From Bacteroidales bacterium (lineage in GTDB: Bacteria > Bacteroidota > Bacteroidia > Bacteroidales > UBA932), in contig JAFIHK010000048.1 of assembly GCA_017848635.1 (NCBI GenBank), positions 1-49,826 on the forward strand: a stretch of DNA of 49,826 nt. Reading direction: 5' to 3'. Made by a program: the position numbers and the translations under genes. The notes beneath the pieces are model-generated. The model was not told where the DNA came from. It did no database searches and worked only from the letters and a program-made list of their open reading frames with translations. Below are positions 1-49,826 of this stretch, in pieces; within the stretch, counting starts at the first letter, position 1; every line of letters begins with the position of its first letter.

Positions 1-84
1 CACACCATCCAATCCAGCGACCATGCTGATTGATTGGGAATGTCAGGAAATCGGCGACGGGTCGCTACGTAAGTGTCCGAAGCC

Positions 85-225
85 TTAGCCGGTTACGCCC
101 GCGGAAAATGCGATGCGAAGAGCCTCCGACAGGCTGCGGACGCCGAGCTTTGTCATCAGATTGGCACGATGAACTTCTACCGTACGCGGCGAAATGCCGA
201 GGTCACGTATAATTGCTCGTTGTGA
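85..225 (-). CDS. C-terminal fragment of a LuxR/FixJ-type response regulator (foreign contig end)
   Basis: Reading the minus strand inward from about base 225 to a TAA at 85-87 gives a helix-turn-helix segment containing RDLGISPRTVEVHRANLM followed by TKLGVRSLSEALRIAF. This is the DNA-binding C-terminus of the FixJ/NarL response-regulator family as found in Proteobacteria. The receiver domain is absent because the contig switches to Bacteroidetes rseP sequence at about 205-228. The stretch is GC-rich, unlike the AT-leaning DNA beside it. The exact joint is uncertain because the two reading frames run into each other. I infer an assembly or amplification chimera. The family call is firm; the source organism is a guess. 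Confidence 0.7.
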   Translation of the reverse strand, partial: SQRAIIRDLGISPRTVEVHRANLMTKLGVRSLSEALRIAFSAGVTG

Positions 226-529
226 CTTTAAACAGTTTGTCTATATTGTTCTCAAGTGCTACTCCTATCTTCCCCTCCAGGTTTACTGCAACTCTCTTCT
301 CAATAATCTGCCCCGATCGCTCTATTGATAAAGTAATCGAATCCCCTTTGAATTTCAATAATTCGGACTGGATATCCTGAATTACGGACATCTCAGACCC
401 ATTTACCGCAAGAACTCTGTCCCCGTTGGCGAGCCCCGAAGAGGCGTTGATTGAGGAGTCTTGCATCTGCGCGATTATAAATGGTACCCTCAGTTGGAAC
501 ATTCCGGGATTTTTGAGGACAGCAGGCAT
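203..529 (-). pseudogene. rseP: RseP-type site-2 protease, second PDZ segment, cut off by the contig joint
   Basis: This reading frame is the direct in-frame continuation of the rseP segment at 533-1141 after an amber codon at 533-535. It reads through LRVPFIIAQMQDSS and GLANGDRVLAVNGSEM, a second PDZ domain of a membrane site-2 protease. The C-terminal membrane segments, including the LDGG-type second active-site motif, are missing because foreign DNA begins at about 205-228; the last few residues before the stop at 203 are probably artefactual. An ATG at 527-529 could restart translation, but a free PDZ fragment would lack the catalytic N-terminus. I treat it as part of one interrupted rseP. 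Confidence 0.75.
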
Positions 530-532
530 ATA

Positions 533-1141
533 CTACTGATCGATAGGTACTGTTACGGTGTCGCCGCCCCTTATCACCGTTGCCTCTTTTGCCTGATTTC
601 TGGCAAGTGATATCTGCAGATCCTGAAACCTCTCTATCGGCTTTCCGTCAAAGTATAAAATTCTGTCTCCGTTTTTGAAGCCCAGCTCCCTCGACAGATC
701 GTTTGTCTGAATTCCGTAAACGGCATCGCTGTTGCGCAGATACTCTTCGCCCCAGGCATAAAGCACCGATGAGTAGATGAGAATAGCAAGGAGAAAGTTG
801 AAAAAGACACCTCCGAACATCACAAAAAAACGTTGCCAAGCCGGCTTGCTCCTGAACTCCCAAGGTTTAGGCTCGTTTTTAAGCATCTCTGTATCGAGAG
901 ACTCATCTATCATTCCCGATATTTTGCAGTAGCCTCCCAGCGGAAGCCAACCCATACCGTACTCGGTATCGCTGTTTTTTGGTTTGTATTTGAATAGGCT
1001 GAACCACGGGTCAAAGAAGAGATAGAACTTATCTACTCTGATCTTGAACAGTCGCGAAAAGAGAAAGTGACCGAGTTCATGAATAAGAATCAATATCGAT
1101 AGTGCAAAGAGCACCTGGAGTGTTTTGATTAAAATGTCCAT
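533..1141 (-). CDS. rseP: RseP-type intramembrane site-2 zinc protease, N-terminal part
   Basis: The product would be the M50 regulated-intramembrane protease that cleaves membrane-bound regulators such as anti-sigma factors. The N-terminal transmembrane helix carries the zinc-binding HELGH motif near residues 21-25, and a second hydrophobic segment and the first PDZ domain (ELGFKNGDRILYFDGKPIE) follow. The frame ends at an amber TAG (533-535) after 202 residues, whereas the family is usually about 430-450 residues, and the same frame continues as PDZ sequence to the contig joint. It lies 3 bases after dxr, a pairing common in Bacteroidetes and other bacteria. The stop is either a real nonsense mutation or an error. 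Confidence 0.85.
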   Translation of the reverse strand: MDILIKTLQVLFALSILILIHELGHFLFSRLFKIRVDKFYLFFDPWFSLFKYKPKNSDTEYGMGWLPLGGYCKISGMIDESLDTEMLKNEPKPWEFRSKPAWQRFFVMFGGVFFNFLLAILIYSSVLYAWGEEYLRNSDAVYGIQTNDLSRELGFKNGDRILYFDGKPIERFQDLQISLARNQAKEATVIRGGDTVTVPIDQ

Positions 1142-1144
1142 CTG

Positions 1145-2308
1145 CTAAAATCTGATCTTTGTTTTGAATTCAAGAGCAAGCTCTCTGGCCTGCTTATCTG
1201 TTTCGTATATGTCATCAAGCGTTGGGGCTTTGATAAATGAGAACTTTGAAAGCACCTCGTTAATAATTTCGGTAATTGAGGTGAATGATATCTCCCCGTT
1301 GAGGAATGAAGCCACAGCAATCTCATTTGCCGCATTCATTGCACAAGGTGTATTTCCCCCCTTCTTTATTGATTCGTAAGCTATCCCTATTGCCGGAAAG
1401 CTCTCAGGGTCTGGTGCAAAAAAGTCGAGTCGTGCGAGCTTTGCAAAATCTATTCTATTGGTATTCAATTCTATGCGGTACGGATAGGAGAGTGCATACT
1501 GGATAGGGAGTCTCATATCCGGGATACTCATCTGTGCAGATACCGATCCGTCGGTGAATTGTACCATTGAGTGTATAATTGACTGCGGGTGAACAACAAT
1601 CTCAATATTGTCCGGGTGGGCGCCGAAGAGCCAGTGAGCTTCGATAAGCTCCAGGCCTTTGTTCATCATCGAAGCCGAATCGATGGTAACCTTTGGCCCC
1701 ATTTGCCAGCGTGGGTGGTTGAGTGCTTCGGAAATACCTACCGACTCCAGCTCTCTCCTGCTCTTGCCTATAAAAGGTCCGCCCGAAGCTGTAAGTATCA
1801 GCTTTTCAACATCGGCTCTCTCTCCCTGCAGGCACTGAAATATTGCTGAGTGCTCCGAATCGACGGGTATAATCGGGGATCCCGATTTACGTGCCAGCTC
1901 GGTTATTATCTGCCCGGCCACAACCAGTGTCTCCTTATTAGAGAGAGCAATAGCCTTTCCCGCCTTGATCGCTGAGATTGTCGGTTTCAAACCGCTGAAT
2001 CCGACCATAGCGGTCACCACCAGGTCAATGTTACTTCCGCAGACTATATCGTCTATAGATGAAGCGCCTGCAAAAACCTTTATATCGTGCTTGTCAAGTG
2101 CCTCTTTTACTTCTTTATAGCGTAACTCGTCGCAGATTACAACACTGTTGGCATTGAATTTTATTGCCTGTTCAATTAGCAGTGTTGTGTTGGAATATGC
2201 TGTAAGAAGTTCGATTTCAAACAAATCGGGATGCCGGGATACAACATCCAGCGTTTGCGTCCCTATCGAACCTGTAGAACCCAGTATAGCTAACCTTCTT
2301 TTAGTCAT
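1145..2308 (-). CDS. dxr: 1-deoxy-D-xylulose 5-phosphate reductoisomerase
   Basis: Dxr makes 2-C-methyl-D-erythritol 4-phosphate from DXP with NADPH, the committed step of the MEP isoprenoid pathway in the cytoplasm. The 387 residues match the usual length. The NADPH-binding loop GSTGSIG is at residues 10-16; NKETLVVAG, VDSEHSAIFQCL (metal ligands), TASGGPF, and HPRWQMGPKVTIDSASMMNK with MNKGLE form the catalytic core, followed by VHPQSIIHSMVQ. It sits 5 bases after the M23 gene and just before rseP, so the four minus-strand genes from 3563 downward are almost certainly one transcript. Identification is firm. Confidence 0.97.
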   Translation of the reverse strand: MTKRRLAILGSTGSIGTQTLDVVSRHPDLFEIELLTAYSNTTLLIEQAIKFNANSVVICDELRYKEVKEALDKHDIKVFAGASSIDDIVCGSNIDLVVTAMVGFSGLKPTISAIKAGKAIALSNKETLVVAGQIITELARKSGSPIIPVDSEHSAIFQCLQGERADVEKLILTASGGPFIGKSRRELESVGISEALNHPRWQMGPKVTIDSASMMNKGLELIEAHWLFGAHPDNIEIVVHPQSIIHSMVQFTDGSVSAQMSIPDMRLPIQYALSYPYRIELNTNRIDFAKLARLDFFAPDPESFPAIGIAYESIKKGGNTPCAMNAANEIAVASFLNGEISFTSITEIINEVLSKFSFIKAPTLDDIYETDKQARELALEFKTKIRF

Positions 2309-2313
2309 TAAGG

Positions 2314-3180
2314 CTAAAATTTAATATAGTGTGTAGGATCAACTGCAATACCTTTGTGCCACAACTCAAAATGGAGATGGGTACCCATACTCAGGTTCCC
2401 TTTATCGCCCACAAGAGCGATGGCAGCACCTGCCTTAACTCTCTCTCCGGCCTTTTTGAGCAGTTTGGAGTTGTGTTTGTAAATTGAAATTATGTCGTTG
2501 CTGTGCTGGATCTGGATGGTAAACCCAGTCTCATCGGTCCAGTTCGCCATAATAACAGTACCGTCAAGAACTGCTGTTACAACAGAATTTGCAGGGGCTG
2601 CAATGTCAACATAAGGATGATCGGCAGCCAGATTGTACCCCTCGGAGATCATCCCCTTCACCGGAGGGAAGAAGTGAAGACCCTCAATCTGCACAATATT
2701 CCTTGTTGTCGTACTGGACATCTCCTGCTTCATCACCTCGACCCTCATGAGAGAGTCCTCTTTTGAGAGTTTGTTAGTTATGGTGCTTTTTGATGCAGAT
2801 GTGTCCGCCTCTGCAGCAGCAAGTGTATCTATAGTAAGAGGAGCTTCCCCCTTAACCATTCTCTGTATATTTTCCAGCTGAAATGCCCACATCTTCATGG
2901 TCTGCTCAAGAGAGTCGGCTTTTATTGCATTCTGGATTATCGCCTTCCTGGATTCTGCGTTGGGATATCCCGGAATGTACTCTCGCAGAGGTGTGTATGA
3001 TATCAGAAATGTTACCGATACAATAATAAGAATCACCGCAAGGCTAAGGCTGATTAACATCATCAGACCGTTGGCCTTGAATGAGAAGAGCTCCTTGTGG
3101 GATGTGTCGTTAAAAATTGAGAAGCGGAATTTGTTTCTCAGCGTATTCTCCCTGTTTTTTGACTTTGTTTTGCGTGCCAT
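2314..3180 (-). CDS. M23 (LytM-type) peptidoglycan endopeptidase, membrane anchored
   Basis: This is a predicted zinc endopeptidase acting on murein cross-bridges in the periplasm. The ATG at 3178-3180 gives 288 residues; a TTG two codons upstream is possible, but ATG with an AGGA about 9 bases upstream is preferred. Basic residues 1-30 precede one membrane helix (about 37-61), then a variable linker and the LytM domain. The domain keeps the HPYVD metal ligands (H188, D192), a conserved His at 236 and the THLHFE motif (H268, H270), so it should be catalytically active rather than a degenerate activator. It starts 2 bases after the superoxide reductase stop, in the same operon as dxr and rseP. 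Confidence 0.9.
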   Translation of the reverse strand: MARKTKSKNRENTLRNKFRFSIFNDTSHKELFSFKANGLMMLISLSLAVILIIVSVTFLISYTPLREYIPGYPNAESRKAIIQNAIKADSLEQTMKMWAFQLENIQRMVKGEAPLTIDTLAAAEADTSASKSTITNKLSKEDSLMRVEVMKQEMSSTTTRNIVQIEGLHFFPPVKGMISEGYNLAADHPYVDIAAPANSVVTAVLDGTVIMANWTDETGFTIQIQHSNDIISIYKHNSKLLKKAGERVKAGAAIALVGDKGNLSMGTHLHFELWHKGIAVDPTHYIKF

Positions 3181-3182
3181 AT

Positions 3183-3563
3183 TCAATCCTTAACCTGTAC
3201 AAAAATCTCTTCGCTCCCCCAGAGCCCGTGTTTGTTGCAATATGCAAGAGCAGTGAGCCTTAGGCTCACCTTCGGTATAATTGTGAATTCACTCTCAATG
3301 AAGAGAGGATCTGTCCCGAACTCCGAATGGTTGAGCTTTACCTCCCCAACCAGAGTCTCAAGATTCCAAAGCTGTATGTAATCAAAATGGTGAACCGGCG
3401 TATTGGGATGCTTCACATCCGTTCCGATTCTCACTTTCACCTTAAAAGGCTCGTTTCTTTGGGCATCGGAAGCGCAGATTATCACCGGTGAGTGTTTGTC
3501 GGCATATTTGCGCACCTCTTCGCTGCCGTGCATAAACTCTTTAAATGAGAAGATTCTGGGCAT
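3183..3563 (-). CDS. Superoxide reductase / desulfoferrodoxin-family protein (neelaredoxin type)
   Basis: The family reduces superoxide to hydrogen peroxide at a mononuclear Fe(His)4Cys centre in the cytoplasm, without making oxygen. All five ligands are visible in a 126-residue protein: H24 in DKHSPVI, H52 and H58 in KHPNTPVHHF, and C109 and H112 in CNKHGLW. There is no N-terminal desulforedoxin CxxC domain, so it is the one-iron type. The glutamate of the usual EKH motif is Asp22 here. I chose the ATG at 3561-3563 because homology starts just after it and a longer frame upstream would run across the divergent ruvX gene. It suggests an anaerobe that meets oxygen. It leads the M23-dxr-rseP group. 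Confidence 0.9.
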   Translation of the reverse strand: MPRIFSFKEFMHGSEEVRKYADKHSPVIICASDAQRNEPFKVKVRIGTDVKHPNTPVHHFDYIQLWNLETLVGEVKLNHSEFGTDPLFIESEFTIIPKVSLRLTALAYCNKHGLWGSEEIFVQVKD

Positions 3564-3583
3564 TTGTGAACAATTATAATCTC

Positions 3584-3591
3584 CAAATGTA
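3584..3591 (-). promoter_or_regulatory. Bacteroidetes-type -7 box for the superoxide reductase operon
   Basis: The minus strand reads TACATTTG, a match to the TAnnTTTG -7 consensus of Bacteroidetes primary sigma promoters. It is about 20 bases upstream of the start at 3563. It lies only 11 bases from the opposing box for ruvX, so the two promoters overlap. Confidence 0.6.
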
Positions 3592-3602
3592 TTAAAAAAA
3601 AC

Positions 3603-3610
3603 TAACTTTG
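3603..3610 (+). promoter_or_regulatory. Bacteroidetes-type -7 box for ruvX
   Basis: TAACTTTG matches the TAnnTTTG consensus and ends 4 bases before the ruvX ATG at 3615. Transcription would then begin at or next to the start codon, giving a leaderless or nearly leaderless mRNA. Confidence 0.6.
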
Positions 3611-3614
3611 CATA

Positions 3615-4028
3615 ATGGACAGAATAGTGGGTATCGATTACGGGAAAAAAAGAACGGGGATTGCTGTAAGCGATCCGCTCCTCATTTTTGCATCGCCTCT
3701 GGAAACAGTACCAACTGCAAATCTCATAGATTTCCTCAAAAATTATACCCAAAAAGAGAGTGTTTCACTCTTTGTCGTCGGCTACCCGATGGATCTGCAC
3801 TACAAACCCGCCGATGCGGCAAAGTATGTCGATGAACTTCTTGTAAGGCTTAAGAAAAATTTTCCTTCGATCCCGGTAAGGACCGAAGATGAGCGATTTA
3901 CATCGAAGCTTGCTTTTCAATCTCTCATAGATAGCGGAGTAAGCAAAAGCGGTCGCAGAGACAAGGCTGCAGTAGACAAAGTGAGTGCAGCAATTATTTT
4001 ACAAACCTATTTAGATAACAGAAAATGA
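3615..4028 (+). CDS. ruvX: Holliday junction resolvase-like pre-16S rRNA nuclease (YqgF family)
   Basis: RuvX/YqgF is an RNase H-fold nuclease implicated in 16S rRNA 5'-end maturation. At 137 residues it has the family length. The first strand carries the catalytic aspartate in GIDYGKKRTGIAVSD (Asp8); the middle acidic segment (FVVGYPMDLHYKP) and the C-terminal SGRRDKAAVDKVSAAIILQTYL with the last acidic residue are present. Its TGA overlaps the def start codon as ATGA at 4025-4028, indicating translational coupling. It is transcribed divergently from the superoxide reductase gene. Confidence 0.93.
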   Translation: MDRIVGIDYGKKRTGIAVSDPLLIFASPLETVPTANLIDFLKNYTQKESVSLFVVGYPMDLHYKPADAAKYVDELLVRLKKNFPSIPVRTEDERFTSKLAFQSLIDSGVSKSGRRDKAAVDKVSAAIILQTYLDNRK

Positions 4029-4585
4029 CACTACCAATTTATTTATATGGTTCGGAGGTTCTGAGAGAGAGAGCGGCAGAGGTTGATATTAACCAGCCGG
4101 GAGCTGCCGGGGAGCTTCTTAAACTCACCACAGATATGCACGAGACAATGGAGAAGGCCGATGGTGTCGGCCTTGCGGCTCCGCAGGTGGGTAAACTTAT
4201 ACGGGTATTGGTTGCAAACGGATCGGCACTGGCCGACACCTTTCCGGAGTTGGAGGGGTTTAAACGCTCAATGATAAATCCCAGAGTCATAGAGGAGAGT
4301 AAGGAGACCTGCGAGTTTAACGAAGGGTGCCTGAGTATTCCCGATGTGCATGCCGATATAAAAAGGGCATCTGTCATTAAGATCTCCTACCTTAATGAGA
4401 ATCTTGAGCCTGTTGAAGAGACTCTTTCGGGATTTGCCTGCAGGATCATACAACATGAACTGGATCATCTGGATGGAGTGCTGTTTGTGGACAGGGCTGC
4501 CCCGATAAGGAGAAAGATGATATCCGGAAGACTTAACTCCATTAAATCCGGTAAAATAAGAACACATTACAAAACAGCACTTTAA
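4025..4585 (+). CDS. def: Peptide deformylase
   Basis: Def removes the formyl group from the N-terminal Met of new proteins, using Fe or Zn. The three family motifs are intact: GVGLAAPQVG (residues 47-56), EGCLSIP (about 99-105, the Cys being a metal ligand) and QHELDHLDG (H144, E145, H148). Length 186 is typical of Bacteroidetes deformylases. It overlaps ruvX by 4 bases and is followed after 33 bases by the phosphohexomutase gene, so the three are probably co-transcribed. Confidence 0.96.
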   Translation: MTLPIYLYGSEVLRERAAEVDINQPGAAGELLKLTTDMHETMEKADGVGLAAPQVGKLIRVLVANGSALADTFPELEGFKRSMINPRVIEESKETCEFNEGCLSIPDVHADIKRASVIKISYLNENLEPVEETLSGFACRIIQHELDHLDGVLFVDRAAPIRRKMISGRLNSIKSGKIRTHYKTAL

Positions 4586-4618
4586 TACTATTTGAACCAC
4601 TAATTAAACAGATAAATT

Positions 4619-5962
4619 ATGGGAGCATTTCACGCATACGACATTCGCGGTATATATAATAAGGATTTTGATAAACATACAGCCTACAAAGTTGGGTTTT
4701 TCTTGCCTGAGTTACTTAAGACCGAAAAAGTACTTGTTGGAAGGGATGTTCGAACATCATCTCCAGAGATTTATGAGTGGCTTACTAAAGGGATCACCGA
4801 TGTCGGTGCAGATGTCTATTCACTTGGAATAGCGACAACACCAATGGTATACTTTGCAACAGGGCGTTACGGATTCAGAGCTTCTGTGCAAATCACCGCA
4901 TCGCACAATCCAAAAGAATATAACGGACTAAAGGTTTCAAGGGAGAATGCTCTTCCCGTGGGGCTCGATACCGGATTAGGTACAATTAAGGAGTGGATAG
5001 AGACGAGGGAGTGTGTACCTGCAACAAAAAGAGGTGTGATTCACAATCTCGATATTAAGAGGGAGTATATTGAATTCCTTCTGAGCTACAAAAGGGACTA
5101 CTCCTCTCTTAAGATGGGAATAGACCTCTCAAACGGAATGGCGGCACTTCTTATCAAGGATATTTTGGGAAATGATCCGCTTTATCTCTACGATGAACTC
5201 GATGGAACATTCCCAAACCATGAGGCAAATCCGTTGATCCCCGAAAATATTGTGGATCTCCAGAAACTAGTACGCAGCAACAAATGCGATATAGGTGTGA
5301 TATTCGACGGCGACGGCGACAGAGTGATGTTTACCGATGAGAATGGCCGCTTTATCTCTCCCGATTTAATTATTGCACTTATGGGATACTACTTTCTTGA
5401 GGAGAGAGGGGAGCGTGGTGCGGTTCTTCAGGATATCAGAAGCTCCAAAGCTGTAGGAGAGTTCCTTGCTCCTATGGGCGGGCAGATGCACACCTGGAAA
5501 GTTGGAAGAGCTTTTGCAGCTCACAAATTGAGAGAGATTAACGGGATTTACGGTGGAGAACTGGCCGGACACTACTACTTTAGAGACTTCTTCTACTCCG
5601 ATTCAGGTATTCTTGCTTCACTGATAGTACTTAATATTGTCTCATCAATGAAGGCGAAGGGGCGTAAACTATCTGAGCTCATTGCAGGAATAGAGAGATA
5701 CAAAAATTCCGGAGAGATTAACTATCGGATTGAGAAGAAGCGGGAGGCGATGGATAAGGTACGTGACTATTTTACAAAAACGGAGAGCCCTGTAGCTTCC
5801 TACGATTTTGATGGCTACAGAGTTGAATTCGCCGATTGGTGGTTTAATATAAGGCCTTCCAATACTGAGCCTTATCTCCGTTTCCTGGCTGAAGCAAAAG
5901 AGGAGACAATGCTTAAAAGCAAAATAGATAAGGTGAATGAACTTATTTCGGAATTTTTGTAG
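4619..5962 (+). CDS. manB: Phosphomannomutase/phosphoglucomutase (alpha-D-phosphohexomutase family)
   Basis: The enzyme interconverts hexose 1- and 6-phosphates, supplying GDP-mannose or other nucleotide sugars for envelope polysaccharides. The catalytic phosphoserine loop TASHNPKEYNGLK lies near residue 95, the metal-binding GDGDR loop near residue 231, the sugar-binding GGELAGHYYFRD segment near 320 and the phosphate-binding RPSNTEPYLR near 415. Length 447 fits the family. The substrate (mannose or glucose) cannot be decided from motifs, so the symbol is by common usage. The next gene begins within its last 26 bases, implying translational coupling. Confidence 0.9.
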   Translation: MGAFHAYDIRGIYNKDFDKHTAYKVGFFLPELLKTEKVLVGRDVRTSSPEIYEWLTKGITDVGADVYSLGIATTPMVYFATGRYGFRASVQITASHNPKEYNGLKVSRENALPVGLDTGLGTIKEWIETRECVPATKRGVIHNLDIKREYIEFLLSYKRDYSSLKMGIDLSNGMAALLIKDILGNDPLYLYDELDGTFPNHEANPLIPENIVDLQKLVRSNKCDIGVIFDGDGDRVMFTDENGRFISPDLIIALMGYYFLEERGERGAVLQDIRSSKAVGEFLAPMGGQMHTWKVGRAFAAHKLREINGIYGGELAGHYYFRDFFYSDSGILASLIVLNIVSSMKAKGRKLSELIAGIERYKNSGEINYRIEKKREAMDKVRDYFTKTESPVASYDFDGYRVEFADWWFNIRPSNTEPYLRFLAEAKEETMLKSKIDKVNELISEFL

Positions 5963-6971
5963 AGGTATAGCTATCTCAATACTTCTCATTGTTGCTACAT
6001 CTGAGTTGAGGGCCGGCGGTCGTGAGCTTATCAATCTTATTCCCGAATCCAGGGTCGTCATAGACTTCCCCGATCCGGGTAATGTTATCGGTGGAGCACC
6101 ATGGATGCTCATAATTTATGCACTGCCAAACGGAAACACCATCGAACATACCGCCGGCCGAAAAATTAAACCTGGAGACGACTGGCACTACGATATCCAG
6201 CACATATCTGCCCAGACTGAATTTATAAGACACTACAGTAAGAGATATAACTATGTTGTGGCATATCTGGAGTCGGGCACAAGAGCCTGGACATCCTACG
6301 CTGCAAAACATCAGGATTCTCCCGAACTATTTGTGTCACTGGTTGACACTCTCATCTCTATAACACGAAAAGAGATTTCCGGTGCGGTCAAAGGTAGGGA
6401 TCTGAGCATTGCACTGTGCAGCCACAGCGGAGGGGGCAGATTTGTATTCAACTACATTGCAGGGAGTGTGGCCAGGTACGGCTTAATTCCCAAACCGGTA
6501 AGGATCATATCATTTATAGACAGCAATTACGGATTCGAAGACTCTCTGCACACAAAACCACTGGTCAACTGGCTGAGGCAGCCGGGAGAGCGCCGTTTAA
6601 CGGTTATTTCATATATAGATTCAACAGTGGTGCTAAATGGGAAACATATCGTTAGCTCTACAGGGGGTACCGGCTATAGAAGTATGCTTATGAAAGAGTC
6701 ACTCGAGCGAGAGGGATTCCATTTTTCATCACATATAGACACAACATTCAAAAGATACCGAAGCTATGCTCCGCTTAAAGGGGCAAGAGGCTCCTCCATT
6801 GAAATTTTAATCAAGGAGAATCCAAATGGAAATATATACCATACAGTACTGGTAGAGAAGAATGGTTTTATTGAATCAATAATACCCCGAAGCAGAGCAC
6901 CGTTTGTTTTTTGGGGAGATAGAGCATACTCAGGATTCATTAATGATAAATTCGAAATTTCCCCGTTTTAA
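5937..6971 (+). CDS. Secreted alpha/beta-hydrolase-like protein of unknown function
   Basis: I do not recognise a named family. The 344-residue product starts with a signal peptide (hydrophobic ISILLIVATSELRA, cleavage near residue 27), so it is periplasmic or exported. SHSGGG at residues 162-167 resembles a nucleophile elbow with Ser164 as candidate nucleophile, preceded by a hydrophobic strand (LSIALC) as in alpha/beta hydrolases. The ATG at 5937 has AAGG 7-10 bases upstream and overlaps the phosphohexomutase gene by 26 bases. The gene for a DUF5009 membrane protein starts 17 bases later, so the two may work together. An esterase or deacylase role is only an inference from fold-like motifs. 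Confidence 0.7.
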   Translation: MNLFRNFCRGIAISILLIVATSELRAGGRELINLIPESRVVIDFPDPGNVIGGAPWMLIIYALPNGNTIEHTAGRKIKPGDDWHYDIQHISAQTEFIRHYSKRYNYVVAYLESGTRAWTSYAAKHQDSPELFVSLVDTLISITRKEISGAVKGRDLSIALCSHSGGGRFVFNYIAGSVARYGLIPKPVRIISFIDSNYGFEDSLHTKPLVNWLRQPGERRLTVISYIDSTVVLNGKHIVSSTGGTGYRSMLMKESLEREGFHFSSHIDTTFKRYRSYAPLKGARGSSIEILIKENPNGNIYHTVLVEKNGFIESIIPRSRAPFVFWGDRAYSGFINDKFEISPF

Positions 6972-6988
6972 TCAAATAAATATTGCCG

Positions 6989-8359
6989 ATGAAAAGATAT
7001 GAAGCTCTCGATTTCCTAAGAGGAATCTCAATTTTCGGAATGGTCTTCTGCTCAGTTATTCCCTATGGCGTACTTCCGGGATGGATGTACCATATTCAGA
7101 CTCCTCCACCGACACATGCCGTTGACCTTACGCTTGTGGGTCTGAGCTGGGTAGATCTTGTTTTCCCGGTTTTCATCTTCTGTATGGGTGTTGCCATATC
7201 TCTCTCCGGCCATAAAAAATTATCTGCAACGGGTAAGGATGATCACAAAGAGATAACAAAGAGCTATCTGCTCCACACATTTGAACGATTCCTGCTACTT
7301 TGGCTCTTCTCATATCTCTATGTAATGCTTAACTATGGCAACTTAGATTCTCCAGGAGCCTGGCTGCTTACTATTGCAGGTTTTCTATCCCTGTTCCCTA
7401 TATATATGATTGTCAAAAACAGCAGGTATCGAGTTTGGATAAGGGTGGCAGGCATGCTCCTATCCGCCGTGATAATATACTTCGGCCATACAATTTACGA
7501 AGAGGTAGTCTCTATTAATCGAAGCGGAATAATAATATTCCTTCTTGCTTTCCTCTACCTTTTCGCCTCTGTTATATGGTTCTATACCCGAAAAAATATC
7601 AGGATAAGAGCTGCTATTTTTGCAATTCTGATACTCTTCGCTGCAATTACGATGCACTACGAATTTGCTCAGAAACTATATAAAATAGAGTCTGTCAAAT
7701 GGTTTTTCAATATAGAGTATATCTATTTTCTAATGATACTCCTGCCTGCAACATGGTTGGGAGATATGCTTGTGAAGAGATTAGAAGATAAATCGCCAAT
7801 ATCAGTCTCCCCACAATTTGCTGCGATTTCGCTCTTTATGGTTGCGTGGCAGTGTTACGCGTTATATATGAGAATATTCTGGATAAACATAGCCGTCACA
7901 GTCGCTATGTTGGCTGCTATCTACTATTTTATAAAAAGGGGCTCATCTGGTTGGGCCGATCTCTTCTATGTCTCATCAGTAATGCTTTTGGCCGGATTGA
8001 TTATCGATCCTCTTGAGGGTGGAATACAGAAGAGCCCTTGCACAATCTCGTATTGTCTGGTAACTTTCAGCTGCGGAGTCTATCTGCTCTGGTTTTCGGC
8101 CTGGTTTTCAGCCAGATTCGGAAAATCAGCTATTTTCAAAATATTCACTGGTTCCGGAGGAAATCCTTTGATGAGTTATATTGCATACAACAGCTTTATG
8201 ATGCCTCTATTCAAACTTACCGGTTTTATATTCATTTACAAGACGGCCTTTCCTCAAAGCTATCCATGGATAGGGGTGGCATCGGCAGCTCTCTTTGTGT
8301 TGGTTATGATGTGGGGTGTTACTCTGCTAACTGACAGAAAGATAATCTGGAGAGCGTAG
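6989..8359 (+). CDS. DUF5009 / HGSNAT-like integral membrane acyltransferase homologue
   Basis: The protein has about 10-12 hydrophobic segments in 456 residues and opens with RYEALDFLRGISIFGMV, followed by GLSWVDLVFPVFIFCMGVA, the signature of the DUF5009/NagX group related to heparan-alpha-glucosaminide N-acetyltransferase. Members are thought to move acyl groups across the inner membrane onto amino sugars. I use the ATG at 6989; a TTG two codons earlier is also in frame. It follows the secreted hydrolase by 17 bases. A conserved Asp/His pair is expected in this family, but I cannot assign it with certainty here. The biochemical substrate is unknown. Confidence 0.8.
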   Translation: MKRYEALDFLRGISIFGMVFCSVIPYGVLPGWMYHIQTPPPTHAVDLTLVGLSWVDLVFPVFIFCMGVAISLSGHKKLSATGKDDHKEITKSYLLHTFERFLLLWLFSYLYVMLNYGNLDSPGAWLLTIAGFLSLFPIYMIVKNSRYRVWIRVAGMLLSAVIIYFGHTIYEEVVSINRSGIIIFLLAFLYLFASVIWFYTRKNIRIRAAIFAILILFAAITMHYEFAQKLYKIESVKWFFNIEYIYFLMILLPATWLGDMLVKRLEDKSPISVSPQFAAISLFMVAWQCYALYMRIFWINIAVTVAMLAAIYYFIKRGSSGWADLFYVSSVMLLAGLIIDPLEGGIQKSPCTISYCLVTFSCGVYLLWFSAWFSARFGKSAIFKIFTGSGGNPLMSYIAYNSFMMPLFKLTGFIFIYKTAFPQSYPWIGVASAALFVLVMMWGVTLLTDRKIIWRA

Positions 8360-8387
8360 TAAATAAGAGTCCATTTTAAAAATTACC

Positions 8388-8416
8388 TGTAACAATTTTA
8401 CCGGTACTTCGTCTTA
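8388..8416 (+). promoter_or_regulatory. ECF-sigma-type promoter in front of the sigma factor gene
   Basis: TGTAACAA at 8388-8395 and CGTCTTA at 8410-8416 are separated by about 15 bases. AAC-type -35 and CGTC-type -10 elements are the hallmark of ECF sigma promoters, which often drive their own sigma gene. No TAnnTTTG box is present in this gap. The predicted transcription start falls just before the ATG at 8424, so the mRNA would have almost no leader. Autoregulation is inferred. Confidence 0.65.
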
Positions 8417-8423
8417 TGGTTGA

Positions 8424-8909
8424 ATGACAACTAAAGAGTTTAACATAACAGTTGAAAAGCTTCGTCCCAAGCTGATGCACTTTGCCGCAGGCTTTGTGCG
8501 GACAGGTGCACACACAGCGGAGGATCTTGTTCAGGATGCTATTATAAAACTCTGGAAGAGTCAGGATTTGTACCAGATACGAAATACCGAGGCGCTTACT
8601 ATGCATATTCTTAGAAATGTATGCCTCGATTACCTTAAGATAAAGAAGAATATAAGTGAGGAGCTCCCTTCAAATCTTAGGTTACTAAATGACACCGATC
8701 CTCTCTCTATGGTAGAACAGAAGGAGAGAGTATCAAGAGTAAGGGAGATGATTTCGGCTCTTCCTCCCGATCAGATGCTGGCTTTGAGGCTGAGGGATAT
8801 AATGGGATATGAGATGAGTGAAATTGCCGAAATAATTGGTACAACCGAGGGGAATGTCCGCACCCTGCTTTCAAGAGCGAGACAAAAACTTAGAGAGTCG
8901 TTAGTATGA
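8424..8909 (+). CDS. ECF-family RNA polymerase sigma factor (sigma-70 group 4)
   Basis: A 161-residue sigma factor with only regions 2 and 4, as in extracytoplasmic-function sigmas. Region 2 contains TAEDLVQDAIIKLWK and the promoter-melting NTEALTMHILRNVCLDYLK; region 4 contains LPPDQMLALRLRDIMGYEM and the helix-turn-helix EIAEIIGTTEGNVRTLLSRA, ending in RQKLRESL. The stop overlaps the next start as ATGA at 8906-8909. The downstream membrane protein is the likely anti-sigma factor, and the ECF-type promoter immediately upstream suggests that the gene feeds its own expression. The inducing signal is unknown; envelope stress is a reasonable guess. Confidence 0.93.
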   Translation: MTTKEFNITVEKLRPKLMHFAAGFVRTGAHTAEDLVQDAIIKLWKSQDLYQIRNTEALTMHILRNVCLDYLKIKKNISEELPSNLRLLNDTDPLSMVEQKERVSRVREMISALPPDQMLALRLRDIMGYEMSEIAEIIGTTEGNVRTLLSRARQKLRESLV

Positions 8910-9391
8910 AAAAATTGGATGATAAAAGAGCAAAAGAGTTACTTGAACTCTATTTTGAAGGGGGAACAACCCTTGAACAGGAGAGTGAGCTTAGAGCCTA
9001 TTTTGCTTCCGGAAGAGCAGATAAGGACCTGGAGAGGTATGCGCCGATATTCGGATACTTTAACGATGAGATCAACAAAATTAAGAGAGCTGAATCCCGG
9101 AGATACTGGGTGAAACCAAGATTCCTCTATTCAGTGCCGGCAGCTGCAGCTATTGCTCTCTTTACAGTACTATTCTGGCCGCAAGATGAGAAGCAGACCG
9201 GTCTGCGTCTCGTCCTCGACGGTCTCGAGATAAATAATGATGTGGCAGCGCTGTCGATGGCCGACGACAGACTCGCCAAGATGAGTGAAATGATGGAGAG
9301 AGTGGATACCAAAACAGAGCCCCTAGAACAGCTCAATAAGGTAGAGAAGGCTATCTCCGGATTCAATGAAATTACAAGCAAAATTAAATAG
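8906..9391 (+). CDS. Probable anti-sigma factor, single-pass membrane protein
   Basis: A 161-residue protein with a cytoplasmic N-terminal half (LLELYFEGGTTLEQESELR, resembling the helical start of Bacteroidetes anti-sigma proteins), one membrane helix near residues 75-92 (FLYSVPAAAAIALFTVLFW) and a periplasmic tail with heptad-like helical sequence. It has no zinc-binding HxxxCxxC motif, so it is not a classical ZAS protein. Position supplies the main argument: its ATG overlaps the stop of the ECF sigma gene and the DUF4252 gene begins 2 bases after its stop. No enzymatic motif is visible. Confidence 0.7.
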   Translation: MKKLDDKRAKELLELYFEGGTTLEQESELRAYFASGRADKDLERYAPIFGYFNDEINKIKRAESRRYWVKPRFLYSVPAAAAIALFTVLFWPQDEKQTGLRLVLDGLEINNDVAALSMADDRLAKMSEMMERVDTKTEPLEQLNKVEKAISGFNEITSKIK

Positions 9392-9393
9392 AA

Positions 9394-9885
9394 ATGAAAA
9401 AGATAGCATTATTAACCCTAACGCTTATTTGCCTCCCGATTGCGCTATCTGCACAATCCAGAGAGATAAACGAAATATTTGACAGGTTCGAAAAGAAGAA
9501 GAGTGTTGAGTCGATAACAATTTCGCCATCTCTGCTCAGTATGACAAGCTCTAAAGGTAGCAACGAAACAGCTGAATTGTTATCGAAGATATCAAATATG
9601 AGAATATTGAATGTTCCACTACGCACAACAGAGAACGGGCAGCCTGTTTCGAAACAGCTGAAATACGAACTGGACAAGATTATTAAAATATATCAGTTCC
9701 AGAGAGCAGTTAAGGTAGAGGAGGAGAGTAGCTCGTTTGAACTATATATGATAAACGGAAACAAAGGAGCAGTCCTCTTTCTCTCAAGCGACAACTCCGA
9801 TTTTACATCAATAGCAATTTTTGGAGAGATCGACAAGACAATTGTAAACTCATTACTTAACGGAAACATTAAAGTGAAAAAATAG
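9394..9885 (+). CDS. DUF4252-family exported protein
   Basis: A 163-residue protein with a clear signal peptide (KKIALLTLTLICLPIALSAQ) and the compact alpha/beta pattern of DUF4252, a Bacteroidetes family of unknown function that often sits beside ECF sigma genes. The mature part holds EIFDRFEKKKSVESITIS near its start and a C-terminal strand-rich segment (GAVLFLSSDNSDFTSIAIFG). No lipobox or catalytic motif is seen. It lies between the probable anti-sigma gene and a beta-barrel gene with gaps of 2 and 1 bases, so it belongs to the same transcript and is probably part of the response the sigma factor controls. Confidence 0.75.
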   Translation: MKKIALLTLTLICLPIALSAQSREINEIFDRFEKKKSVESITISPSLLSMTSSKGSNETAELLSKISNMRILNVPLRTTENGQPVSKQLKYELDKIIKIYQFQRAVKVEEESSSFELYMINGNKGAVLFLSSDNSDFTSIAIFGEIDKTIVNSLLNGNIKVKK

Positions 9886-9886
9886 T

Positions 9887-10645
9887 ATGAAAAAAATCTT
9901 TTTGGGAGTATCAATGATGCTCGCCGCAATATCAGCAAATTCACAGACTTTTGTAAAAATAGGGGAGTTGGAGTTAGCTCTAAAGTCACCAATCTCAATC
10001 ACTAAGGAGAAGGACACTGTTAAAGAGTATAACTACGGCAAACATAAAAAAGGATACCGCACATATTTTGACGAGTTCTACATTGGTTATGGGCAGGTTA
10101 TGAACACATCTGAAGAGACATATATGCCTGTTTACTTTGGTAACTCATATAATCTCGAAATCGGCTGGAAATATTTTCACCGTCCTGCAAAATTCTATGC
10201 CATAGGAACATCGTTCCGTTACACATCAAACTCTTTCAGGCTAACACCTGAAGCAGTAGAGCAGTCAGGCGGATTCTTCCCCGAGGCAGATGGCGAACCT
10301 TACCGTCAGTTTTTCAGAACCGATAATTTAGGTACCAGCCTGATAAACAGAGTGTATTTATATTCCGGAAGAAGTGCCAGACCTGTATTCCTTGAATTCG
10401 GAGCATATGCCGACTACGCATTCAGCAAAAGATATAAAGTAAAGAGTCGCATCGATGGCGATAAGGTTAAGAGCAAATACCGCGATGGTTCCAAGTTCAA
10501 TCCGGTTGAGGCTGGTCTTAATGGCGGAATCGGATACAAAGACATTATGATCTTTGCGAAGTATAGAATGACAAATTATTTCAATAAAGATTACTCAATG
10601 AATGAATTGCCAAGATGGTCTGTAGGAGTTCAATTCAATCTCTAA
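9887..10645 (+). CDS. Putative outer-membrane beta-barrel protein
   Basis: The 252-residue product has a signal peptide (FLGVSMMLAAISANSQ), alternating hydrophobic/aromatic strands throughout, and a C-terminus PRWSVGVQFNL in the pattern of a terminal outer-membrane strand. I do not recognise a named family. Strand patterns suggest about 8-10 strands, possibly with a short extracellular charged loop rich in Lys and Asp near residues 185-205. It closes the ECF sigma cassette and is convergent with rimM, with only 28 bases between the stops and no obvious terminator hairpin. A role as the envelope target or sensor of the cassette is inferred from position. Confidence 0.65.
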   Translation: MKKIFLGVSMMLAAISANSQTFVKIGELELALKSPISITKEKDTVKEYNYGKHKKGYRTYFDEFYIGYGQVMNTSEETYMPVYFGNSYNLEIGWKYFHRPAKFYAIGTSFRYTSNSFRLTPEAVEQSGGFFPEADGEPYRQFFRTDNLGTSLINRVYLYSGRSARPVFLEFGAYADYAFSKRYKVKSRIDGDKVKSKYRDGSKFNPVEAGLNGGIGYKDIMIFAKYRMTNYFNKDYSMNELPRWSVGVQFNL

Positions 10646-10673
10646 CAAGGAGATGATCAAATAAAAAAAGGTA

Positions 10674-11228
10674 TCAGAGATCGAGGAGTCCATCCGGAGT
10701 CTCAATTAAAATCTCCCTCTTGCGGTTATTCACGGAAACGATGAAGTCGGCTGCAAGGGGGAGTAATCTTTCACGACCATCTTCACCGGTAATACCAATA
10801 CATGGATTTCCCGGATAGTCATATAAAGCCGAAACGACACCTCTGAAGTTTATTTTAATATCCGATACTGAATATCCAATAACATCAATATCATTCTCTC
10901 TGTTACAGGTATCCGGTGTTTGCTTATATCTGCCCCTCTGTTTTCTACCCTTATCTCCCTTCTCTACATAGATAATCGCACCCTTGATCTCTTCGGAAAG
11001 ATCTGAATTGTCAATTCCTTCGAGTTTTACAGTAAGCTGGGAAGAGCCTTTGGACTCTGACTCTTCAATAAAAAAGGGAACCGGCAATCCATCAAAAACG
11101 ATGAATACCGGTTCCTCAACATTTATACCGACCCGGGCATCTTCGGCGAGCCTGATTATCACTCTACCTTTGTCACCCGACGACTTTACGACTCTGGCAA
11201 CTGGCAGCATATTTGCCATTTGCAACAT
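10674..11228 (-). CDS. rimM: Ribosome maturation factor RimM
   Basis: RimM helps process 16S rRNA and assemble the 30S head, binding ribosomal protein S19. The 184-residue protein shows the N-terminal beta-barrel start MLPVARVVKSSGDKGRVIIR with the G-x-K-G loop, and the PRC-barrel C-terminal part including RGVVSALYDYPGNPCIGI and LPLAADFIVSVN. Its ATG lies 3 bases after the rpsP stop, the classic rpsP-rimM order. A charged insert (KGDKGRKQRGRYKQ) between the two barrels is longer than in E. coli RimM. Sequence conservation is modest, but context settles the identity. Confidence 0.9.
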   Translation of the reverse strand: MLQMANMLPVARVVKSSGDKGRVIIRLAEDARVGINVEEPVFIVFDGLPVPFFIEESESKGSSQLTVKLEGIDNSDLSEEIKGAIIYVEKGDKGRKQRGRYKQTPDTCNRENDIDVIGYSVSDIKINFRGVVSALYDYPGNPCIGITGEDGRERLLPLAADFIVSVNNRKREILIETPDGLLDL

Positions 11229-11231
11229 AGA

Positions 11232-11792
11232 CTAAGCCTCCTGAGTCTCTTCCGCTGGAGCAGCAGAAGCTTCAGCTTCCGGAGCCTCTTCTGCAGCAGC
11301 CTCGGCGATTGCCTCCTGAGCCTTCATAGCCTCGGCAGCTTTCTTTTCAGCAACTAATTTTGCTTTCTCTTCCTTAGCTTTGCTCTCTGCTTCTATTGCA
11401 GATTTCTTTGCATTTCTTGAAGTTTGAGCAAGTTCCGATTTCTTGGCAGAGATCTTTTGCTCTTTTTCAGCCATCCATGCAGCCCATTTTTGATCGGCAG
11501 CTTCTTGAGTAAGAGCACCTTTCTTAACACCCTCTTCAAGGTGCTTCTTCAAAAGAATACCTTTGTACGAAAGGATTCTGCGGCAGGTGTCGGTTGGTTG
11601 AGCACCATTCTTAAGCCATTTGAGAGCACTTTCGCTATCAAGCTCAATTGTTGCAGGATTTGTGTTAGGATTGTATGTTCCGATTTTCTCAATGAAACGA
11701 CCGTCACGTGGTGAGCGGCTATCGGCAGCGACAATGTGGAAAAATGCGTTATTCTTTTTTCCGTGTCTTGCAAGGCGGATTTTTACAGCCAT
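11232..11792 (-). CDS. rpsP: 30S ribosomal protein S16 with long Ala/Glu/Lys C-terminal extension
   Basis: Residues 1-80 are a normal S16 ([57 protein letters not shown]). Beyond that come about 100 residues made of Lys/Glu-rich helix followed by an Ala/Glu/Pro-rich tail ending EETQEA, so the protein is 186 residues rather than the usual 80-90. Long tails on S16 are a Bacteroidetes habit. The tail is probably surface-exposed and partly disordered; its role is unknown. The gene has its own promoter box about 60 bases upstream and is followed by rimM. Confidence 0.96.
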
Positions 11793-11852
11793 TGTTCGAT
11801 TTTTATTAAGTTTTTAAAATTTAACTTCCTTATCTTCCCGAGAAAAGGCCGG

Positions 11853-11860
11853 CAAATATA
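11853..11860 (-). promoter_or_regulatory. Bacteroidetes-type -7 box for rpsP-rimM
   Basis: The minus strand reads TATATTTG, matching TAnnTTTG, and predicts a leader of about 55 bases before the rpsP ATG at 11792. The leader contains a short CCG/CGG dyad (CCGGCC and CTCGG) at 11836-11852, too small to call a riboregulator. Confidence 0.65.
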
Positions 11861-11880
11861 ACACTTTTTTACAATCCCGC

Positions 11881-11912
11881 AAAATTAAAAAGAGGGCACC
11901 GAATTGGTACCC
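11881..11912 (-). terminator. Intrinsic terminator of the PHP phosphodiesterase operon
   Basis: On the minus strand an imperfect hairpin (GGGTACC, loop AATTC, GGTGCCC with one mismatch) at 11894-11912 is followed by TCTTTTTAATTTT at 11881-11893. It is about 50 bases past the stop of the PHP gene and just ahead of the rpsP promoter, separating the two transcripts. Confidence 0.65.
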
Positions 11913-11963
11913 CCCCTTAAACTAACTTAACCTAAAACTTAAACTATGAAAAAAACTCTTCTA

Positions 11964-13079
11964 CTATTGAATTTGCAAAGAGTGTGCCAAGGTCCTGTTT
12001 TCATAGATAAATATATTGGTAAAATTTGCATCAATTCGTTTTGAAGTTGCAGGTAGTGAGATTGTTATTGAGGATTTTGCAGGTAGTATATATGTAGATT
12101 TTCCTACCTTAAAAGTGAATCGGATATCCCCCGAATTTGTAAGGATTAGAGTTACATTTTTCCCGTTTTCGAAGAGTTTTTTAACCTTTATGCAGGCATC
12201 CACAAAATCGGAAGCGATTGACTCTTTTGCCGCTATTGTATTGTGAAAAAGGGCAAGAGTTCTGCCCGCAAAAAGAGCCTCTTTTACCCCTTCGGAACTT
12301 CTCTCTTTAGCAAGAACGAGAGTAACCGGCCTATGCGCACCGTTTTCCGAAATAGTTTTATCGTCAAGCGTTCCGTGAACATCAGACGCAGCAATAATTG
12401 TGAGATTGTTATCAACAGCCCATGATAGAACCCTCGGGTAGTACTCTCTGCTGTTAAACACCTCAATTCCGTCAAAAAGTTTCTCATCCAGCAGATTTTT
12501 TTGAAAATCCTTCATATAGGTTGAATCTACGGCCCAACCCGGGTGGTTCCATATTATAAATGCACCCTGCTTGCGAGCTTCCAGAATTGAAGCCTTCGGA
12601 TCTTCGACTGCTATCGGATTTGCATCCTTAATAAAGAGCGCATTAAAGTGCCCCAATACAGCCTGTTTCCTGGTTATCTCACTCCCTTTGATAAGTATAA
12701 ACCCAAGTTCATCTGCTTTTGGTTTTGCGATTTCATAAGAGGTGTTATGATCGGAGTTGAGGTATTTCTTGAAAGGCAGATACTCAATATGATCGGTTAT
12801 TGCCAGAGCATCCAGCCCATCGTTCCACGCCTCCTCTACCCTGTACGTAGGCCATACCAGACCGTCGGAAAACATAGTATGAGAGTGGTAGTCGCAAATC
12901 ATAACCTCATACTTGCCAACCTTCGGGAAAGAGAATTCTGCTCTTGCACTCTGTTGATATTCGGGATAATAGATCTTGTTTGGATTATATGGAGTTACCT
13001 GTTGGGCCTCGCATGGAGTCACATATGCAGTAAGAGTAATCCCGGCTGCTGCAGTGATAATTTTCAGGAGCTTTTTCAT
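11964..13079 (-). CDS. Exported PHP-domain phosphodiesterase (Sb-PDE type)
   Basis: The 371-residue protein has a signal peptide (LLKIITAAAGITLTAYVTPC) and a PHP-fold metal-dependent phosphoesterase domain. The metal-binding motifs appear in order: DYHSHTMFSDG, ALAITDHIEYLP, LIKGSEIT, a HFN after GSE, IIWNHPGW and AASDVHGT. This combination is the exported Sb-PDE group common in Bacteroidetes. A C-terminal beta-rich domain (from about residue 290) follows. Known PHP enzymes cleave phosphodi- or phosphomonoesters, but the natural substrate here is not known. It is the last gene of a four-gene minus-strand group and lies 9 bases after the VanX-like gene. Confidence 0.85.
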   Translation of the reverse strand: MKKLLKIITAAAGITLTAYVTPCEAQQVTPYNPNKIYYPEYQQSARAEFSFPKVGKYEVMICDYHSHTMFSDGLVWPTYRVEEAWNDGLDALAITDHIEYLPFKKYLNSDHNTSYEIAKPKADELGFILIKGSEITRKQAVLGHFNALFIKDANPIAVEDPKASILEARKQGAFIIWNHPGWAVDSTYMKDFQKNLLDEKLFDGIEVFNSREYYPRVLSWAVDNNLTIIAASDVHGTLDDKTISENGAHRPVTLVLAKERSSEGVKEALFAGRTLALFHNTIAAKESIASDFVDACIKVKKLFENGKNVTLILTNSGDIRFTFKVGKSTYILPAKSSITISLPATSKRIDANFTNIFIYENRTLAHSLQIQ

Positions 13080-13088
13080 GATTTAATA

Positions 13089-13835
13089 TTAGTTGTTTTT
13101 ACCCTTTATAGTTGTAAAATTTATTTTATCGAGCTCTTCAAAAGGGATATCCATAAGTTTGTACTTCTCCCTCTCTTTGAAATTATAGTGCCACCACTCA
13201 TGCTCATACGAAGTAAATCCAGCCTCAGTCATAACCGAAAGTAGTTTTGCCCTGTTTGCCGCTTTAGCCGGGTCCGGTTCATTGTAATTCAGTGATGCCT
13301 TTTCGGAGAAGTCGTCGAATGGAGTAGGCATTGGAAGCTCGGCACCAGTAACAATATCTACAAGGGTCAGGTCTATAGCGCACCCTTTGTTGTGGATGGA
13401 GCCCTTCCACGGAGCAGCAACAAATGTAGTATCGGGATATACCTCATAGAAATGCAGAGTTGCAGCATATGGCCTGTAGGCATCAAATATCTTTAAACCC
13501 AAACCCTCATTGTTCAGTTTGTTCTGAATTTCAAGAAGTGCCTCTGCAACAGGTTTGCGGGCAAAAGCTCTCGGTTCGGTATAAATTTTTTTGCCTGTAA
13601 AGTTGTTGGTATCGGCATATCTTATATCCAGTATAACTCCGGGAATATACTCTTTTAAATCTACCAGCAGATTGTCGCTGTCGCTCTCTACCGATTTTTG
13701 ATAATCCTTAATATCGCTCACAATATCGAGCTTGTAAGGATTTTTGTCATTAACCTCTCCTGCACAGGAGAGTGTGATTGTTGCTGAGAACGCGAGTAAC
13801 AGTGCAATCACTCCTCTGTTAATAATACTTTTCAT
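13089..13835 (-). CDS. D-alanyl-D-alanine dipeptidase, VanX/DdpX type (M15D), lipoprotein
   Basis: The 248-residue protein has a lipoprotein signal ending at Cys24 (TLSC), so it sits in the periplasm or outer membrane. All active-site elements of the VanX family are visible: DAYRP with the transition-state Arg121, SIHNKGCAIDL with zinc ligands H148 and D155, and EHEWWHYNF with catalytic Glu213 and ligand H216. VanX family enzymes cut D-Ala-D-Ala. With no vanHA genes nearby, peptidoglycan turnover or dipeptide scavenging is more likely than vancomycin resistance. It lies between the nitroreductase and PHP genes on one transcript. Confidence 0.9.
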   Translation of the reverse strand: MKSIINRGVIALLLAFSATITLSCAGEVNDKNPYKLDIVSDIKDYQKSVESDSDNLLVDLKEYIPGVILDIRYADTNNFTGKKIYTEPRAFARKPVAEALLEIQNKLNNEGLGLKIFDAYRPYAATLHFYEVYPDTTFVAAPWKGSIHNKGCAIDLTLVDIVTGAELPMPTPFDDFSEKASLNYNEPDPAKAANRAKLLSVMTEAGFTSYEHEWWHYNFKEREKYKLMDIPFEELDKINFTTIKGKNN

Positions 13836-13874
13836 AGCCTTTATATTGAAGTTAGAACATTAGTTTAGCAGATA

Positions 13875-14450
13875 TTATTTGCCGGATTTTAGTCCTACAA
13901 TAAGTTCATCCAACCCTCTTTTAGGAACGTGATGAGTGCCGGAACTCTCCCTCCAGTATTTGTAATCATTATCCTTAATCTCATCAATGACAACTATCTC
14001 TTTAGGCTTCCCCAAAGCAATCACCTGAATGATATCATATCTTTCGCCCAATCCGATAATCTGTGCCAGCTCCTCTCTTTTAACCGAAGCTATTATACAT
14101 CCTCCGAATCCGGAATCGACAGCCTGAAGCAATATACTCTGAGCGGTAATACCGTGATCGCATGAGTAACCAGGGGCAATTACCTTGTCATGTAATTGAA
14201 TAATATAAGCCGAAGGTCTCTCGCCCTCACATGGTCCGTCCCAATCTTTTAGGTACCCGGCCCAGGCCAAAGTCTTGAATATTTTTTCGTTAAGCCCCCT
14301 CTCTGCCGAAATAAAATACTTTATCGGCTGAATATTCCTGGACGAAGGTGAAAGCCTGGCTGCATCAATCATCTTTAGGAGTTCACTCTCGGGTATCTCC
14401 ACCTCTTCGTAGAATCTGCGGTAACTGCGATTTTTATCGAAAGGAATCAT
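13875..14450 (-). CDS. Nitroreductase-family flavoprotein
   Basis: A 191-residue FMN-dependent oxidoreductase of the nitroreductase superfamily. The N-terminal phosphate-binding pattern NRSYRRF, the AARLSPSSRNIQP segment and the C-terminal GGCIIASVKREELAQIIGL plus QVIALGKPKE are typical. The segment KDWDGPCEGERPSAYIIQL and SCDHGITAQSILLQA suggest the short single-domain Bacteroidales type. Members reduce quinones, flavins or nitro compounds; the physiological substrate is not predictable. It sits 11 bases after the HAD phosphatase gene. Confidence 0.88.
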   Translation of the reverse strand: MIPFDKNRSYRRFYEEVEIPESELLKMIDAARLSPSSRNIQPIKYFISAERGLNEKIFKTLAWAGYLKDWDGPCEGERPSAYIIQLHDKVIAPGYSCDHGITAQSILLQAVDSGFGGCIIASVKREELAQIIGLGERYDIIQVIALGKPKEIVVIDEIKDNDYKYWRESSGTHHVPKRGLDELIVGLKSGK

Positions 14451-14461
14451 ATGTTTTAATT

Positions 14462-15154
14462 TTAAAGTGTCCAGGCAGTGAACAGATCCGGCGAAAGAGA
14501 ATCTGCCTTGAGCAGATTCGGATGCTCCCTCTCCTCCACAATTTCATGCTCCCAGGTAATCTCCGCAGGAATATATATTGCGTAACCACCTAGCTCAAGT
14601 ACAGGTAAGATGTCAGATTTAAAGGAGTTTCCAACCATCAGAAACTGATGAGGTTCGATCTTATGGTCGTATAGAATTTCCTGATAACTCTTGGTATTCT
14701 TCTCACTCATTATCTTTATTGCAGAGAAGTATCTGCTCAGGCCCGACCTCTCAATTTTAGACTCCTGCTCCTTGAGGTCCCCTTTGGTTGCAAGAACCAA
14801 TGGTACTCTTCCATATAACTTCTCAAGTACATCAACTACATTAGGCATTAGTTCGATCTTTTGCCCGATGGTGTTCTTTCCCAACTCGATAATTCGGGTA
14901 ATCTCATCGGTTGTAACAGCTCCATTACTTAGCTCTATCGCTGTCTCTACAAGGGAGATAATAAATGGCTTTGAACCGTAACCAAGTAACGGAAGATTCT
15001 CCTTCTCTTTTCGTAAAAGGGCACCTCTGGCCTCCTCCGGGGAGGTGAATCTGCTCATCATCTGGGCAAAAAGGTGCTCAGCCTTGTGGTAGTGGTACTC
15101 ATTAACCCACAATGTGTCGTCAGCATCAAATGCTATAATCTTTATATCACTCAT
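14462..15154 (-). CDS. HAD-superfamily phosphatase
   Basis: A 230-residue haloacid-dehalogenase-type hydrolase. Motif I is IIAFDADDTLW (nucleophile Asp9, acid/base Asp11), motif II is in VPLVLATKG, motif III is the Lys of IKIMSEKN and motif IV is MVGNSFKSDI. A helical cap sits between motifs I and II, making it a subclass I enzyme that acts on small phosphorylated metabolites. The substrate is not inferable. It is the first gene of the minus-strand operon with nitroreductase, VanX-like dipeptidase and PHP phosphodiesterase, and has a promoter box just upstream. Confidence 0.9.
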   Translation of the reverse strand: MSDIKIIAFDADDTLWVNEYHYHKAEHLFAQMMSRFTSPEEARGALLRKEKENLPLLGYGSKPFIISLVETAIELSNGAVTTDEITRIIELGKNTIGQKIELMPNVVDVLEKLYGRVPLVLATKGDLKEQESKIERSGLSRYFSAIKIMSEKNTKSYQEILYDHKIEPHQFLMVGNSFKSDILPVLELGGYAIYIPAEITWEHEIVEEREHPNLLKADSLSPDLFTAWTL

Positions 15155-15161
15155 AACAACG

Positions 15162-15169
15162 CAAATCTA
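15162..15169 (-). promoter_or_regulatory. Bacteroidetes-type -7 box for the HAD operon
   Basis: TAGATTTG on the minus strand matches TAnnTTTG and lies 8 bases upstream of the HAD start codon at 15154, predicting a very short leader. The preceding transporter has its own terminator just upstream. Confidence 0.55.
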
Positions 15170-15185
15170 AGAAATTATTTGGTGG

Positions 15186-15223
15186 CAAAAAAAATGAGCG
15201 AAGGATTTTAGTCCCTCGCTCAT
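15186..15223 (-). terminator. Intrinsic terminator of the POT transporter gene
   Basis: On the minus strand ATGAGCGAGGGA and TCCTTCGCTCAT (15194-15223) form a 12-bp stem with one mismatch and a 6-base loop, followed by a run of T. It lies about 50 bases after the transporter stop at 15272 and before the HAD promoter. Confidence 0.85.
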
Positions 15224-15271
15224 ATTGTTTTGTAATTTAGTTAGTTGTGAGAATATTTTGCTTTTAATTCT

Positions 15272-16879
15272 CTACTTTGCAACCCTTTCCAGCCATTTAA
15301 CCATAGATAGCATCACAATCATTGAGAGTGTGCAGGCTATGGCGAATACAATCCAGCAGGCCCATAGCGGAACAGATGTATAGAGAATACCTCCGATAAA
15401 GAGCAGAAGGTTACCTACGGCTGTTGCTGCAAGCCATGCTCCCTGCATCAGACCTTGAAGGTGAGGAGGGGCAACTTTGGATACGAACGAGAGTCCAAGT
15501 GGTGAGATGAATAGCTCTGCAACAGTGAGAATAAAGTACATTCCAACCATTACCCAAGGGGTGAGTTTAATTGCATCGAGTTGCTCTGCAGACATTCCGG
15601 CAAGTGCCGATTTTGCAGGAAGAGCAAGTGAAACTGCAAGCATAAATATGTATGCGATTGCTGCTATACCCATACCCATTCCGATCTTTCTAGGAGTTGA
15701 AGGCTCTTTACCTTTCTTCTTGAGCGACCCGAAGATCCACATTACCACAGGAGTGAGAACAACAACAAAGAAAGGATTAACCGACTGGAAGATCTCCGCA
15801 CCCTTGATAGAGGTGAATCCAAGATCTATGTTGATTACATTGAGGTTGATATAGTCTCTTGCGAAATATGTGAGAGAGTAGCCATTCTGGTGGAATGAGA
15901 ACCAGAAGAAGATAACAACTCCGAATACAGCAAAGAGAGCGTAGATTCTCTGTTTGATCTCCGAAGCAGCCATTGTGATCTCATCTTTAGATGCAGGTGC
16001 ATTCTTATCTTTTGCCGCTTTGGACGCAGCAGGATCGGGGAACTTATTTTTGTTGGTAACGTAAATTACAAGAGAGATGAAGATTGCAATGATTGTTGCA
16101 AAGAATGCGTAGTGGAAACCCCTGTTGAATACATCAAGATAGTTTCTTGAGAAGCTCTCAAGATTGTTAACCATACTACCGTCAAGCATCACCTGAGCAG
16201 AGTAGGTCTGTAGTTTTTCAAGTTGTTCAGGATTCATTGCCGCTCCCTGTCCCAGATATTGGTGGCAGAGTTCAGGAAGTTGTGCATTATAGTCAAATCC
16301 GTTGAATTTCAGCCACCAGTTTCTTACTGCAATCGCAATGAAAGGGGCAAAAAATCCGCCGATGTTTATAAACATGTAGAAGAGCTGGTAGCCGGCATCT
16401 CTCATATCTTTCGGTTTGCCGTTAGCATCAAGGCCGAACTTTTCGGCAACATAATCCTTATACTCTTTCTTATCGTACATCTGCCCTACTAGTGCCTGAA
16501 GGTTACCTTTGAACAATCCGTTCCCGAATGCAATAACAAGAAGGCCGGCACATGTAATTGAAAGGTATGTTGCAAGGCTTGGAACAGGTGTTGGAGTAGG
16601 AATGGCAATAATAAAATATCCGACTGCCATCAGGATGAGACCCCAAAGAATTGTGCGCTTGTAATTACGGGTGCTGTCGGCGATCAGACCCCCTACAAGT
16701 GCAAGCACATAGATGGAGGCGTAAAAGACTGAATAAATAACACCGGTAGTGGTTTCGGACAGGCCAAATTTAGCCGAGATGAACAATGTGAGAATTGCCA
16801 TCATTATGTAGAAACCAAATCGCTCACCCATATTTGCGAGTGCAGCGGCAAGAAGTCCTTTCGGATGGTTTTTAAACAT
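15272..16879 (-). CDS. POT/PTR-family proton-coupled di/tripeptide transporter
   Basis: An inner-membrane major-facilitator protein of 535 residues with about 12-14 helices. The N-terminus has NMGERFGFYIM, the ExxERFxYY proton-coupling motif of the POT family in slightly altered form, and GNGLFKGNLQALVGQMY and the later FFWFSFHQNGYSLTYF also fit. These transporters import di- and tripeptides. A long loop (about residues 145-255) between helices is larger than in E. coli DtpA and is typical of Bacteroidetes members. It has its own promoter and terminator, so it is monocistronic. Confidence 0.92.
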   Translation of the reverse strand: MFKNHPKGLLAAALANMGERFGFYIMMAILTLFISAKFGLSETTTGVIYSVFYASIYVLALVGGLIADSTRNYKRTILWGLILMAVGYFIIAIPTPTPVPSLATYLSITCAGLLVIAFGNGLFKGNLQALVGQMYDKKEYKDYVAEKFGLDANGKPKDMRDAGYQLFYMFINIGGFFAPFIAIAVRNWWLKFNGFDYNAQLPELCHQYLGQGAAMNPEQLEKLQTYSAQVMLDGSMVNNLESFSRNYLDVFNRGFHYAFFATIIAIFISLVIYVTNKNKFPDPAASKAAKDKNAPASKDEITMAASEIKQRIYALFAVFGVVIFFWFSFHQNGYSLTYFARDYINLNVINIDLGFTSIKGAEIFQSVNPFFVVVLTPVVMWIFGSLKKKGKEPSTPRKIGMGMGIAAIAYIFMLAVSLALPAKSALAGMSAEQLDAIKLTPWVMVGMYFILTVAELFISPLGLSFVSKVAPPHLQGLMQGAWLAATAVGNLLLFIGGILYTSVPLWACWIVFAIACTLSMIVMLSMVKWLERVAK

Positions 16880-16919
16880 TTTGTTTAGTTTTTTTAGTTA
16901 AAAATATTCCTTATGCTTA

Positions 16920-16927
16920 CAAAAATA
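16920..16927 (-). promoter_or_regulatory. Bacteroidetes-type -7 box for the POT transporter
   Basis: The minus strand reads TATTTTTG, matching TAnnTTTG, about 40 bases upstream of the start at 16879. It is back to back with the box of the acyltransferase gene at 16940. Confidence 0.5.
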
Positions 16928-16939
16928 GTATTTTTTGGA

Positions 16940-16947
16940 TAACTTTG
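16940..16947 (+). promoter_or_regulatory. Bacteroidetes-type -7 box for the acyltransferase operon
   Basis: TAACTTTG matches TAnnTTTG and lies 19 bases upstream of the ATG at 16967. Confidence 0.6.
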
Positions 16948-16966
16948 CTATTCACTTCAAAACATA

Positions 16967-17893
16967 ATGGCAAAAATATTTTTCTATTTATTAGTAGTTC
17001 CTGTCTATATTTTATCGCTCATTCCGCTCAGGGGTTTTTATATTATATCTGATTTGATTGCCTTTGTGATGGAGCGGGTGGTCCGTTATCGTGCATCTGT
17101 AGTGTATATTAACCTTTCACGCAGTTTCCCCGAAAAGAGCTACTCTGAGTTGAGAAAAATCGCTCACAAGAACTATAAATATATCACCGATAATTTTGTC
17201 GAGACAATCTGGGCTGTAACCGCCAGTGAAAAGCAGCTTTCAAAAAGAGCAAGAATTGTGAATCCGGAGGTGCTGGCAGATATTTATGAGACTGGCAAGA
17301 GTGCAATGGTGGTTATGGGTCACACCGGTAACTGGGAGCTTCTGGGCTCTTTTGACTTCTATGCTCATAAGGGTGCGTTGGGGTTCGGCAATGAGCATGT
17401 AAGGTTTCTGTATAAAAGATCCAAGAATAAAACGATGGATATGCTCACATACTGGATCAGGGATCGCCACGATCCTGCCACCCTTGTGGAGTCTCACGGA
17501 GCACCAAAGTTTATGCTAAAAAGCAGACATCAGAAAAATCTATATTTTCTAATTGCCGACCAGTCGCCGCATCCCGGTTCAAAATACTCTGTGGATTTTC
17601 TGAATCAGCCCACAATGATGCTAAACGGACCGGAGCAGCTTTCAAAGCTTATGGATCTCTCTGTCGTTTACCTTGGTATGGAGAAGATTGCCCGCGGAAA
17701 ATACGAGATACGTCTCACGAAAATAACAGAAAACCCAAAGGGTGAGCCCGATGGGTTTATTACTGCCAGGTATGCTCAGCTACTCGAGCAGGACATTATA
17801 AAAAATCCATCTGCCTGGCTCTGGTCCCATAAAAGATGGAAGAGAACCAGAGAGGAGATTAATCAATCAACTAAAATCGAAAAAAATGGCTAG
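16967..17893 (+). CDS. Lipid A biosynthesis acyltransferase (LpxL/HtrB family)
   Basis: A 308-residue inner-membrane acyltransferase that adds a secondary acyl chain to lipid A or a related lipid. One N-terminal membrane helix (FFYLLVVPVYILSLIPL) anchors it. The catalytic HxxxxE appears in MGHTGNWELLG, and FLIADQSPHPG is the second family motif. The C-terminal SAWLWSHKRWKR is the typical ending of the family. Bacteroidetes often carry a single LpxL-like enzyme. The DUF4831 gene starts 8 bases inside its end, so the two are translationally coupled. Confidence 0.9.
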   Translation: MAKIFFYLLVVPVYILSLIPLRGFYIISDLIAFVMERVVRYRASVVYINLSRSFPEKSYSELRKIAHKNYKYITDNFVETIWAVTASEKQLSKRARIVNPEVLADIYETGKSAMVVMGHTGNWELLGSFDFYAHKGALGFGNEHVRFLYKRSKNKTMDMLTYWIRDRHDPATLVESHGAPKFMLKSRHQKNLYFLIADQSPHPGSKYSVDFLNQPTMMLNGPEQLSKLMDLSVVYLGMEKIARGKYEIRLTKITENPKGEPDGFITARYAQLLEQDIIKNPSAWLWSHKRWKRTREEINQSTKIEKNG

Positions 17894-18959
17894 AATTTTT
17901 AAAACCTTTGCTATGCTGGCTGTAATATCTGCAGCAGGGCAGATATCTGCTCAAGGCCAGTCAAAACAGGAGATGATACCTCAGGGGGCTATTGTTTATT
18001 CCCTCCCGTCAACAACCATCAATCTGAGGGTAGAGGCCGATTGTGAAAATTTTACAGCAGGTCCCTATGCGAAGTTCTCGCAGAAATATCTTGGTATATC
18101 TGCCAGAGAGAACAGCGGTGATACATATAAAATCAAATCGGTGACCCTGACCCCTTTCATTGAGGCCGATCAGGGTGTCAACTATCCGATTATCCTTGCA
18201 GGATCTAAAACCGCAACTGCGAACTTTCTCGAATTTACAAATCAGGGGCTCCTGATGTGGTCCGACAGCTATGCCGGGAAACAGGAGAAATTCCGCTTTT
18301 CAACCATGCAGGAGAAGCCATATCTGAACAGTGCATCTGCTACCTCGAACCTTACCAGCGAAAAGAGCACTCTTTTCAAAACCGTGCAAACGGCAACAGG
18401 AGTAGAAAGAGTGCCGGTACAACAGAGTCAGGTAGTTGAGAAGAGTCTCGAGAAAAAGGCCGAGGAGACTGCGAATCTCATTTTTAAACTCAGAGCCAAA
18501 AGGCTTGAGATTATTACCGGTGAGACAGATGCTACATTCAGCGGGGAGGCTATGAAGGCTGCAATTGATGAGATAAACAGGCTGGAAAAGGAGTACCTTG
18601 ACCTGTTCTTCGGAAAGAGTTCGCACTCTTTGCAGATAATGAGTTTTGACGTAACTCCCGATCCTTCAAATCAAAAGCAGATCTATATAGCATTCAGGAT
18701 ATCGGAAACAGCCGGATTACTACCTGCTGACAACATTTCAGGAAGACCTGTTGTGCTCGAGCTTAAGGGTGAAGAGGAGAAGAATCCGGTATCTATGGAT
18801 CTGGGCAACTCAAAGGCAAAGGTTATTTTTTACAGAAAGCCCGCGCTTGTGAATGCAAGACTTACAGATGGTGCAAACCAGCTTCTTCAGACAAGGGTGC
18901 CTGTTTACCAACTCGGTAAAATGCTGAGCTTCCCGATAGATATTGCTACGGCAAAATAG
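17886..18959 (+). CDS. DUF4831-family exported protein
   Basis: A 357-residue protein with a signal peptide (FKTFAMLAVISAAGQISAQ) and the DUF4831 arrangement: an N-terminal segment GAIVYSLPSTTINLRVEAD, then PYAKFSQKYLGI, and a C-terminal domain with the KKAEETANLIFKLRAKRLEI helix followed by GETDATFSGEAMKAAI. The family is confined mainly to Bacteroidetes and has no assigned function. Export and overlap with the lipid A acyltransferase gene suggest an envelope role, but that is inference. No catalytic motif is evident. Confidence 0.8.
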   Translation: MARIFKTFAMLAVISAAGQISAQGQSKQEMIPQGAIVYSLPSTTINLRVEADCENFTAGPYAKFSQKYLGISARENSGDTYKIKSVTLTPFIEADQGVNYPIILAGSKTATANFLEFTNQGLLMWSDSYAGKQEKFRFSTMQEKPYLNSASATSNLTSEKSTLFKTVQTATGVERVPVQQSQVVEKSLEKKAEETANLIFKLRAKRLEIITGETDATFSGEAMKAAIDEINRLEKEYLDLFFGKSSHSLQIMSFDVTPDPSNQKQIYIAFRISETAGLLPADNISGRPVVLELKGEEEKNPVSMDLGNSKAKVIFYRKPALVNARLTDGANQLLQTRVPVYQLGKMLSFPIDIATAK

Positions 18960-18985
18960 TTTAATTAATTTAAAATATAGATATT

Positions 18986-20443
18986 ATGAGTATAGCGAAC
19001 TTAAATCCGCAAAGAGTCTGGAAAAATTTCCACTCTCTGACACAAATCCCAAGACCTTCAAAAAAGGAGGGTAAGGCTGTCCTTTTCCTGGAGAAATTCG
19101 GAAAAGAGCTTGGTCTTGAAACAATCAAGGATGAACTTGGAAATATTATTATCAGAAAACCTGCAACTCCCGGTATGGAGAACAGGAAGGGTATAATACT
19201 TCAGGCACACATAGATATGGTACCTCAAAAAAACAGTGACAAGGTTCACGATTTTGAGAATGATCCCATCGTTCCAAGAGTTGTTGAGGATTGGGTATAT
19301 GCAACTGGAACAACACTTGGCGCCGATAACGGTCTGGGTCTTGCTGTTGCAATGGCTGTTCTTGAAGCTAAGGATTTGGTACATGGACCTGTTGAGGCTC
19401 TTTTTACAGTTGATGAGGAGACAGGAATGACAGGGGCAAGGGGACTAAAACCGGGATTACTCAAGGGAGATATTCTTATCAATCTGGATTCGGAGGATGA
19501 GGGAGAGCTCTACGTGGGCTGTGCCGGTGGATTAGATGCAACAGCAGTTCTACCTTATGCCGAAAAGCCAGTACCTGCAGGCTACAAGGGATATAAGCTA
19601 AGTATTACAGGCCTCCTGGGAGGTCACTCCGGAATGGATATAATTCTGGGAAGAGGTAATGCCAATAAGGTGATGGCTAGAGTTTTGCTTCCGCTTATAA
19701 AAGATGCTGGTGCAGAGTTGTCTTCGATTGAGGGTGGAAGTCTGAGAAACGCAATTCCACGTGAGGCTTTTGCCACACTTGCAATTCCTGCCGAAAGCTG
19801 TGGAAAGGCTGTTGAGATCGTTAAAGCACATTATGCATTTATCCAAAACGAACTTGCACTGCAGGACGCAGGAGTTAAAGTAACTCTGGATGAGTGCACA
19901 ATTCCTTCGTCAATTATTGACAGAGTTGCGGCTCTTAAGCTTGTTCAGGCTGTTTATGCATGCCCTAACGGAGTAGAGAGGATGAGCGATGCTGTTCCGG
20001 GACTTGTAGAGACATCAAATAACCTTGCAATAGTTAAGTCTGAAAATGGAAAAATAGAGGTAAAATGTCTGCTCAGAAGCTCTGTTGACAGCGCTAAGGA
20101 TGTTCTGGGAGAGGCGGTTAAGGCAACATTTGAACTTGCCGGAGCAAGTGTAAGGCTTGAAGGCGGATATCCAGGATGGAAACCTAATATGGATAGCGAT
20201 ATTCTCAAAACGATGAAGAGTGTTTATAACAAACTATATGGTAAAGAGCCCGAAGTGAAGGCAATTCACGCAGGACTTGAGTGTGGTATTTTGGGTGGCG
20301 CCTATCCTAACTGGGATATGATATCTTGCGGACCTACAATCCGCTCTCCTCACTCTCCGGACGAAAGAGCCCTTATTCCCACTGTAGAAAAGTGGTGGAA
20401 CTTTGTGATTGAGGTTCTTAAAGAGGCTCCGGTTAAAAAATAA
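18986..20443 (+). CDS. pepD: Aminoacyl-histidine dipeptidase (M20C, PepD/carnosinase type)
   Basis: A 485-residue cytoplasmic zinc dipeptidase with broad specificity including X-His dipeptides. The metal motifs are in order: QAHIDMVPQ (His and catalytic Asp), GADNGLGLA (bridging Asp), DEETGMTGARGL (general base Glu-Glu pair), LINLDSEDEG and the C-terminal AIHAGLECG. The interrupting lid domain (about 185-395) has GLLGGHSGMDI. This order is diagnostic of PepD. It likely breaks down imported peptides, in line with the nearby POT transporter and the hut genes at the right end. Confidence 0.95.
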   Translation: MSIANLNPQRVWKNFHSLTQIPRPSKKEGKAVLFLEKFGKELGLETIKDELGNIIIRKPATPGMENRKGIILQAHIDMVPQKNSDKVHDFENDPIVPRVVEDWVYATGTTLGADNGLGLAVAMAVLEAKDLVHGPVEALFTVDEETGMTGARGLKPGLLKGDILINLDSEDEGELYVGCAGGLDATAVLPYAEKPVPAGYKGYKLSITGLLGGHSGMDIILGRGNANKVMARVLLPLIKDAGAELSSIEGGSLRNAIPREAFATLAIPAESCGKAVEIVKAHYAFIQNELALQDAGVKVTLDECTIPSSIIDRVAALKLVQAVYACPNGVERMSDAVPGLVETSNNLAIVKSENGKIEVKCLLRSSVDSAKDVLGEAVKATFELAGASVRLEGGYPGWKPNMDSDILKTMKSVYNKLYGKEPEVKAIHAGLECGILGGAYPNWDMISCGPTIRSPHSPDERALIPTVEKWWNFVIEVLKEAPVKK

Positions 20444-20466
20444 TTTGCCTGAACCAAATTAATAAC

Positions 20467-20474
20467 TATATTTG
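20467..20474 (+). promoter_or_regulatory. Promoter of the rpsF-rpsR-rplI operon
   Basis: TATATTTG at 20467-20474 matches the Bacteroidetes -7 box, and TTTG at 20444-20447 lies 19 bases further upstream where the -33 element is expected. The leader to the rpsF ATG at 20505 is about 25 AT-rich bases. I see no S6:S18 RNA-binding leader structure in it. Confidence 0.75.
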
Positions 20475-20504
20475 CAGCCCTTTAATTAAAATAAATTAAT
20501 AATT

Positions 20505-20858
20505 ATGTTAAAACAGTACGAAACCGTTTTCATTGCAACTCCCGTTTTATCTGATGCTCAGATAAAGGAAGCGGTAAAGAAGTATCGTGACCTTATCGTC
20601 GAAAATGGCGGCGAAATTGTTCACGAAGAAGACTGGGGCCTTAAGAAACTGGCCTATCCTATTCAAAAGAAAACCACCGGGTTTTATCATTTGATTGAAT
20701 TTAAAGCACTCCCTGAGTTTATCGAGAAACTCGAAATCCAGTACCGCAGGGATGAGCGTATTATCAGATTCCTCACATTTGCAATGGATAAACACGCTGT
20801 TGCTTATGCCGAGAGAAGAAGAAACAACAAATCAGAATCTAAAACCAAGGAGGAATAA
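20505..20858 (+). CDS. rpsF: 30S ribosomal protein S6
   Basis: S6 binds S18 and the central domain of 16S rRNA. The 117 residues contain [40 protein letters not shown] and [20 protein letters not shown], all typical. A short charged Arg/Lys/Asn tail ends the protein. It heads the rpsF-rpsR-rplI operon and rpsR begins 2 bases after its stop. Confidence 0.97.
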
Positions 20859-20860
20859 TT

Positions 20861-21130
20861 ATGTCACAGGCAAATAACGAGATCCGTTACCTTAACCCTC
20901 CTACAGTTGAGGTTAAGAAGAAGAAATACTGCCGTTTCAAAAAAGCAGGTATTAAATATGTAGATTACAAAGATGCTGAGTTTCTTAAAAGATTTTTGAA
21001 TGAGCAAGGTAAAATTCTGCCACGCAGACTTACCGGAACATCTCTTAAATTTCAAAAGAAGGTTTCTCAGGCAGTTAAAAGAGCAAGGCACTTGGCATTG
21101 CTTCCGTATGTAACCGATTTATTGAAATAA
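20861..21130 (+). CDS. rpsR: 30S ribosomal protein S18
   Basis: S18 pairs with S6 on the 30S platform. The 89-residue protein has [40 protein letters not shown] and the basic [19 protein letters not shown], which match the family throughout. Only one Cys is seen, so it is the C-minus type lacking a zinc knuckle. The AGGAGG-like sequence AAGGAGGA lies about 8-15 bases before its start. Confidence 0.97.
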
Positions 21131-21145
21131 GCAGGAGGAGAGAAA

Positions 21146-21598
21146 ATGGAAATTATATTGAAACAGGATGTTCCTAACTTAGGGCACAAAGACGATGTGG
21201 TTATCGTTAAAAACGGATATGCCGTAAACTACCTCATTCCTCAGGGAATGGCTATTATGGCAACATCTTCTGCAAAAAAGGTTCACGCCGAGAATATGAG
21301 GCAGAGAGCTCACAAAGAGGCTAAAATTCGCGAAGAGGCTACAGCGCTTGCTGCTAAACTCGAAGGAGTTCAGGTTACTCTTGCTACCAAAGTAAGTTCT
21401 ACAGGCAAAATTTTCGGATCGGTGAATAACATTCAGGTTGCAGATGCTCTTGCTGAAAAAGGATTTACAATTGATCGCAAGAATATTACAATCACCGGCG
21501 AAGCCAGTATCAAAGAGGTGGGTATTTACGACGCAGTCGTAAAATGCCACAAGGAGATAAAGGCTAACATTAAGATTGAAATCGTCGGCGAAGAGTAA
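21146..21598 (+). CDS. rplI: 50S ribosomal protein L9
   Basis: L9 binds 23S rRNA near the L1 stalk and helps keep the reading frame. The N-terminal domain shows MEIILKQDVPNLGHKDDVV and VKNGYAVNYLIPQGMA, followed by the long connecting helix (KKVHAENMRQRAHKEAKI) and the C-terminal domain GKIFGSVNNIQVADAL. Length 150 fits the family. Spacing of 15 bases after rpsR, with AGGAGGAG just before the ATG, and a terminator after its stop mark it as the last gene of the operon. Confidence 0.97.
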   Translation: MEIILKQDVPNLGHKDDVVIVKNGYAVNYLIPQGMAIMATSSAKKVHAENMRQRAHKEAKIREEATALAAKLEGVQVTLATKVSSTGKIFGSVNNIQVADALAEKGFTIDRKNITITGEASIKEVGIYDAVVKCHKEIKANIKIEIVGEE

Positions 21599-21619
21599 TA
21601 CTTTTTCAAATATTAAAAA

Positions 21620-21646
21620 AACCGCCAACATTCGGCGGTTTTTTTT
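21620..21646 (+). terminator. Intrinsic terminator of the rpsF-rplI operon
   Basis: AACCGCC and GGCGGTT form a perfect 7-bp stem around a 7-base loop, preceded by an A-run and followed by eight T counting from the stem end. It lies 20 bases after the rplI stop. Confidence 0.9.
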
Positions 21647-21690
21647 GTTTAGTTATCAGATAAATATTTTTTTTAATCATCAAATTATAT

Positions 21691-21698
21691 TAATTTCG
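21691..21698 (+). promoter_or_regulatory. Possible -7 box for the OmpA-family gene
   Basis: TAATTTCG differs from TAnnTTTG at one base and lies about 30 bases before the ATG at 21728. No clear -33 TTTG is seen, so the assignment is tentative. Confidence 0.35.
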
Positions 21699-21727
21699 CA
21701 ATAACAGAACTTACAAATTAAAACGCC

Positions 21728-22903
21728 ATGAAAAAAATCTTAACTTTTTGTATGATTTTGGTATCTGCTGCGGCATTTGCGCAGACCCAAAACAGTTCGG
21801 GGAAGTACGGTCCTTATCTTACCAATAAATTTTTCGATAACTGGTTTATATCTGCAGGTGGCGGTGTCAATGTATTATACGGAGAACAAGATACTAAGGC
21901 ATCAATAGGTTACCGCATGTCACCAGCTCTCGATCTCTCTATCGGTAAATGGATTACTCCTACTATCGGTGTAAGAGCTCAGTATGCAGGTCTCTCTGCA
22001 AAGGGTGTTACATCAAATCCTACACTTGCAAAATTTGTAGATGGAGCATCAAGCGAATACAGCGGATACTCCGATGAAAAATTCAACTTCTTCAATATCC
22101 ACGGCGATCTTCTCTGGAATATCTCTAATACAATCGGAGGATACAGAGCGGACAGAACATGGGATTTTATTCCATTTATTGGAGCCGGTTATGCAAGATC
22201 TTGGAAAGAAGATGTTAATCCGGTTTACAAAGAGGCTGCTGTCAGCACAGGTATATTGAATAATATCCGTCTATCAGACGCGGTTGACTTCAATATCGAG
22301 TTTAGAGTACTCCTTGTTAACGGTCGTTTCGACGGTTACAAAGTTGGACAAGGAATTGAAGAGATTCCTTCACTTACAGTAGGTTTCGGTTACAACTTTG
22401 CTAAGAGAAACTTCGACAGACCAGCACCTCCTGTTGTTCCTGATTACTCTCCTTATACACAAAAAATCAGCGAACTGGAAGCTCAGCTTGCAGAAAAAGA
22501 TGCAAAAGCTAACAAACTTGCTAGCGAACTTCAGAATGAGAAGAACAAGCCTGCTAAAGAGGTTGTAAAACAAGAGGTTATTGTTCCAAACATTACTGTA
22601 ATGTTTAAGCTTGGTAAATATGATATCTCTGAAAGAGAGATGCTTAATATCCAAAATTTTGCCGATGCAATCAAGAAAGTCCCTGGAAAAGTATACACCA
22701 TTATGGGTATTGCCGACAAACAAACAGGAACAAGCAAGAAAAATCAGGCTTTAAGTGAAATGAGGGCAAAACAGGTATATGATGCTCTTGTTAACAAGTT
22801 CGGAGTAGATCAGAATATGCTTAAGCTGGATCCTAAGGGTGATACTTACCAACCTTACGGAAAACCTTACCTGAACAGGGTTGCAATTATAGAAAACAAA
22901 TAG
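21728..22903 (+). CDS. OmpA-family outer-membrane protein with N-terminal beta-barrel
   Basis: A 391-residue protein with a signal peptide (ILTFCMILVSAAAFAQ), an N-terminal beta-barrel (about 20-225, with DNWFISAGGGVNVLYGEQD and SIGKWITPTIGVRAQYAG), a coiled-coil linker (ISELEAQLAEKDAKANKLAS, about residues 245-270) and a C-terminal OmpA-like domain that binds peptidoglycan. Such proteins anchor the outer membrane to the wall and are very abundant in Bacteroidales (compare the Pgm6/7 proteins of Porphyromonas). The canonical NxxLSxxRAxxV stretch is seen as KKNQALSEMRAKQVYDAL. A shorter paralogue follows after a strong terminator. Confidence 0.88.
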   Translation: MKKILTFCMILVSAAAFAQTQNSSGKYGPYLTNKFFDNWFISAGGGVNVLYGEQDTKASIGYRMSPALDLSIGKWITPTIGVRAQYAGLSAKGVTSNPTLAKFVDGASSEYSGYSDEKFNFFNIHGDLLWNISNTIGGYRADRTWDFIPFIGAGYARSWKEDVNPVYKEAAVSTGILNNIRLSDAVDFNIEFRVLLVNGRFDGYKVGQGIEEIPSLTVGFGYNFAKRNFDRPAPPVVPDYSPYTQKISELEAQLAEKDAKANKLASELQNEKNKPAKEVVKQEVIVPNITVMFKLGKYDISEREMLNIQNFADAIKKVPGKVYTIMGIADKQTGTSKKNQALSEMRAKQVYDALVNKFGVDQNMLKLDPKGDTYQPYGKPYLNRVAIIENK

Positions 22904-22922
22904 TATAATTGATTATCATATT

Positions 22923-22957
22923 AGCCGGTTTATTTAGTAAACCGGCTTTTTTTTTTT
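22923..22957 (+). terminator. Intrinsic terminator of the OmpA-family gene
   Basis: AGCCGGTTTA and TAAACCGGCT make a perfect 10-bp stem with a 5-base loop, followed by ten T. The T-run runs directly into the -7 box TATCTTTG of the next gene at 22957. Confidence 0.92.
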
Positions 22958-22964
22958 ATCTTTG
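22957..22964 (+). promoter_or_regulatory. Bacteroidetes-type -7 box abutting a terminator
   Basis: TATCTTTG matches TAnnTTTG and begins at the last T of the upstream terminator's T-run. It lies 23 bases before the ATG at 22988. Confidence 0.6.
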
Positions 22965-22987
22965 ATTTGACAACAAATATTATTTCT

Positions 22988-23644
22988 ATGAAAAAAGCTT
23001 TTTTTACACTTTTAATCGCTCTCTTCTCCTGCTCTGTAATTACTGCTCAGACAGTGAGTGTTCCTGCAAAGGAGAGTTTCAAAGGTAATTGGTTTATATC
23101 TGCTGGTGCGGGTGCTCTTGTTTATGTTGGTGAGTCCGATGATAAAGCATCTTTTTCTGACAGAATAGCCCCAAATTATGAATTTTCTATTGGTAAGTGG
23201 GTAGATCCTCTCTTTGCATTCAGACTACAACTCTCAGGTTTTAGTGCTAAGGGAGCGACAGGTTCTGGTGCCCCTTATGTAGATCTTAATAATAGATTTG
23301 ATAACGGATATTATGCCGAAACATTCGATGTTACATACCTGCATCTTGATCTCCTCTTCAACTTTTCGGCTTGGGCCGGTTGGGCAAGAGAGAAGAGATT
23401 TGTAGAGTTTATGCCTATGGTCGGAGTCGGCTGGGCACACTCATCAAAGAGCGGAGTAGATTTTAACAATGACAATGCTGCTGTAACAGGTGGATTGCTA
23501 ACTAAATTCAGAATATCAAAATCGGTGGATTTTAATATCGAATTAAAGGGAACACTTGTAAATGAAAACTTTGACGGTGTAACTGGCCGTAGGAACGGAG
23601 AGGGAATGGCTACAGTGACTGCCGGAATCTCCGTTAAGCTCTAA
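22988..23644 (+). CDS. Outer-membrane beta-barrel protein, paralogue of the preceding barrel domain
   Basis: The ATG at 22988 gives 218 residues with signal peptide (FFTLLIALFSCSVITAQ). The mature protein is a beta-barrel whose sequence parallels the N-terminal half of the 21728 gene: GNWFISAGAGALVYVGESDD against DNWFISAGGGVNVLYGEQD, and EFSIGKWVDPLFAFRLQLSG against DLSIGKWITPTIGVRAQYAG. It lacks the coiled coil and OmpA domain and ends at the last barrel strand (GMATVTAGISVKL). It probably arose by tandem duplication with loss or absence of the anchor. Function is unknown. An alternative TTG start at 22967 is less likely. Confidence 0.8.
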   Translation: MKKAFFTLLIALFSCSVITAQTVSVPAKESFKGNWFISAGAGALVYVGESDDKASFSDRIAPNYEFSIGKWVDPLFAFRLQLSGFSAKGATGSGAPYVDLNNRFDNGYYAETFDVTYLHLDLLFNFSAWAGWAREKRFVEFMPMVGVGWAHSSKSGVDFNNDNAAVTGGLLTKFRISKSVDFNIELKGTLVNENFDGVTGRRNGEGMATVTAGISVKL

Positions 23645-23658
23645 ATCGTCTTAACTAT

Positions 23659-23707
23659 AAAAAATAGTTATGCAACTAAACAAAATAGTTGCATAACTAT
23701 TTTTTTT
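23659..23707 (+). terminator. Perfect 20-bp hairpin, possible terminator
   Basis: Bases 23659-23678 and 23686-23705 are perfectly complementary around a 7-base loop, with an A-run on the left and a T-run on the right, so the element could terminate transcription from either side. It also contains two of the operator-like dyads, so it may have a double role. Confidence 0.6.
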
Positions 23708-23710
23708 AGT

Positions 23711-23718
23711 TATATTTG
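23711..23718 (+). promoter_or_regulatory. Promoter of the blaI/blaR1-like pair
   Basis: TATATTTG is a match to the Bacteroidetes -7 box, with TTG at 23689-23691 exactly 19 bases upstream as a -33 element. The start codon is at 23741. Confidence 0.7.
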
Positions 23719-23740
23719 TACTAAATAAGATTTAAAGGTT

Positions 23741-24109
23741 ATGGAAAAACTTACTGTAAAAGAGGAGGAGATAATGAATATCTTCTGGGAAAAAGGAGAG
23801 TTGTTTGTAAGGGAACTACTTGATCATTACAATGATCCTAAGCCTCACTTTAACACTTTGTCTACTATAGTAAGAGGGCTTGAAGATAAAAATTTTCTGA
23901 ATCACCACTCTTTCGGAAGTACATACAGATACTTTCCGGTTGTTACGAAAGATGAATACACAAACTCTGCTCTTAAGAGCGTGGTGAATAAATATTTTCA
24001 CAATTCATACCTGGGGGTAGTATCCTCGCTGATAAAGGAGGAGAAGATTTCACTGGATGAGTTAAAGAGGCTGATTAATCAGGTTGAGACAGGGGGTAAC
24101 GCAAAATAG
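23741..24109 (+). CDS. BlaI/MecI/CopY-family transcriptional repressor
   Basis: A 122-residue winged-helix repressor. The start MEKLTVKEEEIMNIFWEKGE is the family signature, followed by HFNTLSTIVRGLEDKNFLNHH (recognition helix region) and a C-terminal dimerisation helix pair. In the classical system the repressor is cleaved when its partner BlaR1 senses a signal, releasing the operon. The partner gene begins 9 bases downstream and the promoter carries matching dyads, so self-repression is likely. The inducer need not be a beta-lactam: no beta-lactamase gene is adjacent. Confidence 0.92.
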   Translation: MEKLTVKEEEIMNIFWEKGELFVRELLDHYNDPKPHFNTLSTIVRGLEDKNFLNHHSFGSTYRYFPVVTKDEYTNSALKSVVNKYFHNSYLGVVSSLIKEEKISLDELKRLINQVETGGNAK

Positions 24110-24118
24110 AGTGATGTT

Positions 24119-25546
24119 ATGGGAGAGTTTACACTATATATTATAAAGGCATCTGTATATACGGCGCTCTTTTTTCTATTCTACAAACTTTTTTTAAGTA
24201 GAGAGACTCTTCATAAGTTTAACAGGGTTTTACTCCTTTCCATAGTGATTCTTTCGTTTGTGCTCCCTTTTGTAAAACTCTCGATTGAAACGAGCGTGGC
24301 CGGGGTCGGAGATCCCGGACTGATCTTTAAAGATCTGTTTTATGTGGTAGAGGATAGTGCCACCGAGGAGGCATCTCCAGTATGGGCAAGAGTGCTTGTT
24401 ACAATATACTTTGCCGGTGTGGCAGGTGCATTTATAGCTCTATGCATCTCATATATTAAAATGCTGATTATTATCCGCAGGAGTGGGAGCGTATCAGAAG
24501 AAAACGGAATAAAGCTGAGGATTTCCGACAGCAACATATCTCCCTTCTCATGGATGAATACCTATGTTATTAGTCGTTCCGACTATGAAAATGAGGGAGA
24601 GATTGTCGCTATACACGAGAGGGCTCACATACTCAAGAGGCACTCTGTGGATATCATGATAAGCCAGATTGCACTTCTATTCCAGTGGTTCAATCCTGCA
24701 ATATATCTATTGAAACAGGAGTTACAATCTATTCACGAGTATCAGGCCGATGAGGCCGTTATAAACTATGGCATCGATGCAAAAAAATATCAATTATTAT
24801 TAATCAGAAAAGCCGTGGGTCAGAGGCTGTTTGCTATGGCTAACAGTTTTAACCACGGTGAGTTAAAAAAGAGAATTACAATGATGGTAAGAGAAAAATC
24901 AAAAAAAGGAAGCGCTCTTAAAGCCCTTCTCCTGGCTCCTGCAGCTGCAATTGCCTTAATAGCTTTTGCATCGGAAAAAGTATCTGCAAAAACTGAGATT
25001 ATCTCAAAAGCAGATATCGTTACCCTTGCTGGCAATAATACTCCGGTACTCTCCGACACGATCAAGGTCAAAACATCGGGACAGAAGAAGGAGATTAAGA
25101 TTATTAAAAGAACCGGTGCTAAGGATATATTTCTAGTAAACGGTAAAGAGGTTCCGGCAGATTCAATGCAAAACATCACTATTCATGTTGATTCAACATC
25201 CGGAGTTACAAAATATATGAAGATCAGGATTGTGACAAAGGACTCTGCCAGCACTAACTTTAATACTAACACTGTAGTGGTTAAGGGTGAGAGAGTGAAT
25301 GGTCAGTTTATTGTTAAGGATAGTGCTTCAAAGCACGATGTAGGTAGCAAGAAGGTTGTCTTAAGAACCGGTACGGGGGGTGATGTACTGGTAATCGTAG
25401 ATGGTAAGGAGTATCCCGGTTATGATAAATTAGATCCGAATAAAATAGAGAGCGTAACTGTTCTCAAAGACGAAGCTGCCACTAAGCTATACGGCGAAAA
25501 GGGCAAAAACGGAGTCATAATTATTGTAACAAAAACAGCAAAATAG
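24119..25546 (+). CDS. BlaR1-like M56 membrane metallopeptidase with TonB-plug-like C-terminus
   Basis: A 475-residue sensor peptidase. Four hydrophobic segments fall in the first 130 residues and one near residue 275. The gluzincin motif HERAH is at residues 166-170, with a downstream [10 protein letters not shown] supplying the third ligand. After the last membrane helix the outer part has no penicillin-binding domain; it ends with [18 protein letters not shown] and NGVIIIVTK, closely resembling the plug domain of TonB-dependent receptors such as the SusC protein in this same window. The gene follows the BlaI-like repressor by 9 bases. A repressor-cleaving role is known for the family; the sensed ligand is unknown. 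Confidence 0.88.
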
Positions 25547-25569
25547 GCTCATTCAAGGGAAATTTTGTG

Positions 25570-25577
25570 TACCTTTG
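25570..25577 (+). promoter_or_regulatory. Bacteroidetes-type -7 box for glyA, inside a hairpin arm
   Basis: TACCTTTG matches TAnnTTTG and ends 31 bases before the glyA ATG at 25609. It coincides with the left arm of the terminator-like hairpin at 25571-25596. A -33 element is not obvious. Confidence 0.45.
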
Positions 25578-25604
25578 GAATCCTTTTTCCAAAGGTATTT
25601 TTTT
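25571..25604 (+). terminator. Intrinsic terminator between the M56 gene and glyA
   Basis: ACCTTTGGAA and TTCCAAAGGT form a perfect 10-bp stem around a 6-base loop, then ATTTTTTT. It lies 24 bases after the M56 stop, and its left arm holds the -7 box of glyA. Confidence 0.8.
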
Positions 25605-25608
25605 AAAT

Positions 25609-26889
25609 ATGAAACAAGATATTCAAATTGCAGAATTAATCAAGTCGGAGGAGAACAGGCAGCTTCACGGCATAGAGCTTATTGCCTCCGAAAACTTTGT
25701 TACACCTCAGGTGCTGGCAGCACTTGGCAGTGTGTTAACAAACAAATATGCCGAAGGCTATCCGGGTGCAAGATACTATGGCGGATGTGAAGTTGTAGAC
25801 CAGGTCGAGCAATTAGCTATTGACAGGTTATGCAAGCTTTTTGGAGCTGAATATGCTAATGTTCAACCTCACTCAGGTGCTCAGGCAAATATGGCTGTTT
25901 TTGTTGCCTGCCTTAAACCTGGAGATACATTTATGGGGCTTGACCTTGCCCACGGAGGACACCTTACTCACGGCTCCCCTGTGAATATTTCCGGGATGTG
26001 GTATAAAGCTGTAAGCTATGGACTCAATGAAGAGACCGGGCTTGTGGATTACGACGATATGGAGCGTAAAGCAAAGGAGTTTAAACCAAAGCTAATTATC
26101 GGAGGAGCATCTGCTTACTCGAGAGAGTGGGATTATGAGAGAATGAGAAAGATTGCAGATAGTATAGGTGCTCTCTTTATGGTTGACATGGCTCACCCTG
26201 CAGGTCTTATAGCAGCAGGTTTGCTTAAGAATCCGGTAAAGTATGCTCACATTGTTACCTCTACAACTCACAAAACACTTAGAGGTCCTAGAGGTGGAGT
26301 TATACTGTTGGGCCAGGATTTCGATAATCCTTTCGGAATAACTACTCCAAAAGGTGAGATAAAAAAGATGTCTGCAGTTATAAATTCTGCGGTTTTCCCT
26401 GGTATTCAGGGCGGTCCGCTTGAACACTGTATTGCTGCAAAAGCTGTATCGTTCTACGAAGCACTTCAGCCGGAATTTGTCAACTATCAGACTCAGGTTC
26501 GCAATAATGCACAGGCAATGTCAGTTGCATTCCTGGCAAAAGGATATAAAGTAGTTTCAGGAGGTACCGATAACCACCTTATGCTTATTGATTTGAGAAG
26601 TAAATTCCCTGAGATTTCAGGCAAGATGGCTGAGAACGCACTGGTAAGGGCAGATATTACCGTTAATAAGAATATGGTACCTTTCGACAGCAGATCGCCT
26701 TTCCAAACTTCCGGAATCCGCGTGGGTACACCGGCGGTTACCTCAAGAGGTCTCGTTGAGAAAGATATGCCGTTTATTGTAGAGCTTATAGATAAAGTTC
26801 TTTCAAATATATCGGACGAAAAGGTGATTGCAGAGGTGAGAGAACAGGCACGCAAAAAGATGCACGGTTTACCGCTTAATATCTGGTAG
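25609..26889 (+). CDS. glyA: Serine hydroxymethyltransferase
   Basis: GlyA interconverts serine and glycine while charging tetrahydrofolate with a one-carbon unit, using pyridoxal phosphate. I use the ATG at 25609 (426 residues, the usual size); a longer frame upstream has no family sequence and crosses the hairpin. Motifs are [50 protein letters not shown] and the PLP-lysine site [14 protein letters not shown] with Lys222. Its last 21 bases overlap the end of the convergent ostA-like gene. Confidence 0.97.
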
Positions 26890-28803
26890 ATACCTTGTTT
26901 TAAACTGGAAGAATCTATTTGTGTGATTAAAATATGGAAGGGGAATCTCGGAAACGGATTCCCTTTCCGATTTATTTACACTTCTGTCGCAAACTTCAAA
27001 CCTGTTAGCCGGACGATCACTCTCATTCCAGTTGAATCCCTTTAGCTTCATTTTGGCTGCGCTCAGAGTTACAATAGGAAATGCATCGCTCTCAATCTCC
27101 TGTATATACTTAACTCTCTGAATTTTGTTTTCGGATATAAGAGCCTTCATAGCCCTGCACTCCTTCTGGTTCATAGTTGTAATCACACTGTCCTCAGAGA
27201 AAAAGAATACAACAGAGACCCCGCCAAGTGCATCAAACCGGGAAATTTCATTATTTGTAAAGTAACCAATAATATCTGCCCCCTTTATTTGATTATAGTG
27301 TACAGAATCCTGTTTTGCAATTGTATAGGCTCTCGACATGAGTTCCACCTTATAGACGGCTCTGTTTTTGATCAAGAGCTGAATGCTGTCGGAGGTGAAC
27401 TGATTATTCTCGTTCCACAACCTCGGATCTCCGTATAGTCTTGCCAGAGAGTCAAGAGAGGTGAACACAAGCGAGTCGCAAACCCCCTGAAGATTGCTTC
27501 GGTGTATCTTCACTTTATGATATGCGTGCAGATATCTAATAGTGGTTGTGTCGGCAAAATGCGGCGTTTTAACTACAGCGGAGGAGTCCGGTTTACTGTG
27601 AGCGGAAGAGTCGATATTGCGGGCAGATAATGTATCTGAAGGAGGAGCGGCTACTGCCACCTGTTTTGCACTGCTATCTTTAGGTTGCGGTTTTGGCCCC
27701 GCCGGAGCAGCTCCCTTTTTTACAGGAGCCTGTTTCTCAAGAGTCTTAAGAAGCGATTCAAATGCATCCTTGTTTGCAAGCGTAGCTCGAAATTCGGCAT
27801 TTGATCTCTCCACCGAATCGGTCTGAGAATATAGTTTAGAATCGTACTTGAGAGTATCTGCATTTATAAATAGGGTATCCGCTACACCCTTGTCAAAAGA
27901 GTAGTATGCGGCAGATGCATTTTTTGTAAGCAGTGCACTTTGAGGGTTATCAAGATATCTGCCGTAATCGCCGAAAAAGATAGCAGATTGAGCCGTATCA
28001 ATAATCTGAACACTTCTGAAAAGTTCTGCGTTGGAAATTCTCTTCTGGAAGATCAGGCTATCCGCCCAGATCTCCTGGTCGGGGGTATTCATATAGACAC
28101 CTCCTGAGAATCGATATAACTCTTTTTTTCTGTCGTAAAGGCCTTTTGAAAACCTCATGAAATCAGATCCACGCCAGCCTAAACTCTTCCCCAGAAAATG
28201 GATATTTTCGGTTTCGGGGAAATATAACACAGAGTCGGATTTCATAGAGAGAGAGTCATTTTTGATCTCTACACTGCCGGCGAATTTATACATTCTCTTC
28301 TTCGCATCATATACTCCCGTAATGCTCTCAATTGCATTCGAATCTTTGGTGAGAATTGCTCCGCCATAATTGAATATTGCAACAGAATCCTTTGTGTGGT
28401 AATCCATTATCATTGTCCTGAGACGATTGTTGTCCTTGTCGGTCAACTCCACCAGGTGCCCTCTGAATTCAGCGAGATTGGCATCGGCAACATAGTGGAT
28501 CAGGTCGCTTGTAAGACGGGTATTCTTCTGAATTATCTGCACATTACCCTTAGCATCAAGTATGTTTGTGACAACATCCCAGATTGCCGAGTCGCAGATG
28601 ATAAATGTATTGTTGTGAACAAACTGAGCATTGCCGCTAACTTTACGGTATGTTCTGCCATCGGGTAGCTGAACGATCTCCGCAGAGTTGGCGCTTATCA
28701 ATCTTAATAGCCTGGACTCATCCTTCTGAGCCTTTTGTTGCTCACGGGCAGATATTCCGGCAGAAAGAACAAGCAATGAGATCAGATATAGGACCCGCTT
28801 CAT
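26869..28803 (-). CDS. OstA/LptA-like periplasmic or outer-membrane LPS-transport protein
   Basis: A 644-residue protein with a signal peptide ([16 protein letters not shown]) and OstA-type repeated beta strands: [48 protein letters not shown]. It is far longer than LptA (about 180 residues) and holds a Pro/Ala/Ser/Lys-rich low-complexity stretch near residues 360-415 that should be a flexible linker between two OstA-like regions. The gene is the last of a PPIase-SurA-OstA operon, overlapping SurA by 4 bases as ATGA, so a role in delivery of LPS or barrel proteins is well founded by context. Exact partner proteins are unknown. Confidence 0.85.
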
Positions 28804-30170
28804 TTCTTAATCCAACCCTCCCTTGTAAACGGACAGTTCTGGAATGCAGCATCAATTTTAATATAGGTTGTAGCCTGATTCTGCTTAATAAACTTGTCTA
28901 TCGCATCATTTGCAGCCTTATTCTTGGCAAGATTCAACATTATATTGAAATCATCCTTGATATTTACTGTATGAGATGGAATAACCTTTTCCAGCTTAAT
29001 TATCTTATAGATTGTATTTCCGGTATTACCCTCATAGTCAAGAGATTCAAAAGGTTCGGATATTTCACCAACTTTCATATCCTTAATAGCAAGGTAGTCA
29101 TTGGGTTTTAGCTGATCCTTATCGAAAAGAACTGATCCTGTGTTCTCGTCGGCCATTGTTCCACCGTTAAGGAACGACTTAGGATCCTGAGAGTACATTC
29201 TGGCAGCGTTGTCAAATTTAATTGAGTCTGCAAGGATGAGTGTCTTGATAGAGTCAAGTTTTGCAAAGGCTTTGCTCCTGTCTTCCCCTGTATATATAGG
29301 CTTCAGGAGTATGTGGCGTGCATTGAACATATCTCCGTCCCTTGCAATTAGCTGGATAATGTGAAAACCGTCCGGGGTCTCAACAATCTGAGAAACCTGG
29401 CCTGGTTTGAGAGTAATTGCGGCATCGGAGAAGGCGGGCCAGAAGAGCTGTTTTGCAGTCATCCCCAACTCACCACCGCGGGCAGCCGATTTAGGGTCCT
29501 GAGAGTAGATAGTTGCAAGGGCCGAGAACTTCTCTCCCTTGATAATTCTCTCGCGTATCTCCAGAAGTTTCTCCTTAATAGCCATTACAGCTTCGGTTTT
29601 ACTTGGATAGAGAACGATCTGACGTATCTGATATTGAGTAGGAATAATAGGAAGACTATCCTTTGATGTGTTTTTATAGAACCTCTGTACATCCGAAGGT
29701 GTTAGTTCCGGAGATTTTTCTACGATTTTGGATTGCATCTGCTGTACAAGAGACTGGTCTGAGAATGTTTCACGCCACTCCTCCTTTATTTTGTACATCG
29801 GTTTTCGGAAATACTCCTCCATCTGCTTCTCTCCGCCCAACTGCGACATAATCTGTTGAATCCTGTTATTCAGCTCCTGTTCAACTGTTTCGTAATTAAC
29901 CTTTAAACTGTCGAGTCTCGCCTGATTGAGAAAGAGCTTTTGAACGAGCATATTCTCAAGAACTTCGCAACGTATATATTTGTCGGTTGTTACACCCTGT
30001 ACCATCATCATCTGAACCTCATTCTCCAGGGCAGAGAGCTGAATCATATCACCTCCTATGAGAGCTACTGTTTTATCTATAACACCCGAAGGAATCTTTT
30101 GTCCGAATGCGGGCAGATTGATGCTCATTGCTGCTAATGCGATAAACAGTGGGTATAACCTTTTTTTCAT
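28800..30170 (-). CDS. surA: SurA-type periplasmic peptidyl-prolyl isomerase with two parvulin domains
   Basis: A 456-residue protein with signal peptide (LYPLFIALAAMSINLPAFGQ), an N-terminal SurA chaperone region (LIGGDMIQLSALENEV, then ENMLVQKLFLNQARLDSL) and two parvulin repeats (about 175-270 and 275-385). The first repeat contains FSALATIYSQDPKSAARGGE and PDGFHIIQLI; the second ARHILLKPIYTG and ARMYSQDPKSFLNGGTM. SurA ferries unfolded beta-barrel proteins to the BAM complex. It overlaps its neighbours on both sides by 4 bases (ATGA), giving a tightly coupled operon. Confidence 0.93.
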   Translation of the reverse strand: MKKRLYPLFIALAAMSINLPAFGQKIPSGVIDKTVALIGGDMIQLSALENEVQMMMVQGVTTDKYIRCEVLENMLVQKLFLNQARLDSLKVNYETVEQELNNRIQQIMSQLGGEKQMEEYFRKPMYKIKEEWRETFSDQSLVQQMQSKIVEKSPELTPSDVQRFYKNTSKDSLPIIPTQYQIRQIVLYPSKTEAVMAIKEKLLEIRERIIKGEKFSALATIYSQDPKSAARGGELGMTAKQLFWPAFSDAAITLKPGQVSQIVETPDGFHIIQLIARDGDMFNARHILLKPIYTGEDRSKAFAKLDSIKTLILADSIKFDNAARMYSQDPKSFLNGGTMADENTGSVLFDKDQLKPNDYLAIKDMKVGEISEPFESLDYEGNTGNTIYKIIKLEKVIPSHTVNIKDDFNIMLNLAKNKAANDAIDKFIKQNQATTYIKIDAAFQNCPFTREGWIKK

Positions 30171-31036
30171 TTACCAGAAAATTTGAAATTTGTTTTTAAA
30201 TCTTTGTTCTCTATTGCCTCTTTTACTAAATCCTGTTCAAGTTGAGTAAGCAGGGCCTGTTTCCTTTTTGAAAGAATAATCTCCTTAATCTTGGGTTTAT
30301 GGTACTCAAATGGTGCAGGTGCGTCAGGGGCAATCTTTTGAGCGAAGTAAACGTAGTAGTTAAAGAGGCTGTCGCTTGTCTCAATGCAAGATTTGGACCA
30401 AGCTGCTCTTTCGCAGGATTCGACATCTATAGGGAGTTCTCTCGCAACATTTGAAATATCTGTCCATTCGTTGTTGAAATTGTTGTAACGATCGGCAGAA
30501 TTGTAACTTACGCGCTGAAGCTCTTCAATATCCTCAGTATATGGGGAGTCGTAAAGTTTTTTGATAAGCTGGTTGTTAGGGGAGTTTTTAGATATCTTAA
30601 TAACCCTGGCCTTTACTACCGATGAATTTCTTGAAAAGTTAGAAATATTGTTCTGGTAGTATTTAAGGCACTCATCATCGGTAATGTTGGTGTCGAGTCT
30701 CTCCTCCACATATTTCTGTTCAAACCTGAAAACGAGCAGAGAGTTTCTATACTCCTCGATCTCTTGTCTCACATCCTTCTCATCGGCAGACAGCTCCTTT
30801 TCGGCCTTTTTGGCCAGAAGATTTTTAACCGCCCAGGATGTTACATATTGTTTAAGCATCGAAATGCTGTCGGACTCGTTGGTTCCCGGAGGGATAAGGG
30901 CTTTTATGTCGGATTGGTACAGTGCCTTTCCGTTAAGCTGTGCAACCTTTTCATCGTCCTTAATAAAATTGAGATACTTACACGATGAGAGCATCAGCGC
31001 AGTAATAATCAAAGTTGCAGTTAAACCTCTTTTCAT
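30167..31036 (-). CDS. Peptidyl-prolyl isomerase-like lipoprotein (SurA N-domain homologue)
   Basis: The ATG at 31034-31036 gives 289 residues with a lipobox (LMLSSC, Cys19), placing the protein on the periplasmic or outer-membrane side. The mature region has the helical, charged pattern of SurA-type chaperone domains (VAQLNGKALYQSDIKALIP, KNLLAKKAEKELSADEKDV, YYQNNISNFSRNSSVVKARV), but no clear full parvulin active site is visible. It is the first gene of the OM-biogenesis operon, overlapping surA by 4 bases, and has its own promoter box. A chaperone for outer-membrane proteins is likely. An earlier in-frame ATG at 31072 is disfavoured because it precedes the promoter box. Confidence 0.78.
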   Translation of the reverse strand: MKRGLTATLIITALMLSSCKYLNFIKDDEKVAQLNGKALYQSDIKALIPPGTNESDSISMLKQYVTSWAVKNLLAKKAEKELSADEKDVRQEIEEYRNSLLVFRFEQKYVEERLDTNITDDECLKYYQNNISNFSRNSSVVKARVIKISKNSPNNQLIKKLYDSPYTEDIEELQRVSYNSADRYNNFNNEWTDISNVARELPIDVESCERAAWSKSCIETSDSLFNYYVYFAQKIAPDAPAPFEYHKPKIKEIILSKRKQALLTQLEQDLVKEAIENKDLKTNFKFSGK

Positions 31037-31060
31037 ACTAAAATGGTTTGCATTAATTGA

Positions 31061-31068
31061 CAAAGGTA
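31061..31068 (-). promoter_or_regulatory. Bacteroidetes-type -7 box for the PPIase-SurA-OstA operon
   Basis: The minus strand reads TACCTTTG, matching TAnnTTTG, about 25 bases before the start at 31036. It helps to choose the downstream ATG over the one at 31072. No -33 TTTG is obvious. Confidence 0.55.
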
Positions 31069-31104
31069 GCATTTTTTGTTAATTTAGCTGGTAAATACTT
31101 AGCT

Positions 31105-33105
31105 ATGAAAAAATCGATTATTATTGCATTAATGCTGTTAGCGATTGTAACATCGTGCAGCAGTAAAAAGAGTGAACCAATGAATAAAACAATAGTTGAG
31201 AGAATAGCCGACTCACTGTCGGCAGGGTGTGACAGCATTCCTCACGATTTGATCCTTAGGGGTATAAGTCAGGCAGCCGCACAATGGAGAGCCCAGGACG
31301 GTAGTGAAAAGGAGTTCGAGGAGTTCTGCATGAAGAATTTCATGAAGAGTCCATCGCAAAAAGAGATGCTATTTAACAAATTATCAGCCTCTTTTGAAAT
31401 TCTGTTCGCTCATCTTGGGGAGGTGAGTACGCTTCTTAAAAAACCACTTCACCTCGATACAGGTCCTTTGTCTGAATCCGATTATATTTTCGGAGCTTAT
31501 GAGCCGGGGGCTCATATGAAGGATGATCTGTACGATAATAAAATAGCTTACATATGTATACTGAACTTCCCGTTTTATGACCTAAACGAAAAAAATAGTC
31601 TAGGGTCGGAGTGGAGCCGACTGGAGTGGGCATATGCCAAACTGGGTGATATGTTTACACCACAGCCACCTGCAAAGGTTAACCAGCTTATTGCAGACGC
31701 AGCTCTGAGAGCGGAGAGCTACATTTCGGAATATAACATTATGGCCGGTTCTTTGGTAAATGATAAAGGCAACAGACTATTTCCCGAAGGGATGAAGCTG
31801 CTCTCCCACTGGAATCTCAGAGATCAGATAAAATCCGATTATGCACCTGTGCCCGATAATCTGGAGAAACAAAAGATGATATACCAGGTGATGATGAGAA
31901 TTATAGACCAGAGTATTCCTGCCGAGGTTATCAATGATGCCTCCTATACATGGAATCCGTATACCAATGATGTATACAGGGATGGGAAAAAAGTAGAGGT
32001 AAAGAGTGAGGGAGGCAAGAGATATGAGGTTCTCCTGGATCAGTTCAGGACTCAGAGAGAGGCCGATAAGTACAACACCGCTTACCCAACTGCCATAAAA
32101 CGTGCATTTGACGGGCAGATGCAGATTCCGGTCGAGGAGATCGAGAAGATGTTTTCAGAGTATATGAGCTCTCCTGAGATTAAAAAATTGGCCCAGGTAA
32201 TCAGCGATAGACTGGGAAGGCCTCTGGAGGCTTATGATATCTGGTATGACGGATTCAAAGCCAGAAGTACAATATCGCTTGAGAGCCTCGATGCAATTAC
32301 GACCAAAAGATTTCCGACAGCAGAGGCATTCGATGCCGATATCCCGCAAATGCTGGTTAAGCTGGGTTTCTCAAAAGAGAAGGCAGATTGGCTTGGAGGT
32401 GCGATTGTGGTTGAGGCAGCCAGAGGTTCCGGACACGCCCAGGGTGCCGCCGGACGGAACGACCTCGCAAGATTGCGAACCAGACTATCTCCTAAAGGCA
32501 TGGATTATAAAGGTTTCAATATAGCAGTTCACGAGCTGGGGCATAATGTAGAGCAGACAATAAGCATGAGAGAGGTGGATTACTATCTGCTCAACGGAGT
32601 CCCTAATACAGCATTCACAGAGGCGAATGCATTCGTTTTCCAAAAGAGGGATATGCAGATTCTGGGCTTCCCTCAGATTGATAAGGATCAGCGGACAAAG
32701 AGTGAAATGGATATCCGCTGGGGTGCCTTTGAGATTATGGGTGTGGCGCTCGTGGATATAAATGTTTGGCGGTGGATGTACGATAATCCAGAGGCAACCC
32801 CTGCGCAGTTGCAGAAAGCAGTTATCGACATATCTCTCGATATTTGGAACAGATATTTTGCACCTGTTATTGGAGTTAAAGACTCTCCGATTCTGGCAAT
32901 ATATTCACATATGATTAACTATCCTCTGTATCTGGCAAATTATCCGCTTGGCCATATTATTGAGTATCAACTGGAGAAATTCTATGAAGGAAAGGATCTT
33001 GCAAAAGAGATAGAGAGAGTATACTCAATTGGAAGCGTTACCCCGAAAGAGTGGATGAAGAGGGCTACCGGCGAGGAGATCTCTGCAAAAGCAATGCTTA
33101 AGTAA
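31105..33105 (+). CDS. Lipoprotein zinc metallopeptidase (gluzincin-like, HELGH)
   Basis: A 666-residue lipoprotein (lipobox IVTSC, Cys18); the ATG at 31105 leads directly into the signal peptide, while a longer frame upstream has none. The mature protein is mostly helical and holds HELGHNVEQTIS (H476, E477, H480) followed 26 residues later by FTEANAF with Glu506, the spacing of an M3/gluzincin third ligand. GSGHAQGAAGRNDLARLRTR precedes the motif, and PLYLANYPLGHIIEYQLEKF is near the end. I cannot place it in a named MEROPS family with confidence. It is probably anchored in the envelope and digests peptides. Its stop abuts the stop of the convergent radical SAM gene. Confidence 0.78.
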   Translation: MKKSIIIALMLLAIVTSCSSKKSEPMNKTIVERIADSLSAGCDSIPHDLILRGISQAAAQWRAQDGSEKEFEEFCMKNFMKSPSQKEMLFNKLSASFEILFAHLGEVSTLLKKPLHLDTGPLSESDYIFGAYEPGAHMKDDLYDNKIAYICILNFPFYDLNEKNSLGSEWSRLEWAYAKLGDMFTPQPPAKVNQLIADAALRAESYISEYNIMAGSLVNDKGNRLFPEGMKLLSHWNLRDQIKSDYAPVPDNLEKQKMIYQVMMRIIDQSIPAEVINDASYTWNPYTNDVYRDGKKVEVKSEGGKRYEVLLDQFRTQREADKYNTAYPTAIKRAFDGQMQIPVEEIEKMFSEYMSSPEIKKLAQVISDRLGRPLEAYDIWYDGFKARSTISLESLDAITTKRFPTAEAFDADIPQMLVKLGFSKEKADWLGGAIVVEAARGSGHAQGAAGRNDLARLRTRLSPKGMDYKGFNIAVHELGHNVEQTISMREVDYYLLNGVPNTAFTEANAFVFQKRDMQILGFPQIDKDQRTKSEMDIRWGAFEIMGVALVDINVWRWMYDNPEATPAQLQKAVIDISLDIWNRYFAPVIGVKDSPILAIYSHMINYPLYLANYPLGHIIEYQLEKFYEGKDLAKEIERVYSIGSVTPKEWMKRATGEEISAKAMLK

Positions 33106-34044
33106 CTATTTTGCCTCCCTATAGAGGCGACCCTGATATGTGTCGAGCTCTTCGAGTCTCTTTTCAAGAAGCCTGAGGAGTTCGACATTTCTTATTTTCC
33201 CCCAAGGCATCGAGTTTACAAATTTAGGAGGAACCTCTCCGGCAAATCGCTCTATGTAAAGGTTGGGGCGAAGTCTCTCAAGGAATGAGATGAAGAAGTC
33301 GATATAATCTTCGAGAGAGAATTGTATAAAATCTTCGGGGTGCTCTGCATATTCCCGCTCCATAGCAGTCCCCTTTATAATCTGTAATTGGTGAAACTTT
33401 ACCGAATTCAACGGAAGTTTGTTGATGGTTTCTGCCATCTCAAGCATCATCTCTCTGGTCTCTCCCGGAAGACCGAATATAAAGTGAGCTCCCTGGTGTA
33501 AACCTCTTGCCGCAGTAGCCTCCACCGCCCTCGTGGCAGATGCAAAATCGTGCCCTCTGTTTATTCTCAGAAGGGTTTTGTCGTAACAGGACTCAATTCC
33601 GTATTCGATTATAACTATGTGTTTTGCAGATAACTCCTTTAGGTAGTCGAGAATCTCCTCATCTACACAGTCGGGGCGGGTGCCAATAACAATTCCGCTT
33701 ACCGAAGGGTGGGAGAGTGCCTCGGAGTATAGCTCCTTTAGTCTTGTCAGAGGTGCGTATGTGTTTGAATATGACTGAAAATATGCAAGGTAGCTGCCTG
33801 CCCTGCGATAGCGGTTCAGGTGAAAACGGATTCCCTCCTCTATTTGTGTGGTCACACTCTTTGATGGGACACTGTAGGAGGGGTGGAATGCATTGTTATC
33901 GCAATAGGTGCACCCGCCCCGGCCAACCTTCCCGTCACGATTCGGACAGGTGAAACCGGCATCGATCACTATTTTTTGAATCCTGTGTCCGAAATGCTCT
34001 TTGAAAAAATCTACGTAATAGTTGTACCTTTTTCTTTCGGTCAT
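33106..34044 (-). CDS. Radical SAM protein, TIGR01212/YhcC family
   Basis: A 312-residue radical S-adenosylmethionine protein. The cluster motif is FTCPNRDGKVGRGGCTYCDN, with the CxxxxxxxCxxC-type spacing that marks the YhcC subgroup rather than the canonical CxxxCxxC. YFQSYSNTYAPLTRLKELYS, GIVIGTRPDCVDEEILDYL and HFIFGLPGETREMM are family signatures. The C-terminal half carries an ELP3-like radical SAM extension. Function is not established (a tRNA or protein modification has been suggested). It overlaps the YhcH-like gene by 4 bases (ATGA). Confidence 0.9.
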   Translation of the reverse strand: MTERKRYNYYVDFFKEHFGHRIQKIVIDAGFTCPNRDGKVGRGGCTYCDNNAFHPSYSVPSKSVTTQIEEGIRFHLNRYRRAGSYLAYFQSYSNTYAPLTRLKELYSEALSHPSVSGIVIGTRPDCVDEEILDYLKELSAKHIVIIEYGIESCYDKTLLRINRGHDFASATRAVEATAARGLHQGAHFIFGLPGETREMMLEMAETINKLPLNSVKFHQLQIIKGTAMEREYAEHPEDFIQFSLEDYIDFFISFLERLRPNLYIERFAGEVPPKFVNSMPWGKIRNVELLRLLEKRLEELDTYQGRLYREAK

Positions 34045-34511
34045 TTTATAATAGGCTCTTTTACAGGTACTCTGATTTTGAATACAGCCTTTTTGATTAT
34101 TCCGTTTCCAATGAGCGGTGCATGTGCATCGTGTGGGTAAAGTAGTGCAAAATATGATGGAATGAGGCTTATGAACAGGTCTGGTTCCTCCTCCAGGAAT
34201 GCAATATCCTTTTCGTTGTCATAAGATATTTTGTCGGCAGCACAGCGTCCCCTGTCTCTTATGCCAATCGTTTCATCGCCCTTGATCAAAACGTGTATAT
34301 CTATATATGAGTCGTGGATCTCAAGTTTAGGAATCTCCATGCCTTTTCCCTCTCCTTCCCAAATAGAACAGTACAACTCCCTTCCCTCAATTTCATATTC
34401 ACCCGGCTCAAGCTCTTCGAAACCATTTTGTCTCATAAATCTGAATGCCTTCTCAAAAAGTGGGTGGAGCTTTAAATATCTCTCGAAACCCTTTACAGAA
34501 TCAATAATCAT
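34041..34511 (-). CDS. YhcH/YjgK/YiaL-family protein
   Basis: A 156-residue cupin-like protein of the YhcH/YjgK/YiaL (DUF386) family, members of which are linked to sugar and sialic acid metabolism. Signatures are LELHDSYIDIHVLIKGDE-like KLEIHDSYIDIHVLIKG, LFISLIPSYFALLYPHDAHAP and the C-terminal IIKKAVFKIRV, with conserved His and Glu residues of a metal site. No sialidase or transporter gene is adjacent, so the substrate is unclear. It is the first gene of the pair with the radical SAM protein and has its own -7 box. Confidence 0.88.
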   Translation of the reverse strand: MIIDSVKGFERYLKLHPLFEKAFRFMRQNGFEELEPGEYEIEGRELYCSIWEGEGKGMEIPKLEIHDSYIDIHVLIKGDETIGIRDRGRCAADKISYDNEKDIAFLEEEPDLFISLIPSYFALLYPHDAHAPLIGNGIIKKAVFKIRVPVKEPIIK

Positions 34512-34529
34512 TTCCCTTTAGTTTTTATA

Positions 34530-34537
34530 CAAATATA
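34530..34537 (-). promoter_or_regulatory. Bacteroidetes-type -7 box for the YhcH/radical SAM pair
   Basis: TATATTTG on the minus strand is a full match, with TTG on the minus strand near 34560-34562 about 22 bases away as a possible -33. It lies back to back with the opposing box at 34539. Confidence 0.6.
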
Positions 34538-34538
34538 C

Positions 34539-34546
34539 TATCTTTG
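34539..34546 (+). promoter_or_regulatory. Bacteroidetes-type -7 box for the murein-salvage group
   Basis: TATCTTTG matches TAnnTTTG, giving a leader of about 35 bases to the ATG at 34587. Only one base separates it from the opposing box. Confidence 0.6.
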
Positions 34547-34586
34547 TAAGGATAGACACCAATTTACATTTTAAAAAAAAGTTAAG

Positions 34587-36089
34587 ATGCATAAAATCTG
34601 CACAAAAATCGTTTTTGCCGCTCTGCTTATACTTTCAGGTACATCCCTGCACGCCCAGTATGACGGTAAACACGAGTGGAGAGCCGTATGGATAGCCACT
34701 GTTAATAACATCGACTGGCCATCTGCTCCGGGTCTAAGCTCAGAGCAACAAAAAAGAGAGCTGATTGAGTATCTCGATTTGTTCAAAAAATTGAATATCA
34801 ATGCTGTAGTATTGCAGATAAGGCCTACTGCCGATGCTTTCTACAAATCGGAGCTCGAACCTTGGTCGATTTATCTTACAGGTAATCAATCAAAAGCTCC
34901 TGTTCCTTTCTACGATCCACTTGAGTTTGCAATAAAGGAGGCACATAAAAGGGGAATCGAACTCCATGCCTGGCTCAATCCATACAGAGTTTCCCAGGAT
35001 ACCACAAACCTTAAGGATATGGCCTCAGGACATATTGCCAGAAAGCATCCCGAAATGTTTGTCAAGCATACAAAAAAATACTATTTCGATCCTGCATTTC
35101 CCGAAACAAGAGAGTTCCTCTGCAGGGTTATTAAAGATATTGTTACAAGATATGATGTAGATGGAATACATTTCGACGACTACTTCTATCCGAACAATGA
35201 CTTTAAGGATGACTACTCTTTCTCGATTCACAACAGGGGCTACAAACCAGAGGATAAGATGGCCTGGAGAAGAGAGAATGTCGACATGGTTGTAAAGATG
35301 CTCAGGGATACTATAAAATCGGTAAAACCTTGGGTTAAGTTCGGAATCAGTCCTTATGCAATCTGGAGGAATAACGATCTGGATCCTCGCGGGTCAGCCA
35401 CAAAGAGCTACTCTTATACAAACTATGACCATCTGCACGCCGATATTCTCAAATGGATGGAGATGGGTTGGGTAGATTATATTTTGCCTCAGTTCTATTT
35501 CAATATCGGATATCCCGCTGTGGATTTCGATGTAATCACAAAGTGGTGGGAGGATTACTCATACGGAATTCCGCTCTATGCCGGGCTGGCAACCTATAAA
35601 CTTGACAAAAATTCCAAATCGGAAGCTTGGAGAAGTGCCGACGAAATAGGCAAACAGATAGATCGAATCAGGTCAAAGGCCGGATATTTTGGAGCCTGCT
35701 ACTTCAATGCCAAGGATTTTAAAGATAATAAACTGGGCATCAATGAACTTATTGCAAATAAGTACAGCCATCCTGCAATACCGCCGGCTCTGAAGGGTTT
35801 CAGCACGACTCCGCCGGCCGCTCCTATACATACAAAGATCCACGCACAGGGAGATAAAATTGAGCTTAAATGGGAACCATCCAATAAAAAGGATCTGCCC
35901 GAAGCCTGCTATTATGTGATATATTGTTTCCCACAGGGAACCGAACCCGATTTTGGCAGAGGCGATGCAATTGTTGAGATTACAGGAGAGAGGAGTTTTG
36001 TGTTAAAGGCAAAGCCGGGATATGATTACTACGTATCTGCCCTTGACAGGCTCCATAATGAGAGCGCTGCCGTAAAATTTTCCAAATAA
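34587..36089 (+). CDS. Family-10-like glycosyl hydrolase (GHL10, YngK type)
   Basis: A 500-residue exported protein with signal peptide (IVFAALLILSGTSLHAQ). The GHL10/DUF187 TIM-barrel domain spans about residues 25-370, with EWRAVWIATVNNIDWPS, AVVLQIRPTADAFYKSELEP, GIELHAWLNPYRVS, VDGIHFDDYFYP and WVDYILPQFYFNIGYPAVDF as its strands and active-site regions. A fibronectin-III-like domain ends it (about 400-500). Homologues are thought to act on peptidoglycan or related glycans. It is 28 bases before the NlpC/P60 gene and starts the probable murein-peptide salvage operon. Confidence 0.88.
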   Translation: MHKICTKIVFAALLILSGTSLHAQYDGKHEWRAVWIATVNNIDWPSAPGLSSEQQKRELIEYLDLFKKLNINAVVLQIRPTADAFYKSELEPWSIYLTGNQSKAPVPFYDPLEFAIKEAHKRGIELHAWLNPYRVSQDTTNLKDMASGHIARKHPEMFVKHTKKYYFDPAFPETREFLCRVIKDIVTRYDVDGIHFDDYFYPNNDFKDDYSFSIHNRGYKPEDKMAWRRENVDMVVKMLRDTIKSVKPWVKFGISPYAIWRNNDLDPRGSATKSYSYTNYDHLHADILKWMEMGWVDYILPQFYFNIGYPAVDFDVITKWWEDYSYGIPLYAGLATYKLDKNSKSEAWRSADEIGKQIDRIRSKAGYFGACYFNAKDFKDNKLGINELIANKYSHPAIPPALKGFSTTPPAAPIHTKIHAQGDKIELKWEPSNKKDLPEACYYVIYCFPQGTEPDFGRGDAIVEITGERSFVLKAKPGYDYYVSALDRLHNESAAVKFSK

Positions 36090-36117
36090 ATCTTAATAAA
36101 CGAAAAATCAACACGAT

Positions 36118-37311
36118 ATGAAAAGGATTTTACTATTAACCGCCTCATTTGTATTTATCTGCGGATCTCTGTTTTCGCAGGTAAAAGCAGATATTGCCCG
36201 TTTCGAGGGAATTGCAAAGGGTGTCAAGTCTCAGTTTGCACCCGACCGTCGAGCCAAGGTTTTTGAAGCAAAACTTGAGGTTGCAAAAGATTCTTCACTT
36301 GTTCTTAAAGGTTCTACAACCGAGAAAGATGCTAAGGATGAGCTTTTAAAACAACTTGCTTCGGGCGGGATAACCGTTACGGATAAAATGGTTCTATTAC
36401 CTGATCCTCAGCTGGGCGATAAGACCTACGGACTCACTGCACAGTCGGTAATTAATTTCAGGTACGACCCTGATTACTCGGAAGAGTCTGCAACTCAGAC
36501 TATTCTTGGTATGCCTCTAAGAATTCTCGAAAAGAGCGGAGGATGGTACAGATGTATAACTCCCGAAGGCTATATTGCGTGGGTTTCGGGGAGCAGTGTT
36601 CAGCCTATGAATGAGAAGGAGTACAACGAGTGGAAATCTTCTCCTAAACTTATTATCACAACACACTATACCCTCTTCCGAGAGGAGCCTAGTGAAAAAT
36701 CCACAGTAGTTATGGATGGCGTTTGGGGAAATGTAGTTGTAAAGAGTGGTGAATCGGGAAATTGGTACAAAGTGGCTCTTCCTAACGGAAAGAGTGCATA
36801 TCTGCTTAAATCCTGTGCTGCCGATTTTAACAAGTGGCTCGATAGCAGAAATATCACTCCAGAGTCTCTTGTTGCAACTGCCAAACAGTTTCTCGGTTTC
36901 CCATATATGTGGGGCGGGACATCAATCAAGGCAGTTGATTGCTCAGGATTTACAAAAAGCGTATATTTCCTTAATGGGGTAATTCTGGAGAGAGATGCTT
37001 CACAACAGGCGCTTACAGGAGAGCATGTAGATATATCTGCCGGATATGGTAACCTTAAGGTTGGAGATCTTCTATTCTTCGGAACAAAGGCATCGGAAGG
37101 GAAGCGTGAAAGAATCACACACGTGGGAATGTATATAGGCAATGGCAGGTTTATTCACTCTGCCGGATATGTTCACATCAACTCTCTGAACACCTCCGAT
37201 CCCGACTATAATGATGTTGAGAAGAGGCTGGTTCGTGCAAGAAGAGTGCTTACCAAAATAGATGGCGATGAGGGAATTGTTTCGATTAAAAAACACCCTT
37301 GGTATTTTTAA
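36118..37311 (+). CDS. NlpC/P60-family cysteine peptidase with SH3 domains (C40)
   Basis: A 397-residue exported protein with signal peptide (RILLLTASFVFICGSLFSQ), two bacterial SH3-like modules (about 120-260) and a C-terminal NlpC/P60 domain. The catalytic Cys275 is in AVDCSGFTKSVYF, His335 in THVGMYIGNGRF and a third residue in the following FIHSAGYV. Such enzymes cut gamma-D-Glu-meso-diaminopimelate bonds, releasing L-Ala-D-Glu or tripeptide pieces. The next gene encodes a dipeptide epimerase for L-Ala-D-Glu, a classical pair. Confidence 0.93.
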   Translation: MKRILLLTASFVFICGSLFSQVKADIARFEGIAKGVKSQFAPDRRAKVFEAKLEVAKDSSLVLKGSTTEKDAKDELLKQLASGGITVTDKMVLLPDPQLGDKTYGLTAQSVINFRYDPDYSEESATQTILGMPLRILEKSGGWYRCITPEGYIAWVSGSSVQPMNEKEYNEWKSSPKLIITTHYTLFREEPSEKSTVVMDGVWGNVVVKSGESGNWYKVALPNGKSAYLLKSCAADFNKWLDSRNITPESLVATAKQFLGFPYMWGGTSIKAVDCSGFTKSVYFLNGVILERDASQQALTGEHVDISAGYGNLKVGDLLFFGTKASEGKRERITHVGMYIGNGRFIHSAGYVHINSLNTSDPDYNDVEKRLVRARRVLTKIDGDEGIVSIKKHPWYF

Positions 37312-37332
37312 GTAACTTGTAATTATTGATAT

Positions 37333-38478
37333 ATGACAACAAGAAGAGATTTTCTCCGTACAGCCGGAGTAGTTACGGCAGCTGCGGCAATCCTGAATCC
37401 GTTTGAGATTTTTGCTCAGACAAGAAAAGATTCCAGGGCAATTTCCGGAAGCAAAAAGATGCAACTTACATTTCGCCCTTATGATGCTCAGATGAGGCAC
37501 GTTTTTACAATCGCTAACTCGTCAAGAACTACGACTCCTATTGTTCTTACCGAAATATCATACGACGGTATGGTAGGTTACGGTGAGGCGGCTCTACCTC
37601 CATATCTGGGAGAGACACAAGCTTCGGTAATGGAGTTTCTTAAGAAGGTTGATCTTTCAAAGTTCAGCTCACCTTTTGAGATTCAGGATATAATGACATA
37701 TATAGAGTCTCTCTCTACTAACAACACAGCAGCAAAGGCCTCTGTAGATATTGCTCTTCACGACCTGGTAGGAAAGATCATGGGACAACCTTGGTGGAAA
37801 ATATGGGGCTTCAATGCCGCAAATACGCCAAATACCTCATTTACCGTAGGTCTGGATACCGAGGAGGTAGTTAAGGAGAAGACCAAAGAGGCGTCACCGT
37901 ACAAAGTGATTAAGGTTAAACTGGGACGCGACGAAAAGACCGACAAGATGATGATAGAGACAATACGCTCGGTAACCAACACCCCAATTTGCGTTGATGC
38001 CAACCAGGGATGGAAAGAGAAGCACTATGCGCTCAATATGATCCACTGGCTTAATGAGAGGAATGTTACTATGATTGAGCAACCTATGTCGAAGTATCTT
38101 TACGATGAACACGCCTGGTTGACCGAAAACAGTCCACTTCCTATTATTGCCGATGAAGCTTGTCAGAGATTGACCGATATCCCTAAATTGAAGGGTGCAT
38201 ATTCGGGGATAAATATTAAGCTTATGAAGTGTACCGGTATGCGTGAGGCCAGAGAGATGGTATCGCTTGCTAAAGCTCTGCATATGAGGCTTATGATAGG
38301 TTGTATGACCGAGACATCGTGTGCGATTTCTGCTGCAGCTCAGCTTGCTCCCGAAATGGAGTGGGCCGATCTGGATGGGAATCTGCTGATTGCCAACGAT
38401 TGCTATAAAGGTGTGCAGATAGTTGACGGCAAGATTACACTTAATGAACTTCCGGGAATCGGAATCGCCAAATTGTAA
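37333..38478 (+). CDS. Dipeptide epimerase (L-Ala-D/L-Glu type, enolase superfamily), exported
   Basis: A 381-residue enolase-superfamily enzyme. The N-terminus has TTRRDFLRTAGVV followed by an Ala-rich segment, a twin-arginine signal peptide, so it works outside the cytoplasm. The barrel has KVIKVKLG with the KxK catalytic pair (K194, K196), metal ligands D222 (VDANQGW), E248 (IEQPM) and D274 (ADEA), and the opposing Lys296 (NIKLMKCTG). These residues are those of L-Ala-D/L-Glu epimerases. It probably converts the L-Ala-D-Glu released from murein to L-Ala-L-Glu for use as food. It follows the NlpC/P60 gene by 21 bases. Confidence 0.92.
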   Translation: MTTRRDFLRTAGVVTAAAAILNPFEIFAQTRKDSRAISGSKKMQLTFRPYDAQMRHVFTIANSSRTTTPIVLTEISYDGMVGYGEAALPPYLGETQASVMEFLKKVDLSKFSSPFEIQDIMTYIESLSTNNTAAKASVDIALHDLVGKIMGQPWWKIWGFNAANTPNTSFTVGLDTEEVVKEKTKEASPYKVIKVKLGRDEKTDKMMIETIRSVTNTPICVDANQGWKEKHYALNMIHWLNERNVTMIEQPMSKYLYDEHAWLTENSPLPIIADEACQRLTDIPKLKGAYSGINIKLMKCTGMREAREMVSLAKALHMRLMIGCMTETSCAISAAAQLAPEMEWADLDGNLLIANDCYKGVQIVDGKITLNELPGIGIAKL

Positions 38479-38487
38479 AAAAAATAA

Positions 38488-38495
38488 TATCTTTG
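38488..38495 (+). promoter_or_regulatory. Bacteroidetes-type -7 box for the small orphan gene
   Basis: TATCTTTG matches TAnnTTTG and lies 16 bases before the ATG at 38512, predicting a very short leader and separate transcription from the epimerase gene. Confidence 0.55.
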
Positions 38496-38511
38496 GAAAA
38501 ATTTTATAAAG

Positions 38512-38784
38512 ATGGCAAGTATAAGAGTAATTAAAAAAGATGTTGATTTCCTTGTTTCAGAGGTAATTTCGGACTGCTGGATGTTTGTGTATCTCAATCC
38601 CGGTAAAAAATACGAAGAGGCAGTTGAGATCATCAGCGAGGCAGTTGAATTGAGAAATTCTCTCTATGAGAAGATCAATCGTCCCGATAAAGCAAATGTT
38701 AAAAAATATTTTAAGAGTGTTAACGAGGAGCTTCTTAAAAGCGTAGATGCTCTTTTCCTTAAGATAAGCGCTCTGGCTCAATAG
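38512..38784 (+). CDS. Conserved small protein of unknown function, helical
   Basis: A 90-residue protein I do not recognise by name. It is largely helical and acidic (EEAVEIISEAVELRNSLYEK, then KYFKSVNEELLKSVDALF) and has no signal peptide or membrane segment, so it is cytosolic. It sits alone with its own promoter box and intrinsic terminator, which argues for a genuine gene. It may be a Bacteroidetes-specific adaptor or nucleoid-associated protein, but nothing in the sequence shows that. Confidence 0.75.
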   Translation: MASIRVIKKDVDFLVSEVISDCWMFVYLNPGKKYEEAVEIISEAVELRNSLYEKINRPDKANVKKYFKSVNEELLKSVDALFLKISALAQ

Positions 38785-38807
38785 ATAAAGAAATCAACAG
38801 ATATTTT

Positions 38808-38836
38808 AAACGGCTCTCATTTGAGGGCCGTTTTTA
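38808..38836 (+). terminator. Intrinsic terminator of the small orphan gene
   Basis: AAACGGCTCTCA and TGAGGGCCGTTT pair over 12 positions with one wobble around a tiny loop, followed by TTTTTATT. Confidence 0.85.
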
Positions 38837-38862
38837 TTATCTCTTTGTCTGTCAATCTTCAA

Positions 38863-38899
38863 CCCCATTTGGGCTGCAAAATGCTGAACATAAATGGGG
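38863..38899. repeat. Short inverted repeat between convergent genes
   Basis: CCCCATTT (38863-38870) and AAATGGGG (38892-38899) are perfect complements around 21 bases. No T-run follows on either strand, so it is not a normal terminator; it lies between the orphan gene's terminator and the end of the YgjP-like gene. Confidence 0.45.
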
Positions 38900-38926
38900 A
38901 ACTTAAGGATTCTTGTCCCATATTGG

Positions 38927-39649
38927 TCAGATTCTGGTTGAGTGGCGGCGGAGCTGGCGGTTGAGCTCCCTCTCTCTGCCGTTACTAAGTCTATTCAGAA
39001 GTTCGTGAAACTGTGGCCCATGATTCCGGTGAACCAGGTGGCAGAGTTCGTGAAGAATTACAAAATCGCATAATTCAGGTGTGAGTCTTACCAGATGGAT
39101 GTTAAGATTTATATTATTGAGTCGAGAACAGCTTCCCCAGTTTGTGGTGTTGTTCTTCAGGAAAACTTTGTTGTAACTGAAACCGTACCTCTTTGCCAGC
39201 TCCGCCGCCCTCAAAGGAAGAACCTCAGCAGCTTCGTGACGGAGATATTTTACAAATGCATCCTTAAGAGCCTGTTGGATTTTCGGATCTTCCGCACCGC
39301 CATGGAAAATGATCTCAGCCACTTTATCATAGACTCTGACCCTTATCTTTCTCTCCTCGCACGATCCATCTGCAATGAAACTCACCTCTCTTTTTACTGT
39401 GTTGAGCTTTGACCCATCTTTTAAGTCCAACCTCACCCTATCTGCCCTCTCTCTCTGCTTTGCGATGCTCTCTCTTATCCACTCCTCCTTCTCCCGAACG
39501 AACCTCTCCGCTGCAGATACGGGAGTAAGCCATGGGATAGATACCCGTACTCCTCTGACGGGATGTACAGTAAGGCGGATATTTCGTGAGCCGCTGCTTT
39601 TTGTAACAGTAATTTCTCCGAATTCAGGATGTCTAATTATTTTCTCCAT
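38927..39649 (-). CDS. YgjP-like M48-type zinc metallopeptidase (DUF45)
   Basis: A 240-residue protein with the DUF45/YgjP pattern: an N-terminal stretch SGSRNIRLTVHPVRGVRVSI, a middle RYGFSYNKVFLKNNTTNWGS and the zinc motif VILHELCHLVHRNHGPQFH (HELCH, with a further His downstream). Function is unknown; homologues often lie near restriction or housekeeping genes. No such neighbours are here. The start at 39649 is supported by a promoter box just upstream, divergent from rpsO. Confidence 0.88.
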   Translation of the reverse strand: MEKIIRHPEFGEITVTKSSGSRNIRLTVHPVRGVRVSIPWLTPVSAAERFVREKEEWIRESIAKQRERADRVRLDLKDGSKLNTVKREVSFIADGSCEERKIRVRVYDKVAEIIFHGGAEDPKIQQALKDAFVKYLRHEAAEVLPLRAAELAKRYGFSYNKVFLKNNTTNWGSCSRLNNINLNIHLVRLTPELCDFVILHELCHLVHRNHGPQFHELLNRLSNGRERELNRQLRRHSTRI

Positions 39650-39657
39650 TATTACGG

Positions 39658-39665
39658 CAAAATTA
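39658..39665 (-). promoter_or_regulatory. Bacteroidetes-type -7 box for the YgjP-like gene
   Basis: TAATTTTG on the minus strand matches TAnnTTTG and lies 8 bases before the start at 39649, so the transcript is nearly leaderless. Confidence 0.5.
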
Positions 39666-39698
39666 ACAGAAAATTGTTGTGTGATAAAAAATTATAGT

Positions 39699-39706
39699 TA
39701 AATTTG
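39699..39706 (+). promoter_or_regulatory. Promoter of rpsO
   Basis: TAAATTTG matches TAnnTTTG, with TTG at 39677-39679 exactly 19 bases upstream. The leader to the rpsO ATG at 39750 is about 37 bases. Confidence 0.7.
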
Positions 39707-39749
39707 CGAGCCCGATTTTGGGCAAAAATTTTTTTAATCAATTGCTTAG

Positions 39750-40025
39750 ATGGCAGAGTATTTAAACGCAGACAAGAAGCAAGAGATTTTCGGACAATAC
39801 GGAAAGTCTAATGCAGATACCGGTTCTCCAGAGAGCCAGGTAGCTCTATTTTCCTACCGTATCGCTCACCTTACAAATCACCTGAAAAACAACAAAAAGG
39901 ACTACAACACTCAGAGGTCTTTGTTAAAGATGGTAGGTAAGAGACGTCGTTTACTTGATTATTTGAAGTCAACCGACATCGAGAGGTACAGGAATATCGT
40001 GAAGGCCCTGAACCTTCGTAAATAG
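39750..40025 (+). CDS. rpsO: 30S ribosomal protein S15
   Basis: S15 binds the central domain of 16S rRNA and nucleates the platform. The 91-residue protein has the family hallmarks [40 protein letters not shown] and [20 protein letters not shown]. It precedes pnp, the classic rpsO-pnp order, with a strong terminator in between. Confidence 0.97.
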
Positions 40026-40031
40026 AGGCAG

Positions 40032-40060
40032 AAGGGTGTCGGAGGGCACCCTTTTTTTTT
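40032..40060 (+). terminator. Intrinsic terminator after rpsO
   Basis: AAGGGTG and CACCCTT (40032-40052) form a 7-bp stem with a 7-base loop followed by a run of nine T. It probably ends rpsO mRNA, so pnp must be reached by read-through or by a separate promoter in the 40061-40164 gap. Confidence 0.85.
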
Positions 40061-40164
40061 GTACAGCCAGAGTTAAAGTAGAGCAACCCGGGGCTCTGTC
40101 TGTAGCGGAATTAATTAATTAATAATGACTCTCATAGGGAGAGCCGGGCTGTATTTAGTGTAAA
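40061..40164 (+). ncRNA. Structured 5' leader of pnp
   Basis: The leader could fold as an outer 7-bp stem (TACAGCC 40062-40068 with GGCTGTA 40147-40153) enclosing two hairpins: AGAGC/GCTCT at 40080-40097 and CTCTC/GAGAG at 40129-40143. In enterobacteria PNPase regulates itself through a structured pnp leader, so an analogous control is plausible here. No clear -7 box is visible in the gap. This is a paper fold only. Confidence 0.45.
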
Positions 40165-42381
40165 ATGAATATTATTAAAAAAGAGATTCGCCTGAACGAC
40201 GGGAGAATCATTGAGATTGAAACCGGGAAACTGGCAAAACAGGCTGACGGTTCAGTTGTGCTCAAGATGGGCAAAACTATGCTGTTGGCAGCTGTAACCT
40301 GCGCAAAGGATGCGAAGGAAGATGTAGATTTTATGCCACTTCAGGTTGAGTACAAAGAGAAGTACGCTTCTGCCGGGAGATACCCTGGTGGTTTTATGAA
40401 GAGAGAGGGGAGAGCAAACGATTCTGAAATTCTTGTTTCGAGATTGATCGACAGGGCTTTGAGACCACTGTTCCCGGATGATTTTCACGCAGAGGTGTTT
40501 GTAACAGTAAATCTTATTTCGGCAGAGAAAGAGATTATGCCAGACGCACTTGCAGGTCTTGCAGCATCTGCAGCACTTGCGGTTAGCGACATTCCGTTTA
40601 ACGGACCTATTTCTGAAGTAAGAGTGGCTAGAATAGATGGTAAACTCGTTATTAATCCATCATTCGAGCAACTTAAAGGTGCCGATATCGATATAATGGT
40701 TGGAGCAACCATCGATAATATTATGATGGTAGAGGGTGAGATGAAAGAGGTGAGTGAAGCAGATATGCTTGAAGCCATCAAATTTGCTCACGAAGAGATT
40801 AAAAATCACTGCCGCGTGCTTCTTGAACTACAGGAGGCAGCCGGAAAAACGACCAAGAGAGAGTATTGCCACGAGACACAGGATGAAGAGCTTCGTGCTG
40901 CAATTCGTGAATACTGTTACGATAAGTGCTATGCAGTGGCAAAAGCCGGTACTGCAAAACACGAAAGATCGGATGCTTTTGAAAAAATCAAAGCCGATTT
41001 CTATGAGACTCTTTCAGAAGAGGATAGAGCTGCTAAAAAAATAATGATAGAGAGATACTATCACGCTGTTGAGAAAGAGGCGATGAGAAATATGATTCTC
41101 GACGAGGGGGTAAGGCTCGACGGTCGTTCAACTACACAAATAAGACCTATCTGGTGTGAAGTTGACTATCTGCCGGCTACTCACGGATCGGCAATCTTTA
41201 CAAGAGGAGAGACTCAGTCGCTTACTACTGTTACGCTTGGTACCAAGCTTGACATGAAAGAGATAGACGAAGTACTTGTTGCTGGTCAAGAGCAGTTTGT
41301 GCTACACTACAACTTCCCTCCGTTCTCAACAGGAGAGGCAAAACCTCAAAGAGCTACTGGCCGTAGAGAGATCGGTCACGGAAATCTTGCACTCAGAGCA
41401 CTTAAGTATGTAGTTCCAACAGGCGAGGCAAATCCATATGCGGTGAGGGTTGTTTCGGATATACTTGAATCTAACGGTTCATCGTCAATGGCTACAGTTT
41501 GTGCAGGGACACTTGCTCTTATGGATGCGGGAATTCAAATAAAGAAACCTGTTTCTGGAATTGCAATGGGTTTGATTACCGATACAAAATCTAAGAAATT
41601 CGCAGTTCTCTCCGATATTTTGGGCGATGAGGACCATCTTGGCGATATGGACTTTAAGGTTACAGGAACAAAGGATGGTATCACTGCAACCCAAATGGAT
41701 ATTAAAGTGGACGGACTCCCTTATGAGGTTCTCGAGCAGGCTCTCGAGCAGGCTCGTCAGGGAAGACTACATATTATGGGAGAGATGATGAAGGTGATGT
41801 CGGAACCTCGCCCTGAACTCAAACCTCATGTTCCAAGAATTGTACAGATTACAATCCCTGGTGAATTTATAGGAGCTGTAATCGGAACAGGTGGAAAGGT
41901 TATTCAGGAGATCCAGAAGGTTACAGGTACAACAATTACAATTACCGAACAGGATAACACAGGTATCGTTGATATATTCGGAGAGGATAAAGATGGAATG
42001 GATTCTGCTCTTAACTGGATAAAGGGTATCACTACCGTTCCGGAAGAGGGGCAGATATATAAAGGTAAAGTGGTTTCAATTCTGGAGTTCGGTGCGTTTG
42101 TTCAGATACTCCCGGGTAAAGAGGGTTTGCTTCATATCTCGGAACTTGACTGGAAAAAGGTAGAGAAGGTAGAGGATGTAGTTAAGGTTGGAGATGAGCT
42201 GGAGGTAAAACTTCTTGAGATAGATGCCAAAACAGGCAAGATGAGACTATCAAGAAAGGCTCTTATCGAGAAACCTGAAGGTTACACGGAACCTGTTCGC
42301 AGACCAAGGCCCGAAGGCGATAAAGGTGGTCCCAGAAGAGATGGAGGCGGACACGGAAGAAAATTCCCGCCAAAAAGATAA
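40165..42381 (+). CDS. pnp: Polyribonucleotide nucleotidyltransferase
   Basis: PNPase is a phosphorolytic 3'-5' exoribonuclease of mRNA decay. The 738-residue protein has two RNase PH domains (about 1-230 and 310-545), an all-helical linker, a KH domain ([20 protein letters not shown], near 573) and an S1 domain ([20 protein letters not shown], near 640). The second PH domain keeps [18 protein letters not shown] and [21 protein letters not shown]. The Arg/Gly/Pro-rich tail ([16 protein letters not shown]) is a likely RNA-binding extension. A terminator follows. Confidence 0.97.
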
Positions 42382-42420
42382 ATTAAAGGATAAGTAGTTA
42401 ATTTACTGATATTTATTTAA

Positions 42421-42459
42421 AACTGACTGTTACAAACTGGTAATAGTCAGTTTTTTTTT
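42421..42459 (+). terminator. Intrinsic terminator of pnp
   Basis: AACTGACT and AGTCAGTT pair, with an inner TAC/GTA, followed by TTTTTTTT. It lies 40 bases past the pnp stop. Confidence 0.88.
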
Positions 42460-42534
42460 ATCCTTATTTAGGTTGCTATTCAGGTTATCAGCATAAAATA
42501 TTGTTACATAGTTGTTAATAAATAATAAAGTTAA

Positions 42535-42582
42535 AATGATCTAAATGCTTTTTTTTATTGGGTTTTAGAGCATTTTATCATT
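42535..42582. promoter_or_regulatory. Imperfect inverted repeat upstream of the susC-like gene
   Basis: AATGATCTAAATGC (42535-42548) and GCATTTTATCATT (42570-42582) are near-perfect complements around about 21 bases of T-rich spacer. A candidate operator or RNA hairpin in the susC leader region. No regulator gene lies beside the pair, so no binding protein can be named. Confidence 0.4.
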
Positions 42583-42599
42583 ATTTTTTCTTAATTTTA

Positions 42600-42607
42600 T
42601 AACTCTG
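42600..42607 (+). promoter_or_regulatory. Possible -7 box for the susCD pair
   Basis: TAACTCTG differs from TAnnTTTG at one base and lies 32 bases before the ATG at 42640. Tentative. Confidence 0.35.
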
Positions 42608-42639
42608 GATACCAAATTTTAACCTAATCAAATTAATCT

Positions 42640-45600
42640 ATGAAGAAAATCCTATTATTGGTTGTGTCTATACTGTTTGTCAGTGCAGTATCGGCGCAAA
42701 TTAAGGTTACCGGACGGGTAACCTCATCGGACGATGGAGCTCCGATGCCTTATGTCAACATTCAGATTAAAGGCCAGCAAGGCTCCGGTGCCTTCACAGA
42801 CAACGATGGAAAATACATCCTCGAGAAGGTTCCGGCAAACGGCACTCTGGTATTTTCTTTCATCGGTTTTACAAGTCTCGAAGTTCCTGTAAACGGGAGA
42901 GCGGTAATAGATATAGCGCTTAAGCCCGATGCAGTCAACCTCGATGAAGTAATGGTCGTAGCATATGGTACTACTACAAAGGGTACATTTACAGGAGCGG
43001 CCAGCGTTGTCAAGAGTGACGCAATTAAAGACGTACCTGCAGTTTCATTTGAAAATGCACTAAACGGAAAAGTAGCCGGCGTACAGATATCTACTGTCTC
43101 TGGACAGGCCGGTTCGACATCAGCAATCAGGGTTCGTGGTATAGGTTCGATGAACGCATCCAATGAGCCTCTTTATGTAATTGACGGAGTACCTGTAGTA
43201 TCGGGAAATGCAGGTGGAATGAGCAGTTATCTCTACACTTCAAATAACGTGATGAGTACTCTCAACCCTACCGATATCGAATCCATTACAGTTCTTAAAG
43301 ATGCTGCTGCATCATCGCTGTACGGATCCAGAGCAGCAAACGGTGTGGTTATCATTACAACCAAAAAGGGTAAAATGGGTAAAGCTACTGTAAACTTTAA
43401 AGCTTCAGTAGGTATTACACCTGAATTTGCAACCGATAACTATGAGGCAGCATCACCTGAGCATCAAATTGAGATGTACTACGAGAACTTCTGGAATGCT
43501 AACGTTTACAGCTATGGAAAGACAGCTGCAGAGGCGAGCACTGCCGCTTTAAAACAGCTCAATAACAGGTTTAATAAACACGGATATGTATTTACAGCTC
43601 CCGATAATACAGTGAAAACACTAACTGTTACCGGTGATAGAGCAGGAAAATATTATGACTGGAACGATGTTCTGTTCAGAACAGCTGTTTATCAGACATA
43701 TGACCTCTCTGTAAGCGGAGCTGCCGATAACTCAAACTACTACAGTTCGATTTCATATACAAAAGATCAGGGTCGAAGTATTATAAACGACTTTGAACGT
43801 ATAACCGGTCGTCTTAACCTGAATCAAAAGGTGGGAAAGAATATCGAATCCCTCTCAAGTGTGAATATCTCGAAAGGGAATAAAACCGGTTTTAACGATA
43901 CAAGAAATACAGGTTCGAACTACTTCCTCCAGTCGAGAAACCTTCTTTGGCCTCTATACTGGCCAACTGACTATTTAACAGGCGCCCCTTGGACAGCAAG
44001 ATACGGCAGCTACGCATACAATCCTCTTTACTATAACAATGAGTGGGAAAACTCAAGTAAGACACTGAGAGTATCTGCAAGCGAAACCTTACAGATTAAA
44101 CTGATGGAAGGTCTTGTATTCCGTTCGATCCTCTCTTATGATAACTCACAGACAAATGATCACCTTTATTACAGTGCACTCCACTTTAACGGTTCAAACG
44201 ACAAAGGATCTGTTACCGAGATGAGCAGTAAAGATGAAAAGATTGTATCATCTACTACTTTGAATTACACCAGACAGCTTGATAAGAAAAATAACATCAG
44301 TCTCCTCGCAGGATGGGAAGCTGAGGACAGCCAATGGAATTTCCAGAGAGCAAGAGGTACAAATCTGCCTTCCAGCGGACTTCACACAGTCTCTACAGCC
44401 GGTGTACTGGATGCAAATGCTTATATCAGAAAAAATACGATGTTATCATTCCTCTCCAGAGCAGAATATAACTACGATAATAAATATTACGGATCGTTCT
44501 CTTTCCGCAGAGACGGATCTTCAAGACTGGGCCCAAGCAGACGCTGGGGCAACTTCTGGTCTGTAGCAGGTTCATGGAGAGTTGATAAAGAGAAATTCAT
44601 GGCAGATGTGGATTGGGTAAGCTCACTCAAACTAAGGGCATCATATGGTGTAAATGCCACACTCCCTTCGGATTTGTATGCATGGAGAAACCTTACATCA
44701 TATACTAACAAGTATATGTCGCTTCCTGGTAGTTCAGTATCGACATTGGCCGATGAGAACGTTACCTGGGAAACAAGTTACAACTCAAACTTTGCTATTG
44801 AGTTTGGTCTTCTCGATCAGAGAATTTCTGGTTCGGTTGAGTTCTTCAACAGAGATTCCAAGAATCTTCTACAGGATGTTCCAATCTCTCAGGTTACAGG
44901 ATTCTATTCAACTCTCACAAACGTTGGTGAGATTAACAATAAAGGTATTGAGATAGAACTTGCCGGAGATATTATCAGGAGCAAGGAGCTTACATGGAGT
45001 GCAAGTATTACAGCATCTCACGTAAAATCTACTGTTACCAAACTTTATGGCGGACAGGATATTATATGGTACGATCCTACAGGTGGTGACGCAAGAACCA
45101 AGTTTATCTACAGAGAGGGTCAATCGACTCTTGCAGTATGGGGTCTTGAGTGGGCCGGAGTAGATCCGTCGAACGGTAAAAATATGTGGTATCTTAACAA
45201 CAATAAGGCACCGGCAAACATAGTTAACGGAAGACCTGTTACATACAAGTACAGCGACGCATCTGAGGTTATCATCGGCAATATCCACCCTAAACTGTTC
45301 GGTGGTATCAATACCGATGTTACCTGGAGAGGTATAAATCTTGGTCTCAATTTCAACTACAAGTTGGGTGGTAAGACATATGACGGAGCAGGAAGAGATG
45401 TCAACGACGACGGTTACTACTGGGAGAGAATTATTTCTCAGGATGCGTATGAGAATCGCTGGACTCCTGAAAATAAAAATGCTAAATATCCTCAACGTAT
45501 GGCAACCGATATGGAAGATGTTAACCAAAAGAGTAGCAGACACCTGCACAGTGCTGACTTTATCAGACTGAAATCTTTGACACTTGCATACAATCTGCCT

Positions 45601-45777
45601 AAGAGTATTCTAAGCAAGGTAAATGCTTCAAAAGCCAGAATTTACTTTACAGGTTTGAATTTGTGGACATTATCGGTTCATAAAGTATACGATCCCGAAG
45701 TTTCAGAATATGGATCAAGGGGTTGGGAGATGCCAATCGGTAAAACCTATACATTTGGAGTTGAATTGACATTCTAA
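42640..45777 (+). CDS. SusC/RagA-family TonB-dependent outer-membrane transporter
   Basis: A 1045-residue TonB-dependent receptor. After the signal peptide (ILLLVVSILFVSAVSAQ) comes a carboxypeptidase-regulatory-like domain (GRVTSSDDGAPMPYVNIQIK, about residues 25-95), the TonB box region near DEVMVVAYGT, a plug with GSTSAIRVRGIGSMNASNE and IESITVLKDAAASSLYGSRA plus NGVVIITTKKG, and a 22-strand barrel ending GKTYTFGVELTF with the terminal Phe. SusC forms the channel and the downstream SusD-like lipoprotein its lid. No glycoside hydrolase or sensor gene lies beside the pair, so the cargo is open; RagAB-type peptide import is plausible given hutH next door. Confidence 0.97.
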   Translation: MKKILLLVVSILFVSAVSAQIKVTGRVTSSDDGAPMPYVNIQIKGQQGSGAFTDNDGKYILEKVPANGTLVFSFIGFTSLEVPVNGRAVIDIALKPDAVNLDEVMVVAYGTTTKGTFTGAASVVKSDAIKDVPAVSFENALNGKVAGVQISTVSGQAGSTSAIRVRGIGSMNASNEPLYVIDGVPVVSGNAGGMSSYLYTSNNVMSTLNPTDIESITVLKDAAASSLYGSRAANGVVIITTKKGKMGKATVNFKASVGITPEFATDNYEAASPEHQIEMYYENFWNANVYSYGKTAAEASTAALKQLNNRFNKHGYVFTAPDNTVKTLTVTGDRAGKYYDWNDVLFRTAVYQTYDLSVSGAADNSNYYSSISYTKDQGRSIINDFERITGRLNLNQKVGKNIESLSSVNISKGNKTGFNDTRNTGSNYFLQSRNLLWPLYWPTDYLTGAPWTARYGSYAYNPLYYNNEWENSSKTLRVSASETLQIKLMEGLVFRSILSYDNSQTNDHLYYSALHFNGSNDKGSVTEMSSKDEKIVSSTTLNYTRQLDKKNNISLLAGWEAEDSQWNFQRARGTNLPSSGLHTVSTAGVLDANAYIRKNTMLSFLSRAEYNYDNKYYGSFSFRRDGSSRLGPSRRWGNFWSVAGSWRVDKEKFMADVDWVSSLKLRASYGVNATLPSDLYAWRNLTSYTNKYMSLPGSSVSTLADENVTWETSYNSNFAIEFGLLDQRISGSVEFFNRDSKNLLQDVPISQVTGFYSTLTNVGEINNKGIEIELAGDIIRSKELTWSASITASHVKSTVTKLYGGQDIIWYDPTGGDARTKFIYREGQSTLAVWGLEWAGVDPSNGKNMWYLNNNKAPANIVNGRPVTYKYSDASEVIIGNIHPKLFGGINTDVTWRGINLGLNFNYKLGGKTYDGAGRDVNDDGYYWERIISQDAYENRWTPENKNAKYPQRMATDMEDVNQKSSRHLHSADFIRLKSLTLAYNLPKSILSKVNASKARIYFTGLNLWTLSVHKVYDPEVSEYGSRGWEMPIGKTYTFGVELTF

Positions 45778-45792
45778 AACAGATTACACAAT

Positions 45793-47268
45793 ATGAAAAA
45801 GATATTTTTATTAATTACTATATTTAGTGCGGCACTTTTCACATCTTGTGACGGTTTTTTGGATGTGGCTCCTACAAACCAGGGTGACGCTACTAAGGCG
45901 ATTCTAAACGCCAACGATGCTAAAGTTGCAATCTCCGGCCTAATGCGTAAGATGGGCTCTTCTGATTATTATGGAAGGAACTTCATCCTCTATGCAGATG
46001 CTAAGGGAGGAGACCTGGCAATCCGTTCACAAGGTCGTGGTAACGACGCTCTATATACCTTTAACCACTCAGCTACATCTAACGCTTATGGCGGTTTCTG
46101 GGCTCAAATATATAACTGCATTCTTCAGGCAAATAATATTATCATGAATATTGAGAAGATTGAGGCTGCCGGAAACGGTTCTGCAACTCTTTCTGACTAT
46201 AAGGGGCAGGCACTCACTCTACGTGCGCTCTTCTACTTCGATCTTGTTCGCCTGTATGGTAAACCTTACAATATGGATAAGACATCTTACGGAGTTCCGC
46301 TTGTGTTAACTACTATTACTGCGAAAGCTAAGCCTACAAGGTCAACTGTTGAGCAGGTTTATACACAAATTGTGAAGGACCTTACCGATGCTGAACCACT
46401 GCTCTCTAAAACTGTCGGCACCTCTACAAATGGGTATGTTACATATTATGCAAACAAGGCTATTCAAGCAAGAGTTTATCTTCATATGAATAATAATTCA
46501 CTAGCTCTGGCAGCTGCCGAGGCTGTAATTACAAGTACTAAATACACGTTGTATTCAAATGCCAACTGGGTTGCATCATGGTCAAAAGAGTTCGGTTCAG
46601 AAGCTATTCTTGAGCTTGGAATGTATGCCAATGAGGCAGATCTTGGAACAGGTTCATTAGGTTACTATCTGCTTCGTAAGAGCAAGGTTACAAATGCAAT
46701 GGGTTACTTTATGGGTAGCGACGCATTTGTTGCCAGAATGGGCGAAGATGCTACAGATGTCCGCAAAGGTATTATGGACTATGATGAAACATATTCTGAA
46801 ACAGGAATTTATCGTTACGGCTCTTGCTTAAAGTATACAGGTTCCGATCTTAAAGGAGATAAGGGAAGTACATCTGCGGTTAATGTCAAGATGATAAGAC
46901 TCTCTGAAATGTATCTTATCGCAGCAGAAGCTGCTCTTCCTACCGATGCTCTCAAGGCATCCAACTATCTGAACGAGATCAGAAAGAGATCTCCAGGTCT
47001 CGCTCTCTCAACATCGTCTACAGTTACGCTCGATATGATTCTTAACGAAAAGAGCAAAGAGCTCTTTGCCGAAGGACAACGTTACTGGGATATGATAAGA
47101 TTGAACAAAACCATCCAGTTCAACGATAACTTCATAACTCCTACTGTTATAATCACATCAAGACCAACATCTATAGACAGAACATATTACAAAGCTATTC
47201 TGCCTATACCTAAGTCGGAATTGGACGCTAACCCTGCAATTGCCACACAGCAAAATCCGCAGTACTAG
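45793..47268 (+). CDS. SusD/RagB-family surface lipoprotein
   Basis: A 491-residue lipoprotein with lipobox LFTSC (Cys19) followed by the DGFLDVAPTNQGD start typical of SusD proteins. TPR-like helices (KGQALTLRALFYFDLVRLYG, TYYANKAIQARVYLHMNN) and the C-terminal DLILNEKSKELFAEGQRYWD-type segment (here LDMILNEKSKELFAEGQRYW) are typical, with the last region (KTIQFNDNF, PIPKSELDANPAI) as in the family. It caps the SusC channel and binds cargo at the cell surface. It is 15 bases after susC, and a strong terminator follows. Confidence 0.95.
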   Translation: MKKIFLLITIFSAALFTSCDGFLDVAPTNQGDATKAILNANDAKVAISGLMRKMGSSDYYGRNFILYADAKGGDLAIRSQGRGNDALYTFNHSATSNAYGGFWAQIYNCILQANNIIMNIEKIEAAGNGSATLSDYKGQALTLRALFYFDLVRLYGKPYNMDKTSYGVPLVLTTITAKAKPTRSTVEQVYTQIVKDLTDAEPLLSKTVGTSTNGYVTYYANKAIQARVYLHMNNNSLALAAAEAVITSTKYTLYSNANWVASWSKEFGSEAILELGMYANEADLGTGSLGYYLLRKSKVTNAMGYFMGSDAFVARMGEDATDVRKGIMDYDETYSETGIYRYGSCLKYTGSDLKGDKGSTSAVNVKMIRLSEMYLIAAEAALPTDALKASNYLNEIRKRSPGLALSTSSTVTLDMILNEKSKELFAEGQRYWDMIRLNKTIQFNDNFITPTVIITSRPTSIDRTYYKAILPIPKSELDANPAIATQQNPQY

Positions 47269-47284
47269 AGATATTAACACGATT

Positions 47285-47322
47285 AATTGTGGCACAAAAA
47301 TGTTTGTGCCACAATTTTTTTT
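47285..47322 (+). terminator. Intrinsic terminator of the susCD operon
   Basis: AATTGTGGCACAAA and TTTGTGCCACAATT form a perfect 14-bp stem with a 4-base loop and a following T-run. A further TTGTGCCACAA copy lies just after it at 47321-47331. Confidence 0.95.
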
Positions 47323-47358
47323 GTGCCACAAATGTTGTGCGTTTTGGGTGGATTTGTT

Positions 47359-47366
47359 TATATTTG
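47359..47366 (+). promoter_or_regulatory. Promoter of hutH
   Basis: TATATTTG matches the TAnnTTTG box, with TTG at 47335-47337 about 21 bases upstream. The leader to the ATG at 47405 is about 32 bases. The third TTGTGCCACAA repeat lies directly upstream of the -33. Confidence 0.65.
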
Positions 47367-47404
47367 TAATAAAGTAATAGGTTTTTGTTAAAAAACATAA
47401 GCAA

Positions 47405-48874
47405 ATGAGGATTTCGGATTTAGAATTGTTTATTGAAGAGGGTGCTCAGATTGTATTAAGCATCAGAGACAAAGAGAGAATTAAAAAGTGCAGGGAGTAT
47501 CTTGACAACAAAATGAGGGAACAGAAGGAGCCGGTTTACGGAATAAACACAGGCTTCGGTTCGCTTTGCAATATAAGAATCGATAACGAAAGGCTTTCTC
47601 AGCTACAAAAGAACCTCGTGATGTCTCACGCTTGCGGAACCGGCAATGAGGTACCTCAGGAGATTGTCAGAGTTATGATGCTGTTAAAAATAATTTCACT
47701 CTCATACGGGTATTCGGGTGTCAGAGTGGAGAGTGTCCAGAGGCTGGCAGATATGTACAACAGCAATATCACGCCGGTTGTCTATACTCAGGGCTCATTA
47801 GGAGCATCGGGAGATCTCTCACCACTGGCACATATGTCGCTTCCACTTATTGGAATGGGAGAGGTGTGGTATAACGGAGAGAAGCGAGATGCAGGGGAGC
47901 TGTTCCGGAAGCTGGGCTGGGAGCCCCTTACACTGGCTTCCAAAGAGGGACTTGCACTGCTAAACGGGACTCAGTTTATGCTTGCATACAGTATTCTGAA
48001 TCTGCAGAAGGCGAAAAAACTATCTGCACTTGCCGATATAATTGGAGCACTCTCTCTGGATGCATTTAACGGACGAAAGGAGCCATTTACGCCCGGCGTG
48101 CATGCTATAAGGCCACATAAGGGGCAGATTGAGACTGCAGCAAATATCCTAAAGATTCTTGAGGGTAGTGAACTTTTGAACAGAAGTAAGGCAGATGTCC
48201 AGGACCCTTACTCATTCCGCTGTATTCCTCAGATTCACGGGGCAACAAAAGACACGCTCAGGCATATTGAGGAGGTATTTGAGGCCGAACTTAACAGTGC
48301 AACGGATAACCCAACCGTTTTACCGGATGAGGATATCATAGTATCTGCCGGTAATTTTCACGGCCAGCCTCTTGCTCTCAATAACGATTTTATGGCAATA
48401 GCAATGGCAGAACTTGGTTCGGTTTCGGAGCGCAGGACATATCAGTTGATTTCGGGAAAGAGAGGTTTACCTTCGTTTCTGGTGGCGCATCCGGGTCTCA
48501 ATTCAGGGTTTATGATACCTCAATACACTGCCGCATCTATTGTCAGCAAGAATAAGCAGCTATGTACTCCATCCAGCATTGATACTATCGACTCATCGCA
48601 GGGTCAGGAGGATCATGTAAGTATGGGGGCAAATGCGGCGGTAAAATGCAGGGAGGTTCTCGATAATGTTGAGCAGATTCTTGCTATAGAGCTTTTTAAC
48701 GCAGCTCAGGCACTTGAATTCAGGAGACCGTTTAAAAGCTCGCCGGCCATTGAGAAATTCGTGGAAAAATATCGCAAATTTGTACCATATATTGCAGAGG
48801 ATGAGATTATGTTCCACCATATTCATAAGTCGCGAGATTTTCTCCGCCTGCCTGGAATTGAGAACTTGGGATAG
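47405..48874 (+). CDS. hutH: Histidine ammonia-lyase
   Basis: HutH deaminates L-histidine to urocanate, the first step of histidine breakdown to glutamate. The 489-residue protein has PVYGINTGFGSLCNIRI, the MIO-forming Ala134-Ser135-Gly136 in GSLGASGDLSPLAHMSLPL, the active-site LLNGTQFMLAY and VQDPYSFRCIPQIHGATKD, and DNPTVLPDEDIIVSAGNFHG. The length is slightly under that of Pseudomonas HutH (about 510). It is followed 133 bases later by hutI, so it belongs to a hut cluster whose remainder is cut off by the contig end. Confidence 0.95.
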   Translation: MRISDLELFIEEGAQIVLSIRDKERIKKCREYLDNKMREQKEPVYGINTGFGSLCNIRIDNERLSQLQKNLVMSHACGTGNEVPQEIVRVMMLLKIISLSYGYSGVRVESVQRLADMYNSNITPVVYTQGSLGASGDLSPLAHMSLPLIGMGEVWYNGEKRDAGELFRKLGWEPLTLASKEGLALLNGTQFMLAYSILNLQKAKKLSALADIIGALSLDAFNGRKEPFTPGVHAIRPHKGQIETAANILKILEGSELLNRSKADVQDPYSFRCIPQIHGATKDTLRHIEEVFEAELNSATDNPTVLPDEDIIVSAGNFHGQPLALNNDFMAIAMAELGSVSERRTYQLISGKRGLPSFLVAHPGLNSGFMIPQYTAASIVSKNKQLCTPSSIDTIDSSQGQEDHVSMGANAAVKCREVLDNVEQILAIELFNAAQALEFRRPFKSSPAIEKFVEKYRKFVPYIAEDEIMFHHIHKSRDFLRLPGIENLG

Positions 48875-48963
48875 AGAACTTGAAATAGAAACCCCGAGAT
48901 GTAGTTCAGTACTAAGTATCGCAAATAGGTATGGTAAGAGTTGTAGAGAGAGGCGCAAGATTT

Positions 48964-48999
48964 GATTAAAATTGATTTGAGAGTGATTAAATGTGATTT
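48964..48999. promoter_or_regulatory. Two 15-base direct repeats with 21-base period before hutI
   Basis: GATTAAAATTGATTT (48964-48978) and GATTAAATGTGATTT (48985-48999) agree at 13 of 15 positions and are spaced 21 bases, two helical turns. The pair ends 8 bases before the hutI start at 49008. It could be a regulator site; no regulator can be named. The rest of the 133-base gap holds no promoter box I can recognise. Confidence 0.4.
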
Positions 49000-49007
49000 A
49001 GAAAGCG

Positions 49008-49706
49008 ATGAGAATTTTAATAAGGGATATTAAGAGAGTTGTGCAGGTGCTGCCGGAGGGCGTGCAGGAGTGTTATTCCGACGGCCGTCGAGTTCGTTCC
49101 GGTGCGGAAATGAGTGTGGTGGATTCAATTGATAATGCATATCTGTTTATCCGGAACGGCAAAATTGAGTCGTATGGAAAGATGAGCGATTTTCCGGAGA
49201 GTGATAACCGGGCAGATATTGTTATTAATGGATCCGGTCGATTGCTTTTCCCATCATTTTGCGATTCACATACACATCTGCTTTATGCCGGAAGCAGGGA
49301 GATGGAGTTTTTTGATAAGATAAATGGGTTGACATATAAAGAGATAGCTGCCAGAGGAGGAGGAATATTGAATTCTGCTGCACTTTTAAGAGATACCTCT
49401 TCCGAAGTACTTCTGGAAAATTTGATGATGAGGATCTCCGAAATTGCAGAGAAGGGCACAGGCGCTGTTGAGATTAAAAGCGGGTATGGACTTAATGCCG
49501 AAGAGGAGTTGAGGATTTTGAGAATAATAAAAAAAGCATCAGAAGGTTCATATTTGACAGTAAAATCTACTCTTTTGGGAGCTCATGCAATTCCTTCCGA
49601 GTATCGTGGAGACTCTGAAGCATTCGCCAATGTTGTGATAAATGAGATGATTCCTGTCGCCGCCACCGAAGGGTTGGCCGATTTTATAGATGTTTTTTGC
49701 GAAGAT
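49008..49706 (+). CDS. hutI: Imidazolonepropionase, 3'-truncated by the contig joint
   Basis: HutI hydrolyses imidazolonepropionate to N-formimidoyl-L-glutamate in the hut pathway. The amidohydrolase metal motif is in CDSHTHLLYAGSRE (His-x-His near residues 87-89), with GTGAVEIKSGYGLN and the metal-binding LLGAHAIPSEYRGD. The family has about 410 residues; here sequence continues only to IDVFCED (about residue 233), then becomes GC-rich sequence that encodes unrelated protein on the other strand. The tail after that point up to a TGA at 49824-49826 is artefactual. Start ATG at 49008 is supported by homology from the first 20 residues. Confidence 0.88.
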
Positions 49707-49713
49707 AAGATAA

Positions 49714-49823
49714 TATACGTTGAACCCCACGAAAATCACCAGCGCCAGCCCGGCGATGATAACGAAAATCGAGGCAAGCCCCTTGCCTATCCTGCGTCTT
49801 CCGGGATCGCGATGCTGATTCAT
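49714..49823 (-). CDS. N-terminal fragment of a small membrane protein (foreign contig end)
   Basis: On the minus strand an ATG at 49821-49823 opens a 30-plus-residue frame with NQHRDPGRRRIGKGLASIF followed by a hydrophobic helix (VIIAGLALVIFVGFNVYY). Basic-then-hydrophobic start and GC-rich DNA point to a small inner-membrane protein of a proteobacterium, not to the Bacteroidetes host. The frame runs into hutI at about 49705-49720, so the real C-terminus is lost. I infer a chimeric contig end. The family cannot be named. Confidence 0.55.
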
Positions 49824-49826
49824 TGA

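Follow-up and report, generated by a model that had tools for sequence, protein, structure and literature searches.

Within the window, a 49,826-nucleotide stretch of a Bacteroidales contig, four closely packed genes are headed by one for an ECF sigma factor. The locus raises the question of whether the sigma factor drives transcription of its own operon and, if so, what part is played by the exported proteins encoded with it, a DUF4252 protein and an outer-membrane barrel.

Gene content and family of the cassette

The four open reading frames lie on the plus strand as a preliminary description had placed them, and their coordinates (Table 1) confirm junctions of -4, +2 and +1 bases. A gene running in the same direction (6983-8359) lies upstream, its end 64 bases short of the sigma gene; a search for a terminator downstream of the barrel gene found none.

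Table 1. Features of the sigma factor cassette in the window
Feature	Position	Strand	Basis
Promoter (TGTAACAA, 14-base spacer, CGTCTTA)	8388-8416	+	String match, family motif
Promoter element TGTAAC(AA)	8388-8395	+	
Promoter element CGTCTTA	8410-8416	+	
ECF sigma gene, 161 aa	8424-8909	+	NF058625, Pfam regions 2 and 4
Probable anti-sigma gene (second gene), 161 aa	8906-9391	+	Position, architecture, relatives' model matches
DUF4252 gene, 163 aa	9394-9885	+	PF14060
Exported outer-membrane beta-barrel gene, 252 aa	9887-10645	+	Profile comparison; OMP_b-brl_2-like

Gene content and family membership could be established directly. The sigma protein scored 147.1 bits against the NCBIfam model NF058625 (sigma_PG0214/GFO_1088), for which the curated cut-off is 130, and its locus was the only place above that cut-off among those listed for the genome; Pfam detected regions 2 and 4. 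Because the sigma factor exceeds the curated cut-off, the cassette is classed by family assignment as a PG_0214-type operon. The third gene product is a DUF4252 protein, as first described (PF14060, 50.3 bits with the cut-off at 23.9; E 3.3e-13). Such cassettes are neither isolated nor new, and NCBIfam models already exist for the sigma factor and the DUF4252 partners; the family is widespread but barely studied. The 120 loci used for comparison were hand-picked from longer lists and are a non-random sample. The sigma and second genes overlapped in 100 of 119 loci, and the third gene encoded DUF4252 in 100 of 113. As to the proposed check on co-occurrence of all four genes, the barrel was present in about a fifth of cassettes (43/201 loci). 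Bacteroides graminisolvens and a Parabacteroides are among the carriers of the complete set of four.

The GFO_1088-GFO_1091 cluster of Gramella forsetii shares with the cassette a sigma factor of family NF058625 and partners of the DUF4252 type (NF058626 and NF058619). Two such partners are modelled there, however, and the DUF4252 protein of the window scored only 42.3 bits against NF058626 (GFO_1090), far under the cut-off of 150, so that by its scores it is a DUF4252 member with no NF058626 equivalog call. PG_0214-PG_0218 of Porphyromonas gingivalis likewise comprises the same NCBIfam sigma equivalog, a putative anti-sigma factor, DUF4252 and then exported proteins in a co-regulated operon, but PG_0217 and PG_0218 are mutually homologous hypothetical proteins (PMC1887533), whereas the window has one DUF4252 protein and one barrel. 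PG_0214 corresponds to PGN_0319 and SigCH, as deduced from the identity of PGN_0320 with PG0215 (PMC4222909).

A promoter tied to the first gene of the operon

An ECF-type promoter with a 15-base gap had been described ahead of the sigma gene; the string is present, but its spacer counts 14 bases. It is unique in the 1.97 Mb genome, and the reversed control gave 0 matches. The pattern TGTAAC.{15,19}CGTC, a count that covers TGTAAC only, lay upstream of 18 of 120 related sigma genes, with 0 occurrences in the reversed or reverse-complemented upstreams and 0 in 121 downstream coding stretches. With a position matrix, 83 of 120 upstreams exceeded a score of 9, whereas none of 240 dinucleotide shuffles and none of 120 coding stretches did. 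Of the 188 loci, 120, including the window, supplied the upstreams for training this matrix; the independent material consists of 68 held-out loci (80 named loci minus 12 duplicates) and the DUF4252-first upstreams; upstreams shorter than 80 bases were left out of the promoter counts. The held-out upstreams gave a match in 53 of 68 cases, versus 0 of 68 coding controls.

Gene order was informative. Of 155 sigma-first operons, 136 carried TGTAAY-N16-CGTC ahead of the sigma gene (at score 9 it was absent in 19), versus none of 33 DUF4252-first operons. Among the latter, it stood before the DUF4252 gene in 9 of the 19 with enough sequence, and likewise in 6 of 7 relatives. Both the promoter itself and its association with the leading gene of the operon are direct observations: across the loci compared, the promoter tracks whichever gene comes first and, as a family feature, is far above chance. 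A scan for sigma-70 type promoters gave nothing over chance level. Self-transcription of the cassette is strongly supported by comparative genomics, and with it the self-reinforcement originally suggested. From the CGTC box to the ATG the median distance is 11 nt in sigma-first operons, and 18-83 nt in nine DUF4252-first cases; in the window the CGTC ends 10 nt upstream of the sigma ATG. Given this short distance in sigma-first operons, the sigma mRNA is probably near-leaderless.

The candidate anti-sigma factor and its partners

The second protein is predicted to have an N-terminal helical domain spanning residues 6-66, a single helix through the membrane (~73-91) and a short helical tail in the periplasm (112-160); three predicted helices precede the membrane helix, and the C-terminal end consists of two. 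A single hydrophobic helix was found in 113 of 117 second-gene proteins. The window's protein matched no anti-sigma model in Pfam or NCBIfam, and Pfam found no FecR domain in it. Among the relatives, of which 114 of 117 candidates were aligned (L069, L070 and L071 were dropped as too divergent by eye), 20 of 114 matched the NCBIfam 'anti-sigma factor' model at E ≤ 0.1 and 12 matched 'putative anti-sigmaE protein'. A PDB sequence search gave nothing usable. The best Foldseek matches were weak (E above 1); two of the 24, also weak, were the cytoplasmic anti-sigma domains of RsiW (5wuq) and MucA (8z6g). When 182 sigma/second-gene pairs were examined for coupling, the strongest signal joined sigma residue 125 to residue 16 of the second protein, as a published interface would predict; the N-terminal domain of the second protein did not stand out, with 15 of the top 40 couplings versus ~18 expected.

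The lack of a zinc motif had been singled out in the preliminary description. The protein indeed contains no Cys and no His, but this is no peculiarity: the motif is absent from all 117 family members, and its loss was ruled out as a special feature. The class I motif Hx3Cx2C is optional, being missing in about 44% according to PMC7406223. We infer that the second gene very probably encodes a zinc-free, single-helix anti-sigma factor.

Two alternatives bear on the promoter and the second gene. If the promoter match were a chance string, the operon would be transcribed from upstream genes, for which a co-directional gene is suitably close; the split between sigma-first and DUF4252-first operons and the held-out counts make this exceedingly improbable. 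The other is that the second gene encodes a membrane co-activator or an unrelated protein, the sigma factor being controlled by its level alone through the auto-promoter. The protein's failure to match an anti-sigma model fits this idea, as does the statement in PMC7406223 that class I anti-sigma domains adjoin only 6% of Bacteroidetes ECFs. It is nevertheless quite unlikely: the gene's start overlaps the sigma gene, the product combines one membrane helix with a helical N-terminal domain, its relatives match several anti-sigma models, and the RsiW and MucA domains appear among just 24 fold matches.

The DUF4252 protein has a signal peptide by eye and is predicted to be exported; its AlphaFold2 model (pLDDT 89, pTM 0.80) predicts an alpha/beta fold. 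By sequence, no relative was found in the PDB, one match at E 0.043 being dismissed. The nearest folds were DcrB, EagT6 and SciW (Foldseek E 4.6e-3; VIA Z about 6, a common level for the tool), and no function was drawn from them. DUF4252 has no assigned function, and in the papers examined from a full-text literature search it figured as a mere label in expression tables or in a single line of discussion. Among 24 relatives, 18 of 20 DUF4252 genes lay within about 3 kb of a PG_0214-type sigma gene, and all 10 DUF4252-bearing genomes carried such a sigma factor; DUF4252 genes often occur on both sides of it. Judged by this genomic context, DUF4252 is a member of the sigma cassette unit.

DUF4252 also varies with the periplasmic tail motif of the anti-sigma candidate: both were present in 155 loci, neither in 4, and 19 were discordant (Fisher p 8e-4). 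The test covered loci with at least 900 bases beyond the second gene, and one locus, L145, was moved by hand from the 'no DUF4252' to the 'DUF4252' class since Pfam detects DUF4252 there (p 1e-4 before). About three independent losses underlie the association. One candidate anti-sigma/DUF4252 fusion was found, in a single genome, with a DUF4252 half that Pfam does not recognise. Three lines of evidence in all point, weakly, to a tie between DUF4252 and the tail. Either the barrel or DUF4252 had first been suggested as a possible sensor or effector; on indirect evidence DUF4252 is favoured as a partner of the anti-sigma factor.

The barrel had been called unrecognised. It has no Pfam match of its own (neither OMP_b-brl_2, PF13568, nor a TonB-dependent receptor), and a PDB sequence search gave nothing usable, but comparison with other cassette barrels suggests that it is OMP_b-brl_2-like. 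PF13568 was matched by 8 of 13 more distant cassette barrels, from other families, and by 2 of 4 in the window barrel's own group, and the two groups could be aligned by profile comparison (E 4.3e-18). A search for proteins fusing DUF4252 to a barrel found none.

The stop codon reported in rseP (533-1141, minus strand) does read as TAG at 533-535. It lies close to an end of the contig that is chimeric: a misjoined piece makes up bases 1-206 of the window, and another contig bears the remainder of rseP. The stop therefore carries no weight, and its relevance to sigma release was rejected as unsafe.

Regulon, signal and proposed circuit

A genome-wide promoter search had been recommended for defining the regulon; it yielded one further intergenic candidate and established no common regulon. 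TGTAAYN16CGTC occurred at 4 sites versus 3 for the reversed pattern: two within long open frames, the cassette, and C8:1385-1412, which precedes a 419-aa secreted protein without Pfam matches. Of 38 other genomes, 6 encoded homologues of this protein, none with such a promoter upstream, and the site is a regulon candidate only. A search allowing two mismatches was discarded as noise (34 matches versus 53 in the control). Across 18 genomes, TGTAACN16CGTCWT gave 42 sites versus 15 controls; by our own matching, 15 of the sites are the cassettes themselves. Where flanks were available, the extra sites fell either ahead of another ECF sigma gene or of small secreted proteins, or else inside genes or without an ORF nearby. 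The regulons look small and lineage specific.

The envelope response proposed at the outset is plausible, given the membrane-bound anti-sigma candidate, the exported DUF4252 protein and barrel, and published data in which the genes of the orthologous operon are induced jointly by peroxide. PG_0214-0218 rise together 5- to 11-fold under peroxide in a PG_0686 mutant (PMC10101095); in P. bivia the sigma factor and three DUF4252 genes decrease together (PMC11410844).

Might the operon instead be mainly a heme/iron acquisition regulator, like P. gingivalis SigCH (cdhR, hmuYR)? Published expression data have hmu genes increasing along with PG_0214-0218, and PG_0985-0987 are iron dependent (PMC10434189). 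We regard this as unlikely, however, since the genome's single further intergenic site precedes a secreted protein without Pfam matches, no heme gene adjoins any examined site, and the regulons appear small and lineage specific. A stronger contender, falling somewhat short of an even chance, is that neither DUF4252 nor the barrel has a sensing role and that both serve purely as output, being made for envelope maintenance or uptake once sigma is free. Most loci have both genes downstream, the hint of a DcrB/Eag-like fold would fit envelope maintenance or a chaperone role, and barrel presence varies with lineage. Yet ECF regulon outputs are usually lineage-variable and DUF4252 is near-constant; it often flanks sigma on both sides, and the tail motif tends to be missing where DUF4252 is missing.

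We consider it probable that the cassette is one PG_0214/GFO_1088-type unit combining a self-amplifying sigma factor, an anti-sigma brake, a DUF4252 partner and a barrel acting as output or outer sensor. The anti-sigma factor, made from the overlapping second gene, would keep sigma at the inner membrane until an envelope disturbance freed it. Freed sigma would then transcribe its own operon from the promoter at 8388-8416, so that all four products increased in concert; the response would amplify itself and be shut off by anti-sigma from the same mRNA. The periplasm would be the site of action of DUF4252, which would most likely pair with the anti-sigma factor's periplasmic tail as a sensor or brake. 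Some lineages would have added the barrel, either as an output at the outer membrane or as an outer sensor.

In the auto-regulated RpoE-RseA-RseB system, the gene order is sigma, membrane anti-sigma, periplasmic protein. The cassette shares this order and auto-regulation, and the role of DUF4252 may resemble that of RseB toward RseA, although the third gene encodes DUF4252 only and no RseB relative by sequence. FecI-FecR cell-surface signalling differs in that Pfam finds no FecR domain in the second gene's product and no TonB-dependent receptor match in the 252-aa barrel. CirY-CirZ-Spy of Phocaeicola vulgatus is also a sigma/anti-sigma pair co-transcribed with a periplasmic protein, but there the partner is the Spy chaperone (PMC13114119) rather than DUF4252. 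EcfO-Reo and Das-Dma (ECF21, Bacteroides) likewise pair a Bacteroidota ECF sigma with an adjoining membrane anti-sigma and involve an outer-membrane barrel; the anti-sigma factor Dma, however, carries the barrel at its own C terminus (PMC13088901), whereas here the anti-sigma candidate has 161 residues and the barrel a separate gene. A bolder and, taken jointly, doubtful reading is that a split trans-envelope relay of anti-sigma tail, DUF4252 and separate barrel replaces the one-piece Dma/Reo anti-sigma, that DUF4252 forms its own regulator class reading outer-membrane state, and that the near-leaderless sigma start, in sigma-first operons only, is a second control separating sigma from anti-sigma translation.

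The promoter motif offers a handle on regulons, and the effect of gene order on the leader a cheap test for selection of near-leaderless sigma mRNAs. Through its links to a single sigma family, to that family's promoter and to the anti-sigma tail, DUF4252 becomes a testable regulator that would be relevant to a large part of the Bacteroidota, gut and oral genera included; comparison across genomes suggests that it is probably a built-in component of the alarm.

A PG_0214-type operon with a barrel

As the preliminary description had it, four genes follow an ECF-type promoter with junctions of -4, +2 and +1. Counted between the quoted boxes, the promoter gap is 14 bases, not the 15 given there. 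All four genes are on the plus strand, and the gene after the barrel is convergent. The window lies on contig C153 of a 1.97-Mb genome (172 contigs, 85% complete).

Cassette features in the window
Feature	Position	Strand	Remark
ECF-type promoter	starts 8388	+	directly 5' of sigma
Sigma	8424-8909	+	NF058625
161-aa membrane protein (second gene)	8906-9391	+	
DUF4252 protein	9394-9885	+	PF14060
252-aa exported protein (barrel)	9887-10645	+	

The sigma factor scored 147.1 bits against a cut-off of 130 with the equivalog model 'sigma_PG0214 / GFO_1088 family ECF-type sigma factor'. Together with the Pfam match of the DUF4252 protein (NCBIfam partners GFO_1090 and GFO_1091 match only far under cut-off), this identifies the cassette, by sequence, as a PG_0214-type operon. 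Within the order, 130 of 295 genomes had a sigma-model hit above this cut-off. PG_0214 is apparently PGN_0319, i.e., SigCH, as PGN_0320 equals PG0215 in an excerpt of PMC4222909; direct regulation of cdhR and hmuYR by SigCH is reported in the available part of PMC5607195.

We compared 120 loci hand-picked from longer lists, and 80 named loci from GTDB contigs (including Parabacteroides, Bacteroides graminisolvens, Tannerella, Paludibacter, Draconibacterium and Flavobacterium). For the first set together with the window, DUF4252 was the third ORF in 100 of the 113 loci where that ORF was complete. Fourth ORFs that were complete and had 130 aa or more numbered 55; 22 of them were again DUF4252 and 9 matched OMP_b-brl_2. 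Sigma and second genes overlapped in 100/119 loci. Among 24 relatives, DUF4252 was present in 10 genomes, and 18 of 20 DUF4252 genes had a cassette-type sigma gene within ~3 kb. Loci L172 and L145 encode DUF4252 proteins with long, mutually similar C-terminal extensions (424 and 306 aa).

Barrel profiles A5 (the window barrel and three relatives) and A6 (13 cassette barrels from other families) aligned over 188 columns (E 4.3e-18), with OMP_b-brl_2 matches in 2/4 and 8/13 members, respectively. Because the two groups align, and the profiles found a barrel in 43 of 201 loci (a count including duplicates between the two locus sets), the barrel is a lineage-dependent yet recurrent extra part of the cassette.

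Promoter and start of the sigma mRNA

A two-box model from 120 upstreams (TGTAAY, 16 bases, CGTC(T/A)T, spacing nearly fixed) scored >9 in 83/120 real upstreams versus 0/240 shuffles and 0/120 coding sequences; for held-out named loci the figures were 53/68 and, for coding sequence, 0/68. Gene order provides the strongest test, a natural experiment. The promoter stood before sigma in 136 of 155 loci without a DUF4252 gene just before sigma, versus 0 of 33 DUF4252-first loci, which have one. In the latter it preceded the leading DUF4252 gene in 9 of the 19 whose sequence extended far enough, and it preceded DUF4252 in 6/7 close relatives, which partly overlap those loci. In a control of 28 testable sigma loci, it lay directly before sigma in 7 of 14 with DUF4252, DUF4252-first ones included, versus 2 of 14 without. 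The promoter marks the operon, whichever gene is first, and comparison supports well the self-transcription that the preliminary description had proposed.

In the window, 10 nt separate the end of the CGTC box from the sigma ATG; the median was 11 nt in the 136 loci with a promoter before sigma (90 at ≤12 nt), and in nine DUF4252-first loci the distance to the start was 18 to 83 nt. The start codon is backed by a conserved N-terminus. Given how far a transcription start site usually lies from an ECF -10 box, so short a spacing predicts a leaderless or nearly leaderless sigma mRNA. Leaders <10 nt are only ~3.7% in B. thetaiotaomicron, with a median of 32 (PMC7366714, in excerpt), and leaderless mRNAs are 5.5% in F. 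psychrophilum (PMC9723704, likewise). Excerpts of literature on leaderless mRNAs, ECF sigma factors and Bacteroidetes held no such near-leaderless finding. At locus L311 (G010 C1:1434959-1434986) a second, different ECF sigma gene has a similar promoter ~11 nt upstream of its start, and a near-leaderless start may therefore not be limited to the cassette sigma family.

The putative anti-sigma factor and DUF4252

The second protein is very likely an anti-sigma factor. One strong hydrophobic helix occurs near residue 84 in 113 of 117 complete second proteins, and Hx3Cx2C in none of the 117, bearing out the zinc-motif absence first noticed in the window's candidate. The predicted model (pLDDT 84, pTM 0.46) runs three helices, membrane helix, small hairpin, two tail helices. 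Foldseek returned only 24 matches, all weak, two being the cytoplasmic anti-sigma domains of RsiW and MucA (VIA Z 2.6 to 3.0). Among 114 relatives, 20 matched NCBIfam 'anti-sigma factor' and 12 'putative anti-sigmaE protein' at E ≤ 0.1, and in Pfam 7 matched DUF3379 and 4 zf-HC2; the window protein matched none of these models. PG_0215 is labelled putative anti-sigma in the accessible part of PMC10101095. Since a survey, seen in excerpt, found that only 6% of Bacteroidetes ECFs have a class I anti-sigma domain as neighbour (PMC7406223), such surveys may overlook the cassette family.

Co-occurrence, tail retention and a fusion candidate weakly suggest that DUF4252 is joined to the anti-sigma factor. 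The motif in the anti-sigma tail and DUF4252 were both present in 155 loci and both absent in 4, with DUF4252 only in 18 and the motif only in 1 (p 8e-4 after correction, ignoring kinship of loci). Five DUF4252-first loci (L010, L013, L015, L016, L019) keep the motif with an N-terminal domain no longer recognised by profile. In genome G166, locus L092 (4019-4897, minus strand) encodes a candidate fusion of 292 aa, in which an anti-sigma domain is followed, with no intervening signal peptide, by a C-terminal DUF4252-like domain (profile E 2.4e-4; no Pfam match); no separate DUF4252 gene was called after it, and no such fusion turned up in its three family members. Prediction gave a confident DUF4252 model (pLDDT 89, pTM 0.80), with DcrB and Eag chaperones as best structural neighbours, a likeness that may reflect just a common fold. 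DUF4252 appears in no title or abstract within the literature found for it, as far as those records extend.

Contig end, expression in relatives and regulon

Of the rseP stop in the preliminary description, the in-frame TAG itself was read, at 533-535 after residue 202 (rseP, minus strand, 533-1141); it is either a real mutation or an assembly error, lying outside C107 coverage and ~330 bases from a chimeric junction. The reading continues in frame past the TAG and is lost at ~207. Contig C107 overlaps 207-253 (97.9%) and continues the RseP frame, and positions 1-206 translate into a piece of a LuxR-type domain (GerE, 2.1e-11), not rseP; 1-206 is therefore a chimeric contig end. Elsewhere in the window, 23.7-25.5 kb encodes a BlaI-type repressor (Penicillinase_R, 2.6e-27), then a 475-aa M56 peptidase with a TonB Plug-like stretch (residues 404-466), and a 344-aa ORF without Pfam match (5937-6971) lies between phosphomannomutase and DUF5009 genes.

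In P. gingivalis without PG_0686, PG_0214 to PG_0218 rose 2.4- to 3-fold anaerobically and 5.3- to 10.6-fold with peroxide, and hmu genes likewise rose (PMC10101095, from the portion available). Excerpts also report that in P. bivia one sigma, one hypothetical and three DUF4252 genes, with locus numbers close to each other, decrease jointly (PMC11410844), and that the sigma, hypothetical and DUF4252 genes PG_0985 to PG_0987 vary jointly with iron (PMC10434189).

A same-promoter search, as initially proposed, found the exact cassette promoter once in this genome, plus one further intergenic candidate site, 36 nt upstream of the gene for a 419-aa secreted protein; no heme genes under SigCH-type control were seen in this incomplete genome (85%). 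Across 18 genomes, such searches point to small, lineage-specific regulons. At loci L310 and L309 (G044 C7, G157 C35; one family), similar-looking small secreted proteins follow a matching promoter and are a possible shared regulon member.

The cassette is a member of a known operon family whose function is little explored, represented here by a four-gene version that includes a barrel. The promoter rule and the way it shifts with gene order are new here, as are the predicted near-leaderless sigma start and the suggested link of DUF4252 to the anti-sigma tail.
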